A stretch of 52,097 nucleotides of DNA from a virus. Positions within the stretch are counted from its first letter, which is position 1; every line of letters starts with the position of its first letter. The translations under genes were made by a program, and so were the position numbers. The notes beneath the pieces were generated by a model. That model was not told where the DNA came from and did no database searches. It saw nothing but the letters and a program-made list of their open reading frames with translations. Below, piece after piece: positions 1 through 52,097 of the stretch. Location: the IMG/VR virus record IMGVR_UViG_3300049847_000386, positions 1 through 52,097 of that record; one strand, written 5' to 3'.

Positions 1-127
1 TGGACCATCAGCTCGCGGTCCTTGTCGGGTTGCTCGAGGACCTCGAGGCGGGCGGTCTGGTTCTGGAGGATCGCCAGCGCCGGTTCCACGTCGGCCGTGT
101 ATTCGGCCTCGCGCGATCCGGTGTCGA
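1..127. repeat. 127-bp terminal direct repeat, left copy
   Basis: Bases 1-127 are identical to 51971-52097. A 127-base exact end overlap is what a de Bruijn assembler run at k=127 leaves on a circular contig, so I read it as an assembly join and not a biological terminal repeat. It lies inside the major capsid gene, whose frame is continuous across the join; that supports circularity or a permuted genome. One copy should be dropped before annotation. Confidence 0.95.
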
Positions 128-203
128 TCCAAATGTTCACGATCTCCTCTTTCACTTCGCGGAGGAGGGCAGCATCGATGTTGCCCAAGGTAGGAGTGCT
201 CAT
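1..203 (-). CDS. Major capsid protein, N-terminal part (joins 51970-51142)
   Basis: This is the start of the capsid gene. ATG is at 203 and the frame runs to base 1, then continues at 51970 down to the TAA at 51142, giving 343 aa when the ends are joined. The N-terminus reads MSTPTLGNIDAALLREVKEE. The first 67 codons lie here. The scaffold gene ends 21 bases upstream, the normal scaffold-capsid order. The call rests on position and size; the C-terminal entry gives the rest. Confidence 0.8.
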   Translation of the reverse strand, partial: MSTPTLGNIDAALLREVKEEIVNIWIDTGSREAEYTADVEPALAILQNQTARLEVLEQPDKDRELMV

Positions 204-224
204 GGCACGTTAGGGGTTAGGGGG

Positions 225-1169
225 TTAAAGGATCCCCGCCTCCTTGGCTGACGCTTTGAGCGCGGCCCACTTCTCGGCGCGGACCTTCAGGTCCTTCTCT
301 TCGCTTTCGATGCGGCCCCACTCACGCACATAGTCAGCCTTGTTGGCGAGCTTGGCTGATGCGCCCCTGTCGCTGTCGCCCCCTTTGACCTTGCCCGGGG
401 CGGTGCCGGCAGATCGGTCCTCGGACTGGTGAAGGTCGAAACGCTCGGTGACCAGTGCTCGGATGTACTCCTTGAACGGGATGGCGTGGCCGTGGTTGTC
501 CTCCAGCCTCTTCTGCCCGTCAGGCGACATCGGCACGATCTCCATCGTTCCGTCCTTCTCGCTGACCTTGAACTTTCCGCTTCGCACCTTCTCCAGGAAG
601 TCGCGCTTCTGATTCGCAGCCACCCGCGCGTCCTTGGACAGCACTGGTCGCAGCTCATCGAAAAGCACCTCGGCCTCGGATGCAACAACGCCTTGGTGGC
701 GCTGCTCTTCGAATACGCCCCTCAGTTCTGCCTCCTTCGCTTGCACGGCCTCCTCGATGGCCTTGGGAAGGTTTGCGACCTGCTGCTCCTTCTCGAGGAA
801 CAGCGGATGCACCTTCACCTTGTCATCGATTGAGCCAGTTGCGGCCTTGAGCTTGTCCGCGATGATCGCGTCAATGAGCTCCTTGCCCTGCTTGGTGGCG
901 TCCTTGTAGCCGTATTCAGTCCTCAAGGTCTTCTCCAGGTCCTCGAGCGCCTTGCGCTTTCCGAACCCGAGATACTCGTCCTTGATCTTCTGCACATCCG
1001 CTGGTTCCCCCTTCAGGGTGGCCACCCTGGTCTGGTCCAGCTTGAGCAGCTCATCAAGAGCTTCGTCCTTGAATGACCCATCCGGTTGTTGAAGTCCGGC
1101 AACTCCCTGTTCGTCCAGTTTGTAGGCACTGGACAGAAGCCCCACGAGAATGTCTTTGGCGTCTGCCAT
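225..1169 (-). CDS. Probable scaffolding protein
   Basis: A 314-aa charged, largely helical protein lying just before the capsid gene. The N-terminal half is rich in Lys, Glu and Asp with coiled-coil character (for example around residues 70-170), and the C-terminal part is basic and disordered-looking (GKVKGGDSDRGASAKL). Scaffolds commonly have this make-up and sit directly upstream of the capsid gene, where they guide procapsid assembly and then leave or are cleaved. There is no strong sequence motif, so the call is mainly positional. ATG follows the previous stop by three bases. It could instead be a capsid-associated internal protein. Confidence 0.6.
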   Translation of the reverse strand: MADAKDILVGLLSSAYKLDEQGVAGLQQPDGSFKDEALDELLKLDQTRVATLKGEPADVQKIKDEYLGFGKRKALEDLEKTLRTEYGYKDATKQGKELIDAIIADKLKAATGSIDDKVKVHPLFLEKEQQVANLPKAIEEAVQAKEAELRGVFEEQRHQGVVASEAEVLFDELRPVLSKDARVAANQKRDFLEKVRSGKFKVSEKDGTMEIVPMSPDGQKRLEDNHGHAIPFKEYIRALVTERFDLHQSEDRSAGTAPGKVKGGDSDRGASAKLANKADYVREWGRIESEEKDLKVRAEKWAALKASAKEAGIL

Positions 1170-1172
1170 GGT

Positions 1173-1433
1173 TCACATTTGAGCAGGCTTCGCGCCTGCG
1201 GGTTTGCTCTCCTTGAGGCCGTCAGCGATGGCCTTATCCGCCGCATCCCGAGCGCCCTTGCGGATCTCGTCGGGGATGAACGTCGGCTGCTCCGGGTCGA
1301 TCACCTTGCGGCGGTCGAGGATGCTGTAGCGCGATTCCCAGCCCTGCGCCTTGATCTTGTCCCAGCCCTCGGGGCTGATATCGTAGACCTTGGTGGTCTT
1401 GATGTTCTGGATGCGGATCAGTTCCATGGTCAC
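1173..1433 (-). CDS. Small head-region protein related to its upstream neighbour
   Basis: An 86-aa protein of unknown function. The segment RIQNIKTTKVYDISPEGWDK resembles the start of the 213-aa protein encoded just upstream, and both share the motif PTFIPxEI (residues near 51-58 here). This points to a tandem duplication followed by divergence. ATG overlaps the previous stop as ATGA. Its place between portal and scaffold genes suggests a head-assembly or virion role, which is inference. Confidence 0.6.
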   Translation of the reverse strand: MTMELIRIQNIKTTKVYDISPEGWDKIKAQGWESRYSILDRRKVIDPEQPTFIPDEIRKGARDAADKAIADGLKESKPAGAKPAQM

Positions 1434-2071
1434 GCCTTTTTGGCCATCAGTTCATTGGCCGCCTCCTTCCACTTGGGAACGACGGCCTTCTTTGCTCCCA
1501 GACCAGCGGCATCGAGCGCCTTTTCGATCTCCGCAATGGAGGCATCGGCGAGCTTGGCATAGGTGGTGATGCCAATGGAGCGCAGCGCCTCGATGGACTT
1601 CACGCTGGTGTGCGGCACCTTGGTCATGTCGTCGGCCGCCTGGGCGGGCTCATCTTGAGCAGCCACAGGAGCGGCCTGGGCGGGTTGGGCCTTGGCGACG
1701 GGGGCGGGAGGCGCTTCTTGGGCTGGTTCCGGGGCCGCTTCGGGCTTCGATGGCACCGTGAAGCCTTCGTCCTTCAGTACGTCCTCCGTTGTCACGGTGG
1801 CGCCAGCGATCGCGCTTGCTTCCTGCGCCTTCATCTTGGCGGCCTCCTCGATCTCCTTGGGGATGAAGGTAGGGCCTGCTGGGCCTGCCACTTTCACCGC
1901 GCCGGCCTTCGCGGAGGCTTTCGCTTCCCCCGCGGTCATGCTCTTCAAGAAGGTGTAGCCCTTGCGCTTGTTGCCCTGCTCCTTTGAGGACTTCATCAGG
2001 TCCCAGATGCGCTCGGTCACCTCCTTCTGCTGACCCTTAGCGTTCACGATCAGAATTGTGTTCTCGGCCAT
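1430..2071 (-). CDS. Head-region protein with Pro/Ala linker and HhH-like C-terminus
   Basis: A 213-aa protein in three parts. The N-terminal about 80 residues resemble the 86-aa neighbour and contain PTFIPKEI. A low-complexity Pro/Ala/Glu/Gln linker covers about residues 105-150. The C-terminal 55 residues (SVKSIEALRSIGITTYAKLA and onward) look like a helix-hairpin-helix of the kind that binds DNA or protein. I chose ATG at 2071 because the upstream frame runs through a terminator. A promoter-like motif precedes it. Function unknown; a structural or DNA-contacting head protein is plausible. Confidence 0.6.
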   Translation of the reverse strand: MAENTILIVNAKGQQKEVTERIWDLMKSSKEQGNKRKGYTFLKSMTAGEAKASAKAGAVKVAGPAGPTFIPKEIEEAAKMKAQEASAIAGATVTTEDVLKDEGFTVPSKPEAAPEPAQEAPPAPVAKAQPAQAAPVAAQDEPAQAADDMTKVPHTSVKSIEALRSIGITTYAKLADASIAEIEKALDAAGLGAKKAVVPKWKEAANELMAKKA

Positions 2072-2086
2072 GCGTGATGTTTTGGA

Positions 2087-2100
2087 ATGCGGCGAATGTA
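2087..2100 (-). promoter_or_regulatory. Late promoter-like motif TACATTCGCCGCAT
   Basis: The minus strand reads TACATTCGCCGCAT, 16 bases before the ATG at 2071 and just after a terminator. It is one mismatch from the Bacteroidota -7 element TAnnTTTG and closely matches motifs before the portal gene, the 121-aa gene and the 184-aa tail gene. Recurrence at gene starts is the main evidence. Confidence 0.45.
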
Positions 2101-2114
2101 TGAACGAAATGTTC

Positions 2115-2146
2115 TGAAAATGCAAGAGGCCCCACAAGGGGGCCTC
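2115..2146 (-). terminator. Rho-independent terminator
   Basis: On the minus strand GAGGCCCC, a 5-base loop and GGGGCCTC form a perfect 8-bp stem (2126-2146), followed by TTGCATTTT. It lies between the 112-aa gene and the next transcription start, so it probably ends the packaging and portal operon. Confidence 0.75.
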
Positions 2147-2167
2147 CGCATCGGATGGTCAGATCGC

Positions 2168-2506
2168 TCAGGCGCGAGGCTCGTCCCCGAGCTCGCGGGC
2201 GTCCGCACTCACGGCTTCCGCCGCGTTGTAGACGTCGATGGCCAGCCAGAACACAACCTCCCGGTTTGCGCTCTGCAGCTGGATCTCGCCCTTACCAACC
2301 GCCGTCGCCTTGACGCGCGCAGACAGCCCTGTGGTTGCCTCCCGCACGTCCGTGATGGCATCGCCAATGGTAGACCAGCGCAGCGCCTCGGCGCCTTCCT
2401 CGACTTGCTCCAGAACGATGTCGAAGGTCTGGTCAAGGGCAACGCGCACCTCCTGCGTGCTGCTCTGCACGAAGGCCACGTTGCTGAAGGTGAGCTTCGC
2501 TACCAT
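2168..2506 (-). CDS. Small head-region protein, paralogue of next gene upstream
   Basis: A 112-aa protein, mostly predicted beta strand, ending in DARELGDEPRA. The neighbouring 121-aa protein ends in DAREVADEPRA and both have a similar mixed beta profile, so the two look like a duplicated pair. I chose ATG at 2506, two bases after the previous stop; the longer frame upstream is a shadow of the neighbouring genes. Position among portal, MuF and capsid genes suggests a head or decoration role. No family recognised. Confidence 0.65.
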   Translation of the reverse strand: MVAKLTFSNVAFVQSSTQEVRVALDQTFDIVLEQVEEGAEALRWSTIGDAITDVREATTGLSARVKATAVGKGEIQLQSANREVVFWLAIDVYNAAEAVSADARELGDEPRA

Positions 2507-2508
2507 GG

Positions 2509-2874
2509 TCAGGCGCGGGGTTCGTCGGCGACCTCGCGGGCATCGAACACGATGGCCTCGGCGGGCAGCGTGGTGGTGGTGATCACCAGCTCCAGCTTGT
2601 TCACCTCCTCGCCCACGCGGGTGTCGATGAAGGCGCGCGTGGTGCTCGTGCTGGGCAGGTCCGTTGCACTCGCGTCGGACTTCACCACGATCTGCATGCC
2701 GCTCGGGTCGGCTGCGGTGTCGACGGAAACCTCCGCATTGCCCACCTCGTTCGCGATGCCTTGCACCCCGCCATCCGTTACGGCCGGGTTGCCCAGGCTG
2801 TCGCGGAAGTTCTCGAGCTGAAAGCGTTTCTGGCGGTCCTGACGGACCACGGTATTGATGAAGATCTCTGCCAT
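2509..2874 (-). CDS. Small head-region protein, paralogue pair
   Basis: A 121-aa protein starting MAEIFINTVVRQDRQKRFQL and ending DAREVADEPRA. It shares its C-terminal signature with the following 112-aa protein. The middle is Thr, Ser and Val rich, consistent with beta structure. ATG at 2874 sits 14 bases after a promoter-like motif. Unknown function; a minor head or decoration protein is possible. Confidence 0.65.
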   Translation of the reverse strand: MAEIFINTVVRQDRQKRFQLENFRDSLGNPAVTDGGVQGIANEVGNAEVSVDTAADPSGMQIVVKSDASATDLPSTSTTRAFIDTRVGEEVNKLELVITTTTLPAEAIVFDAREVADEPRA

Positions 2875-2887
2875 GTTGTTGGGTTTT

Positions 2888-2903
2888 ATGTGGCGCGAAT
2901 GTA
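2888..2903 (-). promoter_or_regulatory. Late promoter-like motif TACATTCGCGCCACAT
   Basis: The minus strand TACATTCGCGCCACAT matches the motif before the portal gene at 15 of 16 positions. It lies 14 bases before the ATG at 2874 in the short gap after the MuF-like gene. Confidence 0.5.
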
Positions 2904-2916
2904 ACAGCGTCCGCGA

Positions 2917-3849
2917 TCACTCCTTCCGCTTTTCGACGAGGGGCTTCAGGTCCGGCCTCAATGCGAATGCGGTCTGCTCGTCGACGTACATGATCCGGTG
3001 GCGGCAGTTCCAACGGCCCCGGTCCTCCAGCGGGTTGTAGTCGTCGGGCGGACCACCCGCCTCCTTCTCCGACTTGGTGAGCGGGAGAGTGCTGTCCTTG
3101 GGCCAGTCGCGCTTCGCTTCCTCCGTGGTGTAGACCTTGTTGTTGCGCGCCTTGCAGAAGGGCCTGCTGGTTTCGATCAGGCCCCCGCTGTAGATGAAGT
3201 ATCGCAGCCCAAGGCGCTCGGCGAAGGCGTTGTGAATGATGCTGTCCGCGACCTGGTACGTGTCCAGAACGAAGCCCCCGATGTGGCGCTCCAGCACGCC
3301 GCTGGTGTTCTTCGTGCCCTGCACCTTCAGCTTCAACGCGCGCTCGAGCTTGCGCATGGGCACGCCAGCGCTCACGGCCTTGGCCACCATCTTCTTGATC
3401 TCGTCCCGGGCGTTCCGGTTGCGCACCAGGTCGTCGAGGTAGCCTTTGCGCATCACCTTGCCGTCCGGATCGATGCCGAGGCGCTTGCGCATGGCTGCGT
3501 CCGCCGCCGCCTTCAGGGCCCCGATGTCCTTGCCCTTTGCCAGTGGAACGAACTGCTCGGTGGATGCCGCCAGAACGCGCTGCATGTCGGACGCTGTGTT
3601 CTGCACAAACTCCCCCAGGTGCTCGGCCTCGATGGCGTCGAACACCTGGTCGATGGCCTTGGCCAGACTGACAAATCCCTTTCTGCTGGTGATCCGTCCG
3701 CCGTCGCTGGATAGCTCCTCCACCATGCGCACCCACACCTTGTCGAACAGGGCGCGCTCGACGGCGTTCAGCTCCTTCAGGCGCTTCTTCTGCCGGTCAT
3801 CGAGCAGCCTGTCCGCTGCCTTTGCTGCTTTGCGAATCTTGGCGATCAC
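2917..3849 (-). CDS. MuF-like phage head morphogenesis protein
   Basis: A 310-aa protein with a helical N-terminal region and a C-terminal Cys/His region typical of the Mu gpF / SPP1 gp7 minor head family: YSGGLIETSRPFCKARN, a conserved Trp, then RGRWNCRHRIMYV near the end. Family members are minor head proteins made next to the portal and needed for capsid assembly or DNA entry. Its start overlaps the portal stop as ATGA, the usual portal-MuF pairing. Confidence 0.85.
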   Translation of the reverse strand: MIAKIRKAAKAADRLLDDRQKKRLKELNAVERALFDKVWVRMVEELSSDGGRITSRKGFVSLAKAIDQVFDAIEAEHLGEFVQNTASDMQRVLAASTEQFVPLAKGKDIGALKAAADAAMRKRLGIDPDGKVMRKGYLDDLVRNRNARDEIKKMVAKAVSAGVPMRKLERALKLKVQGTKNTSGVLERHIGGFVLDTYQVADSIIHNAFAERLGLRYFIYSGGLIETSRPFCKARNNKVYTTEEAKRDWPKDSTLPLTKSEKEAGGPPDDYNPLEDRGRWNCRHRIMYVDEQTAFALRPDLKPLVEKRKE

Positions 3850-5879
3850 TGGCCTGATGGGGGATCAGCAGGTGGATCGTTCGGGTTGGGGTCTCCGTTC
3901 CCGGCGCCGCCATTCCCTCCAGCATCCCCGGCAACGCCCAAGGTCGGACGAGCAGCGTTGGCCTCCGCGGCTGCAGCGTCCAGCTCGTCCACGATCTCCG
4001 CAACGATGGCGTCGATGATCTCCTGCTGCTTATCGCGCGTCAGCTCGTAGAAGTCCAGGTTGTCGGCACCCGCCCGCTCTTCGGCCTCCCGGAAGACGTA
4101 GCCCATGTTGGTCCATAACACAGCCAGGTCCTGGGTGGTGCGGTCTTGGCTGATGAGCTGCAAGCACGTGCCCTCCTCCTTGCCCGCGAATGGGTCGAAG
4201 GACAGCATGCACTTGGCCCGCTTCAGCGCGCGCTCGTCGTCCACGTAGAGGTGCTCGATCAGGTCAGAATCCACCTGCATCAGCATGGCCCCGGATAGCC
4301 CAGCCTCCTTCATCGCCTTTCGGAGCGCCACCATGTCGTTGGTGGTTTCGAAGCGCAGGTTGCGGGGGAACTGGTGGGCCAGCTCCAGCTTCTTCGCCTT
4401 GTCGCTTCCGATGCCGAAGGTGGCCGTCAGGCGGTAGACCTTCATGCGGACCATGCTCCACCAATCCACCGCAGGGCGGATGGCATCGTAGACGCTCTGC
4501 ATGTCGATCAGCTCGCCCGTGGCCGTGGACTGCAATTGGTCCTGCCGGAAGCGCTCTGTGTTGTAGACGGCCCGGTAGCACTTGGCCTCGAGCTTGTCCA
4601 CGTACCCGTCCTGCCAATTGAGAACCTCCACGGGTAGCTGGACGTAGTGCACCAAGTTCGCCAGCTCCAGAAACTCCTCCTTCGTGCGCGGGAGGCGCAG
4701 GGTCATGTGGTCCTGGGCGCTGCTGATAACATCCCAGCCCGATCCGCCGCACTGCTGGCACTTGCGCGAGGTGCCCTGCTCAAAGCCGTTGAGGCAGTCC
4801 CACTTCCGGCCATCCACGTCGGTGTGGCCCTTGCATGGGTTGGCATACTGGATCTTCTGCAGGAAGGCATGCAGCGCCGCGGTGATGTCCAGCTCGCTGC
4901 CCGCCTTGATGCCCTTGAGCATGTACGGCAGGGCCGCGTGCCAGAAGTTCACGCAGGTGCGGCCGCTGGTCACGGGATCGGCGATGTATCCGATGCGGAA
5001 CGCCTGCACCTCGCCGCTCTTCTGCTCAAAGAAGCGGACCTCGTACAGCTCCACCTTGCTGACGCGGTAGAAGTACGCCTTCTCCGTGTCGAACTTCACG
5101 CCGCTGGCATCCTCGGGCACGGGCTTGCCCTTGGCATCCACAAGCACGCTCTCCATGCTCGTGGGCGCGTTGGCCGGGTCGGTCTGGATGAACTCCACCT
5201 GGTGGTCACGCAGGTACATGCAGAACCAGTTGCCATCCATCATCACCATTTCCGGGGCCTTGCCCGTTGCCTTGCCGGGAGCCTTCGTCTTCGCATCGGG
5301 CTCCTTGCGGGCATTGTACTTCATCGGGCGGTGCACCAGCAGCCAGCGCAGGTCTCCGTTCACGATCTCGAAGTTCCACGCGTCCGTGCTGGACACTATG
5401 GTCGGGTAGACGGTGGGCTTCTCCGTGCGCGGGTCGAACTTGTCGAAGGTCACCAGGCAGAACGCGTTGGGGTCGATGGCGCCTTGGTCCAGCAGCACCG
5501 AACCGAGGAAGTGGTCCACGCTCTTGCCGTTGTAGAAGTTCTGCACCATGCGGCGCAGCTCCTCGTTGTCGGTCTTCGCCTCGGTGCCGAAGTCCGCGCG
5601 GTCGGTCACTGGCTTCACCGCGGGCAGCTTGCGCAGCGGCCCCATGATGGTGTTGTGGATGGCCGGGGTGATAACCTGCGTGAGCCGAAGGCGCTGCTGG
5701 TACGCCGCATCGTCCTCCCTGCGCGTGAAGCGCTGCAGCAGGTGCCCGATGTCCTTGCCCGTGATCAGCGGCTTGTATAACTTCTGCGAGAGATCGACCA
5801 CGTGGTCGTAGTCCTCGTGCTTGAGCTTGCCGTCGATGTTGCGGAGCGCGATCGTGAGGCCCTTCTGCAGCGTGGTCAT
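3846..5879 (-). CDS. Portal protein with zinc-finger-like insert
   Basis: A 677-aa protein directly after the large terminase. Size and order (TerS, TerL, portal, MuF) identify the portal, the dodecameric DNA gate at one capsid vertex. The true start is ATG at 5879, since the frame upstream overlaps the terminase. Around residues 349-381 there is C349, H352, C362 and C374-QQ-CGGSG, which looks like a zinc knuckle inside the portal body. A Lys/Ala/Pro-rich segment lies near residues 192-210 and the C-terminus is a low-complexity Gly/Asn/Pro/Asp tail. The insert may be common in this portal lineage; I cannot check. Confidence 0.85.
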   Translation of the reverse strand: MTTLQKGLTIALRNIDGKLKHEDYDHVVDLSQKLYKPLITGKDIGHLLQRFTRREDDAAYQQRLRLTQVITPAIHNTIMGPLRKLPAVKPVTDRADFGTEAKTDNEELRRMVQNFYNGKSVDHFLGSVLLDQGAIDPNAFCLVTFDKFDPRTEKPTVYPTIVSSTDAWNFEIVNGDLRWLLVHRPMKYNARKEPDAKTKAPGKATGKAPEMVMMDGNWFCMYLRDHQVEFIQTDPANAPTSMESVLVDAKGKPVPEDASGVKFDTEKAYFYRVSKVELYEVRFFEQKSGEVQAFRIGYIADPVTSGRTCVNFWHAALPYMLKGIKAGSELDITAALHAFLQKIQYANPCKGHTDVDGRKWDCLNGFEQGTSRKCQQCGGSGWDVISSAQDHMTLRLPRTKEEFLELANLVHYVQLPVEVLNWQDGYVDKLEAKCYRAVYNTERFRQDQLQSTATGELIDMQSVYDAIRPAVDWWSMVRMKVYRLTATFGIGSDKAKKLELAHQFPRNLRFETTNDMVALRKAMKEAGLSGAMLMQVDSDLIEHLYVDDERALKRAKCMLSFDPFAGKEEGTCLQLISQDRTTQDLAVLWTNMGYVFREAEERAGADNLDFYELTRDKQQEIIDAIVAEIVDELDAAAAEANAARPTLGVAGDAGGNGGAGNGDPNPNDPPADPPSGQ

Positions 5880-5891
5880 TTCATGGAGCGG

Positions 5892-5907
5892 ATGTGGTGC
5901 GAATGTA
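5892..5907 (-). promoter_or_regulatory. Late promoter-like motif TACATTCGCACCACAT
   Basis: The minus strand TACATTCGCACCACAT lies 13 bases before the portal ATG, in the only gap between terminase and portal. It nearly matches motifs at 2888 and 2087 and resembles the Bacteroidota -7 consensus TAnnTTTG with one change. Confidence 0.5.
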
Positions 5908-5911
5908 TGCG

Positions 5912-7456
5912 CTACCGACGAACGAAGTGCGCGAACTCTTCGGGGAACAGCGCCACGGTCAGGTAGTAGTGCGCCTGCATGCAGTGGCCGTACTTCTCGT
6001 ATCGCACGCCCGTGGCGCGGTCCTTCTCGTACACCTTCAAGATCCCGCCATCGGCTGCCTCCTTCACGTAGACCATGTCCTGCAGCGTGTTGATCATCCC
6101 CGGGTCGAAGGTGACCCAGCACTTGAGCTTCCCGTTCAGGTAGCTGTTGCAGAAGTCGCGCACGATGCCGTGGTTGGGGTTGCGGCGGATCACGCGCATG
6201 GAGTAGTTGTGCAGCCAGGGCGCCAGCTCGCGCTCGATCATGTCGTAGTTGTGGAAGATGCCGTCCACCACCACAGACTGGCGGTTCTTGCCGCTGGCGT
6301 CCCCGTAGACGTAGCATCCGGCAGCGTGCCCGGCGTAGCGCCCATCGCGCAGCTCGTGGGCCAGTGCGCGGCAAACGGCCTCGGGGTGGCTCTCCGGGTG
6401 CTTCAGGCATAGCTCCTGCAGGAAGTGGCAATGCCAGCGCCCGTCCTCCATGGGCCACGCCTGGGCAACGAGGCAGGTGATGTACGGGTGCGCGTTGAAG
6501 TCGAAGGTGAAGTGCAGGGCCAGATCCGGCCGGTACTGGTTGCGCTCCACGTGCTTGTTGGACCGGAAGGCATGCAGGAACTCCTTACCTGTGCGCGGCT
6601 GGATGAGCCAGTCGCCGAACAGCAGGCGGGCCTTCTGGTATTCGTCGTCCAGTAGCTCCAGCTGCCTGCGGTAGCTGGCAACGTGCGCCTTGTCCGGGTT
6701 GTCATCCAGCAGCATCAGCACCTTGCCCATGTGCGGGGGCAGCTCCACCGGGGAGCCGTCCTCGTTGAATACGAACCGGCGCTTCGTCCAGTAATCGCCA
6801 GGGTTGCCTGTGAGCAGGAGCTTCGGCACCAGCCCCTTGGTCCACGTTCCACACTTGTAGCATGACCAGAGCACAGGAAGCCCGGTCTCCTCGTCGATGT
6901 CCACCACGGGGCTCAACTCGGCCATCCGATCGGCCGCGCAGCTGTGGCAGAAGTCGGTCAGGCGATAACGCAGGCGGCTGGCCAGCACGTCCACAGCGAC
7001 CTCCTCCACCTCGTTGGCCTCGTCCACCCCTGCCCGGGTGTATGCCCGACCGCCGAGCCGGGAGTAGTTCGGGTCCCGGGGAAGGTAGGCGAGGTAATCA
7101 AACTGCGTGGTGCTGCCGTTGCACCACGCCACGATGTTCTTGCTCTCGTTGAACGTATAGTGCCGCCCAGGCACCAGCCTCGCCTTGTCGCACACTTCGA
7201 AGAAGGTGACCATGGTGGACTTCCGCAGGTTCTCGGCCGTGGACCTGAACAGCGCCCCAGCCGTGCCCGCAAAGCGCAGCGCCGAGACCACCTCGTAGAG
7301 CACCATGTTGAAGGTCTTTCCCGGGCCGGCCGAACCGCCAGAGAACAGCAGACGGTGCTGCTGGTCGTGCAGGAGGTGCCACAGCTCGGAAGCTCGCTTG
7401 CCGAGGGGCTTGATGCCGTTCTGTGGCCCAACGAAGACCGCCTCCCTATCCGCCAT
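5912..7456 (-). CDS. terL: Terminase large subunit
   Basis: A 514-aa packaging motor. The ATPase domain shows Walker A GGSAGPGKT (40-48), Walker B GVDEAN (143-148) and a coupling-type LTGNPG (215-220). The C-terminal nuclease begins near FTFDFNAHP, with Asp319 as a likely metal ligand. Between them C170/C173 and C199/C202 form a probable zinc-binding insert. The protein cuts concatemers and pumps DNA through the portal. It overlaps the small subunit stop by 11 bases and is followed by the portal gene. Confidence 0.93.
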   Translation of the reverse strand: MADREAVFVGPQNGIKPLGKRASELWHLLHDQQHRLLFSGGSAGPGKTFNMVLYEVVSALRFAGTAGALFRSTAENLRKSTMVTFFEVCDKARLVPGRHYTFNESKNIVAWCNGSTTQFDYLAYLPRDPNYSRLGGRAYTRAGVDEANEVEEVAVDVLASRLRYRLTDFCHSCAADRMAELSPVVDIDEETGLPVLWSCYKCGTWTKGLVPKLLLTGNPGDYWTKRRFVFNEDGSPVELPPHMGKVLMLLDDNPDKAHVASYRRQLELLDDEYQKARLLFGDWLIQPRTGKEFLHAFRSNKHVERNQYRPDLALHFTFDFNAHPYITCLVAQAWPMEDGRWHCHFLQELCLKHPESHPEAVCRALAHELRDGRYAGHAAGCYVYGDASGKNRQSVVVDGIFHNYDMIERELAPWLHNYSMRVIRRNPNHGIVRDFCNSYLNGKLKCWVTFDPGMINTLQDMVYVKEAADGGILKVYEKDRATGVRYEKYGHCMQAHYYLTVALFPEEFAHFVRR

Positions 7457-7847
7457 CGGGTGAAGGCGGCATCACCTGCACGATGATCGTCGGCGTATCG
7501 CTGGTCACCGTCGCGGCCATGTCGACCTGCTGCTTCGCCTTGCCGTGCGCCCGGTCCATCATGGTCTGCACCACCTCAAAGCCCTTGGGCGAGAGCATCG
7601 ACTTCCCCACGATGCGAACGCTCATCGGCATGGAGCTGTCGGCCACCAGCTTCTTGACCTCCTCCTCGGGCAGGTTGAGCATCACCTCGAAGGCCTCCAC
7701 CACGGTGAGCCCATCGGCTCGCTCGTAGCCCGCGTTCTTGAGCTCCAGCACCAGTGAGCGGAGGAGCTTCCGAGGACGCCCCTTGGGGTTGCCGGATTGG
7801 CCCTTTTTCCAGGGCGTGCTGCCGGGGATGGGGTTGGGTCTGGTCAT
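7446..7847 (-). CDS. terS: Terminase small subunit-like protein (DUF5681 type)
   Basis: A 133-aa protein whose N-terminus, PWKKGQSGNPKGRPRK, is the hallmark of the DUF5681 family, often found just before the large terminase. The rest is helical and basic, suited to recognising DNA ends and loading TerL. It starts with ATGA overlap after the ParB-methyltransferase gene and overlaps terL by 11 bases. The position makes small terminase the best reading. Confidence 0.8.
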   Translation of the reverse strand: MTRPNPIPGSTPWKKGQSGNPKGRPRKLLRSLVLELKNAGYERADGLTVVEAFEVMLNLPEEEVKKLVADSSMPMSVRIVGKSMLSPKGFEVVQTMMDRAHGKAKQQVDMAATVTSDTPTIIVQVMPPSPDGG

Positions 7848-9112
7848 GGCTGTACTGCGACTGCTTCAACGCGCTCTGCTGCGATTTCCTCAAAGGTCTT
7901 GCCCGTGGCCTCGTGGATGGCCTTCTGGCCCGTGAACTCCTGCCAGCGAAGCACGGCCACGTCAACGTACGGAGGGTTCAGCTCCATGGCGTAGCAGCGT
8001 CGGCCCAGCTGCTCGGCGGCGATGATGGTGGTCCCCGATCCGCTGAAGGGCTCGTAGACCGATTCCCCCGGCTTGGAGTTGTTGGCGATGGGTCGGGACA
8101 TGCACTCCACAGGCTTCTGGGTGCCGTGACCGGTCTCCGATTTGCGGTGACGGTCCATGTCCCAGACCGTCGATTCCTTTCGGCTTCCATTCCAATGGGC
8201 CGTTCCTCCTGCGCGCACAGCGTACCAGCAGGGCTCGTGCTTCCAATGGTAGTTGCCGCGCCCCGGGACGAGAGACGCTTTATTCCAGATGATCTGTGAT
8301 CGGATTGCGAATCCGCAGGCCTCCAGCGAAGATTGCACGTCGGCCGCCTTGATGCCAGCGTGCCACACGTATGCCACCATGCCGGGGAAGAGCGCCCAGG
8401 CCTCGCGCCAATCGCACCTGTCGTCGTTCAGCACCTTGCCTCTGGCTCGCGCGCCGATGCCAATGGCGCCGCGAACAACGCCATCCTCACCAACAACGCC
8501 ATCGCGGAAGGCTGGGTCATACTGCACCCCGTAGGGCGGATCGGTGACCATCAGGTGCGGCTTGGCCTCGCCCAGAAGACGCCCGACCATGTCGGCCCGG
8601 GTGCTGTCGCCGCACATGATGCGGTGGTTCCCAAGCAGCCAGATGTCCTCGAGGGCCGAGACGGGCACGGTAGGCACCTCGGGCACCGCCTCCGGATCGC
8701 CCAAGGCGCGGACCTCCTCGTTGACGGGCATTTCCATTCCCCAATCCACCAGGTCGCCAGCATCCCAGCCAGCCTTCAGCGCCTCGTAGTCCCAATCGCC
8801 GAAGCCCACGTTGTCCTTGATCACGAACTCGCGGCGGCGCTCTGGGGGCCACTCGTCGGCCAGCATCACAGGGACCTCCTTGTACTTCAGGTCCTTCAGC
8901 GCTTTGAGGCGCATGTTGCCGCCGAGCACGATGTACCCGCCCTCCTTCCCGGTGATCACCACCAAGGGGCGCTTCTCCAGCATTTCAGGGAAGTCCTCGA
9001 TGGACTTCTTCAGCGCCGCGAAGCGCTCGTCCCGCAGGGTGCGCGGGTTGTCCGGGTTGGGGCCGACCGACCCGATGGGTACGTAGATGATCTGCGTTGT
9101 GACGACCTTCAT
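7844..9112 (-). CDS. ParB/Srx domain fused to beta-class DNA methyltransferase
   Basis: A 422-aa fusion. Residues 1-115 are ParB-nuclease-like (PIGSVGPNPDNPRTL; GGNMRLKAL at 64-72). Residues 155-395 are an amino-methyltransferase of the circularly permuted type, with DPPYG at 191-195 and EPFSGSGTT at 354-362. Such fusions are common beside phage terminases and usually methylate adenine N6 or cytosine N4, which may protect phage DNA from restriction or mark it for packaging. DPPY slightly favours adenine. ATGA overlaps tie it to both neighbours. Confidence 0.9.
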   Translation of the reverse strand: MKVVTTQIIYVPIGSVGPNPDNPRTLRDERFAALKKSIEDFPEMLEKRPLVVITGKEGGYIVLGGNMRLKALKDLKYKEVPVMLADEWPPERRREFVIKDNVGFGDWDYEALKAGWDAGDLVDWGMEMPVNEEVRALGDPEAVPEVPTVPVSALEDIWLLGNHRIMCGDSTRADMVGRLLGEAKPHLMVTDPPYGVQYDPAFRDGVVGEDGVVRGAIGIGARARGKVLNDDRCDWREAWALFPGMVAYVWHAGIKAADVQSSLEACGFAIRSQIIWNKASLVPGRGNYHWKHEPCWYAVRAGGTAHWNGSRKESTVWDMDRHRKSETGHGTQKPVECMSRPIANNSKPGESVYEPFSGSGTTIIAAEQLGRRCYAMELNPPYVDVAVLRWQEFTGQKAIHEATGKTFEEIAAERVEAVAVQP

Positions 9113-9387
9113 TCTGCTGTGCGTTGGTCCTTGTAGAAGTCCTTAACCATGCGGTTGTATCGCGTGATCTGGCTCTTGATGTTGAACTGCTCGGGGGCCA
9201 GCCCCATGTCCCTGGCGAAAGTGACCAAGGCGTCCTCCAGGGTGATCACCTTGGGGGCGCGGGCTGCGCTCACCCCGGGGAGCACCTTCGGAACGCCCGA
9301 TCGCATGCCCATGACGTAGCCGAACATGATCAGGTCGAAGGCGTCACGACGGAGGAACTCCGAGAGGATGGGGGATTCGTGCGGCAT
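9109..9387 (-). CDS. Small conserved-looking protein upstream of ParB-methyltransferase
   Basis: A 92-aa protein of unknown function. It includes a hydrophobic stretch (DLIMFGYVMGMRSGVPK) and a charged helical C-terminus with several aromatic residues. It overlaps the following gene as ATGA, so the two are probably translated together. Confidence 0.6.
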   Translation of the reverse strand: MPHESPILSEFLRRDAFDLIMFGYVMGMRSGVPKVLPGVSAARAPKVITLEDALVTFARDMGLAPEQFNIKSQITRYNRMVKDFYKDQRTAE

Positions 9388-9390
9388 GGC

Positions 9391-9615
9391 TCAGGATGTC
9401 GGCTCCAGCGAGCATCGGTTGGAGTTGGTGATGTTATCGGCCCGCCAGCTTTCCAGCACCTTCAACGCCTGCCGCTCGGTCATCACCTTGGCCTTCTCGG
9501 CGCGGTCAGTCCCGAACAGAAAGTAGTGGAATCCCTTGGGCGACTTGATCACCTCCGTGGCGAATGTAGCACGCCCCCGGGTCTCCTGCCGAACGATAAC
9601 CTTGCGGGCTGCCAT
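9391..9615 (-). CDS. Small hypothetical protein
   Basis: A 74-aa basic protein starting MAARKVIVRQETRGRATFAT. I prefer ATG at 9615, which overlaps the previous stop as ATGA; a GTG three bases upstream is possible. The fold looks like a short beta sheet plus a helix (TERQALKVLESWRADN). No family recognised. Confidence 0.55.
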   Translation of the reverse strand: MAARKVIVRQETRGRATFATEVIKSPKGFHYFLFGTDRAEKAKVMTERQALKVLESWRADNITNSNRCSLEPTS

Positions 9616-9809
9616 CACCAGTTCTTGCCGACGTATTCCACCTGGTCATTCGGCCAGAGCTCGGCCACCATCTTCTCGGCGTGCTTGCGCTTCTCGTAGG
9701 TCTCGCCAGAGACGGCGATGCGCTGGCCGTTCTTGGCGATCAGGCGCCAGCCGAATTGGCCGTTGCGGCGCGACTGGTAGATCTGGACTTTGCGGTTCTT
9801 CAGTGCCAT
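9615..9809 (-). CDS. DUF1508 / YegP-like small protein
   Basis: A 64-aa protein with the DUF1508 pattern: a strand, then FGWRLIAKNGQRIAVSGETY, then a charged helix. Family members are small stand-alone or tandem domains found in bacteria and phages and their role is not settled. Here it is a single domain in a run of short genes upstream of the packaging module. Confidence 0.75.
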   Translation of the reverse strand: MALKNRKVQIYQSRRNGQFGWRLIAKNGQRIAVSGETYEKRKHAEKMVAELWPNDQVEYVGKNW

Positions 9810-9824
9810 GGGTTAGTGCTTGTT

Positions 9825-10070
9825 TTAACGGCGGGTGTTCTGGTGGTTTCGGGTGCGGTGGTCGGGGCGCACCATCTGCTGCTTAACGGCGTTCCGACAT
9901 TGATGTGCAGCCTTCACTTGTGCTGCCTTCTGCTTCTTTGCCCCTTGTTGTTCGCGCTTGACCAAGCGCACATCGGAGGGCTTCCCCCTCGTGGGCATGT
10001 AAAAATGCGCGGGGGTGATGCACAGCACGGATGCCAAGTGGCTCGTGAATGAGTCTTCGTCTCCCGCCAT
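9825..10070 (-). CDS. Small basic hypothetical protein
   Basis: An 81-aa protein with an Arg/Lys/Gln-rich C-terminal half (KREQQGAKKQKAAQVKAAHQ). It could bind nucleic acid, but there is no motif to prove this. Gaps to its neighbours are short, consistent with one operon. Confidence 0.45.
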   Translation of the reverse strand: MAGDEDSFTSHLASVLCITPAHFYMPTRGKPSDVRLVKREQQGAKKQKAAQVKAAHQCRNAVKQQMVRPDHRTRNHQNTRR

Positions 10071-10075
10071 GGTGA

Positions 10076-10333
10076 TCAGGGGTTGAGTACGTCTTCGGCG
10101 TTGAGGATGTGCTGGGTGGCCTGGTCCAGCTTTGCCTTCATCTCCTTCAGGTGGCTGATGATGCCTTGGTGGAATCCCCGCAGGGCATCGGCCAATTCTT
10201 CGGAGCCAAACTCGTTCACCATCTTCGTGGCGAACTCGCGCCCGCGCATGGTGGACTGTGAATCGGGAGTGCCGGGAGGAGGCGCCGTGCGGGACAGGAT
10301 GGCCTTCGCGCCGTTCTTTGTCTTGTTGCTCAT
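10076..10333 (-). CDS. Small helical hypothetical protein behind a poly-C tract
   Basis: An 85-aa protein with a basic N-terminus and a helical C-terminal half (ALRGFHQGIISHLKEMKAKL). On the coding strand a run of eleven C residues (10337-10347) ends three bases before the ATG. Such a tract can change length easily and would alter spacing at the translation start. Function unknown. Confidence 0.5.
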   Translation of the reverse strand: MSNKTKNGAKAILSRTAPPPGTPDSQSTMRGREFATKMVNEFGSEELADALRGFHQGIISHLKEMKAKLDQATQHILNAEDVLNP

Positions 10334-10347
10334 GTCGGGGGGGGGGG

Positions 10348-10563
10348 TTAGGTTGCCTTCTTTGTGTAGACCTCGGAGCCAGGAAGGGTCACGCGCTTGC
10401 CGCTCTTGAGCTTCACGTGGGCCTTGGCGCCTCCTGGGCCGAGGGTGGTCGCCTGGTACTTCGCCCTGCGCAGGGTGCCGTCGTACATCACCAGCACGTC
10501 TGCGCCCTCCTCGTCGCCATCGTATGGGCGCAGGCCTTCGGGGAGCGGTGCTGGGCTCTTCAC
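10348..10563 (-). CDS. Small hypothetical protein, GTG start
   Basis: A 71-aa protein if it starts at GTG 10563, which overlaps the upstream stop as GTGA. A longer frame from ATG 10593 would overlap the upstream gene by 34 bases. The content suggests a small beta barrel (DVLVMYDGTLRRAKYQATTL). Unknown function. Confidence 0.5.
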   Translation of the reverse strand: MKSPAPLPEGLRPYDGDEEGADVLVMYDGTLRRAKYQATTLGPGGAKAHVKLKSGKRVTLPGSEVYTKKAT

Positions 10564-10682
10564 GGCAGCAAGTCGTAGATGAACACTCCCCACCGGATCA
10601 GGCAGGCGATGATGGTGGACATGGCCAAGGCCACGCCGATCAGGCGGGCAAAGTCCAGGAGGAGCTTCTTTCGGGTGCTCAT
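10560..10682 (-). CDS. 40-aa single-pass membrane peptide
   Basis: A 40-aa protein starting MSTRKKLLLDFARLIGVALA with one hydrophobic segment over about residues 12-36 and a positive N-terminus, so N-in orientation is likely. It follows the glycosyltransferase gene with ATGA overlap. It is too short for a family call. The overlap chain supports translation. Confidence 0.55.
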   Translation of the reverse strand: MSTRKKLLLDFARLIGVALAMSTIIACLIRWGVFIYDLLP

Positions 10683-11572
10683 ACGCGGAGGGGGTTGGTG
10701 GCGGGGTTCATGGTCTGCAGGACCAGCTCCGTGTGCTTCACCGGGGCGGTCAGGTTGATGGGGCGGCTGTCCTCGTACCACTCCTGGTGCCTGGCGAAGG
10801 CCTGCATGGCCTGGTCCGAGTAGATCACATCCGTCACGTACTGGAGGCGCTTGGCAAATGGGCCTGCTGGGCCTGCGCCACGGTTCTTGCCGTACAGCCC
10901 AGCGTGGTACGCCCGAGGCTTCCAAGGCCACGCAATGGCGCCAGCTTCGCCCGTGGGCGACCACTCCACCCTGCGGATCAGCCCGTCCTGCTCCGCGAAG
11001 GCATCGCCGAACGGGGATCCCTTGAAGTTGCGCCGGCAGTAGTCCACCGGGTTCAGGTAGTAGTCGAAGACCGCATGGGGCAGGACCAGCTCGCGCAGCA
11101 CCTTGGGGCGGAAGGCCACCCCGAGGGAGCAGTAGTCGCCGGTGCTTAGGTAGTAAGCGTTGTCGGGTCCCGTACTGACCATCTTCCGGTTCGGGTTCGC
11201 CACGCCGATCGAGCAGAACAGGCCGGTCTGCTCCGCGTGCACCGCCTCGTGGAATAGGAAGAAGTCGTCGCGCACCATCACGTCCTCCTCCACCATGATC
11301 ACCAGACCATCCGTCTTGGATGCGGCCAGCGCGTACCCGGTGAGCAGGCTGTAGGACTGCTTGCTCAATCGGTACCCGCTGCGGGCCGTGTAGGTGATCT
11401 CGTGGCTGAAGGGGAAGCCTGCCACCACCGTCAGCAGGTCGGGGCTGAAGCCCGTGTCAAAGCGGAAGATGTAGTGGTACTGGTCGGCATCCACAGCACG
11501 CTTGATGTTTGCTAGGCAGTGCCAGAGGAACTCGGCACGCTGCCATGCTGGGATGAGGACGATGCCTTTCAT
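10679..11572 (-). CDS. Glycosyltransferase-like protein (GT-A fold)
   Basis: A 297-aa protein resembling nucleotide-sugar transferases. The N-terminus MKGIVLIPAWQRAEFLWHCL has the GT-A opening strand, and VIMVEEDVMV (91-100) holds a DxD-like acidic motif. A later Trp/Arg/Tyr-rich region probably shapes the acceptor site. It belongs to a run of four such genes with ATGA overlaps (10679-14091). It may glycosylate virion proteins, phage DNA or the host surface; the sequence does not decide. Confidence 0.75.
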   Translation of the reverse strand: MKGIVLIPAWQRAEFLWHCLANIKRAVDADQYHYIFRFDTGFSPDLLTVVAGFPFSHEITYTARSGYRLSKQSYSLLTGYALAASKTDGLVIMVEEDVMVRDDFFLFHEAVHAEQTGLFCSIGVANPNRKMVSTGPDNAYYLSTGDYCSLGVAFRPKVLRELVLPHAVFDYYLNPVDYCRRNFKGSPFGDAFAEQDGLIRRVEWSPTGEAGAIAWPWKPRAYHAGLYGKNRGAGPAGPFAKRLQYVTDVIYSDQAMQAFARHQEWYEDSRPINLTAPVKHTELVLQTMNPATNPLRV

Positions 11573-11889
11573 GAGATATCCTGTTCGGGTTCATCGAACA
11601 CGTGACGCACTTTCAACCACTCAGGCACCAGCGCTTCCATTGGCGCGTTCACGATGCCGATCAGCGTCCCGTTGTGATACAGGCAGGTCTGGTCCATTTC
11701 ATCCCCCTTAATGCCGCGGCGCTTCATTTCGTTCACCGCCCGAAGGTCGGCGCAGTAGTACAGCCACCCGTCCGTCCTGCGGCTCATCTTGCCGATGGTG
11801 CCCCGGATATCCTCGTCATCCACGTCCACCAGAACGTAGCCCACGAAGGCCCCGTTTTTCACTTCCCAATCCTTCGGTCGCTCTTTCAT
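11569..11889 (-). CDS. Hypothetical protein inside glycosyltransferase cluster
   Basis: A 106-aa protein starting MKERPKDWEVKNGAFVGYVL. I use ATG 11889 because it overlaps the upstream stop as ATGA; another ATG lies 12 bases earlier. A mixed alpha/beta profile with an acidic turn (VDVDDEDIRG) is visible. No family recognised. Its place between two glycosyltransferases suggests a related role. Confidence 0.55.
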   Translation of the reverse strand: MKERPKDWEVKNGAFVGYVLVDVDDEDIRGTIGKMSRRTDGWLYYCADLRAVNEMKRRGIKGDEMDQTCLYHNGTLIGIVNAPMEALVPEWLKVRHVFDEPEQDIS

Positions 11890-12548
11890 TTGATGCTCCA
11901 TTGGTCGAAGAGGTATCCTCGCGTCTGCCCGGAGGAGTGGTCGTTGCCCAGCGTCGAATGCTCCAGTCCCGCGTGGTCCACCAGGCTCGGGACGTGGTGG
12001 TAGGTGGGCCAGCCAAGGCGCTGGAGCGCGTGGAAGATCGTCCCGTCAGGGCTGCGCTCCATCTTATCGGGGTCCTTGGTAAGCACCTCCTTCATGGCCA
12101 TCGCAAGGAGCGGGGCTTGTCGCGCGCGCACCACCACTGCACCGCCCCACGTATTGACCGATGGCTGGATGCTCACAAGGCCCCGGGCTGCGCGGTCGTC
12201 GTGGGCTATGTTCTGCTCAATCGCCCAGAGGGACAGCGCGCTAACGCTAGGCAGTTTGTCCATGGCCACCTGCGCGCGCAGCGTAGCGTCCGGTGCGAAG
12301 ACCAGGTCGTCGTCGAGCACGCATACCAGGTCGTCGTCGAGCACGCATACCAGGTCGTCGTCGTCGGCATTGCCTCGGTCGCTCAAGGCGTAGAGCGTGC
12401 TGATCACCATGCGCGTGGGGCCGTCCTTCAGGTGGTCCCGAAAGATCCCGATGCTATGGGCTCCTGAATCGACAAGGGAGGCCAGCGTCTTGTGCAGGAG
12501 CGGCACGCGATCTTCGGTGGGCAGGTGGATGATGCCGAATCGAATCAT
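11886..12548 (-). CDS. Glycosyltransferase-like protein with triplicated DDD motif
   Basis: A 220-aa protein of GT-A type. The strand-plus-acidic motif LDDDLVCV, which normally occurs once and binds the metal and nucleotide sugar, is repeated in tandem: residues 63-83 contain DDDLVCVLDDDLVCVLDDDL. The DNA shows a 24-bp tandem repeat there. Either one unit is catalytic and the others loop out, or this is a recent slippage product. Start at ATG 12548, four bases into the upstream gene's end. It is part of the four-gene glycosyltransferase run. Confidence 0.7.
   Translation of the reverse strand: MIRFGIIHLPTEDRVPLLHKTLASLVDSGAHSIGIFRDHLKDGPTRMVISTLYALSDRGNADDDDLVCVLDDDLVCVLDDDLVFAPDATLRAQVAMDKLPSVSALSLWAIEQNIAHDDRAARGLVSIQPSVNTWGGAVVVRARQAPLLAMAMKEVLTKDPDKMERSPDGTIFHALQRLGWPTYHHVPSLVDHAGLEHSTLGNDHSSGQTRGYLFDQWSIK
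12301..12363 (-). repeat. 24-bp in-frame tandem repeat, about 2.6 copies
   Basis: Plus-strand unit beginning ACCAGGTCGTCGTCGAGC repeats exactly at 12301-12324 and 12325-12348, with a partial copy at 12349-12363. Being a multiple of three it adds eight residues per unit without shifting the frame. It duplicates the acidic motif of the glycosyltransferase. Confidence 0.95.
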
Positions 12549-13441
12549 TGCAGCAGGGCTTTCACGCGTTCGTGGAACTGATCGCGGTCGGCAAGGTATG
12601 CGTTCCGTGCGCGACCGCCAAGCACCGACACAACATCGTCCGGTGCGGACCACGCCGCCCGGATGCAATCGGCCAAGCTCTCCACGCTCACGTGCTTGTG
12701 TGTGGCCAGGTTCTGCCGTGACACCTGCGCTGGCTTTGCGCCTATGCCGAAGGATGGATGCACCAGCTCGTTCATGGGTGCTGCTGCCGTGGTGATGATC
12801 AGCGCCCCGCAGGAGCGCGCCTCGTTCAGGTAGTGACCGAATCCCTCGTAGCTCGATGGGCACAGGTGGATGGTGGCCTCGTTCTGCAGCTGCGCGAATT
12901 CCCCGTCCTCCAGTCGGCGCCTGTGCTCCACGTTGCCCGGCAGGTTCAGCCACTCGCGGGCGCTCACCAGCATCAGGTTCAGGTCGGGTAGCAAGCGCAT
13001 GGCATCCATAACCTGGGCTGTTCCCTTGGCGCTGCTGTTGCCAGCCAGATGGACCATGCGCTTCTTGCGGGCCACGCTGCCGTCGAATCGGTCGGGGGAT
13101 GTCCACCCCGTGAACTCCACCCGCTTCGCAAGGGGGCGGAAGATGTCGGCGCAGTCGTCGGTCTTGGCCCACACCTCGCTGCAGGAGTGAAGGTGCCGGG
13201 AGAAGTCGGCCATGAACCACTCCGGGTTCGGGACGGCCACGTTGCGCCCAGCTAATCCGAACAGGTGCCCCGGAAGCAGCTCGAGGAAGAACTGAACGTC
13301 GACCCGGTCGGGTGGGCGCGTCAGCCATTCGGCAAAGGTCACCTCGGCATCCGGCCGCGCCAGCTTGATCGCCTCAGCGAGCACGGCCACGTCCTTGCTC
13401 AGGCCCCAGCCATTGTCGCGAGTTACGATCCGGATCTTCAT
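12545..13441 (-). CDS. GT4-like glycosyltransferase (GT-B fold)
   Basis: A 298-aa protein with the GT-B C-terminal signature IHLCPSSYEGFGHYLNEARS (191-210), including Glu199 and Glu207 in the E-x7-E spacing that contacts the sugar nucleotide. At 298 aa it is somewhat short for GT4 enzymes, so the N-terminal domain may be reduced. It lies between two GT-A genes with ATGA overlaps. Likely a retaining glycosyltransferase; acceptor unknown. Confidence 0.8.
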   Translation of the reverse strand: MKIRIVTRDNGWGLSKDVAVLAEAIKLARPDAEVTFAEWLTRPPDRVDVQFFLELLPGHLFGLAGRNVAVPNPEWFMADFSRHLHSCSEVWAKTDDCADIFRPLAKRVEFTGWTSPDRFDGSVARKKRMVHLAGNSSAKGTAQVMDAMRLLPDLNLMLVSAREWLNLPGNVEHRRRLEDGEFAQLQNEATIHLCPSSYEGFGHYLNEARSCGALIITTAAAPMNELVHPSFGIGAKPAQVSRQNLATHKHVSVESLADCIRAAWSAPDDVVSVLGGRARNAYLADRDQFHERVKALLQ

Positions 13442-14091
13442 ACATCGTACAGGCGAGGGATGTGATGGACCCGGTAGCCAGCGGCCGAAAGTAATGTCGG
13501 GGCGCCCACCTTGCCCAGCTCGGCCACGAATCCGCGGTCGTCCTGGGCGTACCCGAACGCCGGGAAGCGATACGCCACCTCCGGCCAGTAGGCGATGTCC
13601 GGGTGGTGCACCACGTTCGACGTGCCCGCTACGCGGCGATCGAGAAGGTCGGTCACCATCCTGCGGGACCAAGTGCCCGATGAAGCCTCCCACACCAGGT
13701 CGTCCACGGCGGCCCAAGGAGGAAGCCCAGCGGCCTCCAGCTCCGATGCTACTGCGGCAAGGTATCCGGGGGCATAGCTGTCGTCGCTGTCCAGGTAGAT
13801 CACATACTGGCCCTGCGCCTTCACGATGCCCACGTTACGAGGCACCGGCGACCACATGCGCTGCTTTGGGATCCGAAAGAAGCGAACGCGCGGGTCGGGC
13901 TCGTAGGACTGGCGATCCTCCCACGTCAGGTCGCAGCCGTCCGCGACCACCAGCAGCTCCCAGGATTGGTGCTCCTGGTCAACAACGCTTTGGACCGCGC
14001 GGTGGAACTTGGCGACCCTGTCCGATGCCGATCGACCGAACGTCCCAGCGTATTCGCCCAGGTAGCTCTGCATGATCACAGAGAACAGCAT
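13438..14091 (-). CDS. GT2-like glycosyltransferase
   Basis: A 217-aa protein beginning MLFSVIMQSYLGEYAG, with ELLVVADGCD (45-54) and the metal-binding YLDSDDSYAPGY (99-110). These are standard GT2 landmarks. It is the first gene of the glycosyltransferase run. The start at 14091 is preferred because the longer frame upstream reads through a strong hairpin. Length suits a minimal GT2 domain. Acceptor unknown. Confidence 0.82.
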   Translation of the reverse strand: MLFSVIMQSYLGEYAGTFGRSASDRVAKFHRAVQSVVDQEHQSWELLVVADGCDLTWEDRQSYEPDPRVRFFRIPKQRMWSPVPRNVGIVKAQGQYVIYLDSDDSYAPGYLAAVASELEAAGLPPWAAVDDLVWEASSGTWSRRMVTDLLDRRVAGTSNVVHHPDIAYWPEVAYRFPAFGYAQDDRGFVAELGKVGAPTLLSAAGYRVHHIPRLYDV

Positions 14092-14118
14092 GGCGCAATG
14101 ATAAGGCCCAGAACGCAG

Positions 14119-14140
14119 CAGGCCCCCCGAAGGAGGCCTG
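14119..14140 (-). terminator. UUCG-loop hairpin before glycosyltransferase operon
   Basis: The minus strand CAGGCCTCC, loop TTCG and GGGGGCCTG form a nine-pair stem (one G-T pair). Only a weak T tract follows. It sits between the 14499-14224 gene and the GT cluster. A second hairpin at 14184-14199 (CATCCC-TTCG-GGGATG) lies just upstream. The pair may end early transcription or form a processing site. Confidence 0.55.
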
Positions 14141-14223
14141 GCGATCCGATGGCCGCTGTTGGACGCGTGACTGAACCTACAACCATCCCCGAAGGGATGC
14201 ACCGGATGGGGCCGCCAAAGTAA

Positions 14224-14499
14224 TCATTCCGTTGAACTGGTGAATCCTTCGGCCTTTACTGCGGCGAGGAAAGCGTTAATGATATCCTCGCTATCTCCGT
14301 CATGGATCACTTCCACATCCAAACGTTTCATCCCATCCACCGCCATCTGTATCAACTCCCGATCCTTGGCGCGGACAAGCATATACTCCGAATTGGCCCA
14401 CGACGAGATGCGGCGTGCAACTTCTTCTTTTGAAGAAGATGATTCCACGACACTGGCAAGGATGTTATCGCTCAACAGCGGCTTGTTCTCGGTGATCAT
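14224..14499 (-). CDS. Hypothetical protein next to AT-rich island
   Basis: A 91-aa protein starting MITENKPLLSDNILASVVES. ATG at 14499 overlaps the stop of the broken upstream gene as ATGA; an ATG 24 bases upstream is possible. It is helical and acidic at the C-terminus. It has lower G+C than most phage genes but less skewed than the island. No family recognised. Confidence 0.6.
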   Translation of the reverse strand: MITENKPLLSDNILASVVESSSSKEEVARRISSWANSEYMLVRAKDRELIQMAVDGMKRLDVEVIHDGDSEDIINAFLAAVKAEGFTSSTE

Positions 14500-14777
14500 G
14501 GTATGTCGGTTATCAATTTCCATTTTTTCGCATTTTTCCAGCGCACTTGGATTGTTGATCTTTCGTCATCCGGTGAGGTGACAGGGCGAACAGCGACGTA
14601 TCCCATGAACTCGCCGACGACCACGTACTTTATCCTTCGATCGCTCACGAACGAGGCAGGGCCTTCGCGCTTTCGGCGATATGCTTCTTGCTCATGGTCG
14701 TTCAGGTTGTCGTTTGTAAGCGTTTGCTGTCCGGTGATCTTCGCATAGCCATTGTTAGTACCAATGCCACCAGCGAC
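14496..14777 (-). pseudogene. C-terminal part of a gene apparently cut by the AT-rich island
   Basis: This frame has no early start codon but reads like real protein: NNGYAKITGQQTLTNDNLND onward to KLITDIP, about 87 residues after the island edge at 14754. The only ATG inside (MGYVAVRPVTS) would give 37 aa. It ends in an ATGA overlap with the next gene, as normal phage genes here do. On the other side of the island a 20-codon stub starts just after the helicase stop. I infer that the island split one gene of about 110 aa. Confidence 0.5.
14748..14768. repeat. Trailing box (R''-like) of second cassette, inverted-repeat copy
   Basis: Plus-strand 14754-14762 is GTTAGTACC. The same box opens this cassette on the minus strand at 15101-15109, so the pair is inverted; the surrounding 21 bases match at 18 positions (compare 15095-15115). 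In integron cassettes the box that begins the trailing attC is the reverse complement of the cassette's leading edge, as seen here. The rest of this attC was not found. Confidence 0.6.
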
Positions 14778-15053
14778 CTAATCATACTCGGTGGAAGCAA
14801 TTATGGCAAAATCTTCACCTACTGACAAATCATATAATGAAATTTGTTCGGGCATATCATCGGGGTTTTCTTCATCAAATTCGGTATTCTTTACCATTAT
14901 GGTTTTTGCTTCTTCATCGGTAATTGATTGTAAGTCCTCAATTTCTTGAAGTGGCAAATCAAAATCCGCATCGTAAGATTTTAGTAGGTGTAATTCATTT
15001 TTGGCAGTACACCAATCAATTCTGCCATCGTCAAAAGTTAGTTTGTAAATCAT
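14778..15053 (-). CDS. Acidic 91-aa protein in second AT-rich cassette
   Basis: A 91-aa protein with about 25 Asp/Glu and only about 6 Lys/Arg, so it is strongly acidic. It starts MIYKLTFDDGRIDWCTAKNE. The gene is much more AT-rich than the phage genes, and its TAG lies 15 bases before the trailing box GGTACTAAC. No family recognised. Strong acidity is seen in DNA-mimic anti-restriction proteins, but also in many unrelated small proteins, so this is only a hint. Position inside a cassette suggests a mobile accessory gene. Confidence 0.65.
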   Translation of the reverse strand: MIYKLTFDDGRIDWCTAKNELHLLKSYDADFDLPLQEIEDLQSITDEEAKTIMVKNTEFDEENPDDMPEQISLYDLSVGEDFAIIASTEYD

Positions 15054-15100
15054 TGTATTATTTGTTTTTCGTTAATATTAAAATTCTCGTATGTGGCACC

Positions 15101-15232
15101 GGTACTAACATTGGCTTGCCGTAACTGGCTCGGCTGCTCTTCGTTTGACTTGTCCTGCTTTGTTTGCATGTTCTTTCGTTGTTCGTGTGTCTGTGATGGG
15201 CCAGCTACGTCAAGCCTTGGTCCGTTATGGGC
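15101..15232 (-). other. attC-like recombination site of methyltransferase cassette
   Basis: On the minus strand this reads GCCCATAAC, a spacer, GGCTTGACGTAGCTGGC, 70 bases, GCCAGTTACGGCAAGCC, a spacer and GTTAGTACC. The two inner 17-base arms (15200-15216 and 15113-15129) are complementary at 15 of 17 positions. The outer boxes end in AAC and begin with GTT, as in integron attC sites, and the span of 132 bp is within the attC range. The boxes only partly match the RYYYAAC/GTTRRRY consensus. Confidence 0.65.
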
Positions 15233-15755
15233 AATTGCTACCTGACGTGTTAAAAATGGACTTCATACCCATTAACACTTTGGTTTCGCCCTTATATCCT
15301 CTTTCAAAATGGAAGTTGCCAACCGAAAACCCAAAAGGGTAATCTATCAATTGTCCGCTTCCGTAAATGATTATGCTTTTTATTCCTCCGTATTTGTTAA
15401 TCATTTCCATAATTATTTGCCTTTGAAATATTTTGTTAGTCGGCACTAAGTAGCTTACATTGTCCGCAATCTCAAAGCCTTTTTTTAAGAAGTCCTCAAA
15501 TATGCTGTAGGGTGGGTTTCCAATTACCCAATCTACTTTGCCATCGTATAAAAAAAAGTCTTTGCCCTCTCGTATTTCGCAATATTCTTTATCTTCAGGC
15601 AAATAATTATAAAAAGCTCCATCGCCTTTGCACGGGTCTAAGCATTTCCCTTTTGGGTTTAGCCAACGCACAATGTGTTCACTAACATAAGTCGGTGTAT
15701 AAACTATATCCGCTTCTAAAACGGGCTTCTCCCAAAGTGATGTTTGTATTTCCAT
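15225..15755 (-). CDS. Small N6-adenine DNA methyltransferase in integron-like cassette
   Basis: A 176-aa methyltransferase starting MEIQTSLWEKPVLEADIVYT. LDPCKGDGAFYNYLP matches the SAM-binding motif I and VIGNPPYSIFEDFLKKGF contains the NPPY catalytic motif of adenine N6 enzymes. A late segment, IYGSGQLIDYPFGFSVGNFH, is typical of short phage and mobile-element methyltransferases of this type. I reject the upstream ATG at 15809 because it lies within the recombination site. The stop TAA falls in the trailing box CCCATAAC. Strongly AT-rich compared with the phage, so recently acquired. It probably protects DNA from restriction. Confidence 0.85.
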   Translation of the reverse strand: MEIQTSLWEKPVLEADIVYTPTYVSEHIVRWLNPKGKCLDPCKGDGAFYNYLPEDKEYCEIREGKDFFLYDGKVDWVIGNPPYSIFEDFLKKGFEIADNVSYLVPTNKIFQRQIIMEMINKYGGIKSIIIYGSGQLIDYPFGFSVGNFHFERGYKGETKVLMGMKSIFNTSGSNCP

Positions 15756-15784
15756 TTTTACTTTCTCGTTATTAAACCGCAACT

Positions 15785-15888
15785 GCCCATAACACGGGTT
15801 TTGCGTCATTTTTTGCCTTTAACATTGGTGCTAACTTTGAACATTCGAGTAGGCAAAAAACGAACGCAAAGCCCGAAAACGTTCTGCT
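15785..15888 (-). other. attC-like site at upstream edge of island
   Basis: Two arms, 15795-15817 and 15852-15875, are complementary over 23-24 bases with one bulge and one G-T pair; on the minus strand they start CGGGCTTTGCG and end CGCAAAACCCG. A GTT box (GTTATGGGC, plus strand 15785-15793) closes the site, and an AAC box (minus AGCAGAAC) opens it. GTTATGGGC is the exact reverse complement of the box GCCCATAAC after the methyltransferase gene. Confidence 0.6.
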
Positions 15889-15893
15889 TTCAT
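15831..15893 (-). pseudogene. 20-codon stub, possible N-terminus of the interrupted gene
   Basis: ATG at 15893 follows the helicase stop by five bases and encodes MKAERFRALRSFFAYSNVQS before TAG at 15831. The spacing suits the next gene of the phage operon. It may be the 5' part of the gene whose 3' part lies at 14496-14754. Alternatively the sequence belongs entirely to the attC-like palindrome and is not coding. Confidence 0.35.
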
Positions 15894-15900
15894 GGGTTCA

Positions 15901-17088
15901 TCATCGTTTAGGAATTCTAACAGGAGTGCCGAACGGCACGTTGGTCAATACTCGATCGCCAGACCGGATGTGCCAGCCTCCGTCCTGCGACAGCTCAAGG
16001 TCCTCAATCTTGCCGAACTGCGCAAGGTTGCCGCCCAGGTCCACGACCATGGTGCTGGCCTTCTGGGGGTGGGGACGCATGCCCCGGCCGACCACCTGGT
16101 ACCAGAGCGCCAGCGATCGGGTTGGCCGAGCCATCACCACCGCCTCCAGCTCCGGATAGTCGAAGCCCGTGGTCAGGATGCCCACGTTGGCCACGCAGCG
16201 GATCCTGCCCGCCCGGAAGTCGCTGATGATGCGGTCGCGGGTCTTGGCCGGGGTTTCGGCGGTCACCACCGCCGTGCCGGGGATGGTGCGGGCCAGCATT
16301 TCCGCCTCTCGGACGAACCGGGTGAACACGAGAACGTTCCGCCTGGCGACATCCGGGTGGAACAGGCGGTTCACCACCTGCACCAGCTTGGTGTAGAATC
16401 CGCTCTGCTCGTATTGGGCGCGAACGCTCTCGTCGGTGTAATCAGCCCCGGTGCTGTTCACCTGAAGGGCGTCCCGGTTGATTGTCTTGATCTCGTAGTA
16501 GTCCAACTTTGCGAGGTAGCCCGCATCGAACAGCTCCCGGTTCTGGACGTAGTGAATCACGTCCGAGAAGATGCGCGGGTTGGTCCGGGTGAGGAACTTC
16601 AGGATGCTCCTGCTCATCCCGGTCTTGATGTCCGTCTCCCTGCCCAGGCGGTAAGGGGTGGCCGTCAGGCCCAGCACGCGCACCCCCATCTGGTCCAGCA
16701 CTTCTTCGTACATCCCGCCCTTGGAATTCACAAAATGACACTCGTCGACCAGAACGTATTTGAAGCGCTCCAGCAGGTGGGGCTTGCGCACCACGCTACC
16801 CACGGTGGCGAAGGTCACGTCCTGCATCTTCTTCTGGCCGGCCGATGCGGAGTAGATCCCCGCTCGGTATCCGTAGGCGCAGAGCTTTGCGTGGTTCTGG
16901 GCAAGGATCTCCTTGGATGGCTGGAAGACCAGGGTGGGCTCGGCCAGCTCCCGGATGATGCCCGCGATGACGACCGACTTTCCGGATCCCGTGGGCAGGA
17001 CCAGCAGGCCGTTCCGGTTTCCCTTTGAGCGCAGGTAGGCCACCGCCTTGTCGATGGATTCCTGCTGGTATGGGCGCGGGATGATCAT
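15901..17088 (-). CDS. SF2 DNA helicase (RAD25/UvsW-like)
   Basis: A 395-aa two-domain helicase. It has a Q-type start PRPYQQESIDKAVAYLRSKG, Walker A LPTGSGKS (31-38), DECH (115-118), LTATP (141-145) and a motif VI of the form YQVVGRGMRPH in the C-terminal domain. Compact phage members of this superfamily remodel forks and recombination intermediates. The ATGA overlap with the zinc-ribbon gene upstream puts it in the P2 operon. It ends seven bases before the stub that borders the AT-rich island. Confidence 0.92.
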   Translation of the reverse strand: MIIPRPYQQESIDKAVAYLRSKGNRNGLLVLPTGSGKSVVIAGIIRELAEPTLVFQPSKEILAQNHAKLCAYGYRAGIYSASAGQKKMQDVTFATVGSVVRKPHLLERFKYVLVDECHFVNSKGGMYEEVLDQMGVRVLGLTATPYRLGRETDIKTGMSRSILKFLTRTNPRIFSDVIHYVQNRELFDAGYLAKLDYYEIKTINRDALQVNSTGADYTDESVRAQYEQSGFYTKLVQVVNRLFHPDVARRNVLVFTRFVREAEMLARTIPGTAVVTAETPAKTRDRIISDFRAGRIRCVANVGILTTGFDYPELEAVVMARPTRSLALWYQVVGRGMRPHPQKASTMVVDLGGNLAQFGKIEDLELSQDGGWHIRSGDRVLTNVPFGTPVRIPKR

Positions 17089-17279
17089 AGCCCAGGGTCG
17101 GCGTCACTGGTTACTTCACGCCCGTCGAAGGCACCGCCGTAGTCCGGGTCTGGCTCGTCGGCGCGGTCGTCGTCGTCCAGGTGGTAGAAGTGCCCGCAGT
17201 GGGGGCAGCGTGTCTTCATGGCGGCGATGTCCACCTCGTGGGATCGGCCGCAGATGATGCAGGTCGTTACGATGATCAT
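17085..17279 (-). CDS. Small zinc-ribbon protein
   Basis: A 64-aa protein starting MIIVTTCIICGRSHEVDIAA. Cys7/Cys10 and Cys25/Cys28 (CPHCGHFYHL) form a four-cysteine zinc ribbon, followed by an acidic tail rich in Asp. It sits directly before the helicase with ATGA overlaps on both sides, so it may assist a DNA transaction. The exact role is unknown. Confidence 0.7.
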   Translation of the reverse strand: MIIVTTCIICGRSHEVDIAAMKTRCPHCGHFYHLDDDDRADEPDPDYGGAFDGREVTSDADPGL

Positions 17280-18817
17280 GGCTTCATTAGTTCGCGGGTT
17301 TCACGAACACAATCAAAGGCGTGGGCGCAGATAATGACCAGTTTCGCTCCACCCAGAGGCCCCAGCGCCGCGCATGCCTTGTTCGCCTCGTCCAGCAGGG
17401 CCAGCGCGCAGGCGTGAAGCTCCTGTAGGTCGTAATCCGAGGCGGCTTCGTCTTCGGGGGTCAGCAACGCGTGAAGTTGCTCCCGCGTTGGGTGGTCCGC
17501 AATGGCCGATGAAAGGTCAGCGCCGCCTTCCTGCAAGGGCTGGGAATGCCTGCGCTCCATTGCTTCTTTGGCGGCGGCCTCATCGGCTAACGCTTCGAAT
17601 TCCTCCAAGATGCGGCGGTTCACCTTCTGGTTGGTCTCCTCCCGGGTCGCGTTGATGGCATCAATAGAAGCAGCAGTCGCCTTCCGGACATTCTCGTATT
17701 CGGCAATGCGATCCCGGAGGGGGCGGTCAACGGCGTTGATGGCATCGGACAGCGCCTGCACCCGCTCCTTGTCGGCCAAGAACTCCTCGGTCTCCTGCAC
17801 CAGCACCTCGTCGGGGCTGTCGGATAGGCCGCTCGACATGGCCATGGCTGTGGATGCGGCCTCCTCCTCTTTGGCGGCAAGGTCCGCGATGTAGGTCTGG
17901 CGAAGGGCCTCCTGACGAGCTGCGCCCTCCTTGGCATAGGACCAGTCTTCGTCGCTCAATCCCGCTAAGTCGCTCACGCATTGGAACAGGTCGATCATTG
18001 GGTCCAGCGGGTTGGGGATGAGGTAGTGGCCCTTGTTGGGGTGCTGGTGGGCGCCCAGCGCCAGCAGCTGCTCGTGGCGGAAGGCCTGCTTCTCCTTCTG
18101 CATCGCCTCGCGCTCATTGGCCAGCCGTTCGGCCTCGGCCTTCTGGCGCTCCGCTTCCGCCTTGGCCCGCTCCTTCGCTTCGGCCTCCTCGCGGACCTTC
18201 CGGTCGGCCTCCTCCTTCATCTTGGCAAGGCGCGGATCCACCTGCTCGGCGAGGAACCGAGCCCAGGAGGCCTCGTCGAGGTTGCGCAGGTCCGTGGGCC
18301 ACAGGATCAGGTCCGGCAGCATGTAGTACTGGCCATTCCAAGACATGCCCTTGCTGATCACCAGCGCCTCGCGGGCCTTGTTGCGCTCATCGATGATGCG
18401 GATGGCCTCCTGCCGCTTCAGCTCCTCGGCGTTCTTGTAGGCGGCAAGACGCTCCCGGATAGGCCGCTCGATCGCGCTGACCTGCTCCTGAAGGCCCGAA
18501 TCCGCCCCGGTGCCCAGATACCCGTCCACGCGCTCCTTCAGGCGTTTCAGGGGCTCAAACATGGCCTTGCGCCACTTGTCGATGTCGGTGCGGACTTTCA
18601 CCAGCGCCGTGAGGGCCTTCTGGTTCTGCTCCTCGGTCGCCTTGTCGGTGACCGCTGGCAGGCCCTGCGCCCTGCGGGCGATCTCGGCCAGCTTCGCCCC
18701 GTGGAGCTTCTGGTAGGTGGAAACGTCCGCATCGGACGGTACTGCGCCCGGAATGGGCATTTCAAGCAGGGCGGTGTCAATGGCCTGCTCGAGGTTGGTC
18801 GTGGTGACTTGGGTCAT
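17276..18817 (-). CDS. Long coiled-coil protein, DUF1351-like N-terminus
   Basis: A 513-aa protein. The N-terminal part (residues about 40-130) resembles phage DUF1351-type proteins, with DIDKWRKAMFEPLKRLKERV. A long charged coiled coil of Glu, Ala, Lys and Arg follows (about residues 215-275), then a second similar helical segment (RVQALSDAINAVDRPLRDRI) that echoes the first. ATG 18817 is the first start after the small zinc-ribbon gene. Such proteins often accompany phage recombination genes. Function here is unknown; an internal duplication seems likely. Confidence 0.65.
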   Translation of the reverse strand: MTQVTTTNLEQAIDTALLEMPIPGAVPSDADVSTYQKLHGAKLAEIARRAQGLPAVTDKATEEQNQKALTALVKVRTDIDKWRKAMFEPLKRLKERVDGYLGTGADSGLQEQVSAIERPIRERLAAYKNAEELKRQEAIRIIDERNKAREALVISKGMSWNGQYYMLPDLILWPTDLRNLDEASWARFLAEQVDPRLAKMKEEADRKVREEAEAKERAKAEAERQKAEAERLANEREAMQKEKQAFRHEQLLALGAHQHPNKGHYLIPNPLDPMIDLFQCVSDLAGLSDEDWSYAKEGAARQEALRQTYIADLAAKEEEAASTAMAMSSGLSDSPDEVLVQETEEFLADKERVQALSDAINAVDRPLRDRIAEYENVRKATAASIDAINATREETNQKVNRRILEEFEALADEAAAKEAMERRHSQPLQEGGADLSSAIADHPTREQLHALLTPEDEAASDYDLQELHACALALLDEANKACAALGPLGGAKLVIICAHAFDCVRETRELMKP

Positions 18818-18831
18818 GGTTCGATTGAGGT

Positions 18832-18951
18832 TCAGTCGTCGTTGTCGGCGTTGTGGTCTTCGATGCAGCGGCGGCAGATGCGTCCGTTGCGCGTGGGCGC
18901 CCCGCAGTCGGGGCAGCCGTCGTCCTCCGGTGGGCTGATGGGCTGCTCCAT
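18832..18951 (-). CDS. 39-aa zinc-binding peptide
   Basis: A 39-aa protein with CPDCGAPTRNGRICRRC, four cysteines in two CxxC pairs, followed by an acidic tail. The start overlaps the upstream stop as TGATG. It is too short for a family call, but the cysteine spacing strongly suggests a zinc ribbon. Confidence 0.6.
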   Translation of the reverse strand: MEQPISPPEDDGCPDCGAPTRNGRICRRCIEDHNADNDD

Positions 18952-19217
18952 CACTTGGCGGGGTTGATGCCCAGCAGGTCCAGCTCGGTGTCCAGCGTGG
19001 CGTTGGGGCCGTTCTCCCATGCAAGCTCAACGATGCGGCCTTGCAGGGCGATCAGGCCCTCCATCGCCGCGTGGAGCTTGTCCACGGCCTCTTGGTATTG
19101 GTTGCGGGTCACCTCCTGAAGCGCCTCGCTCTCCGGGCGGGCCATCGGGATGCTGCGCTCCATCCAGCGGTGCGCACGATTGATGTTCTGGGCGGTTTCG
19201 ATGTCGATGCAGATCAT
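18951..19217 (-). CDS. First gene of early operon 2, hypothetical
   Basis: An 88-aa helical protein starting MICIDIETAQNINRAHRWME. ATG 19217 is chosen because it lies at nearly the same distance from the shared promoter block as the first gene of early operon 1 (ATG 31654). The leader GTGATTGAACC-AAAAACAAC is shared. No family recognised. Confidence 0.65.
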   Translation of the reverse strand: MICIDIETAQNINRAHRWMERSIPMARPESEALQEVTRNQYQEAVDKLHAAMEGLIALQGRIVELAWENGPNATLDTELDLLGINPAK

Positions 19218-19224
19218 GGTGGCA

Positions 19225-19306
19225 GTTGTTTTTAGGTTCAATCACGGCCCAAACGTAATACTTTTCTTTCACCCCGGCGAAAGAAAAGGAAGAATGTGAC
19301 GAACGG
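19225..19306 (-). promoter_or_regulatory. Early promoter P2 with palindromic operator
   Basis: Nearly the same 80-bp block is found at 31661-31741. Minus strand contains TACGTTTG (19250-19257), a perfect Bacteroidota TAnnTTTG element. Seven bases upstream is TCTTTCACCCCGGCGAAAGA (plus, 19265-19284), whose TCTTTC/GAAAGA arms are an inverted repeat, a likely regulator site. It drives the genes from 19217 down. Confidence 0.75.
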
Positions 19307-19454
19307 GGACGGCAAAGCACAAGCCCCACCTTTCGATAGGGCCTTGCTGAGTGGATGACCGCCCGACTTTCACGGGCCACCTTTAGCTGCCTCCCTCGCC
19401 GCTCTCAGGAGCTTGGGCCGGGTCACCGCCTTAAATGTGTTCGTGGCTAACTTA
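19307..19454. other. Non-coding region with hairpins after beta-helix gene
   Basis: About 150 bases without a convincing gene. On the minus strand GCCCG-7-CGGGC and an imperfect AAGGCCC...GGGGCTT pairing can form short hairpins, so the segment may terminate early operon 1 or encode a small RNA. Nothing diagnostic of a tRNA or known ribozyme is visible. Confidence 0.35.
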
Positions 19455-21143
19455 CTACTTCACCGTCACCTCGGATATGCCCCACCAGTTCCCGTTGGCG
19501 GTCGTACAGGTGATTCGCACCCAGCCTGCTTGAACCGGGGTGAAGGTGGCGGTCGATATGGCCAAACCCGTGAACGAGCCACGGGAGGTGAAGGTGCTCC
19601 CGTTGGTGGAGGTTGATACGGTGAACGTCCGGGGGTAGCTGTTGTCGTAGGTCGGCGGTATGGTGAACGTCACCGTAGAGACGCTGGCGGCTGCTGGCAG
19701 CTTGAGCGTGACCGTCTGGGAGGTGGTGGTCATGGACACTCCGCTCATCCAGTACGTTGCGGGGTTGCCATCGACGGCCATGCTCGCCGGGTTCGTTGAC
19801 GTGGAGGCGAACGCGGTCGCGGTCAATCCAGAAGCCGGGGGGGTGACGGGCCCGGGGTCAACTGGGGGTGTCACCACCCCGCCCGTGGACAGGACCATGT
19901 TCGATCGGCTCTTCAGGTACAGGCCCACTTCGTTGTTCAGCCCGAAGGTGTTTCCCCGCGATGCCCGACCACCCGTAAGGCGAACGCCGGTTGATGCGCA
20001 ATAGAACAGGCTCCCCACGTTCGAGGAGATTTGCACGCCGGTGACGTTCACTTCGTATTCGCCCTGGTCCACGTGTATCAGTTCGTCGCACGTGACCCCG
20101 TTGTAGTCCGCCGTCCCGCCGATGATGTTCAACGTGAGCTGGCCCAATGGACCCTCCACCGATACCATGCGCTGCATCACCCCCCTGCTTTCGCTCTTGG
20201 TGCTGATGAATGTGAATGTTCCGCCGCCAACGCTCTGAGCGTTCATGGGCCGGATGCGGATCAGCCCGCCCCGGTTATTGTCACCACTCAGGGTGCGCCC
20301 GGTCATGTTCGTCAGTCCGTTGTTCCCGAGGAAGTCGAAGCCTGGCCCGCAGTTGTAGAACGCAGAGCACACCTCGACCACGCCGGGGGTGCCGCCGATG
20401 ATCGCGTATCCCGCGTTGTTGAATCCCTCGGCCATGCAGAACGCAACCACGCTGTTCTCACCTGGGTGCGACATGGTAAGGCCGTTGCTTACAAATGTCG
20501 GGTCGTTGGTCATTTCGTTGCGCCCACCAACGAATCGGAAGCCTTCGACCTGCACCCCTTCGGAATAGGCCATGCCGCCGATCACCCCGTAATCCATCCC
20601 CCAGCAGGAAGCGTACATGCAGTTGCGGTCGGGCTGTCGTTTGCTCCATCCAAAGTGGTCGATGCGGATGGACGTGCCCGGGGTGCTTCCGATGTTCGTC
20701 CCGGTCTTCTCGGCGTACACGTTCGGGTGCCGGCCGATGTAGTGGCCCAGGCCCGTCATGCACCCGTAGCGCACGTAGTAGTCGCCATCGGGAGCGATGA
20801 TCGTTCCCCTACTCTGTGTGATGAAGTTGGGGCGGATGTAGATGCCCACGTCCAAGTACGTGTCCGTGTGCCAGACCCAATCGTTCCAAGCGCACTCGAA
20901 CAGATACAGGTCCAGCAGTTCGGCGGTCGGCCAGCCCCGAGCCTGCCAGTACGCGGCGAACGCCGGGAAGCTGTCCTTGGCCATCGCCTCGGTGTACTTC
21001 AGGCCGCGCAAAGTGGCGTCCTTCGACTTGTCCACATGGTAGACCTTCTCCATGTCGCACGTTCCACTCTTGGGATAGATGCGCGGCGCGGAGTGAGCGG
21101 TGAGCGCCACGAACAGCAGCGCCAGTGTGAGGATGTTCTTCAT
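19455..21143 (-). CDS. Secreted beta-helix protein with discoidin-like (F5/8 C) domain
   Basis: A 562-aa protein with a Sec signal peptide (MKNILTLALLFVALTAHSAP). Residues about 60-420 have the irregular Gly/Asn/Val-rich repeats of a right-handed beta-helix (for example GENSVVAFCMAEGFNNAGYA), as in polysaccharide lyases and tailspikes. A Pro/Val linker (VVTPPVDPGPVTPP) leads to a C-terminal domain of about 125 residues resembling F5/8 type C carbohydrate-binding modules (AVDGNPATYWMSG). It starts inside the previous stop (ATGA). It may be a depolymerase; its place in an early operon far from tail genes is odd. Confidence 0.75.
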   Translation of the reverse strand: MKNILTLALLFVALTAHSAPRIYPKSGTCDMEKVYHVDKSKDATLRGLKYTEAMAKDSFPAFAAYWQARGWPTAELLDLYLFECAWNDWVWHTDTYLDVGIYIRPNFITQSRGTIIAPDGDYYVRYGCMTGLGHYIGRHPNVYAEKTGTNIGSTPGTSIRIDHFGWSKRQPDRNCMYASCWGMDYGVIGGMAYSEGVQVEGFRFVGGRNEMTNDPTFVSNGLTMSHPGENSVVAFCMAEGFNNAGYAIIGGTPGVVEVCSAFYNCGPGFDFLGNNGLTNMTGRTLSGDNNRGGLIRIRPMNAQSVGGGTFTFISTKSESRGVMQRMVSVEGPLGQLTLNIIGGTADYNGVTCDELIHVDQGEYEVNVTGVQISSNVGSLFYCASTGVRLTGGRASRGNTFGLNNEVGLYLKSRSNMVLSTGGVVTPPVDPGPVTPPASGLTATAFASTSTNPASMAVDGNPATYWMSGVSMTTTSQTVTLKLPAAASVSTVTFTIPPTYDNSYPRTFTVSTSTNGSTFTSRGSFTGLAISTATFTPVQAGWVRITCTTANGNWWGISEVTVK

Positions 21144-21640
21144 GAGTTGGAGATTAGGAGAATGAACGACACCAGGCCAATGGCGGCCTCGAAGATTACT
21201 GCGGTCCAATAGGGGCTGAAGCCCGTGCGAGCATAGACCGTACGTAGCTCCTCGTGCGTGATGTAGACGCGCTCGACCTTCCGGGTCAGCGACCACCAGA
21301 GGCCATCGTACCAGCTGTCCTTGCGACCGCGGATCGATGGCCCGATGTAGTCGTAGCGAACAGGTGGCGATTTCCGTGTGCAATTAAGCACGTGCCTGTC
21401 GGTGATCGTGAACACCGCGTAGGCCTCGGTGGCCATGAGCAGAAGCCGCCAGGAGACGCTGCCGAATGCGTAGTTGGCCAGCACCATCATTGCGAGGATC
21501 AGCCCAGCGATGATCAACACAACGCGTGCGCGATGTGCGTGGTCGATATCCAGCCCCTCATCAATGTCGCGCGCATCGATCTGGCCCATGACAACGCCCA
21601 TCACCCAGAAGATCAGCAGGACGGCGAACGCGCTCCACAT
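21140..21640 (-). CDS. Multi-pass membrane protein
   Basis: A 166-aa protein with about four hydrophobic segments: residues 3-19, 39-55, 62-78 and a C-terminal one (WTAVIFEAAIGLVSFILLIS). A soluble charged region, including RGRKDSWYDGLWWSLTRKVE, lies between. It overlaps its neighbours as TGATG and ATGA. Unknown function; superinfection exclusion is one possibility for an early phage membrane protein, without direct support. Confidence 0.6.
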   Translation of the reverse strand: MWSAFAVLLIFWVMGVVMGQIDARDIDEGLDIDHAHRARVVLIIAGLILAMMVLANYAFGSVSWRLLLMATEAYAVFTITDRHVLNCTRKSPPVRYDYIGPSIRGRKDSWYDGLWWSLTRKVERVYITHEELRTVYARTGFSPYWTAVIFEAAIGLVSFILLISNS

Positions 21641-22053
21641 CAGACCCAGCGTTTGGTGAAATTCTCATAGGTGCCCCACCAGAATAGCGCAATGATGCCC
21701 ATGCCTATCGAGTGGCCGATAACAGCAACGGGCCAGCCACCGCCAGCGGTGGATGCCGCGGCAATGGCGACAGCGGCCGCATGGATGATCGCAACCATGA
21801 ACGCGGGCGTTCGCCCAACCATCCGCTGTCCGCTTTCGGGGTGCTTCATCCAGCGGAACTCCCGCCAAGTCATGGGCCGCAGCTCGCTTTCAAAGAATAC
21901 GTCGAACTTCTCCTTGCACCAGCACCAATACAGAACGCCGACATCTTTTTGCCCGCCGCTGGGGTGGTCGATCAGCATGGGATGTCCAGTGACGGCGTGG
22001 GCAACGTTATCGCCTCGGCGATACTTTGGGATGGCGCTTTGATTCTCGGACAT
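21640..22053 (-). CDS. Two-pass membrane protein
   Basis: A 137-aa protein. The N-terminal half is soluble and Trp/Cys rich (GVLYWCWCKEKFDVFFESEL). The C-terminal half has two hydrophobic helices, about residues 86-102 and 107-126. ATG 22053 is preferred; the frame upstream is a shadow of the previous gene. It is linked to the next membrane gene by TGATG, so the two products may act together. Confidence 0.6.
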   Translation of the reverse strand: MSENQSAIPKYRRGDNVAHAVTGHPMLIDHPSGGQKDVGVLYWCWCKEKFDVFFESELRPMTWREFRWMKHPESGQRMVGRTPAFMVAIIHAAAVAIAAASTAGGGWPVAVIGHSIGMGIIALFWWGTYENFTKRWV

Positions 22054-22069
22054 GCCGCCAATGTATGGA

Positions 22070-22576
22070 TCAGACGAACGCGAGCTGCTTGTTCGCCTCC
22101 GGGATGTCAAACTGCTTGTCCACATCCACCACAGGATTGCCGTCCGCGTCCACGTTGTGCGCGTTGAAGTGTTCAATTGCCCAGGCCATGACCTGCGTGA
22201 TGTAGTCGGCCATTTCCCCGACCGTGAGCTCGCTGGTGGACTTCACCAGATCGATGCACTCCCCGGTCTCGAAGTCGATGCACACCGAGAACCGCAGGAA
22301 CTTGCAGGCCATCAGCTCGTGCACCTCCTGGTCGGTGATGGGGCCACCCATCCGGCCGGTGACCCCATCACTCCGCATCCGCTCCCCGATCAAGAAGATT
22401 ACCACGCCCCAATAGTACCCTCGCTGGGGCTGCGTGGTGTAGTAGCGCTTCGCCCGGATGCAGACCTCCACCTGCTTGCCCTCGTACTGGCGCATGAGCT
22501 GGTTGACGGCCCGCGTGACGAAACGGCCCTGCTCGATGCGCTCGGGGTAGAACGCCTCTCGCTTCTTGGCGCTCAT
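22070..22576 (-). CDS. NinB-like phage recombination protein (tentative)
   Basis: A 168-aa protein with the pattern of a widespread phage family near recombination genes: an Arg/Gln stretch followed by QRGYYWGVVIFLIGERM, a VHELMACKFLRF helix, and SELTVGEMADYITQVMAWAI before the C-terminus. Families with this layout include NinB/Orf-like proteins that bind DNA and help RecT-type recombination. Nearby NinG supports a Nin-like region. The exact family needs a profile search. Confidence 0.55.
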   Translation of the reverse strand: MSAKKREAFYPERIEQGRFVTRAVNQLMRQYEGKQVEVCIRAKRYYTTQPQRGYYWGVVIFLIGERMRSDGVTGRMGGPITDQEVHELMACKFLRFSVCIDFETGECIDLVKSTSELTVGEMADYITQVMAWAIEHFNAHNVDADGNPVVDVDKQFDIPEANKQLAFV

Positions 22577-23220
22577 TCGTCGTTGTCTTCGTCGTTGACC
22601 ACGGCCATGCTGGACGTGCCGATCAGGTTCACCTCCGGGCTTTCGCCGGCGTCAGCAGCCTCGGGGTCGAAGGCAAGCGCGGTCTGGGCGGGAGGCGCCT
22701 GCTTGCCCTCTAGGTAGGCCCACGCTTCGGCCTCCAGCGCCTGCAGGTGCTCGTCCACGTGCGTGGCGAACTTGTACTTCTCGTTGGGGGAGCCGAGCTT
22801 GATGCCCGGGCTGCAGTAGTTCTTCACCCTGCCGCAGCGCAGGCGGTAGGTGCCTTGGATGTGTACGCCCACGGGAGCGGGCTCCTCGTCGCTCTCGAAC
22901 TCCGGCATCCCGCCGCTGAGGGTGACGCTGGTGATGCTGGCGCGCTCGAGGTTCTTCAGCGTCCCGTCGAATGGGTAGCTGGCCTTGGGCTCGCCCACCT
23001 CCTCGCCGAAGATGAGCCAGTGCTCACCAAAGGGCTTCATCGCCGCCCGAAAGTCGTCGTGGATCAGCGCATCGCTGCTGCGCTCCTCGTTGGTCCGAAC
23101 GTAGGACTGCGATTCCGGGTTGAAGAAGAAGTCCGCCCAGGCCACGGTCGCGCCGCCGCCGTTGTTGAATTTGACCTTGCGCAGTACGCGCGCCTTGTGT
23201 TGGAGTTGTCCGTTGCTCAT
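22573..23220 (-). CDS. Hypothetical protein, possible single-stranded DNA-binding role
   Basis: A 215-aa protein with a beta-rich first half (FNNGGGATVAWADFFFNPES), two short Cys-containing stretches (RLRCGRVKNYCSPG) and an acidic disordered C-terminus ending NDEDNDE. An acidic tail after a beta-rich domain is a feature of single-stranded DNA-binding proteins, and the neighbours are recombination genes. No clear OB-fold motif is seen, so this is a guess. Confidence 0.5.
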   Translation of the reverse strand: MSNGQLQHKARVLRKVKFNNGGGATVAWADFFFNPESQSYVRTNEERSSDALIHDDFRAAMKPFGEHWLIFGEEVGEPKASYPFDGTLKNLERASITSVTLSGGMPEFESDEEPAPVGVHIQGTYRLRCGRVKNYCSPGIKLGSPNEKYKFATHVDEHLQALEAEAWAYLEGKQAPPAQTALAFDPEAADAGESPEVNLIGTSSMAVVNDEDNDE

Positions 23221-23423
23221 TTGAATCGTGATTTAAGCCCTTTCGGGCGTTGGTTTCCTTTCATCAGTGGCCTGCGTTTGTGGGCTAGGTGCCAGTGCTT
23301 GCAGCTGGTGCACTTGTAGGCCATCATGTTCCCCATCCTGCCCGCAATCCGCCCGGCCTCGGTTCGGCCCAAGCACATCTTGTCCTTGACCGCGCAGTAC
23401 TTCCCGTCGTGCTCCGTGCTCAT
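23217..23423 (-). CDS. Small zinc-finger-like basic protein
   Basis: A 68-aa basic protein. MAYKCTSCKHWHLAHKRR holds a CxxC pair and two or three His residues, resembling short phage zinc knuckles that read XC-x2-CxxWH. It may bind nucleic acid. It starts with ATGA overlap and ends three bases before the methyltransferase stop region. Confidence 0.6.
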   Translation of the reverse strand: MSTEHDGKYCAVKDKMCLGRTEAGRIAGRMGNMMAYKCTSCKHWHLAHKRRPLMKGNQRPKGLKSRFK

Positions 23424-23426
23424 CGG

Positions 23427-25016
23427 CTACATCACTGCTTTGATGAACGCGGACGCGACTTCCGAGACGATGCCGTTGCCGTAGGCCCGCAGTCGCACCG
23501 TCCTGTTCGCTCCAATGCGCGCTTCGGTCATCCACTCTGCTTCTCTCCCGCAGCTTTCGCAGCACGAAGCCTCACGTGCTCCTTCGCATGGCAGCCCGAA
23601 CACAGAATAGCAATGTTCTCCTGGGCGTTGTTCATTGGGTTCTCGTCCTTGTGGTGTCGATGTAAATAAGGCCCCTCCTTCCCGCAATCGCGACACTCCT
23701 TCGCCTCGAACATCCTCTGGGCTTGGTACCGCCCCGCCTCCTTGGTGGCGGGCTGCTTCGTGTACGCTTTTGCCATGCACTCCTTGTTGCAGTACTTCCG
23801 TCTCCAAACACCCGCCAATCGGGCAAGTGACTTCCCACACTGCGCGCAGCATTTCGTCGTCCTTGTCTTGCGCATTAGCCTCAACGCAGTGGGCGCACAC
23901 GTATCCCATTCGGCCGGTAGCCCCATCAACCAGCGGGAATGTGCCGGGTTCAACTGGCCTCCACTTATTGTCCCGGCACCAGAGCCAGTCTGCAGCTCCC
24001 CATCGGCCGTTAACCGGGCCGGGCCGACCAGATGGGTTGCCACCGCCGTCAGCGTGTCGAATGTTCCCCTGCTCCATCGCGCTCCGCTGCTCTCCCCGTC
24101 CTCCGTCCTCGGGGTTGGCCACCCGCTCAGTTGCGCATCGGTCTGAAGGTCGGCCCCCTTCTTGGGGTCCCGTCCCTCCCACGTCCCTGTGCTGTTCTGC
24201 TTTTTGGGCGTAGGCCAGCCAGCAGCCTGGGCCGCGAACTGCAGCGTCATCGACCGGCCGCTCCCGTTCTGCCCCTGCTCCTTCACCCGAGCGCGCCTCG
24301 CGTCCATGTTCGCCTTCTGCGTCTCGTATGGCGTCCCGTCCGCTACGTTCGCCGTGTCCGGGGTCGGCCAGCCCGCCAGCTGCGCCTGCCTGGGCAATTG
24401 GTCCAGCCTCGTCCGCTCCGATCCGTCCGGGTTCGTCGCCGTTGTCGCCATCCCTGCGCTGTCCTTCCAATCCCTGCTGGCTGGCGTCACCCTGGGTGAC
24501 GCCAGCTCGTGCTGCGTGGAAGAAGAGGCGCTGGCGGATGTGCGGAGCACCGACGCCCGCAGCGCATAGATCGACCGCCCGGAAGGCATATCCCGCACCT
24601 TCCATGTCAGCCTGTACAAGGTCGAGCCAAGTGAGGCCGTCGCCGTTTGCAACCTGCTCACCAAAGACCGGTACATCTGGAGGCTTTCCGTGCTGTAGCA
24701 GATGGAACCACGCGGGCCAAAGGTGCCGCTCGTCAGCAACGCCTGCGCCTTTGCCTGCCGTGCTGAAAGGCTGGCAAGGGCAGGATCCGGTCCAGACCGG
24801 TCGGTCGTCAGGCCACCCGGCTTGGCGCAAGGAGTAGCTCCAGATCCCAATGCCGGCGAAGAAGTGGCACTGGCTGTATCCCATAAGGTCGGCTGGTAGG
24901 ACATCTTCGATTGAGCGTTCATCGACATCGCCGGGAGCAATGTGCCCGGCCGTGATCAGGTTCCGCAGCCATTGCGCTGCGTTGGGGTCGATCTCGTTGT
25001 AGTAGGCGCGCACCAT
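23427..25016 (-). CDS. C5-cytosine DNA methyltransferase with inserted segment
   Basis: A 529-aa enzyme: motif [20 protein letters not shown] (50-68), catalytic PCQPFS (80-85), GEQV in place of ENV (119-122), motif VIII-like [10 protein letters not shown], a variable region with repeated LADPGH/VANPED phrases, [19 protein letters not shown] (351-369), and motif [11 protein letters not shown] near the end (512-517). In related phage enzymes motif X follows GATGR closely. Here about 130 residues intervene, coinciding with an HNH gene in the +1 frame. It would methylate cytosine in phage DNA. The variable region is overprinted by a long second frame. Confidence 0.85.
23528..23875 (-). CDS. HNH endonuclease nested in the methyltransferase gene (+1 frame)
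   Basis: A 115-aa protein from ATG 23875 ([20 protein letters not shown]). It has a first CxxC...C pair and then an HNH core: [35 protein letters not shown]. Its limits match the extra segment in the C5-methyltransferase, so it looks like a homing-type endonuclease that invaded that gene without breaking the host frame. The same frame stays open upstream to 24940 and includes [16 protein letters not shown], so translation as a 470-aa product is also possible. Confidence 0.7.
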
Positions 25017-25300
25017 CAGCCCAGACGGATAACGCGCCCCTTGGGGCTGATGCGATCTGCGTGCTCCAGGATGAGGCTCCAGAGCCCAATGCTGGTGTTC
25101 GGATTCATCGGCTGCACGTCGAAGGTGAAGTGCTCCACCCGCTTGTCCTCCTGATTCGCTGGGGTGAATTGGAAGGTGACCAGGTTGCGCGGGTCGCCAA
25201 GGTCCCGCGTAGCGACACCGATGTGGATGTGGATGGCTCGATCCCGGGCCAGCAGGGCAAGGCTCTCGATCAGGGGTGGTGACTTCTTTCCGATGGACAT
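25016..25300 (-). CDS. Hypothetical protein in recombination operon
   Basis: A 94-aa protein with an alternating beta/alpha profile (RAIHIHIGVATRDLGDPRNL). Its stop overlaps the methyltransferase ATG as TGATG. No family recognised. Confidence 0.55.
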   Translation of the reverse strand: MSIGKKSPPLIESLALLARDRAIHIHIGVATRDLGDPRNLVTFQFTPANQEDKRVEHFTFDVQPMNPNTSIGLWSLILEHADRISPKGRVIRLG

Positions 25301-25303
25301 GGT

Positions 25304-25531
25304 TCAGATTCGTTGTTCACGCAGTTGGTGGATCATTGCTGCAGCCTGCGCGCGCTGCTTCGCATCCTCAAGGTCCCTCCCGATCACTTGGTCCCCGCTG
25401 GAGACGATGGTCTTATTTCCAGCCTTCACAGACCACTCGCCCTCGAAGGATGCCCAGAGCGTGAGCAGTCGCCAAGAGGCCGTCGCATACGGATTCGGGC
25501 CGCGGTGGTAATTCCAATTGAACGCGCTCAT
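25304..25531 (-). CDS. Small hypothetical protein
   Basis: A 75-aa protein with an aromatic N-terminus (MSAFNWNYHRGPNPYATASW) and a helical C-terminus. It starts in an ATGA overlap after the NinG-like gene. Unknown function. Confidence 0.55.
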   Translation of the reverse strand: MSAFNWNYHRGPNPYATASWRLLTLWASFEGEWSVKAGNKTIVSSGDQVIGRDLEDAKQRAQAAAMIHQLREQRI

Positions 25532-26112
25532 GGGATCGGCGTGAATTTGCCCGGGCTGGCGATGGCGATGTGGGCGATCAGGCCCCGGAACTCCTGAGCG
25601 ATGCGGTGGTAGTCGTCCACCGTCCGCTTGCAGGCTTGCACCGCCTTGATCTTCAGCAGCGCAGCGGTCCCATCCCCGTGGATGCGGTCAACGGCCAGCT
25701 CGTGCTCCAGCATCTTGCCGCCCTGCCACCTGTTGCACCCGCCGCACTGCGCGTGGATGTTCTTCGGGTCGAACAGCGTGGCCTCCTTCGCCCGGGTGAT
25801 GAAGTGCCCCGCGTCCATCGCCTTCCAATGGGCAGGCCGCCCGCAGGTGACGCAGGCGCACATGCCCTTCTCGTCTGCGTCCCGCAGGCGGATGTACTTG
25901 CTGCACTCCACCCAGGCCTTCGCCTTGGCCTTCGCCCGGTCCTCGTTCTTCGCCGTGGCCGTTCCGCCGTAGATGGCATCCCGGATCCGCTGGGTCTGCT
26001 TGTCCTGCTTCGCGCGCAGCTCCTCGGCGCTGATCTTCAGTGTGCCGTTCGGATTGCGCTTGCCCGCCTGGATCTCGGCGATGCGCTTCTTGCTCATTGG
26101 GGGAAGGCTCAT
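25528..26112 (-). CDS. NinG/Rap-like recombination endonuclease
   Basis: A 194-aa protein with the NinG signature: a basic N-terminus, CVTCG (87-91), MDAGHFITRAKEATLFDPKN (99-118), then AQCGGCNRWQGG with Cys123 and Cys126. In phage lambda NinG (Rap) is a structure-specific nuclease acting on recombination joints and aiding Red exchange. Here it sits in the same operon as RecT and a YqaJ-type exonuclease, which fits. Confidence 0.85.
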   Translation of the reverse strand: MSLPPMSKKRIAEIQAGKRNPNGTLKISAEELRAKQDKQTQRIRDAIYGGTATAKNEDRAKAKAKAWVECSKYIRLRDADEKGMCACVTCGRPAHWKAMDAGHFITRAKEATLFDPKNIHAQCGGCNRWQGGKMLEHELAVDRIHGDGTAALLKIKAVQACKRTVDDYHRIAQEFRGLIAHIAIASPGKFTPIP

Positions 26113-26843
26113 GGCTGGGTGGCGGGTTTGTCTTCGATTGCCTTCTGCTGCGCCTGTTTGATCAGGCCCCTGCGTCCAGCTTCGCGCAAGATAACCGAAC
26201 GCTCGGCTGCGCTGCCATGGACCGCGTAGGCTTCGCGCAGCTGCTCGTCGGTCATGCTGCCCACGTGCCGGGTGAGGCGTTCAACGCGGGCACTCAGCTC
26301 CTCGGCAGCGCGGCGCTCCTTCGCCTCGATGCTTGCCGCCTTCGCAGCCTCCAGAAGCCCCGGGGTGTTCCCCAGCGATTGCATCATGGCCTGCTCCTGC
26401 TCGTGCGATTCGCGCTCGGCCAGCTGCTCCCGCTCGGCGACCTTCCGATCCATGTACCGGCGCCACCAGGCCATCACCCGGGGCAGGTCCACACTTGCGA
26501 AATACTCCCCGCCATCCAGCTCTCCCCCAGCGGCCTGCCGCATGAACACCGCCACGTCGGCAAGGCTCTCGTGCGGATAGTCCTGCAGGATGCGCTCGGC
26601 AAAGACGGTCACCTGCGGGCCGTTCAGGCGGCGCCCCGGGGCGAACAGCTCCATGCCCAAGGTCACCACCGCGGTGATCGCCACCCCGATCTGGGCTTGG
26701 CCGTTGGCCCTGGTGAGCTGGCGGATGGTTGGCGCGGCCAGCGCATCGCTGATCGTTCGGCAGGCCAGCGCTTGAGGCTGGGCCGCCTCAATTGCCAAAG
26801 CGGGCACGTGCGGCCTCGAGGACTGAAGCGCGGTATTGCTCAT
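26109..26843 (-). CDS. Probable replication-associated protein
   Basis: A 244-aa protein after the O-like replication gene. Its central part, VFAERILQDYPHESLADVAVFMRQ and onward to DLPRVMAWWRRYMDRKVAER, resembles a family of helical proteins of Bacteroidota mobile elements placed beside replication genes. The C-terminal half is charged helix. The proposed start overlaps the upstream gene by 56 bases, so a later start such as GTG 26807 is possible. It may be a helicase loader-like factor; unproven. Confidence 0.55.
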   Translation of the reverse strand: MSNTALQSSRPHVPALAIEAAQPQALACRTISDALAAPTIRQLTRANGQAQIGVAITAVVTLGMELFAPGRRLNGPQVTVFAERILQDYPHESLADVAVFMRQAAGGELDGGEYFASVDLPRVMAWWRRYMDRKVAEREQLAERESHEQEQAMMQSLGNTPGLLEAAKAASIEAKERRAAEELSARVERLTRHVGSMTDEQLREAYAVHGSAAERSVILREAGRRGLIKQAQQKAIEDKPATQP

Positions 26844-27648
26844 CGGATTGGGTTTTGGGGTTCGTGGTTCTCTTGGCCATGGCATCGGCGCGGATTTTAG
26901 CAACCCAGCGCAGCAGGTAGCCTACGTTCGTTGAGTTGCGGCCGTGGAATTCATCGGCGGTGGCAAAGTCAATCAGGGCCTTGGCGCTCTCCAGCGGGTC
27001 GAAGGTCGGGCGTTCCTTCGCCAGCTTACGCAGCAGGTTGTGGGCATCGTAGCGGTTCTGCTTCTGGCTCCCGTCGAGGCTCTTGGCGATGTCACGCTCC
27101 ACCAGTCGGGCGGTCAGATGATCGATTACGGCCTGCACGTTCGGGTCGCGCCGGTCGCTTGGGGGCGGGGTCTTCCCAGCCGGAAGGTCAAGGGGGAGCT
27201 CGGCCACTGGCCGTTCACCTTCAGGTGAACTTTCATTCTTCCCTTCTTTCTTTCTTTCCTTCTTTAAGTGCTGTTGCTGGCCTGTTGATCGTCTGTTGCT
27301 GGCCTGTTGATCGTCTGTTGCTGGCCTGTTACCAGCGCCCTGCCAATCGCGCCACTTTACCACTGTTATCAAGCGGTACGCGTTGGTCGAGGTGTCTGTT
27401 ATTTCGCCTGTTGATGAGAGCTTCTTTAGCGCGGTCCTCGTCTGTTGCATGCTAAGTCCCGCGCCAGCGCTAAGATTTGGCAGGGATGTGGGTAGCTGGC
27501 CCGGTTGCAAGTCCACCCCTTGCCACCGCCCGGACTGGTACCTGCAGTTGAGCAGGATGTGGATGAACAATACGCGGACGGCAAGGTCGCCGTACCATTC
27601 CCACGAAAGTATCGCGCGGTTCAGTTTGATGTAATCGCCATCAGCCAT
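26788..27648 (-). CDS. O-like replication initiation protein
   Basis: A 286-aa protein. The N-terminal about 105 residues, starting MADGDYIKLNRAILSWEWYG and including PGQLPTSLPNLSAGAGLSMQ and a winged-helix region, match the winged-helix domain of phage replisome organisers. A Gln/Asn/Lys-rich linker encoded by 22-bp repeats follows (about residues 107-140). The C-terminal domain is helical. Like lambda O, the protein probably binds the origin inside its own gene and recruits the host helicase. ATG 27648 is supported by the short overlap with the HNH gene. Confidence 0.75.
   Translation of the reverse strand: MADGDYIKLNRAILSWEWYGDLAVRVLFIHILLNCRYQSGRWQGVDLQPGQLPTSLPNLSAGAGLSMQQTRTALKKLSSTGEITDTSTNAYRLITVVKWRDWQGAGNRPATDDQQASNRRSTGQQQHLKKERKKEGKNESSPEGERPVAELPLDLPAGKTPPPSDRRDPNVQAVIDHLTARLVERDIAKSLDGSQKQNRYDAHNLLRKLAKERPTFDPLESAKALIDFATADEFHGRNSTNVGYLLRWVAKIRADAMAKRTTNPKTQSDEQYRASVLEAARARFGN
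27232..27330. other. Putative replication origin: iterons plus polypurine tract
   Basis: Within the O-like gene, a 22-bp unit starting CTGTTGCTGGCC repeats at 27271-27292 and 27293-27314, with 16 bases of a third copy at 27315-27330. It is flanked by a strongly strand-biased tract of pyrimidines on the plus strand (27232-27268), low in G+C. Lambda ori has the same plan: iterons inside gene O beside an AT-rich purine/pyrimidine-biased stretch. Confidence 0.65.
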
Positions 27649-28192
27649 TGTACCTCGCTCCTTTGGCCATGTTGCAGGGTGCACACATGGGCTGAAGATT
27701 GTCTCGATGGTTGCCGCCTCCCCGCGAGACCGGCCGGATGTGATCCACTTGCAGGCGTTCGGCCGAACCACAGGCAGCGCACCGGCCTCCATTGGATTCA
27801 AGTACATCTCGCCTAAGCGCAGATGGTATTGGGCGCCTATTGGACCGCCGTTCCTCGCCTACGCGTTCAGCGATGTCGCTGACGACCATTTGGAATGGAA
27901 CCGGGCACGACTTGAAGTAGGCCGGGACGACGATTTCACGAAGCGCATCGTGGCTGATGTGAACGCCATTGATACAGACGTGCGGCCATGATTCATGGAT
28001 CAGCGCTCCAGTGATATCGCAATTATACCACTGATCAACCACAATTGCGTCGCCGTTCATGACCTCGACAGAATGGCTGTAGCTCATCGTTTCAAAAAAG
28101 GACACCCCGGAGCAACCCAACTCGGCAACAGCCAGTGTCCGCTGGCTATGCTCGGGCGTTGGGCGCCCCGGGGTGGTGGGTTGTGTGGACAT
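27641..28192 (-). CDS. HNH endonuclease
   Basis: A 183-aa protein with a novel N-terminal domain (Cys/His residues, VEVMNGDAIVVDQWYNCD) and a classic C-terminal HNH domain: CAACGSAERLQVDHIRPVSR, GGGNHRDNLQPMCAPCN. Such proteins may be homing endonucleases, packaging-associated nickases or restriction-like enzymes. The position before the replication gene does not favour the packaging role. The N-terminal domain is not recognised. Confidence 0.8.
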   Translation of the reverse strand: MSTQPTTPGRPTPEHSQRTLAVAELGCSGVSFFETMSYSHSVEVMNGDAIVVDQWYNCDITGALIHESWPHVCINGVHISHDALREIVVPAYFKSCPVPFQMVVSDIAERVGEERRSNRRPIPSALRRDVLESNGGRCAACGSAERLQVDHIRPVSRGGGNHRDNLQPMCAPCNMAKGARYNG

Positions 28193-28220
28193 GATCGCAG
28201 TCGGACACCTGCGGGGCGTT

Positions 28221-28970
28221 TCAGCCTTCTGGTTGCAATAGTACGTCTTCGGCGGCAGACTTTACCTCCTCGACCTGTTCGGGGCTCGCAGTGGCCAAGA
28301 ACGCGCGGATTTCGGCCAGCTTCTCCGCGAGCTGGTTGGAGAACTGCGTGACCTTGGAGGATAGCAGCTGCAGGTACTCCTCGTCGCGGTGGACCCGGAT
28401 CACCACCACTCGCATCGCGGCGGGGAAGCGCGGGTCGTAGCTCACGAAGTCGCACCATGCTCGGCCTGCGACCCACATCTGGCCGTGGACCTGCTCCACG
28501 TATTCCTCGGGGAGCTGGTGCGAAAGCCATGTCTTCAGGTGGGTCTTGGATTCCGGGCACTTCACCTCCAGCAGGCCGGGGCCTTCCTCGTCCTCCTCGA
28601 TGAAGCCGTCCGGGGTCGCAGCGACCAGGTCGTGGTCCCGGAGCAGGAGGCGCCCAGGCTCAACGATGCAGAACTTGGTGGAGGCGTACGCATCGATGGC
28701 GTCAGCCTCCAAGTCCACGCCGCGGTCCATGGCCGCGCTCTTTCCGCCTACGCGGACCTCACCGGTGATTGCCGAGGCCAGCGTCTCGAGCATGTACCCA
28801 AGCGCGGTCTCGCTCAATAGGCCAGCCTCCTTGGCGGCCTTCGACCTTGGCTCGGACATGATGTCGCCGAAGCGCGAGGCCGTCACTCTGCCCACTCGGG
28901 CCTTCTTCCACGTGTCGGTCCCGTAGCCCGGGCCCTCGGTGGTGAACGGGGGGATGTAGATGGTGCTCAT
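28221..28970 (-). CDS. YqaJ/lambda-type exonuclease
   Basis: A 249-aa nuclease of the PD-(D/E)xK superfamily: RVTASRFGDIMSEPRS (28-43), TPDG (119-122), LEVKCP (134-139) and QVHGQMWVAGRAWCDFVSYD. These are the YqaJ-type viral recombinase landmarks. It should resect 5' ends and hand single strands to the RecT-like protein encoded just upstream. Together they form a two-part recombinase like lambda Exo-Bet. Confidence 0.9.
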   Translation of the reverse strand: MSTIYIPPFTTEGPGYGTDTWKKARVGRVTASRFGDIMSEPRSKAAKEAGLLSETALGYMLETLASAITGEVRVGGKSAAMDRGVDLEADAIDAYASTKFCIVEPGRLLLRDHDLVAATPDGFIEEDEEGPGLLEVKCPESKTHLKTWLSHQLPEEYVEQVHGQMWVAGRAWCDFVSYDPRFPAAMRVVVIRVHRDEEYLQLLSSKVTQFSNQLAEKLAEIRAFLATASPEQVEEVKSAAEDVLLQPEG

Positions 28971-29101
28971 TTGAACAGGGGTTTGATGTGGTAAATCGCT
29001 CCACAGACCGCTCCGTAGACCGCGTTAGCCAGCACGACCATCCAGAAGCCTGGGGAGGTGTAAAGGCAGAATCGGCGAATGGCGCGGTGCTGGTCGCTCA
29101 T
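28967..29101 (-). CDS. 44-aa single-pass membrane peptide between recT and exonuclease
   Basis: A 44-aa protein starting MSDQHRAIRRFCLYTSPGFW with one hydrophobic segment (WMVVLANAVYGAVCGAIY). Start and stop overlap the neighbouring genes (TGATG with recT, ATGA with the exonuclease), as for true genes of this operon. Function unknown. Confidence 0.55.
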   Translation of the reverse strand: MSDQHRAIRRFCLYTSPGFWMVVLANAVYGAVCGAIYHIKPLFK

Positions 29102-30087
29102 CATGCCGGCTCGGATTGGCCCTCCATCATCAAGATCAGATCCTCCCAGAACTCCACGTTCTGGCGCCCGCTCATGGCCTCGTCCGCTGCCTTCTTACGC
29201 AGCGTAGCCTTGTCGGTTCCTTTGTAGGTGCCGAACAGCTCGCGCGCCCGGGCCTTGAGCATTTCCACCTGCTGCTCCACATCGTTCAACCCGGTCGCCG
29301 CAGGGGCCAGCTCGTAGCCCTTGTTATCCAGGTCCACGGCCTCGTAGAACTGCTGGGCCTTCTCCGTGCGGGGCACGTACTTCTGCAGGCGCTTCACGAG
29401 GCTCTTGCGGGCCATTTCGCCGGCCCAATCGGAATACACCGACCCAGCCTTGTTATCGCTCTTGCTCTGGATCTTCGCCAGCTCGTCCGCCCCCATGTGC
29501 TCGGGGATGCGGGTGCCATCCGCGAGGACCGCGAAGCCGTATACCCCGATCAGCTTTCCCCGCTGGCGGCCAAGGGTCCAGTAAGGTCGGTGCACCGTTG
29601 GGGCCTTCTGCACCAGGTCGAAGACGAACTCGTCACCCTGGTACACCTCGTGGACCTCGAAGTTGCGCACCGCGCCGCTGTCGGTGGCCAGCTTCATCAG
29701 CCCCATGTAGCTGGGCTCCACCATGGCCCGCTTCTCCCATGCGTCCCCGGTCTTGGTCTTGACCTTCACGTTGCGCGGGATCACGTAGCACAGCTTCAGG
29801 ACCGGGTTCAGGCTCAGGCCCGTGCTGGCGACGGATAACAGCACACCGTTTATGCTGTTCGGGGTGCATTCCTGCAGGGCCGGGACGTTGTGCGCCATGG
29901 CCAGCAGGTGGGTCGCCTCCTCGATGAAGCGCTCCTCGCTGCCAAAGAGCTTCACGCATCGCTCGCGCGCCTGCTCAAAGCGGTCCAGCGGGCTGGGCGC
30001 TGCTGGTGCCGAAGGGGCCGCCTTCGGGGTCGCGGCCACCTCAGAGGCCGGGTTGGTGCCCTGTTCGGGCTTCGTTGTTTGAGCCAT
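29101..30087 (-). CDS. recT: RecT-family single-strand annealing protein
   Basis: A 328-aa protein. After a Pro/Ala/Thr-rich leader it shows the RecT core: SINGVLLSVASTGLSLNPVL, LCYVIPRN and a helical stretch ending SDWAGEMARKSLVKRLQKYV. RecT binds single-stranded DNA and anneals homologous strands. ATG 30087 is used because the earlier frame overlaps the previous gene further. Pairing with the exonuclease is typical. Confidence 0.93.
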   Translation of the reverse strand: MAQTTKPEQGTNPASEVAATPKAAPSAPAAPSPLDRFEQARERCVKLFGSEERFIEEATHLLAMAHNVPALQECTPNSINGVLLSVASTGLSLNPVLKLCYVIPRNVKVKTKTGDAWEKRAMVEPSYMGLMKLATDSGAVRNFEVHEVYQGDEFVFDLVQKAPTVHRPYWTLGRQRGKLIGVYGFAVLADGTRIPEHMGADELAKIQSKSDNKAGSVYSDWAGEMARKSLVKRLQKYVPRTEKAQQFYEAVDLDNKGYELAPAATGLNDVEQQVEMLKARARELFGTYKGTDKATLRKKAADEAMSGRQNVEFWEDLILMMEGQSEPA

Positions 30088-30325
30088 TGCTCGTGTTGGG
30101 ATTATTGCCGTCCACATTGGCCGGACGGCGTGGCCTCGAATCGATTACTTGACAAGGTACGTCCAGTGTTGCGCCCGTTATCCTCCTCTGCATCGCGTTG
30201 AATATGCGAACCCTTTGAGGCCTGCCGCTGGGCAGCAGACCCTGGGCGATAGCCCAGCTTCGCAGGTAGTAGTTCCGGTCCTTCGCCCCGGGGCGCTCGG
30301 TCCAGTCGTAGTAGTAGCCGGTCAT
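30041..30325 (-). CDS. Small protein overlapping recT start
   Basis: A 94-aa protein starting MTGYYYDWTERPGAKDRNYY, basic in the middle and Asn/Gly/Pro-rich at the end. It overlaps recT by 47 bases, which is longer than usual here, but its start lies in an ATGA overlap with the HTH gene. Aromatic and basic content could fit nucleic-acid binding. No family recognised. Confidence 0.5.
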   Translation of the reverse strand: MTGYYYDWTERPGAKDRNYYLRSWAIAQGLLPSGRPQRVRIFNAMQRRITGATLDVPCQVIDSRPRRPANVDGNNPNTSNGSNNEARTGHQPGL

Positions 30326-30570
30326 CCCGCCAGCAGCTCATCGGAGGAAACCGCAAGCACCGCAGCCAGCCGAAGCAGGCGCCCGGGCGTGATCTGCCCG
30401 AAGGCGTGGCCGTTGTCCCATCGGGAGAGCAGCGCCTCCTTTCGGCTCTTGGAGAGCAGGGCGCCGCGCTCGTCGGCGAAGACGGCGTCAGCGATCTCCA
30501 CGTTGGTGATCCTGACGCCGCGCTTCGCCTCCAGTGCTTCACGCGCCTCGGTTATCCGTAGGCGCTCCAT
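30322..30570 (-). CDS. XRE-type helix-turn-helix protein
   Basis: An 82-aa protein with a Cro/C1-type HTH: RGVRITNVEIADAVFADERG, then LLSRWDNGHAFGQITPGRLL and AVLAVSSDELLAG. The spacing between helices 2 and 3 is slightly long. It lies in early operon 1 and is a candidate regulator for the palindromic operator upstream of P1 and P2, but no direct evidence ties them. With no integrase present it need not be a lysogeny repressor. Confidence 0.7.
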   Translation of the reverse strand: MERLRITEAREALEAKRGVRITNVEIADAVFADERGALLSKSRKEALLSRWDNGHAFGQITPGRLLRLAAVLAVSSDELLAG

Positions 30571-31106
30571 CACTTCGCGCTCGCGGCGTTGAAGCTGAAC
30601 AGGGCGCCGTCCTTCACGAACCGGGAGGCGGTGCCCTTCTTCTTGTACTCGGTCATCATGGCCGAGTACAGGGTCGCGTCCGGGGTCTTGCCCTTGAGGC
30701 TCGTGCCCAGACCGCGCTTGGCGATGGCGGCCACGATGTCCTTGGCCTTCATAGGCTCCTTGGCCTCGCGCAGGACCAGCGCGGCGGCGGACAGGCCCGA
30801 CAATGCACCTTCGCTGGCGGTGGCCTTCTTCGCGGCCTTGTCCTCCCGGATGAAGCGGGCTACTTTGGTGCCGATGTCCTCGGCCTTCTTCGTGGTCTTC
30901 TTCTTCGACATGGTGTTGGGGGTTGTGGCCACTCCCGTGGCCGGGTTTGCGTTGGAATCTTCTCGCAGGAAGAACGCCCTGCATGCGATGTGCGCGTGGG
31001 TCGGTGCGATCCCAAACAGGACTGCGACCTTCTGGTAGGCTTCGTGCTCGCTGGGGGCCTTCACCACCGTGCGGCTGTTCTTGTAGTAGACGGCGTAGCG
31101 GTTCAT
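30570..31106 (-). CDS. HARE-HTH domain protein
   Basis: A 178-aa protein. The N-terminal 45 residues (MNRYAVYYKNSRTVVKAPSE) form a small alpha/beta unit. A Lys-rich linker (SKKKTTKKAEDIGTKVARF) follows. The C-terminal 70 residues match the HARE-HTH winged helix: AALVLREAKEPMKAKDIVAA, then TPDATLYSAMMTEYKKKGTA and SRFVKDGALFSFN. HARE-HTH domains occur in RNA polymerase delta, restriction-linked proteins and chromatin factors and have been proposed to sense DNA state. It precedes the XRE gene with TGATG overlap. Confidence 0.75.
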   Translation of the reverse strand: MNRYAVYYKNSRTVVKAPSEHEAYQKVAVLFGIAPTHAHIACRAFFLREDSNANPATGVATTPNTMSKKKTTKKAEDIGTKVARFIREDKAAKKATASEGALSGLSAAALVLREAKEPMKAKDIVAAIAKRGLGTSLKGKTPDATLYSAMMTEYKKKGTASRFVKDGALFSFNAASAK

Positions 31107-31109
31107 GGC

Positions 31110-31301
31110 TCAGATGGCGTATTTCGTGATCAAAGCCTGAAGCTCCTTGGTGAAGCTGTCTACGTCCGCCCCGCTGATCCAGCAGAGCGTTGTTGGATCG
31201 CAGATGCGAACCTCGGTGTCGAAGCCCCCGTCCGGGGAGGCAAACTCGATCTCGGTGGCGAGCCCTTGGGTGCCGACCGTCTTGTACTTGTAGCGTCCCA
31301 T
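31110..31301 (-). CDS. Small hypothetical protein
   Basis: A 63-aa protein starting MGRYKYKTVGTQGLATEIEF with strands followed by a helix. It is second in early operon 1. The longer upstream frame overlaps the first gene and is rejected. Unknown function. Confidence 0.55.
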   Translation of the reverse strand: MGRYKYKTVGTQGLATEIEFASPDGGFDTEVRICDPTTLCWISGADVDSFTKELQALITKYAI

Positions 31302-31306
31302 GGCGA

Positions 31307-31654
31307 TCAGGCGTTTGCGCAGGCTTCGATGATATCCACATCCATCCCCTCGTACTCCCCCGCCATGCGCCGATCGGCGCAGTAGGGGTCGCCATCGGCA
31401 ATCCCGAGAAAGCGCTCCACCTCCTGCCAATTCTCCTCGTCCGATGCGCCACCGGCATCCAGCAGCTCAAGCACGTGGTCGCTGTTCATCTGGGCCAGCT
31501 CCAGCACTCGCTTGGCAGTGCGTTCGCCCACAGCGATGCGGATGTCGCGGCACATCGTGCAGTTTGGGTGCGCCTCGATGTGGAGCGGGTCGCCCCAGCC
31601 GTGGCCCCGCATGGCCGCCATCAGCAGGCCTTCGTTGATTTCAGTCGCAGTCAT
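31307..31654 (-). CDS. First gene of early operon 1, hypothetical
   Basis: A 115-aa acidic protein starting MTATEINEGLLMAAMRGHGW, with a CTMC pair. ATG 31654 is fixed by comparison with P2: both leaders run from the same promoter block through GTGATTGAACC and AAAAACAAC to an ATG seven or eight bases later. First genes of phage early operons often target host functions. No family recognised. Confidence 0.65.
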   Translation of the reverse strand: MTATEINEGLLMAAMRGHGWGDPLHIEAHPNCTMCRDIRIAVGERTAKRVLELAQMNSDHVLELLDAGGASDEENWQEVERFLGIADGDPYCADRRMAGEYEGMDVDIIEACANA

Positions 31655-31660
31655 GGTCGC

Positions 31661-31741
31661 GTTGTTTTTGGGTTCAATCACGGCCCAAACGTAATCCATT
31701 GTCTTTCACCCCGGCGAAAGAAATGCAGAAATGTGACGAAC
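31661..31741 (-). promoter_or_regulatory. Early promoter P1 with palindromic operator
   Basis: Near-identical to P2. TACGTTTG (plus 31686-31693) is the -7 element. TCTTTCACCCCGGCGAAAGA (31702-31721) lies eight bases upstream and has inverted TCTTTC/GAAAGA arms. The operator covers the place where a -33 element would be, which suggests control by a repressor or an activator. It starts the recombination and replication operon. Confidence 0.75.
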
Positions 31742-31747
31742 GGAGGG

Positions 31748-32128
31748 CTACCGGGAGCCAAGCAGGACGCCCAGCACGAAGGCGCCCACGGCTATCCACG
31801 GCCCTTTGCGGGCCTTTCTGCGGTCAGCGGCGTATAGGTCGCCGTACTGGCCCCGAAGGGCCTGAAGGTCTCCTTTGCAGCCGTCCCAGCCCGTCTGCTG
31901 CTCCTGTATGGTGACAAGCCTGGATGCCGCAAGGCGGGCGCAGGAATCGGCCTCCTCTCGCTTCACTGCCCACAGCACCCCGTAGTCCTTGGCCACCTCC
32001 TCGGTGACCAGCTTCACGGTGTGCCAGTGGTTCAGCGTGTCAACGGGCAGCAGCAGTGTCGAAACGGACTGCGACCACGCCCATGTAGCGCCACTTGTCA
32101 GAAACAGGAAGATGGCGAGACGCTTCAC
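31748..32128 (-). CDS. Possible outer spanin-like protein, GTG start
   Basis: A 126-aa protein with a signal sequence (MKRLAIFLFLTSGATWAWSQ), a periplasmic charged helix, and a C-terminal hydrophobic segment (GPWIAVGAFVLGVLLGSR). GTG 32128 is used, and the gene overlaps the end of the preceding one by 89 bases. Overlapping small genes with a membrane helix and a secreted partner suggest a spanin pair for disrupting the outer membrane. It lacks a clear lipobox, so the role is tentative. Confidence 0.5.
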   Translation of the reverse strand: MKRLAIFLFLTSGATWAWSQSVSTLLLPVDTLNHWHTVKLVTEEVAKDYGVLWAVKREEADSCARLAASRLVTIQEQQTGWDGCKGDLQALRGQYGDLYAADRRKARKGPWIAVGAFVLGVLLGSR

Positions 32129-32393
32129 GGAGCCGAATGTAAGGGTCCTCGCGCATCAGAATGTCGGCCAGCACGCTGTCGTGGTACTGGCGCATGCTGT
32201 CGATGGCGTCCTCGGTCCTGCGGTCCACCACCTGTAGCCGATGGTCGATCACAGCCCGGAGGCTATCCGCGCGGCGATCCGCCCGAGCCCATCCGTCCTG
32301 CGCGTCCACCCGCGTGCGGCGCTCGGATAGCAGGAGCATGATCGCGGCGACCAGCAGCACGATTAGCGCCCTCGATACCCATGGGCTGGTCAT
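32040..32393 (-). CDS. Possible inner spanin-like (Rz) protein
   Basis: A 117-aa protein with one N-terminal membrane segment (ALIVLLVAAIMLLL) followed by a long charged coiled-coil helix (RADSLRAVIDHRLQVVDRRT). This is the layout of inner spanins such as Rz. It follows the endolysin gene and overlaps the next gene. Sequence motifs are weak; the call rests on topology and place. Confidence 0.55.
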   Translation of the reverse strand: MTSPWVSRALIVLLVAAIMLLLSERRTRVDAQDGWARADRRADSLRAVIDHRLQVVDRRTEDAIDSMRQYHDSVLADILMREDPYIRLREASRHLPVSDKWRYMGVVAVRFDTAAAR

Positions 32394-32397
32394 GGGT

Positions 32398-32676
32398 TCA
32401 TCGAATGTTGTTTGCTGATCGGACTTCTTTCAACTCGGAAATTGACAGCTGCAGACTTTTGATCGAGGCATTCAGATCAAGGCCCACTTGGCGCACCGGA
32501 CCAGTGGCATCTTGTGGCAAGCCACTGCTCAATTGAAGCCAATCGGCTTGAGCCCTCTGCAGGTCGCCGAGTGCCTTTTGCATGTTTGCAACCTGAGTGT
32601 TCATCCACCGATCAAGCCGCATACCGTTTGGCCCTTCGGTGATCATCGCCTTGCCGCCTTTGAATTGAAGTGCCAT
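32398..32676 (-). CDS. Tagged small protein (MALQFKGGKA), in lysis cassette
   Basis: A 92-aa helical protein starting MALQFKGGKAMITEG. The first ten residues match the tag of three proteins encoded after the capsid gene, while the rest differs. It lies between the endolysin and spanin-like genes. The tag suggests a virion or procapsid link; the function of the body is unknown. Confidence 0.7.
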   Translation of the reverse strand: MALQFKGGKAMITEGPNGMRLDRWMNTQVANMQKALGDLQRAQADWLQLSSGLPQDATGPVRQVGLDLNASIKSLQLSISELKEVRSANNIR

Positions 32677-32679
32677 GGG

Positions 32680-33123
32680 TTATTCGATTTCGAAGTGAGG
32701 AAGGTCTTGGAACGTGCCCTGCTCGAGGAGGATGCCGTCGCGGTCGAAGTCGCCACCCCAGCGAACTTGCAGGCCCCGCGCCTGGGCAATTGCCCGAACA
32801 ACGCCAGCAAGGTAACACAGGCTCGGGACATGGTAGGGCTCCGAGCCCACCAGCGCAATGTCCAGCGCTCGGCTCTTGGGCATGCCTGGTCCGGTGATGT
32901 GCTTGGCGGCCTTGTACAGCTCGTCCAGCCTGCCCGTGTACGCGTCCGGGTTCACCCGGCTGTTCCCCGCCCGGAAATACTCCCGCTGCTGGGCGATGGT
33001 GCGGTCGGTCTGTACCACCCGCCAGTCGAACGGGGTCGCCTTCGCGGCCTCGCGCATGACATCCGCCAGCCGGTCGTCCAGCCGGGTCATCAGCTCGAGG
33101 CTCTTGGGGTCAAGGCTGGTCAT
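32680..33123 (-). CDS. M15-family endolysin (L-Ala-D-Glu type endopeptidase)
   Basis: A 147-aa peptidoglycan peptidase. It shows DRTIAQQREYFRAGNSRVN (40-58), HITGPGMPKSRALDIA (75-90) with His75 and Asp88 as zinc ligands, RWGGDFDRDG (121-130) and DLPHFEIE with His143. The His-Asp spacing is longer than in the common SxHxxGxAxD form. M15 phage endolysins cleave peptide cross-links. There is no signal peptide, so a holin is needed, and holin-like genes lie just upstream. Confidence 0.88.
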   Translation of the reverse strand: MTSLDPKSLELMTRLDDRLADVMREAAKATPFDWRVVQTDRTIAQQREYFRAGNSRVNPDAYTGRLDELYKAAKHITGPGMPKSRALDIALVGSEPYHVPSLCYLAGVVRAIAQARGLQVRWGGDFDRDGILLEQGTFQDLPHFEIE

Positions 33124-33511
33124 TCGGGTCGGGCTTCTTCTTGAAGTAGGTCACCACCTTGTCGATCACCGGGCCGATGATGGGCAGGTTCGATAGCATA
33201 GGCAGCAGGTCCAGTGCGATGGATCCTCCGGTGAAGCCCACAAGCCCGCCGCATAGCACGGTGATCTTCTCCATAAGGTGCGGATACTTCACCGCGAATG
33301 AGGCGACAGCGGCCACCTCATTCGCAGCAACCACCGCATCCGGGATCACGTAGGCCAGCGCAGCAACCACCCAGACGGAATTGATCACCCCTGATAGTTC
33401 AGCGTGGATGAACTGGCGAACGCTCCACCCATCGTGTGCGAGGTACTTTTTGGCGAGGTATGAAAGCAGGCCCAGCACCACGGCCCAATAGAAGATGGCA
33501 GGGGCGATCAT
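33110..33511 (-). CDS. Holin-like multi-pass membrane protein
   Basis: A 133-aa protein with about three or four hydrophobic segments (AIFYWAVVLGLLSYL; VINSVWVVAALAYVI; VGFTGGSIALDLLPML) and a basic C-terminus (YFKKKPDPNDQP). The position just before the endolysin gene and its topology fit a holin. A second membrane protein lies upstream, so which one forms the hole is uncertain. Confidence 0.6.
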   Translation of the reverse strand: MIAPAIFYWAVVLGLLSYLAKKYLAHDGWSVRQFIHAELSGVINSVWVVAALAYVIPDAVVAANEVAAVASFAVKYPHLMEKITVLCGGLVGFTGGSIALDLLPMLSNLPIIGPVIDKVVTYFKKKPDPNDQP

Positions 33512-33780
33512 CGGGCGACGGGAAATAGGTTTTTGATGGCCTCGCCACCTGCAAGGCCGAAGGCCAGGGCCGCGGCGTTGGCATTCACACCAAGCTGTTC
33601 AGGCAGGAAGAACAGCACACAGGCCGCGGTCAGGCCAAGGCTCAACAGGGCATAACCGTAGTGCGCCTTGAACCATTGCCAAGCAGATGGACGTGCGGCC
33701 TCGGCCTTGCCCATGGTGGACCAGTGGAACACAAGCCCGCCAAGTGCGCAAGCGAAGTAGATATACAGCTGCAGGTTCAT
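33508..33780 (-). CDS. Small membrane protein, holin or antiholin candidate
   Basis: A 90-aa protein with three hydrophobic segments: LYIYFACALGGLVFHW, YGYALLSLGLTAACVLFFL and NAAALAFGLAGGEAI. It overlaps its neighbours as ATGA on both sides. The size and three-pass topology resemble class I holins. The choice between this and the 133-aa protein cannot be made from sequence. Confidence 0.6.
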   Translation of the reverse strand: MNLQLYIYFACALGGLVFHWSTMGKAEAARPSAWQWFKAHYGYALLSLGLTAACVLFFLPEQLGVNANAAALAFGLAGGEAIKNLFPVAR

Positions 33781-34007
33781 GCTTTCTTGGGGGTTGGGTG
33801 TTTTGCCGGAATATGACCATCATCATCGTCGTCGATCTCCAGTAGCATCGAAACCCGCTGCCGGAACAGCAGGAATGATTGCCGGATGCCGGCAACGTCG
33901 GTTTCGAGGGCGTCGAACTTGGTGACCATGCGCGAAAGGAAGTAAGCGCAAACGCTCATCAGCACGGCGATCACCGAGAGGAGGATTGTGTTCAATTCGG
34001 GTTCCAT
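33777..34007 (-). CDS. Small single-pass membrane protein with coiled coil
   Basis: A 76-aa protein starting MEPELNTILLSVIAVLMSVC with one N-terminal membrane helix, a short coiled coil (FDALETDVAGIRQSFLLFRQ) and an acidic run (DDDDD). It resembles haemolysin XhlA-like accessory lysis proteins in layout. ATG 34007 follows the previous stop by one base. It opens the lysis cassette. Confidence 0.55.
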   Translation of the reverse strand: MEPELNTILLSVIAVLMSVCAYFLSRMVTKFDALETDVAGIRQSFLLFRQRVSMLLEIDDDDDGHIPAKHPTPKKA

Positions 34008-34008
34008 T

Positions 34009-34866
34009 TCAGTCGTTGGTGGCGATTGCGTAAATCCCACAAGATCCGACAGGCGAGATGGATGCGGTCACGATGTCTCGTCCGCTGATTCCGCTGTTTT
34101 CACAGGACATCACCGACGAACCTCCACGATAAAATGCCAAGATGTAGCTGTCGGTCCCGTCCGTAACGATGCATGCCCGAAGACGCTGTTCTGCCGTGGA
34201 CATGTCATTGCAGGAGGCGCAATCAGGGCTGGCATCGGTGATCATCGCCACCCGCCACACCACCGCACCACCATCCCCGCAGGTTGTGGGCGTGCTGGTG
34301 GGCACAGGCAAGGCCCCGTCGTTCTGATTCCATGGGCCGGCTGGGGAGCCCGATGGGTTGAAGTAGGTGTACAAGTATCCCGGGGTCGCCGAGCTGGTGA
34401 TCACCCAATCACCTCCAGGGGCATTGAGCATGATGCTGTCAAGCAGGCGCGTGCCGCCCACCTTCGTCCAGACCGAAGCTCCGTTCTCTTCACCATCCAA
34501 GCAGTAGGTGCCGTTCACCGCAGCGGTTCCTGCCCCGCTCACCACCCATGCCGATGTCCCGTCGACGATGGTAGCACATTCCAGCAGCGCTTCTTCCAGC
34601 GTAAGGGGTGCGGCGCATGAGACGCGCGGGGCGTAAGTGGAGCACAGCTCCGCTGATAGAACGCTGGTCACATCGCACCGGATAGCGCCAGCATTCACAT
34701 CCAGAGAAGCAAGCAGCATCCCGAGCAGCCCAGCTGCCGAATTGCAGTCCAGCGGTTCGCCCGCGTCAGCCTGGGTGATTAGCAGCCGAGCGCAGCCGTC
34801 CGCGTCCACAAGCCCGACATGCCGGACAAGTGAATCGACGCTGGCGATCGTGTTGCTGCAGTCCAT
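34009..34866 (-). CDS. Tail-associated protein with recurrent VNGxY domain
   Basis: A 285-aa protein starting MDCSNTIASVDSLVRHVGLV. Residues about 113-190 contain SGAGTAAVNGTYCLDG, a Trp, KVGG and WVITS followed by DGALPVPT. The 736-aa tail protein begins with a similar arrangement, so this is a reused surface domain, perhaps for binding sugars or host surface. The remainder is Cys-rich. ATG 34866 lies 18 bases after a strong terminator hairpin. It is likely a minor tail or receptor-binding protein. Confidence 0.6.
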   Translation of the reverse strand: MDCSNTIASVDSLVRHVGLVDADGCARLLITQADAGEPLDCNSAAGLLGMLLASLDVNAGAIRCDVTSVLSAELCSTYAPRVSCAAPLTLEEALLECATIVDGTSAWVVSGAGTAAVNGTYCLDGEENGASVWTKVGGTRLLDSIMLNAPGGDWVITSSATPGYLYTYFNPSGSPAGPWNQNDGALPVPTSTPTTCGDGGAVVWRVAMITDASPDCASCNDMSTAEQRLRACIVTDGTDSYILAFYRGGSSVMSCENSGISGRDIVTASISPVGSCGIYAIATND

Positions 34867-34883
34867 TTTCGGGTTGGGTATGC

Positions 34884-34908
34884 AAAGGGCCGCTCGTCGC
34901 GGCCCTTT
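34884..34908 (-). terminator. Strong terminator hairpin, symmetric
   Basis: AAAGGGCCGC, a 5-base loop and GCGGCCCTTT form a perfect 10-bp stem. Both sides end in a short T run, so it can work in either direction. It separates the small 79-aa gene from the 285-aa tail gene. Confidence 0.85.
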
Positions 34909-34925
34909 CACGTGGGGTGGGTCGC

Positions 34926-35165
34926 TTAGGTCTCCTCGATGAGGATGATGGCAGGCTTGCCGTCGTCGCTCACGCCGATCACGTATCGGGCGATCTGCTC
35001 CAGCGTGAGGTTGTTGCCCTCGCACTGCCGAACGCTCTCGATGTTGGCTGCGGCAGCCGATACGCGCACCGTGCGCAGGCCGTAGTTGCCAGCGATGTCC
35101 TTGACAAGGAGGCTGTTGAGCAGCTCCTCGATGCTGATGCTGATGTTGTCGCAGTTCACTGCCAT
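34926..35165 (-). CDS. Small hypothetical protein after tail-tube-like gene
   Basis: A 79-aa protein starting MAVNCDNISISIEELLNSLL. It is mixed alpha/beta with no membrane segment. It lies between the putative tail-tube gene and a strong terminator, so it may be abundant. No family recognised. Confidence 0.55.
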   Translation of the reverse strand: MAVNCDNISISIEELLNSLLVKDIAGNYGLRTVRVSAAAANIESVRQCEGNNLTLEQIARYVIGVSDDGKPAIILIEET

Positions 35166-35196
35166 CGTCGTAGGTGTTGAAGGTTACCCTGGGCGC

Positions 35197-35751
35197 TTAG
35201 GCCATCGGGTTATCGATGCGGAGGGGCGCGAACTGGCTCTTCCACTTCATTTCCAGCTTCAGGATGGCGTAGTCGTCATCGCTCTCGGCGATCTCCTCCC
35301 ATCCGCGCCAGTTGACCAGGATGCCTGCGTTGCCGCCGTAGAGCTTGCCGCCCAGCGTGCCGTACCACATGCGGTACTGGCGGTTGCAGCCGGTCGCCCG
35401 GGCCGCCTCGTAGTTGGTATCGCTGTTGTCGTCCACCGTGGCAGCGAGGGTGAACTCCTGGGGGGAGTAGACCCGGCGCTGGCCGCTGATCTTCTTCTCG
35501 GTCTGCGAAGGAGCGGCGATGCTGCCAATCACCGTGAGCTCACGGATCGCGTTGGCGTTGCTGCCGCTGGCGCTGATGCGCGAGGCCCATTCGGCGGGGT
35601 CGGTCCAGTCGGTCAGCGGGTAACCGTCGTTGGACAGGTAGATAACGCTCACCTGGGCCTGAAGCAGGGCCGGGGCGCACTGGCTGAAGCTGACGGTGGG
35701 GAGGATGGCCGTGCAGTCCGCAGGGCAAACGATGGTTTCGATGGAGGCCAT
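35197..35751 (-). CDS. Possible major tail (tube) protein
   Basis: A 184-aa protein starting MASIETIVCPADCTAILPTV. The layout (QAQVSVIYLSNDGYPLTDWT, later WYGTLGGKLYGGNAGILVNW) suggests a beta-sandwich structural protein, and its size fits a tail-tube subunit. It has its own promoter-like element and a short operon ending in a strong terminator, as expected for a very abundant protein. Its place after the tape measure is unusual for a tube gene, so this is tentative; a distal tail protein is the alternative. Confidence 0.5.
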   Translation of the reverse strand: MASIETIVCPADCTAILPTVSFSQCAPALLQAQVSVIYLSNDGYPLTDWTDPAEWASRISASGSNANAIRELTVIGSIAAPSQTEKKISGQRRVYSPQEFTLAATVDDNSDTNYEAARATGCNRQYRMWYGTLGGKLYGGNAGILVNWRGWEEIAESDDDYAILKLEMKWKSQFAPLRIDNPMA

Positions 35752-35772
35752 GTTGATGGTCGTGTTGTGGAT

Positions 35773-35794
35773 GCAAACCTATGCGGGCGAATGT
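35773..35794 (-). promoter_or_regulatory. Promoter-like region before 184-aa tail gene
   Basis: The minus strand has TTG, 19 bases and TAGGTTTG, which fits the Bacteroidota -33/-7 arrangement, overlapped by ACATTCGCCCGCAT (35781-35794), the recurrent late motif. The gap holds no gene. Confidence 0.6.
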
Positions 35795-35817
35795 GCCGGA
35801 CAACGCGTCGGGCATCA

Positions 35818-35834
35818 TTGTAACGATTCGTTCA
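35818..35834. repeat. 17-bp repeat TTGTAACGATTCGTTCA, copy 1
   Basis: An exact copy is at 51114-51130. The core AACGATTCGTT is an 11-bp palindrome. This copy includes the stop codon of the 666-aa tail gene. Both copies lie at the 3' end of a structural gene and just upstream of a late promoter-like element. Confidence 0.85.
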
Positions 35835-37832
35835 CGGGCAGTTGAAGAATACCTTTGAGCCGTAGCCGATGATGCACTCGCCCACCATCACCTTGATGCG
35901 GTAGTATTCATTCGTGGCGTTGGGGCGCGTAATATCCACGCCCACCAGCCAATCGTCCGCCGACAATTCGATGTCGGTGTCCTCCCACGTGGTGCCGTCG
36001 CTGCTTCGCTGAAGCACCCCAACATGCCCAGGCATGACCACCGCGGCCACGGACTGCACGCAGTCGCCATCCACCTCTTCGGTCGGTGCTTCGTATGCGA
36101 TCAGCGCCACGCTCGACCAGCCCAGCGTGTTCAGGTCGAAGTAGACGTGGTACGGCGATCCTTCACCCCGAACAATTTGGGCCAATCCACTTTCGCATGT
36201 GGTGTAGGGCTGGAACGCATCGCCAGTGTAATAGGCGAATCGCGGCTGATTGCGGAACAGGTAGTAGTCGTCGTTCGCTAATGTCCCGTCATCGAATCCG
36301 GCCGCACTCACACAGGATTCACGGCAAGGTGGATCGAAGTCATCGCAGCAGGCCACCGTTGCGCTTTCCAATTGAAAGGTGATTGTGACCTCGGCCAAGC
36401 ACTCGCCGAAGTCCTCCTGCCAATCCACCGCCACCCGCACGTTGGTCATCACGTCGGGGGAAAGGCCCACTGCGGTCAGACGCACGGTATCGTACAGCGG
36501 CAGGTCCGAAAGAGCGTCCGCGATGTACCACGGCCGCAGGCCCAGCTTCAGCGTCCACGTGGTTTCCTTTCGCTTGGATACATCGATGCGCGAACCGTCC
36601 GCCTTGGTCTTCTGCTCGATCACCGTATTCACCTCGGGCACGATCGGGTAGATGGACTGTTCGAGGAACATCGCCTGCACGAATCCACCGGCCGCGTAGG
36701 TGTTGCCCACGTTGCCGCAGTTGGACCAGTCCAGCTTGTAGAAACACTCGTTCACCGTGGCTGCGCATCCGATGGTGAGCCCGGTCAGGCACCCATCGAA
36801 CCCACCAGAAGGGAACACGGTCAGCAGCGTGTCCGCGCCCACGAAGAAGGTGAACGTGGTCGTTCCGTCCTCTTCGATGATGGCCATGACGCTCTGAAAT
36901 CCCAGCTCGCCAACATGCACGTTCAGCTCGCCGGTTGTCCTGCCCGTGACCGTAAGCGTGAACTGCATCACCGATTCGCTGCACGCCGAAATGTGGTCCT
37001 GCGGCGTGAAGTTCATTCGCCGGAACTCCGGTGTCTGGCCAGTTCCGGTGAAGCACATGCCATCGCCGTCCACGGTCATTGGATCTGTTGCAAGGCCCTG
37101 CCAGGCACCAGCATTGAACCGGTACCAGTTGCCGCTCTTCGAATCGTACCAGCTCGTTGATGTTCCGGGCGTGGAGGATGCCCAGCTTCCGCCCGAATAG
37201 GTGTAAAGCAGGTTGTCGCCGAAGTTGGCCACCAGCGCACCTTCAACGGCAAATGCAGGATCGGTCGGGGTGCCCGCCACCAGCGTGGAGCCAATCAGCG
37301 TTCGACCATCCCCGAACTGAACATGCCACAACCCGGAAGGATTGGCCTGTGAACTGTACAGGCCAGCGGCGAACGGATCCACGGTAAGGCTGTTGGGCAG
37401 GTACGTGCGACATACAACGGTCACGGGCTCGCTGTAGTAGGTCACCCCGCCGCTCACGATCCGAGCCCAATACCGGCCGCTGTCAATGGCGCTGTCGCCG
37501 AAGACCTGCTCGTTGTAGGTGATGTAATCCACCCCGGACGCTTGGAAGTAGGTCAGGTTGATGATCTGGTCCGCAAGGTCCAGCACCATCGCGGCATCAT
37601 CCCCGGGGCCGTCGTACAGCTTCCAGCTCGTCACCAGGTCCATGGACGAAGGCCGCACGAACTGGAACGGGGGCAGGCTGTCACCGGGCCAGATCAGCGC
37701 GAACGAACAACTGTCCCAATCCCACAGATCGGCGCACTGCCGCTGGTTCCCGTTCAGCCAGGCCGCCGAATCGTACCAGCGCCATGGCGTCTTGATCTGG
37801 CCATTGAAGTTGGGGATTGACGGGCTGGGCAT
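35832..37832 (-). CDS. Large minor tail protein
   Basis: A 666-aa beta-rich protein with many Trp, Tyr and Cys. One segment (SGRYWARIVSGGVTYYSEPV) resembles distal tail modules. Another (YTYSGGSWASSTPGTSTSWY) resembles fibre repeats. Several Cys pairs occur in the middle and C-terminal parts (CCDDFDPPCRESC). It follows the tape measure, a distal tail protein and a lipoprotein gene, so it is probably at the tail tip or baseplate. No enzyme motif seen. Confidence 0.65.
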   Translation of the reverse strand: MPSPSIPNFNGQIKTPWRWYDSAAWLNGNQRQCADLWDWDSCSFALIWPGDSLPPFQFVRPSSMDLVTSWKLYDGPGDDAAMVLDLADQIINLTYFQASGVDYITYNEQVFGDSAIDSGRYWARIVSGGVTYYSEPVTVVCRTYLPNSLTVDPFAAGLYSSQANPSGLWHVQFGDGRTLIGSTLVAGTPTDPAFAVEGALVANFGDNLLYTYSGGSWASSTPGTSTSWYDSKSGNWYRFNAGAWQGLATDPMTVDGDGMCFTGTGQTPEFRRMNFTPQDHISACSESVMQFTLTVTGRTTGELNVHVGELGFQSVMAIIEEDGTTTFTFFVGADTLLTVFPSGGFDGCLTGLTIGCAATVNECFYKLDWSNCGNVGNTYAAGGFVQAMFLEQSIYPIVPEVNTVIEQKTKADGSRIDVSKRKETTWTLKLGLRPWYIADALSDLPLYDTVRLTAVGLSPDVMTNVRVAVDWQEDFGECLAEVTITFQLESATVACCDDFDPPCRESCVSAAGFDDGTLANDDYYLFRNQPRFAYYTGDAFQPYTTCESGLAQIVRGEGSPYHVYFDLNTLGWSSVALIAYEAPTEEVDGDCVQSVAAVVMPGHVGVLQRSSDGTTWEDTDIELSADDWLVGVDITRPNATNEYYRIKVMVGECIIGYGSKVFFNCP

Positions 37833-37838
37833 GGGTGA

Positions 37839-38243
37839 TTACCAATTTGCGATGTAGTGGATTCCGGCGCCGTCCAACTCGGTGGGTGGAAGCGTTATCG
37901 GCAAGGGCTCCAGAGACGGAGATCCAGTTAGCGACAGGACAATATTCATCGTGTCTCCGCTGACGTTGAAGAAGAACAGCGTGTCCTTCCTGTAGATGTT
38001 CGCCTCACTTCCCCCGAGCGTGTACAGCAGCCCCGGGCTATCCGCATTGCACACCAGACGGTAGGGGTGGAACAGCTGCGTTGCCCGAGATACAAATACG
38101 CTCACTGAATCACAGGGGCCATCGGACACCAGGATGTGCGCTTGTCGGAAGATGGGGTATTCAGGACCGGCCATGTCGTCGTGCGACTTGTCGCAAGAGA
38201 TCAACAGCGTCAATGCGACCAATGCCAATGTTGCAGCTTTCAT
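37839..38243 (-). CDS. Predicted lipoprotein in tail module
   Basis: A 134-aa protein with a type II signal: MKAATLALVALTLLISCDKS, lipobox LLIS-C at about residue 17. Acidic residues soon after the Cys (DKSHDD) resemble the Bacteroidota surface-export signal. The mature part is about 115 residues of beta character. A lipoprotein among tail genes might coat the host surface and block re-adsorption, as T5 Llp does; that is inference. Confidence 0.7.
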   Translation of the reverse strand: MKAATLALVALTLLISCDKSHDDMAGPEYPIFRQAHILVSDGPCDSVSVFVSRATQLFHPYRLVCNADSPGLLYTLGGSEANIYRKDTLFFFNVSGDTMNIVLSLTGSPSLEPLPITLPPTELDGAGIHYIANW

Positions 38244-38265
38244 CGTTGTTCGGATTTTGGGAAAG

Positions 38266-40476
38266 CTACCAAGAATAGGTCAATGACAGTGTCAATACGC
38301 CCTTGTCGTCATACTCTGCGGACACCACGCGGGCCTTCCGGTTCAGCAGCGCACCGAGCTTTGTGATCAGCGGAAGCCGTGGGTCAAAGTCGAAGATGGA
38401 GCAGCACAGCTTCACGATGAATTGGGCTTGCTTGATCGTCGGCTCGTACCCTTTGAAATCCACGTCGGCATCATTCAGCCGGCCGGATGGAAGGTATCGG
38501 TTCCATAGCCAGTAGTTTGCCATGATGCTGGCTGTGCTCAAGGGCTCATTCGTGACCAGCCCGCCCGTCAGCTTGCCGGTTGCGATGATTACGTTATGCC
38601 CGGAAACTCCATCGGTGCACGCCAGAAAGGTCCACCCGTTCTTGTCCACTGCGCCATCGTTCAGCGTCCCGCTCGATTGAACCAGAGCGATGTCGGTGAT
38701 CACCTCGCGCAGCTCCTTTGTTTTGACGACCAGGCTTTCGCGCCCACCAACGCAGGAACCGGAATACACGATGTCCCTGCCGATGAAGTCCTCGCCCGAA
38801 GACGCCATCCATTCAATGCGCTCAAGCGACGGGATCTCGGCACTGAGCGATTCGTACTCAAGCGCCTCCGCATTCTCGAACGACCGGACATCAATGCCGT
38901 CCTGCTCGCTCCAGTAGATCCAGTGCTCAAGAACAAGCCGCCCTTCGTCGTCGATGTCCCAGAACACTTGGAACACGGACAGCATACGGAGCATGCCGCT
39001 AACCGTCCACTCCCCGATCCTTCCTGGGTTGGTGGCCGTTGGAAGTAGCGCATCGTCGTTGTGGATGAGGAACAGGTCGGTCAGGTCGTTGGTCACATAC
39101 GAATCCCCGTTGGCGACCAGCACGTAATTCTCTGTGCTTACCACGTCCGGGTTCCATTGGAAGAAGTCGCTCTTTACCGATCGCACAGAGCATCCCAGCT
39201 TCTCCAGCCCCCACGTTAGGCAGTCGATCAATTTCCTGGCCCGCGTGTATTCTATTGGGGTGCCGTTGTTCAGGCAGATGTACCAATGCCCAAGGTCAAA
39301 GCGATTCACTATCCGCGTCTTCTCCTCAAGGTCGGTGTTCCCAGATTCAAATGGATCCAGGTGGTACATCACCATTGCATAGGAACCATCGCAAGGAGAA
39401 TCATACGGCGGTGTCGTAGCCTGCAGCGGGGTCCCGAACGTGTATGCGATGGTTGGGTGCCTTGTCCAGAATGAACGACCGAACGGAATGGGCGGCGAAT
39501 AGGCCCCAGAACAGCTATTTGCCCTCAGCACCCAACCACTGCCGGGTGGTGAGACGGCCACACCATTGACGCACTCCGTTACGGCCACCTCGCGCCAATA
39601 CAGGTTCCTGCCGTCGAAGTCCAGGCCAGTATCAGCATAGCCCATCAGCCCCATGGTGCCCGCCTCCCCAAGACTGCCATACGATCCGGTGACTGAGAAC
39701 TGAATTCCCTGCGGGATCACAATGGCGGATACTGTTTCCGGCGGCACCGCAAGAAGGTTCATCTTGCGGTCGACCCGGTCGAGGATGCACGAGTATCGGT
39801 CCAGCACCGTGGGCCGAATGCTGAACTGGCAGCTATCGTAGTTGAAGCCTCCTGCACCAACGCTGAAGACCCCGGTCCACAAAGTGCGCCACCTGCCGCT
39901 GCACTTCTCCTGGTATCGAATGAACACGTCCTCGCACCTGCGGCCGCTGTCCATGTTCATCGCGTTGAAGCGCGTATAATCTGCACCAACGAAAACCAGC
40001 GTTGTTGACAGCTTGCGGCGGAAGAATATCTGCCCGTCGTTCAGGTTCCTCTCATCGGTAAACTTCGCCGGGTTCAGCGGGTGAACATCGATGAAGAACT
40101 CAGGGGTTGCTGGCAATACTTCAGCGGATGGGCGCGGCAATATGCCGCTTCCGGGCGGACTGTAGGACCCGTCGTACACAAGCCACAGGTTCGCATCCGC
40201 AAGGTTGCTGCTTGCCCGAGCGTACTTGATGTTCAACGAGGATGTCGAAGCAAGGCCGCCGCTGGTTAAAAACCATACGCCCAACCCTGCCGAATAGTAG
40301 AACGTGTCCTCGCCCAATACGCCTCCCAGCTTGGTCCATGATTCAGCATCGCCGAAGGGTGCGGCATCCTTGCAATATCGGCCGTTCACCGAACCTGATC
40401 CGGCCAGAGACAGAATGAATCCGCCTGCCGGACACAACCGATACGGGTCCGCAATAAGTTGCCAGCGCTTGTCCAT
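38266..40476 (-). CDS. Distal tail / tail-tip protein
   Basis: A 736-aa protein whose ATG shares one base with the tape-measure stop (TAATG). The N-terminal 60 residues have the reused domain GSGSVNGRYCKD, WTKLGG, GVWFLTSGG. The centre (FFRRKLSTTLVFVGADYTRF and WRTLWTGVFSVGAGGFNYD) looks like the distal tail family found after tape measures in siphophages of Bacteroidota. Probably part of the tail tip. No peptidase or lysozyme motif seen. Confidence 0.7.
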   Translation of the reverse strand: MDKRWQLIADPYRLCPAGGFILSLAGSGSVNGRYCKDAAPFGDAESWTKLGGVLGEDTFYYSAGLGVWFLTSGGLASTSSLNIKYARASSNLADANLWLVYDGSYSPPGSGILPRPSAEVLPATPEFFIDVHPLNPAKFTDERNLNDGQIFFRRKLSTTLVFVGADYTRFNAMNMDSGRRCEDVFIRYQEKCSGRWRTLWTGVFSVGAGGFNYDSCQFSIRPTVLDRYSCILDRVDRKMNLLAVPPETVSAIVIPQGIQFSVTGSYGSLGEAGTMGLMGYADTGLDFDGRNLYWREVAVTECVNGVAVSPPGSGWVLRANSCSGAYSPPIPFGRSFWTRHPTIAYTFGTPLQATTPPYDSPCDGSYAMVMYHLDPFESGNTDLEEKTRIVNRFDLGHWYICLNNGTPIEYTRARKLIDCLTWGLEKLGCSVRSVKSDFFQWNPDVVSTENYVLVANGDSYVTNDLTDLFLIHNDDALLPTATNPGRIGEWTVSGMLRMLSVFQVFWDIDDEGRLVLEHWIYWSEQDGIDVRSFENAEALEYESLSAEIPSLERIEWMASSGEDFIGRDIVYSGSCVGGRESLVVKTKELREVITDIALVQSSGTLNDGAVDKNGWTFLACTDGVSGHNVIIATGKLTGGLVTNEPLSTASIMANYWLWNRYLPSGRLNDADVDFKGYEPTIKQAQFIVKLCCSIFDFDPRLPLITKLGALLNRKARVVSAEYDDKGVLTLSLTYSW

Positions 40477-43400
40477 TACGGGCGGGTGATGATGGTTTCG
40501 CCTGGGCGCCGCGTGATGCGCGTGCCGTTGGGCAGCGTCTCGGTCTGCGTGCGGTTCTTGGCATCCTTGCGGAGCGAAACGACCTCCTCGGTGAGCCGGT
40601 CAATCCGGGCTTCCAATCCGCGCACGTCCATGGCTGGGGCGGCGGCGGATCGCTCCTGCGTCTGGATGTCCTCGCGCACGGCCTTCTCCGAGACCTTCAC
40701 GCCAGTGCCGCGAAGCATGTCGGACAAGTCGATGGAATCCAACAGGGGCCGAAGCACGTGGGGCGGCAGCTTGCTGAAGTCGTCATCGACGATTGCGCCA
40801 ACGATGTGCTTGTACTTCCGGTTGTTGCGTGCGGAGATCACAGCCTCCCCTTCGTCCAGCATCGCCGGAATAGTGTCCCGGCCCTTCGGTGATCCGTTCA
40901 GCTGCACGCTCTTCGTTCCACGGTAGAGGCCTTGTGGTTGCGATGCCGCGGCAATCTTGGCCTTGAATCCGGCGAAGAAGGAATACGTCTGCGCAATCAG
41001 TGCGAAGGCCGTGAGCAGCCCAATCCCGAACGGTAGGCCGCTCAAACCTTGGATCGTCTGGGCCGCGCTTGTGGCCAAGGCGCTGGCCTGCGAAATGCTA
41101 TCAAGGACCACCTGTTGGCGGGCGAGCTTCTGCTTTTCAGCCTGAATGCGCTTCTTCTCCGCAAGGGCCTTCTCTTCCGCCGCCTTGTTCGCAGCGATCG
41201 CGGCCAGCGTCCCGTTCAGATTATTGGCCAGGCCCAGCTTGTTCGCTTCCTCATCCTTGGCAAGCTGCGCCTGAAGTTCATCCCCGCGCCTGCGGTAGTC
41301 CTCGATCAGCGCATCCGTGGCGCTGATCTGTTGGTCGAGCTGCTGCTGCTGCGCTGCGTTCGCCTGCTTGGCAATGTCGAATGCTGCGGTGATGAAGTCG
41401 CCGGCCGCCTTGTTGAAGACGTCGGCATCGGCACCCTCCAGGTTGAACAGGTCGGACAGCTTGAAGGGCTTGATCTGCGACTTCATATCGCCCAGCTCCT
41501 TCTTCAGTTTGCTGATGACGTTCTTCGCTGCTGCGATTTCCGCATTCGCCCTGTCGGAACCATCGCTGACGATCAAGGCCAGCGCTGCATTGGCCCCCTT
41601 GATCTTCACCTTCAGCAGTTCGATCTGTAGGGCCTTCTCCTGCGCTACGCTTAGGTTGCCGCCGTTCAGTTGCGCCTCCAGGATGTCCACCTGCGTCTGC
41701 GTCTCCACCGCGATCCGGTCACCCCCCAGCCTCTTCTGTACGGCTGCCGTCTGGATCTGTGCGTCCGCCTCAATCTCCGCTTCTGTGGCACCCGCATCCT
41801 TGAGCTTCTTGGCACGCTCGGCGAGCAGCTTGTCAAGTTCCGCCAGCTGCTTCACATCGGAATCGCCAGACGCATCAGCCAGCGTCTGGTCGAACTCGGC
41901 CTGCAATGCCGCCCGGTCTTCGTAATGGGCCATCCAAACGAGCAGCCGGGCGGAAGCCAGCGCCTCGTCCTGCTTGGTGCTGAGTTGGCCACCTCCGTCG
42001 TCGATGATGGCGTCCGCGCGGGCCTGTTTCTGGCGCTCTGTGAGCTTGTCGAAGGCTTCGTCGCCCACCTTGGCCCGGAGCTCGCCCAGGGCGATCTCGC
42101 GGCGCAGGTTGCGCTCCAGCACCCGGATCTCCTCGTCCGAGGCGGCCTTGCGCAGGCGAACCTGCTCCATTGGGTCGGCCTTGTCCAGCTCCAGGGCCTT
42201 GATCTTCTCGGCCAGATCCTTCTCGATGGCCTCGATGTTCGCAGCCAGCTGCTCTCGGATGCGAAGGCGAAGCTCGGCCGCGGCCTTCTCCTTGTCCAGT
42301 TGCTCCTGCAGCTTATCGGCGGCCTTGGCAGCGTCCTGCTCACGCTTTGCCGCCAGCTCGGCCTGTCCCTGTAGTTCAGCCTCGCGGAACTGAGCCTTCT
42401 TGTCGTAGTAGGCCTTTTCCACATCCACAAGCTTGGCGCTCTCGTCCAGCCCCAGCTTAAGCCGAAGCGTGGCGAATGCGGCGGCATCGGCCACCTCCTT
42501 CTCACCGGTTCGCTCGTTCTCCTTGATGGCCCGGCGCTTCGTCTCCTGAAGGCTCTGGAATGCCACTCGTTGCACATCAATAGAATCCAGTGCCGATCCG
42601 CGCAGCTTCTGGTCGACCAGCCGTTGCCGCTCGGCGTCCTTGGCCAGTTCTGCCGAGGTGCGCTCGATGCTGGAGCGTCGGCCAGCCTGGAAGTCCTCGA
42701 TGCGCTTCAGTCGCTCAGCCTCCAGCTTTGCCAGCAGCTCGGCCTGGTCCAGCTCACCCTCCAGCTGCCTGCGCTTCACCGGGCGCTGTAACCGCTCCAG
42801 CAGGTCGTCATACGTCTCCACGGCCTGCTCCGTGTTGTTGGCGAAGAGGAACATTGCGCCCGCCAAGGCCAGAAGGATGGCAACCGCAGCAGTAAGCGGG
42901 TTGGCCAGCAGCGCAGCCGTGAAGGCGCGAACCCCACCAGCTGCGCCAGTGGATGCTACTCCAACAGCCTCGGTTGCCACAGCCTCCTCGCCCTTGGAGA
43001 TTGCATCAGCCTCAGAGGCCAGCGCTGCCGCTTCGGAAGCCTCGGCCGTAAGCCCCAGAACGGCCCGGACGTTTTCAAAGGCGTCCTTGAAGTCGCGGAT
43101 GAATCCCTGTGCGCCTTGGATGGCGAACAGGAACGATTGGAACTTGTAGATGGTCTCTTGGATGGCCTGATTGCCGTTCGAGAAGGTGACGAAGAAGCCC
43201 CCCACGGCCTGGGCGCCGGACGCGATGGCGTTGCCGAACTGCGAGAACGCAGCCAGCTTGTCGCCCGGGTTCAATGCCTTAATCCGGTCGCCAACGTCGG
43301 AGATCTCCTTTCGAAGAAGCGCTGCTGCCCGCGTGGCATCCAAGAACTCGTCGCTGTTTTTTCCGAACTCCTGACCGATGCGCTGTGCCTCCCGGACAGC

Positions 43401-43973
43401 TTCTCGGTATTGCTGCGCGAGCGTTTTCGTGGATTCGACCGAATCATCGATAGCGGCCGGCAATTCGCTGGTTGCATGAATAGCCTCCCGCATGGTGTCC
43501 ACCACCTCGGTCACCTCCACGAGGAGCTTGCCTTCCTCGGCGGTCACCTTCTTGGCCTCCACCAGCGCCTCAATCCGGGCACGCTTCTCGGCCGTAATGC
43601 TCCGCACCACGATTCCCTGCGTCTGAGCGATTGAACGCAGAGCTGCGTTGACGTTGGTCAGGTTCGTCTTGTCTGTTGCGGCAAGCCCAGACTGCGCCTG
43701 CTCGGTCAGGTCGGCGACCTCCTGCAGGTTGCGGGCCAGAGATTGCAGTCCTTGGCCAGAGCTCTTGGCCAGCGCTACAACGAGCTGGCTTGCGGCCGAT
43801 ACGTTGGCCCCGAACTTTCGGGCGCCCTCCGAGGACTGGCTCAGGTCCTCTTGGATGCCAGCGTGGACCTTCTTGTGCGCGTCACCCAGCCCGTTCACTT
43901 CCGCCTGCATCACCTGCAGGTCCTTGAACAGACTTCCGCCTGCCCTGAACTCCAGATCTACCGGGTTTGCCAT
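40476..43973 (-). CDS. Tape measure protein
   Basis: A 1165-aa protein with the features of tape measures: long helical, Ala/Glu/Lys-rich coiled coils (for example about 390-640 and 880-960), hydrophobic segments (AILLALAGAMFLFANN around 365; FGIGLLTAFALIAQTYSFFA around 1010), and the C-terminal phrase GRDTIPAMLDEGEAVISARN common to the family. It sets tail length; at about 0.15 nm per residue it implies a tail of roughly 170 nm. ATG 43973 overlaps the frameshifted chaperone frame. Confidence 0.92.
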   Translation of the reverse strand: MANPVDLEFRAGGSLFKDLQVMQAEVNGLGDAHKKVHAGIQEDLSQSSEGARKFGANVSAASQLVVALAKSSGQGLQSLARNLQEVADLTEQAQSGLAATDKTNLTNVNAALRSIAQTQGIVVRSITAEKRARIEALVEAKKVTAEEGKLLVEVTEVVDTMREAIHATSELPAAIDDSVESTKTLAQQYREAVREAQRIGQEFGKNSDEFLDATRAAALLRKEISDVGDRIKALNPGDKLAAFSQFGNAIASGAQAVGGFFVTFSNGNQAIQETIYKFQSFLFAIQGAQGFIRDFKDAFENVRAVLGLTAEASEAAALASEADAISKGEEAVATEAVGVASTGAAGGVRAFTAALLANPLTAAVAILLALAGAMFLFANNTEQAVETYDDLLERLQRPVKRRQLEGELDQAELLAKLEAERLKRIEDFQAGRRSSIERTSAELAKDAERQRLVDQKLRGSALDSIDVQRVAFQSLQETKRRAIKENERTGEKEVADAAAFATLRLKLGLDESAKLVDVEKAYYDKKAQFREAELQGQAELAAKREQDAAKAADKLQEQLDKEKAAAELRLRIREQLAANIEAIEKDLAEKIKALELDKADPMEQVRLRKAASDEEIRVLERNLRREIALGELRAKVGDEAFDKLTERQKQARADAIIDDGGGQLSTKQDEALASARLLVWMAHYEDRAALQAEFDQTLADASGDSDVKQLAELDKLLAERAKKLKDAGATEAEIEADAQIQTAAVQKRLGGDRIAVETQTQVDILEAQLNGGNLSVAQEKALQIELLKVKIKGANAALALIVSDGSDRANAEIAAAKNVISKLKKELGDMKSQIKPFKLSDLFNLEGADADVFNKAAGDFITAAFDIAKQANAAQQQQLDQQISATDALIEDYRRRGDELQAQLAKDEEANKLGLANNLNGTLAAIAANKAAEEKALAEKKRIQAEKQKLARQQVVLDSISQASALATSAAQTIQGLSGLPFGIGLLTAFALIAQTYSFFAGFKAKIAAASQPQGLYRGTKSVQLNGSPKGRDTIPAMLDEGEAVISARNNRKYKHIVGAIVDDDFSKLPPHVLRPLLDSIDLSDMLRGTGVKVSEKAVREDIQTQERSAAAPAMDVRGLEARIDRLTEEVVSLRKDAKNRTQTETLPNGTRITRRPGETIITRP

Positions 43974-44266
43974 GGCTTACAGCGGAGTTTTTCGCGCGCT
44001 CGCGCAGTTTTTCGAAGTGGATGTCCAGCGCATCGTAGAAGTCGTACACGTCCATGCTGCGCCATGCCTGGGCCTCGCTGGCGACACCACCGGATAGGAC
44101 GTAGAGCAGTTCATGATTCCTCCGCTTAATGGTCTGCAGCCTTACTTCGAAGTGTTGTCGCCCTGCGCCTTCTTCTCGGGTTCGATCGGCTTCGAAGTAT
44201 CGCGGGAAGCGACCTTGTAAGCCTCGAAGAAGCCGGGAATGGAACGCAGGGCAAAGCCGAAAAAAA
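43882..44266 (-). CDS. Tail assembly chaperone, -1 frameshift extension
   Basis: The -1 frame after the 185-aa chaperone stays open to 43882 and encodes protein-like sequence: LQTIKRRNHELLYVLSGGVA, SMDVYDFYDALDIHFEKLRE. It has no good start codon. In many siphophages such a frame is joined to the first chaperone by a programmed -1 shift. A run of eight T residues at 44260-44267 (minus, TTT TTT TTC) gives the canonical slippery heptamer T-TTT-TTC. The last about 28 codons overlap the tape measure. The exact slip site is not proven. Confidence 0.6.
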
Positions 44267-44699
44267 ACTGCATGTCTATGCCCTCCTCGCGCCAGTCGTC
44301 GAGCTTCTTCTGGATGATCCCGTCGTCGATGAATCGAACGTCCTCGCCCTCGTAGTTGATGAACAGCGCGGCCATCTTCAGCACCGCAGGCTGCTGCTTC
44401 TCGCCCACCAGAGTGGAGCCGATGAGCATGTCGCGGAGCAGCACGGCAAGGTCGGCGAACACTGGCTTCCCTGCTGCCACCTGATTGCACATGTCGTAGG
44501 CCTCGCGCAGGCCCTCCATGAACTGGTTGAAGGATCGCGCCATGCCGATCTCCACCGAGAGCAGCTCGTAGGCCTCCCAGCGGTCCATGCTTACGCTCCT
44601 GCTTACGCGGTAGCGCGTGCCGTTCGCCGTGAAGGCTTGAACATCGGGGGCGAGCTCCTTGAGCTGGCGCCCGGGTTTCAGATTCGGTTCTTCAGCCAT
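44142..44699 (-). CDS. Tail assembly chaperone, zero-frame product
   Basis: A 185-aa protein directly before the tape measure. It has a short beta-rich N-terminus (QAFTANGTRYRVSRSVSMDR) and a helical remainder, typical of gpG-like chaperones that coat the tape measure during tail assembly. It ends in an acidic/basic tail (EPEKKAQGDNTSK). It overlaps the membrane gene by 22 bases. Role by position and by the -1 frame downstream. Confidence 0.72.
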   Translation of the reverse strand: MAEEPNLKPGRQLKELAPDVQAFTANGTRYRVSRSVSMDRWEAYELLSVEIGMARSFNQFMEGLREAYDMCNQVAAGKPVFADLAVLLRDMLIGSTLVGEKQQPAVLKMAALFINYEGEDVRFIDDGIIQKKLDDWREEGIDMQFFFGFALRSIPGFFEAYKVASRDTSKPIEPEKKAQGDNTSK

Positions 44700-45007
44700 T
44701 TGTATGCGCCGTTAATGGCGACGGCGAAAAGTACAGCGGAACATCCAGCGAGGATGTGCAGGAGGAAGATGCCATGCACATAGGCGAAGTGCGACCACAG
44801 GGCCAGCTGCCCCGAGGTGCACAGAACGCACCCGCCGATGGGGGATGTGATCCACGACCTCCATCCACCGCGCTCCTGCCATTCGGATGCCCAGCGGAAA
44901 TACCACCGTAGCGGGCTGTCGTCCGGGCCGAAGACCGATACCAAGGCCACCCCGATAATGGCGCAGCAGAAGCCCCAGAACAGGGCAAGGATCAGGCTGG
45001 CGATCAT
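44678..45007 (-). CDS. Membrane protein with CVLCTS motif, DUF1360-like
   Basis: A 109-aa protein with hydrophobic segments at about residues 4-24, 64-84 and 86-104. The phrase SPIGGCVLCTSGQLALW resembles the CxxCxxxW segment of DUF1360-type phage and bacterial membrane proteins. It starts with ATGA after the fibre gene. Why a membrane protein is encoded between fibre and tail chaperone is not clear. Confidence 0.6.
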   Translation of the reverse strand: MIASLILALFWGFCCAIIGVALVSVFGPDDSPLRWYFRWASEWQERGGWRSWITSPIGGCVLCTSGQLALWSHFAYVHGIFLLHILAGCSAVLFAVAINGAYKWLKNRI

Positions 45008-47109
45008 GGGATCGGGGTCGCAATGATGGTGGCGCTCAGAATGGTGACGGTGGCCGATGTCCCGCCGCGGGCTACCCTGAGCTGAAGTGTGCTGGTGCTT
45101 CCAGATGTGAGCACATTGCCCTCCAGCATCGCGAACAGTTCGGTCGTGCCCGTGCTACCTGTTGCAATGGACCCGGCATCATCCGTTGGGATCTGTGCTA
45201 CTACTGTTCCCGTCGATGCCACTGGTTGTGCCCGGTTGAAGTTGCGGGCCGTTGGCGATCCCGTCATGGTCACCGACAAACCAATGCCGGTGGCTGAGGT
45301 TGGGCACGTGTATGTGACAATGGCCTTCACCTGGTATGTGGTGCTGGCGTCCAGCGTCACCGCCGCGCCGGTCAGGTTGGTGTAGGTCGCGCTGTTGAAC
45401 GTGAAGTTAGACACCTTGGCCTGCTTCGCGATTGCCATATACCGAGCATCAGCCTGTGCGATGGTGGGTACGTTCGAGGATCCGGTTCCCGTGCTCACGT
45501 AGGCCGCCGTTCCGAAGGTGCCGCCCGCTGCCGATGTCAGGCTGGATGCCGTCACACCGGAGGCCAGGGCGCTCCCAGTGAGCGTGCCGGCCGGTGCAAC
45601 CACGGCATTCGTGCTTGCCGCCGTTATCAGCCCCTTGCCGTTAACGGTGAAGGACGGGATGGCCGTAGAGGAACCGAAGCTGCCGGTGGTGCTGTTGACC
45701 GTCGCAAGGGTGGCCGCAAAGCTGCCGGTGCCCGACCCGGTAACATCGCCGGTGAGCGTGATGGTCTGGTTGCCCGTGTTCGTACCGGATAGGTTGCTGC
45801 CCGTGACCGTGCCAGTAGCAGCAACGGAAGTCGGCGTGATGGCCCCGAGGGAAAGGGTGATGGCCGGCGTGGTGGTGGCATTATCCACGGTGCCGGATAC
45901 TCCGTTCGCGGTGTTCACCGATACGCTGGTCACCGTTCCCGTATTCGTTGCACTCAGGGTGGCGCCGGACATGGACAACCCGATGCCAAGAGTGATCTCC
46001 TGAGCAGCCCCGGCACCCGCCGCGGAACCGCGACCGATCAATCGGCTTGCGGTCGTGCTGGTGTATTGATCTCCGGTGTTGGTACCGGAGCTGGTGCCAC
46101 TGAATGTGCCGCTCTGCGTGGCCAGGGTTCCCAGGCCTGTGATATCAGTCGTTGGGTGCGTGTGGGCGCTGGGTGCGAAGGTGGACGGAATGCCTGTGAG
46201 CGAAGAATAGGCATGCGTGTGCCCGAGCAAACTCCATCGCGCATCCCCGAGCGAATTGAAATCCGTGATGCCGTACCCTCCAACCGTGGTCGGCTTGCTC
46301 GTGAGTGAGGCGAACGTGTGCGTGTGCGCGGCGGTGGCGTAATCGGTGGATGCAGTGGTTGCCGCGCTGCCAAGGCCAAGATTCGTCCGCGTAGTAGCCG
46401 CCCCGGACCCGAACCATTGCAGGGCACCGCTGTTTGTCACGTTCAGCACAGGTCCAGAACCGTTCTCAAAGGCGCACACATTGCCGGTGCCAGCGATGAA
46501 CTTGCCTGCCGGGTCAATGTCGCCTGCCGCTGCCACCAATGCGATGCCGGGGCCGCTGTAAGCCTGTATTGCGATCCCAGCATCTGATTGGGCATTTATT
46601 GCCACGGTTCCGGGCGTGTCCGAGTAAGCGCTAAGGCCTCCGGCTGCGTTGAACTTGACCACCTTTCCGCCATCGGTTGTGCCATTGCCACCTGTGCTTC
46701 CATCCGTAATGTTTGCGCTCACGTGCGTGTGCCCGAGAAGGCTCCACCTGGCATCGCCAAGCGAATTGAAGTCGGTGATTCCGTAACCAGCCACCGTGGT
46801 GGGCCTGCTGGTCAGACTTGCGAACGTGTGCACGTGGCCGAGCAAGGACCACCGCGCATCGCCAACGGTATTGAAGTCCGTGATGGCGCTGGCCGTGTGC
46901 ACGTGCGATGCGTTGGCGAAGTTGCTCTGTGCAAGCAGCGTGAAGACCCCGGAGCCGTTGATCGAATACAGGCTGCTGTTCACCTTCGTCACGTAGCTCT
47001 TCGAATCCAGAAGGCCGCTCCCTTTGAAGAACAGGGCAGGGTCGCCCGGGGATTGCGATCGGGCGATGAAGGACAGGCCAATCAGAAGGATGGGGAGTAA
47101 GCGTTTCAT
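45004..47109 (-). CDS. Tail fibre with HxH repeats and N-terminal signal peptide
   Basis: A 701-aa Thr/Ser/Gly-rich fibre. A Sec-type N-terminus (MKRLLPILLIGLSFIARSQS) is unusual for a virion protein. Residues about 65-330 hold repeats of GHxHTFASLTSRPTTVAGYG / ITDFNSLGDARWSLLGHTH; the HxH pairs recall iron-binding HxH motifs in T4-like fibres. Residues about 340-560 are low-complexity (TGTVTSVSVNTANGVSGTVD), and the C-terminal domain resembles trimerising heads. Likely the receptor-binding fibre. Confidence 0.8.
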   Translation of the reverse strand: MKRLLPILLIGLSFIARSQSPGDPALFFKGSGLLDSKSYVTKVNSSLYSINGSGVFTLLAQSNFANASHVHTASAITDFNTVGDARWSLLGHVHTFASLTSRPTTVAGYGITDFNSLGDARWSLLGHTHVSANITDGSTGGNGTTDGGKVVKFNAAGGLSAYSDTPGTVAINAQSDAGIAIQAYSGPGIALVAAAGDIDPAGKFIAGTGNVCAFENGSGPVLNVTNSGALQWFGSGAATTRTNLGLGSAATTASTDYATAAHTHTFASLTSKPTTVGGYGITDFNSLGDARWSLLGHTHAYSSLTGIPSTFAPSAHTHPTTDITGLGTLATQSGTFSGTSSGTNTGDQYTSTTASRLIGRGSAAGAGAAQEITLGIGLSMSGATLSATNTGTVTSVSVNTANGVSGTVDNATTTPAITLSLGAITPTSVAATGTVTGSNLSGTNTGNQTITLTGDVTGSGTGSFAATLATVNSTTGSFGSSTAIPSFTVNGKGLITAASTNAVVAPAGTLTGSALASGVTASSLTSAAGGTFGTAAYVSTGTGSSNVPTIAQADARYMAIAKQAKVSNFTFNSATYTNLTGAAVTLDASTTYQVKAIVTYTCPTSATGIGLSVTMTGSPTARNFNRAQPVASTGTVVAQIPTDDAGSIATGSTGTTELFAMLEGNVLTSGSTSTLQLRVARGGTSATVTILSATIIATPIP

Positions 47110-48413
47110 TCGTTGATCTGGATTTTAGCAAGGGTGCCGTCTTCGAGCGTGGTGGTCAGCACACCGTCCATGTTGTCCCGCACTGGCAACAGGAAGATGC
47201 GCCCGGTGTCCACAATTTTGTCCACCGTTTCCCCGGTGCCAGGGTACATGCGGCCACTGTCGAGGATGTGCACCATCTGCTGCGTGTTGGCAATGGTCGT
47301 GCTATCCGCAAGGGCTGCGGCGCGGTCTGTGTAGGGAAGGATGGTCGGCATGATGGTGTAGGAATCGCCGTCGTTTACATGGGCCAGGAGCGTGGTGCCG
47401 TCGAAGTCGAATATGTCCACCCCCACGCATGGAGGCGGGCATAACGTGGCCACGAACGGCGTCATTGCAGGAAGCGTCAATGTGGAACCGTCACTATCCG
47501 TGTGGTCCACGTCGGGGAGGTTCAGCGTGCCGCCCGAAAGCACGTACTGGTCATACGTTGAATCGCTGTTCAGTACGTGCCCTGCCAAGCACTCGGGGCA
47601 TTCTGGGCAGATGGGGCAATCGCTGGGAACATCGATGGTGCCCCCGCTGGCCACCGTGCCGTATGGAAGGCCGTCGCGCAGCACATTGGCATCCGCGCAG
47701 GGCCCTCCGGGATCGCAGTCCAGGCAGTCCAGCTTCTGCTGAAGGGTGAGGCCGTTCGTGGGATCGTTCAGCTCCTCGCAGGAGAACTCCCGTGGGTGGC
47801 GACGGCGGTAGGTGCTGGGTGGGGTCCAGCAGGTCACGTCCGATCCGCTCACCACAGGCTCGCAGCCGGGCCGGATACGGAACTCGGTGGCGATATCGAT
47901 GGCGAAGGCGTCGAAGGGCCACAGGAGGTACTGGCGGGCCGCGTCGGGGAAGGTGTAGGCCGCGAAGATGCTCGGTCCCTTGCTGGCCACCCCGGACAGG
48001 CGGTGGCGGATCCCGATGAAGGGGTCGAGGTTGTAGGGGCCGGAATTCAGCACGCCCAGGAACTGCTGCAACACCGCGTCGGCCGCATTGGCATCCCCGC
48101 CCAGCTTCGCCGTGTTCACCCAGCAGACCAAGCGTAGGTTGCTGGTCCAAGACTGCCCCCGTGTCCGGCTCACCACCGGCACCAGGCCCCGGTCCTCGAA
48201 GAAGACGATGCACTTGTAGCGCTCGTCGGGCACCAGGTCCAGCAGCTCGTTGTCGCCGCACTGGAGCGGGTCCTCCACGCCGCTGCCGACCGGGATAGTG
48301 ATCCGACCACCCTGCCGCTCAAAGCTGACCGCGCGAACAATCCCGCCCAACTTCTCCACGTAGGAGAACTGTTGGATCCGGAGCTTCAGTAGTTCGGCGA
48401 TCGATGCGTTCAT
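47106..48413 (-). CDS. Tail terminator-like domain fused to fibre-like C-terminus
   Basis: A 435-aa protein. The N-terminal about 200 residues have a tail-terminator-like layout (YVEKLGGIVRAVSFERQGGR, later YLLWPFDAFAIDIATEFRIR), and lie after the tail-completion gene where a terminator is expected. The C-terminal half is different: CPICPECPECLAGHVLNSDS and phrases such as DGLPYGTVASGGTIDVPSDC, typical of phage fibre or surface modules. The fusion suggests a terminator carrying an ornament or adhesin. ATGA overlap with the fibre gene. Confidence 0.6.
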   Translation of the reverse strand: MNASIAELLKLRIQQFSYVEKLGGIVRAVSFERQGGRITIPVGSGVEDPLQCGDNELLDLVPDERYKCIVFFEDRGLVPVVSRTRGQSWTSNLRLVCWVNTAKLGGDANAADAVLQQFLGVLNSGPYNLDPFIGIRHRLSGVASKGPSIFAAYTFPDAARQYLLWPFDAFAIDIATEFRIRPGCEPVVSGSDVTCWTPPSTYRRRHPREFSCEELNDPTNGLTLQQKLDCLDCDPGGPCADANVLRDGLPYGTVASGGTIDVPSDCPICPECPECLAGHVLNSDSTYDQYVLSGGTLNLPDVDHTDSDGSTLTLPAMTPFVATLCPPPCVGVDIFDFDGTTLLAHVNDGDSYTIMPTILPYTDRAAALADSTTIANTQQMVHILDSGRMYPGTGETVDKIVDTGRIFLLPVRDNMDGVLTTTLEDGTLAKIQINE

Positions 48414-48417
48414 TGGG

Positions 48418-48954
48418 TTAAGACTGAAGCTCTTTCTGCGCCCAATCGGTCATGCGCTCCTTGAGGCCTTTGGCGAGCGTGTCCTTCTCCTCCTTCGAAA
48501 GCCGGGTCCAGCCGGGGCGGTATTCGGCGTTGCCCGCCATCTTGTCCCGAGTCTCCTGGTCCCGACCGCCCACCCGGACAACGTAGGCGTTGCCCTTGAA
48601 GCCAGCCTCCACGATGCCGATGGAATTGAGCATCTGGCCAGACAGGGTGAAGTCCACGATGCCCCGGTAGCGGCCCACCGGAGCCCCGGGGCTGGCCGCC
48701 TTGGTCTTGCGCTCGGCCTTCTTCTTGGCCCCCTCCTTCTTCGCCTTCTGGCCGATGGCGCCCCGCTTGAAGCGCTCGTAGATCGGCGTGTACGGGGTGA
48801 ACGCCCTGCCGTCCGCATCCTTCCCCGTCTCGCTCACCCGGCGCTGCACAAGGGAGTATCCCGTGGTGGCAACCGTCTCCATTTCGGAGGCGATCTTCAC
48901 CCGGGCACCCTCGGCCAGCTTGCCGATGCGCGTGGAAAGGTCGTCGAGGTTCAT
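48418..48954 (-). CDS. Phage virion morphogenesis / tail completion protein
   Basis: A 178-aa protein with the pattern of the Mu gpG-like virion morphogenesis family: GKDADGRAFTPYTPIYERFK, a Lys-rich linker, then VDFTLSGQMLNSIGIVEAGF. Family members help join heads and tails. The linker (KKEGAKKKAERKTKAAS) is more basic than usual. It lies between a tagged small gene and the terminator-like gene. Confidence 0.8.
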   Translation of the reverse strand: MNLDDLSTRIGKLAEGARVKIASEMETVATTGYSLVQRRVSETGKDADGRAFTPYTPIYERFKRGAIGQKAKKEGAKKKAERKTKAASPGAPVGRYRGIVDFTLSGQMLNSIGIVEAGFKGNAYVVRVGGRDQETRDKMAGNAEYRPGWTRLSKEEKDTLAKGLKERMTDWAQKELQS

Positions 48955-48988
48955 CTTAGCGGGTGGACGTGGTGCTCATGGGGATGCC

Positions 48989-49222
48989 TTAAGCGGTCAG
49001 ATTGCCGCTTGCAATACGGGCGACATACACTGCCTCGTTGATGGCTTGGTCGATGGTGTTCAGCTTGCGCTGGATGGTTGCGCCCTCTTCGCCGCCAAGT
49101 TTTCGCGCTTGGTCGTAGAGGGTCATCTTCGCATTGCGAAGGCGCTCAAGTCCAGCATCGATATCGTTTGCCAGTCGAGCCCTTGGGTCGACCGCCTTCC
49201 CTCCTGTGAATTTAAGTGCCAT
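48989..49222 (-). CDS. Tagged small protein (MALKFTGGKAVDP)
   Basis: A 77-aa helical protein. Residues 1-10, MALKFTGGKA, are identical to the start of the 101-aa protein and nearly so to two others; the body (ERLRNAKMTLYDQARKLGGE) is unrelated. It lies between the 382-aa structural gene and the tail-completion gene. Possibly a virion or procapsid component targeted by the tag. Confidence 0.75.
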   Translation of the reverse strand: MALKFTGGKAVDPRARLANDIDAGLERLRNAKMTLYDQARKLGGEEGATIQRKLNTIDQAINEAVYVARIASGNLTA

Positions 49223-49223
49223 G

Positions 49224-50372
49224 TTATCCTCGGATTGTGCCCGTGCTCAGCCCCCAAGTGTCCTTGCACATGAGGCAGTCGCCGTAGCGGTTTATGTTCT
49301 CGGGAAGCGCCAGCGTGGGGCACAGGTAGTCCACCACGCGAGCCTGGTATTCCTTTTCGAAGTCCGCCACCATCTTCTCCAGCACATCGCCGGCCGTCAT
49401 GGTGTAGCGGTTGATGTTCGTGCTGGCCAGCAGGCTCCGCAGCAGGTTCGCACCCGCCTTGAAGCGCACCGCGTGGGCCATCACCTTCTGCACGTTGTCC
49501 GTGGTGTAGTTCGGAACGTCCGGGCAGAACGTGGTGGTCTGGTCGCAGTCGAATTCCACGTGCAGCAGGATGCCGTCCGTGGTGTTCTTGGTGGCCCAGC
49601 TGTCCCGGGTCTCCAAGGTGGTGCCCTGCGTTCCCGCAGCCATGGCCCACTCGGTCCAGACCTTGCCGCCCTTCTGCTGGTGGCTCATGTACTGCGGACG
49701 TTCAAGGCTCCAGTACGGGGCGATCCCGCCGCACCCGCAGTCGATCAGGGTGTTCATGGCCCGCAGCCCGTCCGTGGGTGCGAAGACGAACCAGTAGCGC
49801 GGGTTCTCCGTGCCCAGGTGCTCCATGGACAGCTCGATCGCCTCGGGCAGGATGGTCCAGTTCGGGCGGTTGGCCTCGTGGGTCAGCACCGTCCCGTAGA
49901 TGGGGTCCGTGCCGTATCGGTCGTACACCTGAAGCGTGATGTTGCCAGCGGTCTTGAAGGCCGTGCCGATGCCCTTCACCCGGCAGATGCCTCCGCGGAT
50001 CTTCGCCAGCTGCACGGTGATTCCGTGGTAGGGCTTGCGCAGGGTGGTGCTGTCTGCAGTGGACTTCTTGTCGTCGCCGATGTAGGCCTGCCCGGACTGG
50101 CGGCGCACCGAGGCCTTGTCGCCCAGACAGCCCATCAGGTCGGCCTTCAGGTCCTCCACCGCGTTCTCCCGGGCGCGCTCGAGCATCGTCCACAGGCTCC
50201 CCTCCCCGCAGTCCCGCTTGGCATCCGCCATGCGCAGGGTCAGCCCCGGAAGCTCGTCCAGATAGATCCCGCTGGCGGAAGTCCCGGCGTCAACGGGGCG
50301 GTCCTCAACGCACTCGCAGTCGGTGCGCGAAAGGCCGACGATGTTCTCGAAGCAGGTGGAGGTGGTGCTCAT
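49224..50372 (-). CDS. Cys-rich structural protein near capsid gene
   Basis: A 382-aa protein starting MSTTSTCFENIVGLSRTDCE and ending with NRYGDCLMCKDTWGLSTGTI. It has many cysteines, two of them in an N-terminal DCECVED run and two in the C-terminal CLMC pair. It follows the capsid gene and precedes the tail-completion gene, so a neck, adaptor or head-surface role is likely. No family recognised by eye. Confidence 0.6.
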   Translation of the reverse strand: MSTTSTCFENIVGLSRTDCECVEDRPVDAGTSASGIYLDELPGLTLRMADAKRDCGEGSLWTMLERARENAVEDLKADLMGCLGDKASVRRQSGQAYIGDDKKSTADSTTLRKPYHGITVQLAKIRGGICRVKGIGTAFKTAGNITLQVYDRYGTDPIYGTVLTHEANRPNWTILPEAIELSMEHLGTENPRYWFVFAPTDGLRAMNTLIDCGCGGIAPYWSLERPQYMSHQQKGGKVWTEWAMAAGTQGTTLETRDSWATKNTTDGILLHVEFDCDQTTTFCPDVPNYTTDNVQKVMAHAVRFKAGANLLRSLLASTNINRYTMTAGDVLEKMVADFEKEYQARVVDYLCPTLALPENINRYGDCLMCKDTWGLSTGTIRG

Positions 50373-50381
50373 GGGTCTGCC

Positions 50382-50687
50382 TTAGTATGAATCCCAGACG
50401 TACTTCTGGCTCAACTTATCATTGAAGACCTTATAAGCAGTCTTGAGCTGGTTGAATGCCGCCTTCACGTCTGGCGAGAGTGCAGCAACGTTGTCCTCGG
50501 CTCCGTAGACCTTGTCGCCCAATTCCAAGATGGCGTGGCGCAGATCTCCCGCGCTGTCAGGTACCGGAATGCGGCCGCGGATCTTGCTCTTGGCCCAATC
50601 GGGAACCTCGGCCCATTGGGCAGCCGTCCAGCCCGTGGGCGGTCCTCCGACAGTTGCAGCCTTCCCTCCTGTGAATTTTAGTGCCAT
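50382..50687 (-). CDS. Tagged small protein (MALKFTGGKAATV)
   Basis: A 101-aa protein. After the tag MALKFTGGKA comes a Pro/Trp-rich stretch (PPTGWTAAQWAEVPDWAKSK) and a helical body. It starts 15 bases after the previous tagged gene. Two tagged genes in tandem right after the capsid gene suggest abundant small virion components. Confidence 0.75.
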   Translation of the reverse strand: MALKFTGGKAATVGGPPTGWTAAQWAEVPDWAKSKIRGRIPVPDSAGDLRHAILELGDKVYGAEDNVAALSPDVKAAFNQLKTAYKVFNDKLSQKYVWDSY

Positions 50688-50702
50688 GGTTCAGTTGTGG
50701 TG

Positions 50703-50987
50703 TTATTGCTTAACGATGTTGCCAGAGTATTGGGCGCGGTTCAGCGCTTGCCGAGCATCCTGAATGGCCTTCTGCACAGCCTCGGCCTTCGTGGGATTGT
50801 ACTCGCCCGGCTTGGCAGATTGCATCAGCTCAGAGAGTGCTTGAGAGGCGCCTTCCAAGTCGCCCGAATCAAGCGCAGCCTTCAGCCGCGCCTCGCGCTG
50901 GCGCAGCCATTGTAAGCGTGCAACGGTGTCCTTAGCGAGTGGCTGCATCCGTGGGAATGCGCTTCCGCCTTTGAATGTAAGTGCCAT
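50703..50987 (-). CDS. Tagged small protein (MALTFKGGSA), first after capsid gene
   Basis: A 94-aa, almost entirely helical and charged protein (RLQWLRQREARLKAALDSGD) after the tag MALTFKGGSAFPRM. It has its own promoter-like element at 51058-51065. Strong helicity could suit an internal head or scaffold-associated protein. Confidence 0.75.
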   Translation of the reverse strand: MALTFKGGSAFPRMQPLAKDTVARLQWLRQREARLKAALDSGDLEGASQALSELMQSAKPGEYNPTKAEAVQKAIQDARQALNRAQYSGNIVKQ

Positions 50988-51057
50988 GGTTTCTGGGGTG
51001 CTTGTTCGGGGGCTAAGGACGATGGTTAATCGTCAACATGCAAGTGACGCCCGGAGC

Positions 51058-51088
51058 CAAATGTAACGGCCCCGAACGAAGAGGGGCC
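51058..51088 (-). promoter_or_regulatory. Terminator hairpin followed by late promoter
   Basis: After the capsid stop the minus strand has GGCCCC-9-GGGGCC (51068-51088), a probable terminator, then TACATTTG (51058-51065), a perfect TAnnTTTG element. The gap 50988-51141 holds no gene. This allows separate control of capsid and downstream genes. Confidence 0.65.
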
Positions 51089-51113
51089 AGGCGTAATGCC
51101 CAGCCCCTCCACC

Positions 51114-51130
51114 TTGTAACGATTCGTTCA
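51114..51130. repeat. 17-bp repeat TTGTAACGATTCGTTCA, copy 2
   Basis: Exact copy of 35818-35834. Here it starts 12 bases after the capsid stop codon. The palindromic core AACGATTCGTT could bind a dimeric regulator. Confidence 0.85.
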
Positions 51131-51141
51131 GCACAGATCCC

Positions 51142-52097
51142 TTACGGGGCGATGCCGCAGACGAACTGCAGCACGCCCGTCAGGTCGTCGTCGCAGCCGG
51201 TCGGGTTCTGGAAGATCCCGCCGCGCGAAGCGATGGCGTAGCTGTGCTTGATGTCGTTGGCGATGCACTGCTCCTGCACGTACAGGTCGTACACCACGCC
51301 CGGCAGGTTCCGGCTCTCGATGGTGCTCAACAGCAGGCCGTTCTTCTTGATCTCGCGGCCCTCGGGACCGTAGATGCTGTGGCGCGCCTTGGTCGCCATG
51401 GCCAGCGTGTTCACGTTGAACAGGAACGCCGACTTGTTGCCCAGGGTCGCGTCCATCTTCCGGTAGAAGTACGGAACGCCGAACGCCGTCATCTTGGCCA
51501 CCTCGGCCTCGCCGCTCGGGTTCGTCGTCTCCATGCCCACCTTCCACATGTGCTGCTTCAGCAGGGTGCCGCTGATCATGCGCGACATGCCCAGCTTGTT
51601 CATCCACAGCGCCGTGTCGAAGTACCCGAACACATCGCTGTTCCACGCGGGTGCGGGGATGTAGGTCTTGTTGCCCACCACGGTGTACTGGCCGGCGTAC
51701 TTGTTCACGCCAGCGGCGAGCTGCATGGCCGTCAGGGCCTTCGCGGCCCAGAACTCGTCCATCAGCTTCAGCTTCTTCAGCATGATGGTCGCCACGTACT
51801 TCTCATACGTCAGGCTGCTGGTGCGGAACTTCTCCTCGGTCACCGAGAAGCGCTTGTCGAAGCACTCGGTCAGGGCGTAGTGCGCGGCCAGCGTTCCGGC
51901 CTCGGGGCCGTCGATGTCGCACAGGTCGCCGCAGTCCGTGGGCTCCTCGTCGTCGCAGTCCTCCACCCAATGGACCATCAGCTCGCGGTCCTTGTCGGGT
52001 TGCTCGAGGACCTCGAGGCGGGCGGTCTGGTTCTGGAGGATCGCCAGCGCCGGTTCCACGTCGGCCGTGTATTCGGCCTCGCGCGATCCGGTGTCGA
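51142..52097 (-). CDS. Major capsid protein, C-terminal part (N-terminus at 1-203)
   Basis: This is the 3' part of the 343-aa capsid gene, in frame with 203-1 across the join (51971-52097 repeats 1-127). The sequence has the length and mixed profile of HK97-fold capsids: a helical N-arm with an acidic Cys-rich region (WVEDCDDEEPTDCGDLCDID), a central YTVVGNKTYIPAPAW strand region, then NKSAFLFNVNTLAMATKARH and the C-terminal Cys-containing tail. TAA at 51142 is followed by a terminator. Scaffold upstream supports the call; I see no protease gene. Confidence 0.8.
   Translation of the reverse strand, partial: DTGSREAEYTADVEPALAILQNQTARLEVLEQPDKDRELMVHWVEDCDDEEPTDCGDLCDIDGPEAGTLAAHYALTECFDKRFSVTEEKFRTSSLTYEKYVATIMLKKLKLMDEFWAAKALTAMQLAAGVNKYAGQYTVVGNKTYIPAPAWNSDVFGYFDTALWMNKLGMSRMISGTLLKQHMWKVGMETTNPSGEAEVAKMTAFGVPYFYRKMDATLGNKSAFLFNVNTLAMATKARHSIYGPEGREIKKNGLLLSTIESRNLPGVVYDLYVQEQCIANDIKHSYAIASRGGIFQNPTGCDDDLTGVLQFVCGIAP
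51971..52097. repeat. 127-bp terminal direct repeat, right copy
   Basis: Identical to 1-127. See the left copy; together they show that the contig closes into a circle of 51,970 bp. Confidence 0.95.

Follow-up and report, generated by a model that had tools for sequence, protein, structure and literature searches.

A two-cassette integron-type unit with reversed genes in an integrase-less phage genome, with a probable origin in a Chitinophagales integron-like system

A phage genome lacking an integron integrase carries an exactly bounded unit of two integron-type gene cassettes, each with its gene antisense to its own attC site. The genome is viral record IMGVR_UViG_3300049847_000386 of IMG/VR, analysed as a stretch of 52,097 nucleotides (the window). 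Both arms of the second attC are identical to those of chromosomal arrays in Chitinophagales, and such arrays adjoin a tyrosine recombinase that lacks the I2 domain. It is probable that the unit derives from such a Chitinophagales integron-like system with an I2-less recombinase, was inserted in trans at a GTT in phage DNA and was kept in reversed orientation, with its methyltransferase serving in anti-restriction. A preliminary description made from the sequence had proposed two integron-type cassettes in an integrase-less phage, and this core claim is supported both by the G↓TT bounds (arrow, predicted cut) and by one cassette held exactly in common with an unrelated phage.

The composition of the window bears out the AT-rich island described earlier, with 39-44% G+C in 500-bp bins from 14501 to 16000 and about 60-65% in the surroundings. 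The two-cassette unit spans 14755-15881, is complete on the plus strand only and has a phage G↓TT site at either end, giving the layout phage AGCCATTG↓TTAGTACC..GGTACTAAC-stem1-G↓TTATGGGC..GCCCATAAC-stem2-CG↓TTCTGCTTTCAT phage (Table 1). The preliminary description had instead read the cassettes along the minus strand; this had to be abandoned, since the last cassette is then left without an attC and the first gene is preceded by one.

Table 1. Positions of the cassettes, genes, attC sites and flanking phage features in the window
Feature	Position	Strand	Details
Target site, left half	14747..14754	+	Phage DNA, AGCCATTG↓; boundary inferred from the leading edge of cassette 1
Cassette 1	14755..15224	+	From leading edge TTAGTACC up to the G preceding the following TT; antisense 91-aa gene and attC1; box pair, stem
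91-aa ORF	14778..15053	-	Reversed in cassette 1; no family assigned
attC1	15101..15232	+	R'' GGTACTAAC; arms GGCTTGCCGTAACTGGC / GCCAGCTACGTCAAGCC; R' CG↓TTATGGGC
Cassette 2 (methyltransferase cassette)	15225..15881	+	97.6% over 660 bp with contig L058
176-aa N6_Mtase-like DNA methyltransferase	15225..15755	-	DPCKGDGAF and NPPY motifs; reversed in cassette 2
attC2	15785 to about 15887-15888	+	R'' GCCCATAAC; arms ACGGGTTTTGCGTCA / GAACGCAAAGCCCGAAAACG; R' position now phage GTTCTGC
Target site, right half	15882..15893	+	Phage DNA, ↓TTCTGCTTTCAT; L058 diverges from the window exactly at GTT
Phage DNA helicase	15901..17088	-	PHROG 16 DNA helicase, 1e-82; directly upstream (gene direction) of the insertion

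In both cassettes the leading edge is the exact reverse complement of the trailing R'' box, the two pairs being 9 and 10 bp long (GTTAGTACC at 14754 with GGTACTAAC at 15101-15109; GTTATGGGCA at 15224 with TGCCCATAAC ending at 15793). These pairs had been noted before and offered as diagnostic of integron cassettes; they are real, but alone they are not significant, as two other 10-bp pairs occur elsewhere in the 52-kb window, and box-pair statistics by themselves were rejected as evidence. A composite of leading box, trailing box and adjacent stem to GTT was then compared with dinucleotide-shuffled 2.8-kb segments. Two chained matches are present in the window, against a shuffle mean of 0.01 per 2.8-kb segment, and two or more were found in 0 of 400 shuffles. 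Both of the large palindromes proposed earlier, at 15101-15232 and 15785-15888, were recovered, and when folded as DNA each has a moderate advantage on the minus (bottom) strand (-15.6 versus -11.6 kcal/mol, z -2.4, and -22.5 versus -19.6 kcal/mol, z -3.7, respectively). The R boxes, GTTAGTA and GTTATGG, do not fit RYYYAAC/GTTRRRY, a deviation that had also been pointed out. An Rfam search of 14.0-16.5 kb returned sub-threshold chance matches only.

When closed up, the target site reads AGCCATTG↓TTCTGCTTTCAT; this ancestral junction is only inferred because an empty-site relative was not found, the empty-site 20-mer having no match in IMG/VR. The phage character of the record is indicated by the helicase, by RecE-like and RecT-like proteins and by weak tail matches. 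Neither the IntI profile (TIGR02249) nor that of the I2-less recombinase matched anywhere in the window, in agreement with the reported absence of an integrase. After the insertion, tiny ORFs overlap in a chain (ATGA/GTGA) on the minus strand at 14224-14740, and closing the target site would restore a 24-codon ORF starting ATGAAAGCAGAACAATGG. A probable tail or receptor-binding protein of 642 aa, with an F5/8 type C (discoidin) domain at its C-terminus, is encoded at 19455-21383 (minus strand). The nearest relative of the helicase (64%; L002, 4986-6665) contains an apparent intein-like insertion after 'VMLPTGCHAKGTRILMADM', ending '..LTEDFTVHHNSGKSL'.

The methyltransferase frame is readable from 15809, the start first given to it, but the conserved ATG at 15755 is preferred and is very likely the start, giving 176 aa. 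The protein matches Pfam N6_Mtase (2e-4) and the PHROG 799 DNA methyltransferase (1.5e-25), and its AF2 model (pLDDT 84.5) has its best Foldseek matches in the PDB among type I M subunits, CamA and M.TaqI, whose large recognition domains it lacks. The model shows, with confidence, the fold of an adenine-type DNA methyltransferase core. Most likely this enzyme protects phage DNA from host restriction by methylating it, as Qi et al. also inferred for similar cassettes (PMC9892861). The 91-aa protein could be assigned to no Pfam, PHROGs, NCBIfam or PADLOC family, lacks relatives in both IMG/VR and phage records, and gave an uninformative AF2 model (pLDDT 36).

Homologues of the methyltransferase cassette exist elsewhere, as had been anticipated: five other viral contigs in IMG/VR encode close relatives (83-96% identity), one of them a prophage of Lacibacter luteus (L059). 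L058 is another phage, and its flanks are unrelated to those of the window; the match between the two covers exactly 15224-15883, its ends displaced by -1 and +2 nt relative to the predicted cuts, and this exact block defines the mobile unit together with its attC (stem2). The methyltransferase of L059 lies beside another cassette (96 aa) with different attC stems, while L061 and L062 carry the gene with still other attCs. A search for the gene in Bacteroidota integron arrays had been proposed; no array carried it in 289 genomes of the order Chitinophagales, in which the sole match was the Lacibacter prophage itself, and the same prophage was the only match in a two-motif pattern scan of 84,980 species genomes. 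Plasmids yielded matches below 60% identity only, and named phages matches to part of the protein below 45%, with no DNA match to the cassette. L058 and L059 are both Mu-like, with GemA-like proteins 30% identical and the methyltransferase cassette just upstream of the GemA-like gene in each, a possible hotspot; a search for kin through this gene returned only these two in IMG/VR, and remote homologues in genomes.

The preliminary description had also considered that relatives might be ordinary phage genes without boxes. This is true of most methyltransferases at 79% identity or below, while the close relatives bear boxes; the gene thus circulates among phages, in part as a cassette. The box-less relatives are also what speaks for regarding the two window genes as ordinary phage genes beside chance palindromes or terminators. 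Such an explanation is scarcely credible, since the composite is absent from the shuffles, and it is refuted by the exact unit common to the window and L058 and by the identity of attC arms with chromosomal arrays.

Sharp block ends were found in five contig sets (window/L058; L246/L265 and L267; L256/L290; L258/L295; L279/L272), whose common blocks stop within -2 to +4 nt of the predicted G↓TT cuts; the L246/L254 and L246/L264 blocks extend 9 nt beyond the 3' cut. An 18-mer arm of attC2, AACACGGGTTTTGCGTCA, occurs in 60 IMG/VR stretches, most of which also contain the other arm together with a 9-bp box pair free of mismatches, and sampled cassette-bearing contigs encode terminase, portal, replicative helicase and primase as phage hallmarks. 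The presence of one arm in many phages provides 20-40 bp of homology and, together with the RecE-like and RecT-like proteins of the window, would be compatible with a present-day spread by homologous (RecT/RecE-type) recombination through common attC arms, the first capture alone being integron-mediated. We regard this as improbable: the common blocks stop at G↓TT on both sides, the window and L058 have no common attC outside the block, and the window site and the cassette have only GTT in common.

By eye, many proteins of the viral cassettes carry DPPY/SPPY/NPPY methyltransferase motifs. In contig L080 (IMGVR_UViG_3300048930_000528, 4581-6713) at least four cassettes stand in a row. Their boxes are of the GAAC/GTTC type (CCCCGAAC/GTTCGGGG among them), a distinct attC type on a phage contig, and the row includes two methyltransferase-like genes that are sense to one reading. 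At least four attC cassettes lie near a portal-like gene in L074 (IMGVR_UViG_3300047181_000017, 1603-6142); their genes are antisense, one being PAPS-reductase-like (VSFSGGKDST), and one attC has two extrahelical-like bases.

The guess that the cassettes belonged with Bacteroidota proved right, as attCs of Chitinophagales chromosomal arrays in L203 and L216 have exactly the same two arms as attC2. (The order was named from the membership of Lacibacter in Chitinophagales.) In the phylum sample, 105 of 396 genomes encode IntI above cut-off; in the order, 1 of 299 does. A search among near-misses led to tyrosine recombinases adjoining attC arrays in G051 and G018, and a profile built from four members detected this family in 146 of the 299 order genomes. 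At least one attC-like site was present in 22 of 44 recombinase neighbourhoods, which averaged 8.8 sites per 100 kb compared with 0.53 at control phage loci and 0.43 in shuffles. Over 19 loci, 72 sites lay downstream of the recombinase and 9 upstream, and 64 were oriented forward and 3 in reverse relative to it. This association between recombinase and arrays is correlative. The first leading box begins 74-571 nt beyond the recombinase stop codon (13 loci), with an A/T-rich TATATTTA-like motif ahead of the GTT in 7 of the 13, and this site just downstream of the recombinase is a candidate attI-like site. Among 50 cassette-bearing viral records, 4 matched the recombinase, 3 of these with internal stop codons. 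At the N-terminus the family carries an additional domain of some 45 residues (HRG..W..WxIPY; L167, 8351-9760, doubled; L165, 2629-3744; L168, 9270-10463), for which one member gave a sub-threshold DUF5710 match. Chitinophagales contigs L221, L223, L230, L231, L235 and L239 stop a few hundred bases past the recombinase, as if cassette repeats had broken the assembly.

The distance from the K-motif to HxxRH is 100 residues in 20/20 IntI proteins, 58-59 in the I2-less family (12 measured) and 66 in XerD. Against TIGR02249 (cut-off 265 bits), three of four family members scored 225-236 bits and the Lacibacter member 168, while NF040815 (XerA-like) was the best or near-best NCBIfam match to the catalytic part (192-237 bits). 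IntI formed one clade in the tree (100/99) with the I2-less family outside; because long branches meet, placement relative to IntI is unsafe, and ancestral or derived status is not claimed. The absence of I2 is accompanied by an absence of extrahelical bases, which I2 reads (PMC4792948). The net number of extra bases on the R'' arm is +3.0 in IntI arrays, +0.19 in Chitinophagales and -0.07 in viral sites; attC1 has none on its R''-L'' arm and attC2 one, on the opposite arm. Without extrahelical bases the spacer can still determine strand choice (Bouvier 2009, PMC2727003), and the C→GTT asymmetry of these attCs would fit this.

A classical, I2-bearing IntI of an integron-carrying host could also have acted, given the IntI-bearing hosts elsewhere in the phylum sample, and IntI1 recombined 5/6 tested phage-borne attCs (Qi 2023, PMC9892861). 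The Chitinophagales recombinase would then be a bystander. We consider this unlikely, as the window attCs are without the extrahelical bases recognised by I2, their arms match those of arrays adjoining the I2-less enzyme exactly, and the order bearing those arrays has almost no IntI above cut-off.

Direction was assigned by a rule calibrated on integrase-bearing arrays, in which C precedes R' and A or C follows R''. By this rule (C→GTT / R''→A for cassette 1) both window attCs point along the plus strand and the genes are antisense, and as a cross-check the Chitinophagales attCs in L203 and L216 with arms identical to attC2 carry sense genes. Counting distinct cassettes with an ORF of at least 80 aa, sense and antisense cassettes numbered 44 and 0 in chromosomes and 2 and 64 in viruses (Fisher p = 9e-29), with 23 and 3 in classical IntI arrays. 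Restricted to the identical attC core, the counts, which were not deduplicated, were 6/0 and 0/27, respectively. The two viral sense 'genes' (L248/L253 and L266/L284; 80-90 aa) look less like real genes than like antisense ORFs of low complexity. Of 69 viral cassette genes, 55 (about 80%) follow the majority strand of their neighbours.

The orientation might be read the other way, with the attCs running with the genes, the unit opened at R'' by top-strand recombination, the genes sense and the insertion unusual. Consistent with this, the one extra base of attC2 sits on the R' arm of the plus reading, and R'' cutting has been observed once strand selection is lost (Bouvier 2009, PMC2727003). 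A cut at R'' was entertained from that base and dropped after the integrase-array calibration and the comparison of identical attCs. It is quite improbable, as identical attCs in recombinase-linked arrays are all oriented like the window plus strand, with sense genes, and the two extra bases in L074 lie on the arm predicted by the plus reading.

Taken together, these results suggest that the unit entered the phage in trans, at a GTT lying between the helicase gene and the small genes that come next. The R' G↓TT of a single cassette circle, or of two circles one after the other, would have recombined with the attG-like phage GTT, the recombinogenic strand being the window minus strand. The putative source is a Bacteroidota (Chitinophagales) system with a XerA/IntI-like tyrosine recombinase without I2, an attI-like site shortly after the recombinase gene and an array of attCs free of extrahelical bases; we infer that this recombinase moves the cassettes. 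Phages would tap its methyltransferase-rich cassette pool and retain cassettes whose gene is reversed relative to the attC. Two further points temper this proposal. The host of the phage may not be Chitinophagales, because the phage has 60-65% G+C, and with extrahelical bases absent the strand has to be chosen by the spacer rule, the extra base of attC2 being on the R' arm.

In chromosomal integrons the leading-strand template carries the recombinogenic attC strand, and inversion of a Vibrio array sharply raised excision (PMC11023631). One idea is that reversed genes, in phages whose genes run along replication, put this strand on the lagging template. A wider proposal, to which we give an even chance, is that Chitinophagales harbour an integron lineage in which the recombinase has lost I2, or was without it from the start, and the attCs lack extrahelical bases. 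This would be an intermediate or parallel solution of the kind that the I2/attC chicken-and-egg problem demands (Escudero 2016), with phages exploiting reversed, hyper-mobile cassettes whose recombinogenic strand is on the lagging-strand template where genes are co-oriented with replication.

I2 has been described as necessary for cassette capture and absent from every other protein (PMC7790495), and the rise of integrons has been credited to this innovation (PMC7790495, PMC4792948). The existence of a widespread attC system whose associated recombinase has no I2 and whose attCs have no extrahelical bases makes the origin of integrons directly testable. Surveys requiring the IntI-specific domain would record these arrays as orphan clusters. 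For Bacteroidota phages, the system would provide a common exchangeable pool of methyltransferase and other cassettes, and the sharp split between sense genes in chromosomes and antisense genes in phages is a testable rule.

Phage-borne integron cassettes and CALINs, methyltransferases included, have already been published. Qi et al. 2023 (PMC9892861) described 17 CALINs in 10,705 phage genomes, for example TJE1, P12002L and PH101, and tested them with IntI1; like the unit described here, these are attC-bounded cassettes, some with methyltransferases, in integrase-less phages. The gp35 methyltransferase of Polaribacter phage P12002L (L151, 29237-30055) is by inspection likewise reversed relative to its attC (GTTAGGCAC..GTGCCTAAC). 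Beyond that work, we describe exact cassette sharing by unrelated phages, a Chitinophagales attC type, systematic reversal and a candidate non-IntI recombinase. From sequence comparison, what appears to be new is that attC2 is a Chitinophagales array attC, that such arrays stand beside an I2-less recombinase, and that polarity splits between viruses and chromosomes; neither an I2-less recombinase tied to attC arrays nor the polarity reversal was found in searches of open-access papers, so that priority is not certain. Bacteroidota are among the phyla listed with integrons (PMC8618304). With sedentary chromosomal integrons (IntI, attI and attC array) the system shares G↓TT cuts, R''/R' boxes, the leading/trailing rule, folded attC stems and a recombinase-adjacent array; it differs in that the recombinase has no I2 domain and falls short of the cut-off for integron integrases, the attCs lack extrahelical bases, and the array is downstream of, and co-directional with, the recombinase. 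Array and recombinase also run the same way in the 'reverse' integrons of Spirochaetes (PMC9668308), but those have IntI proper in place of the I2-less family. The catalytic part resembles XerA-like recombinases (NF040815), to which the Chitinophagales family adds its N-terminal domain and a linked attC array.
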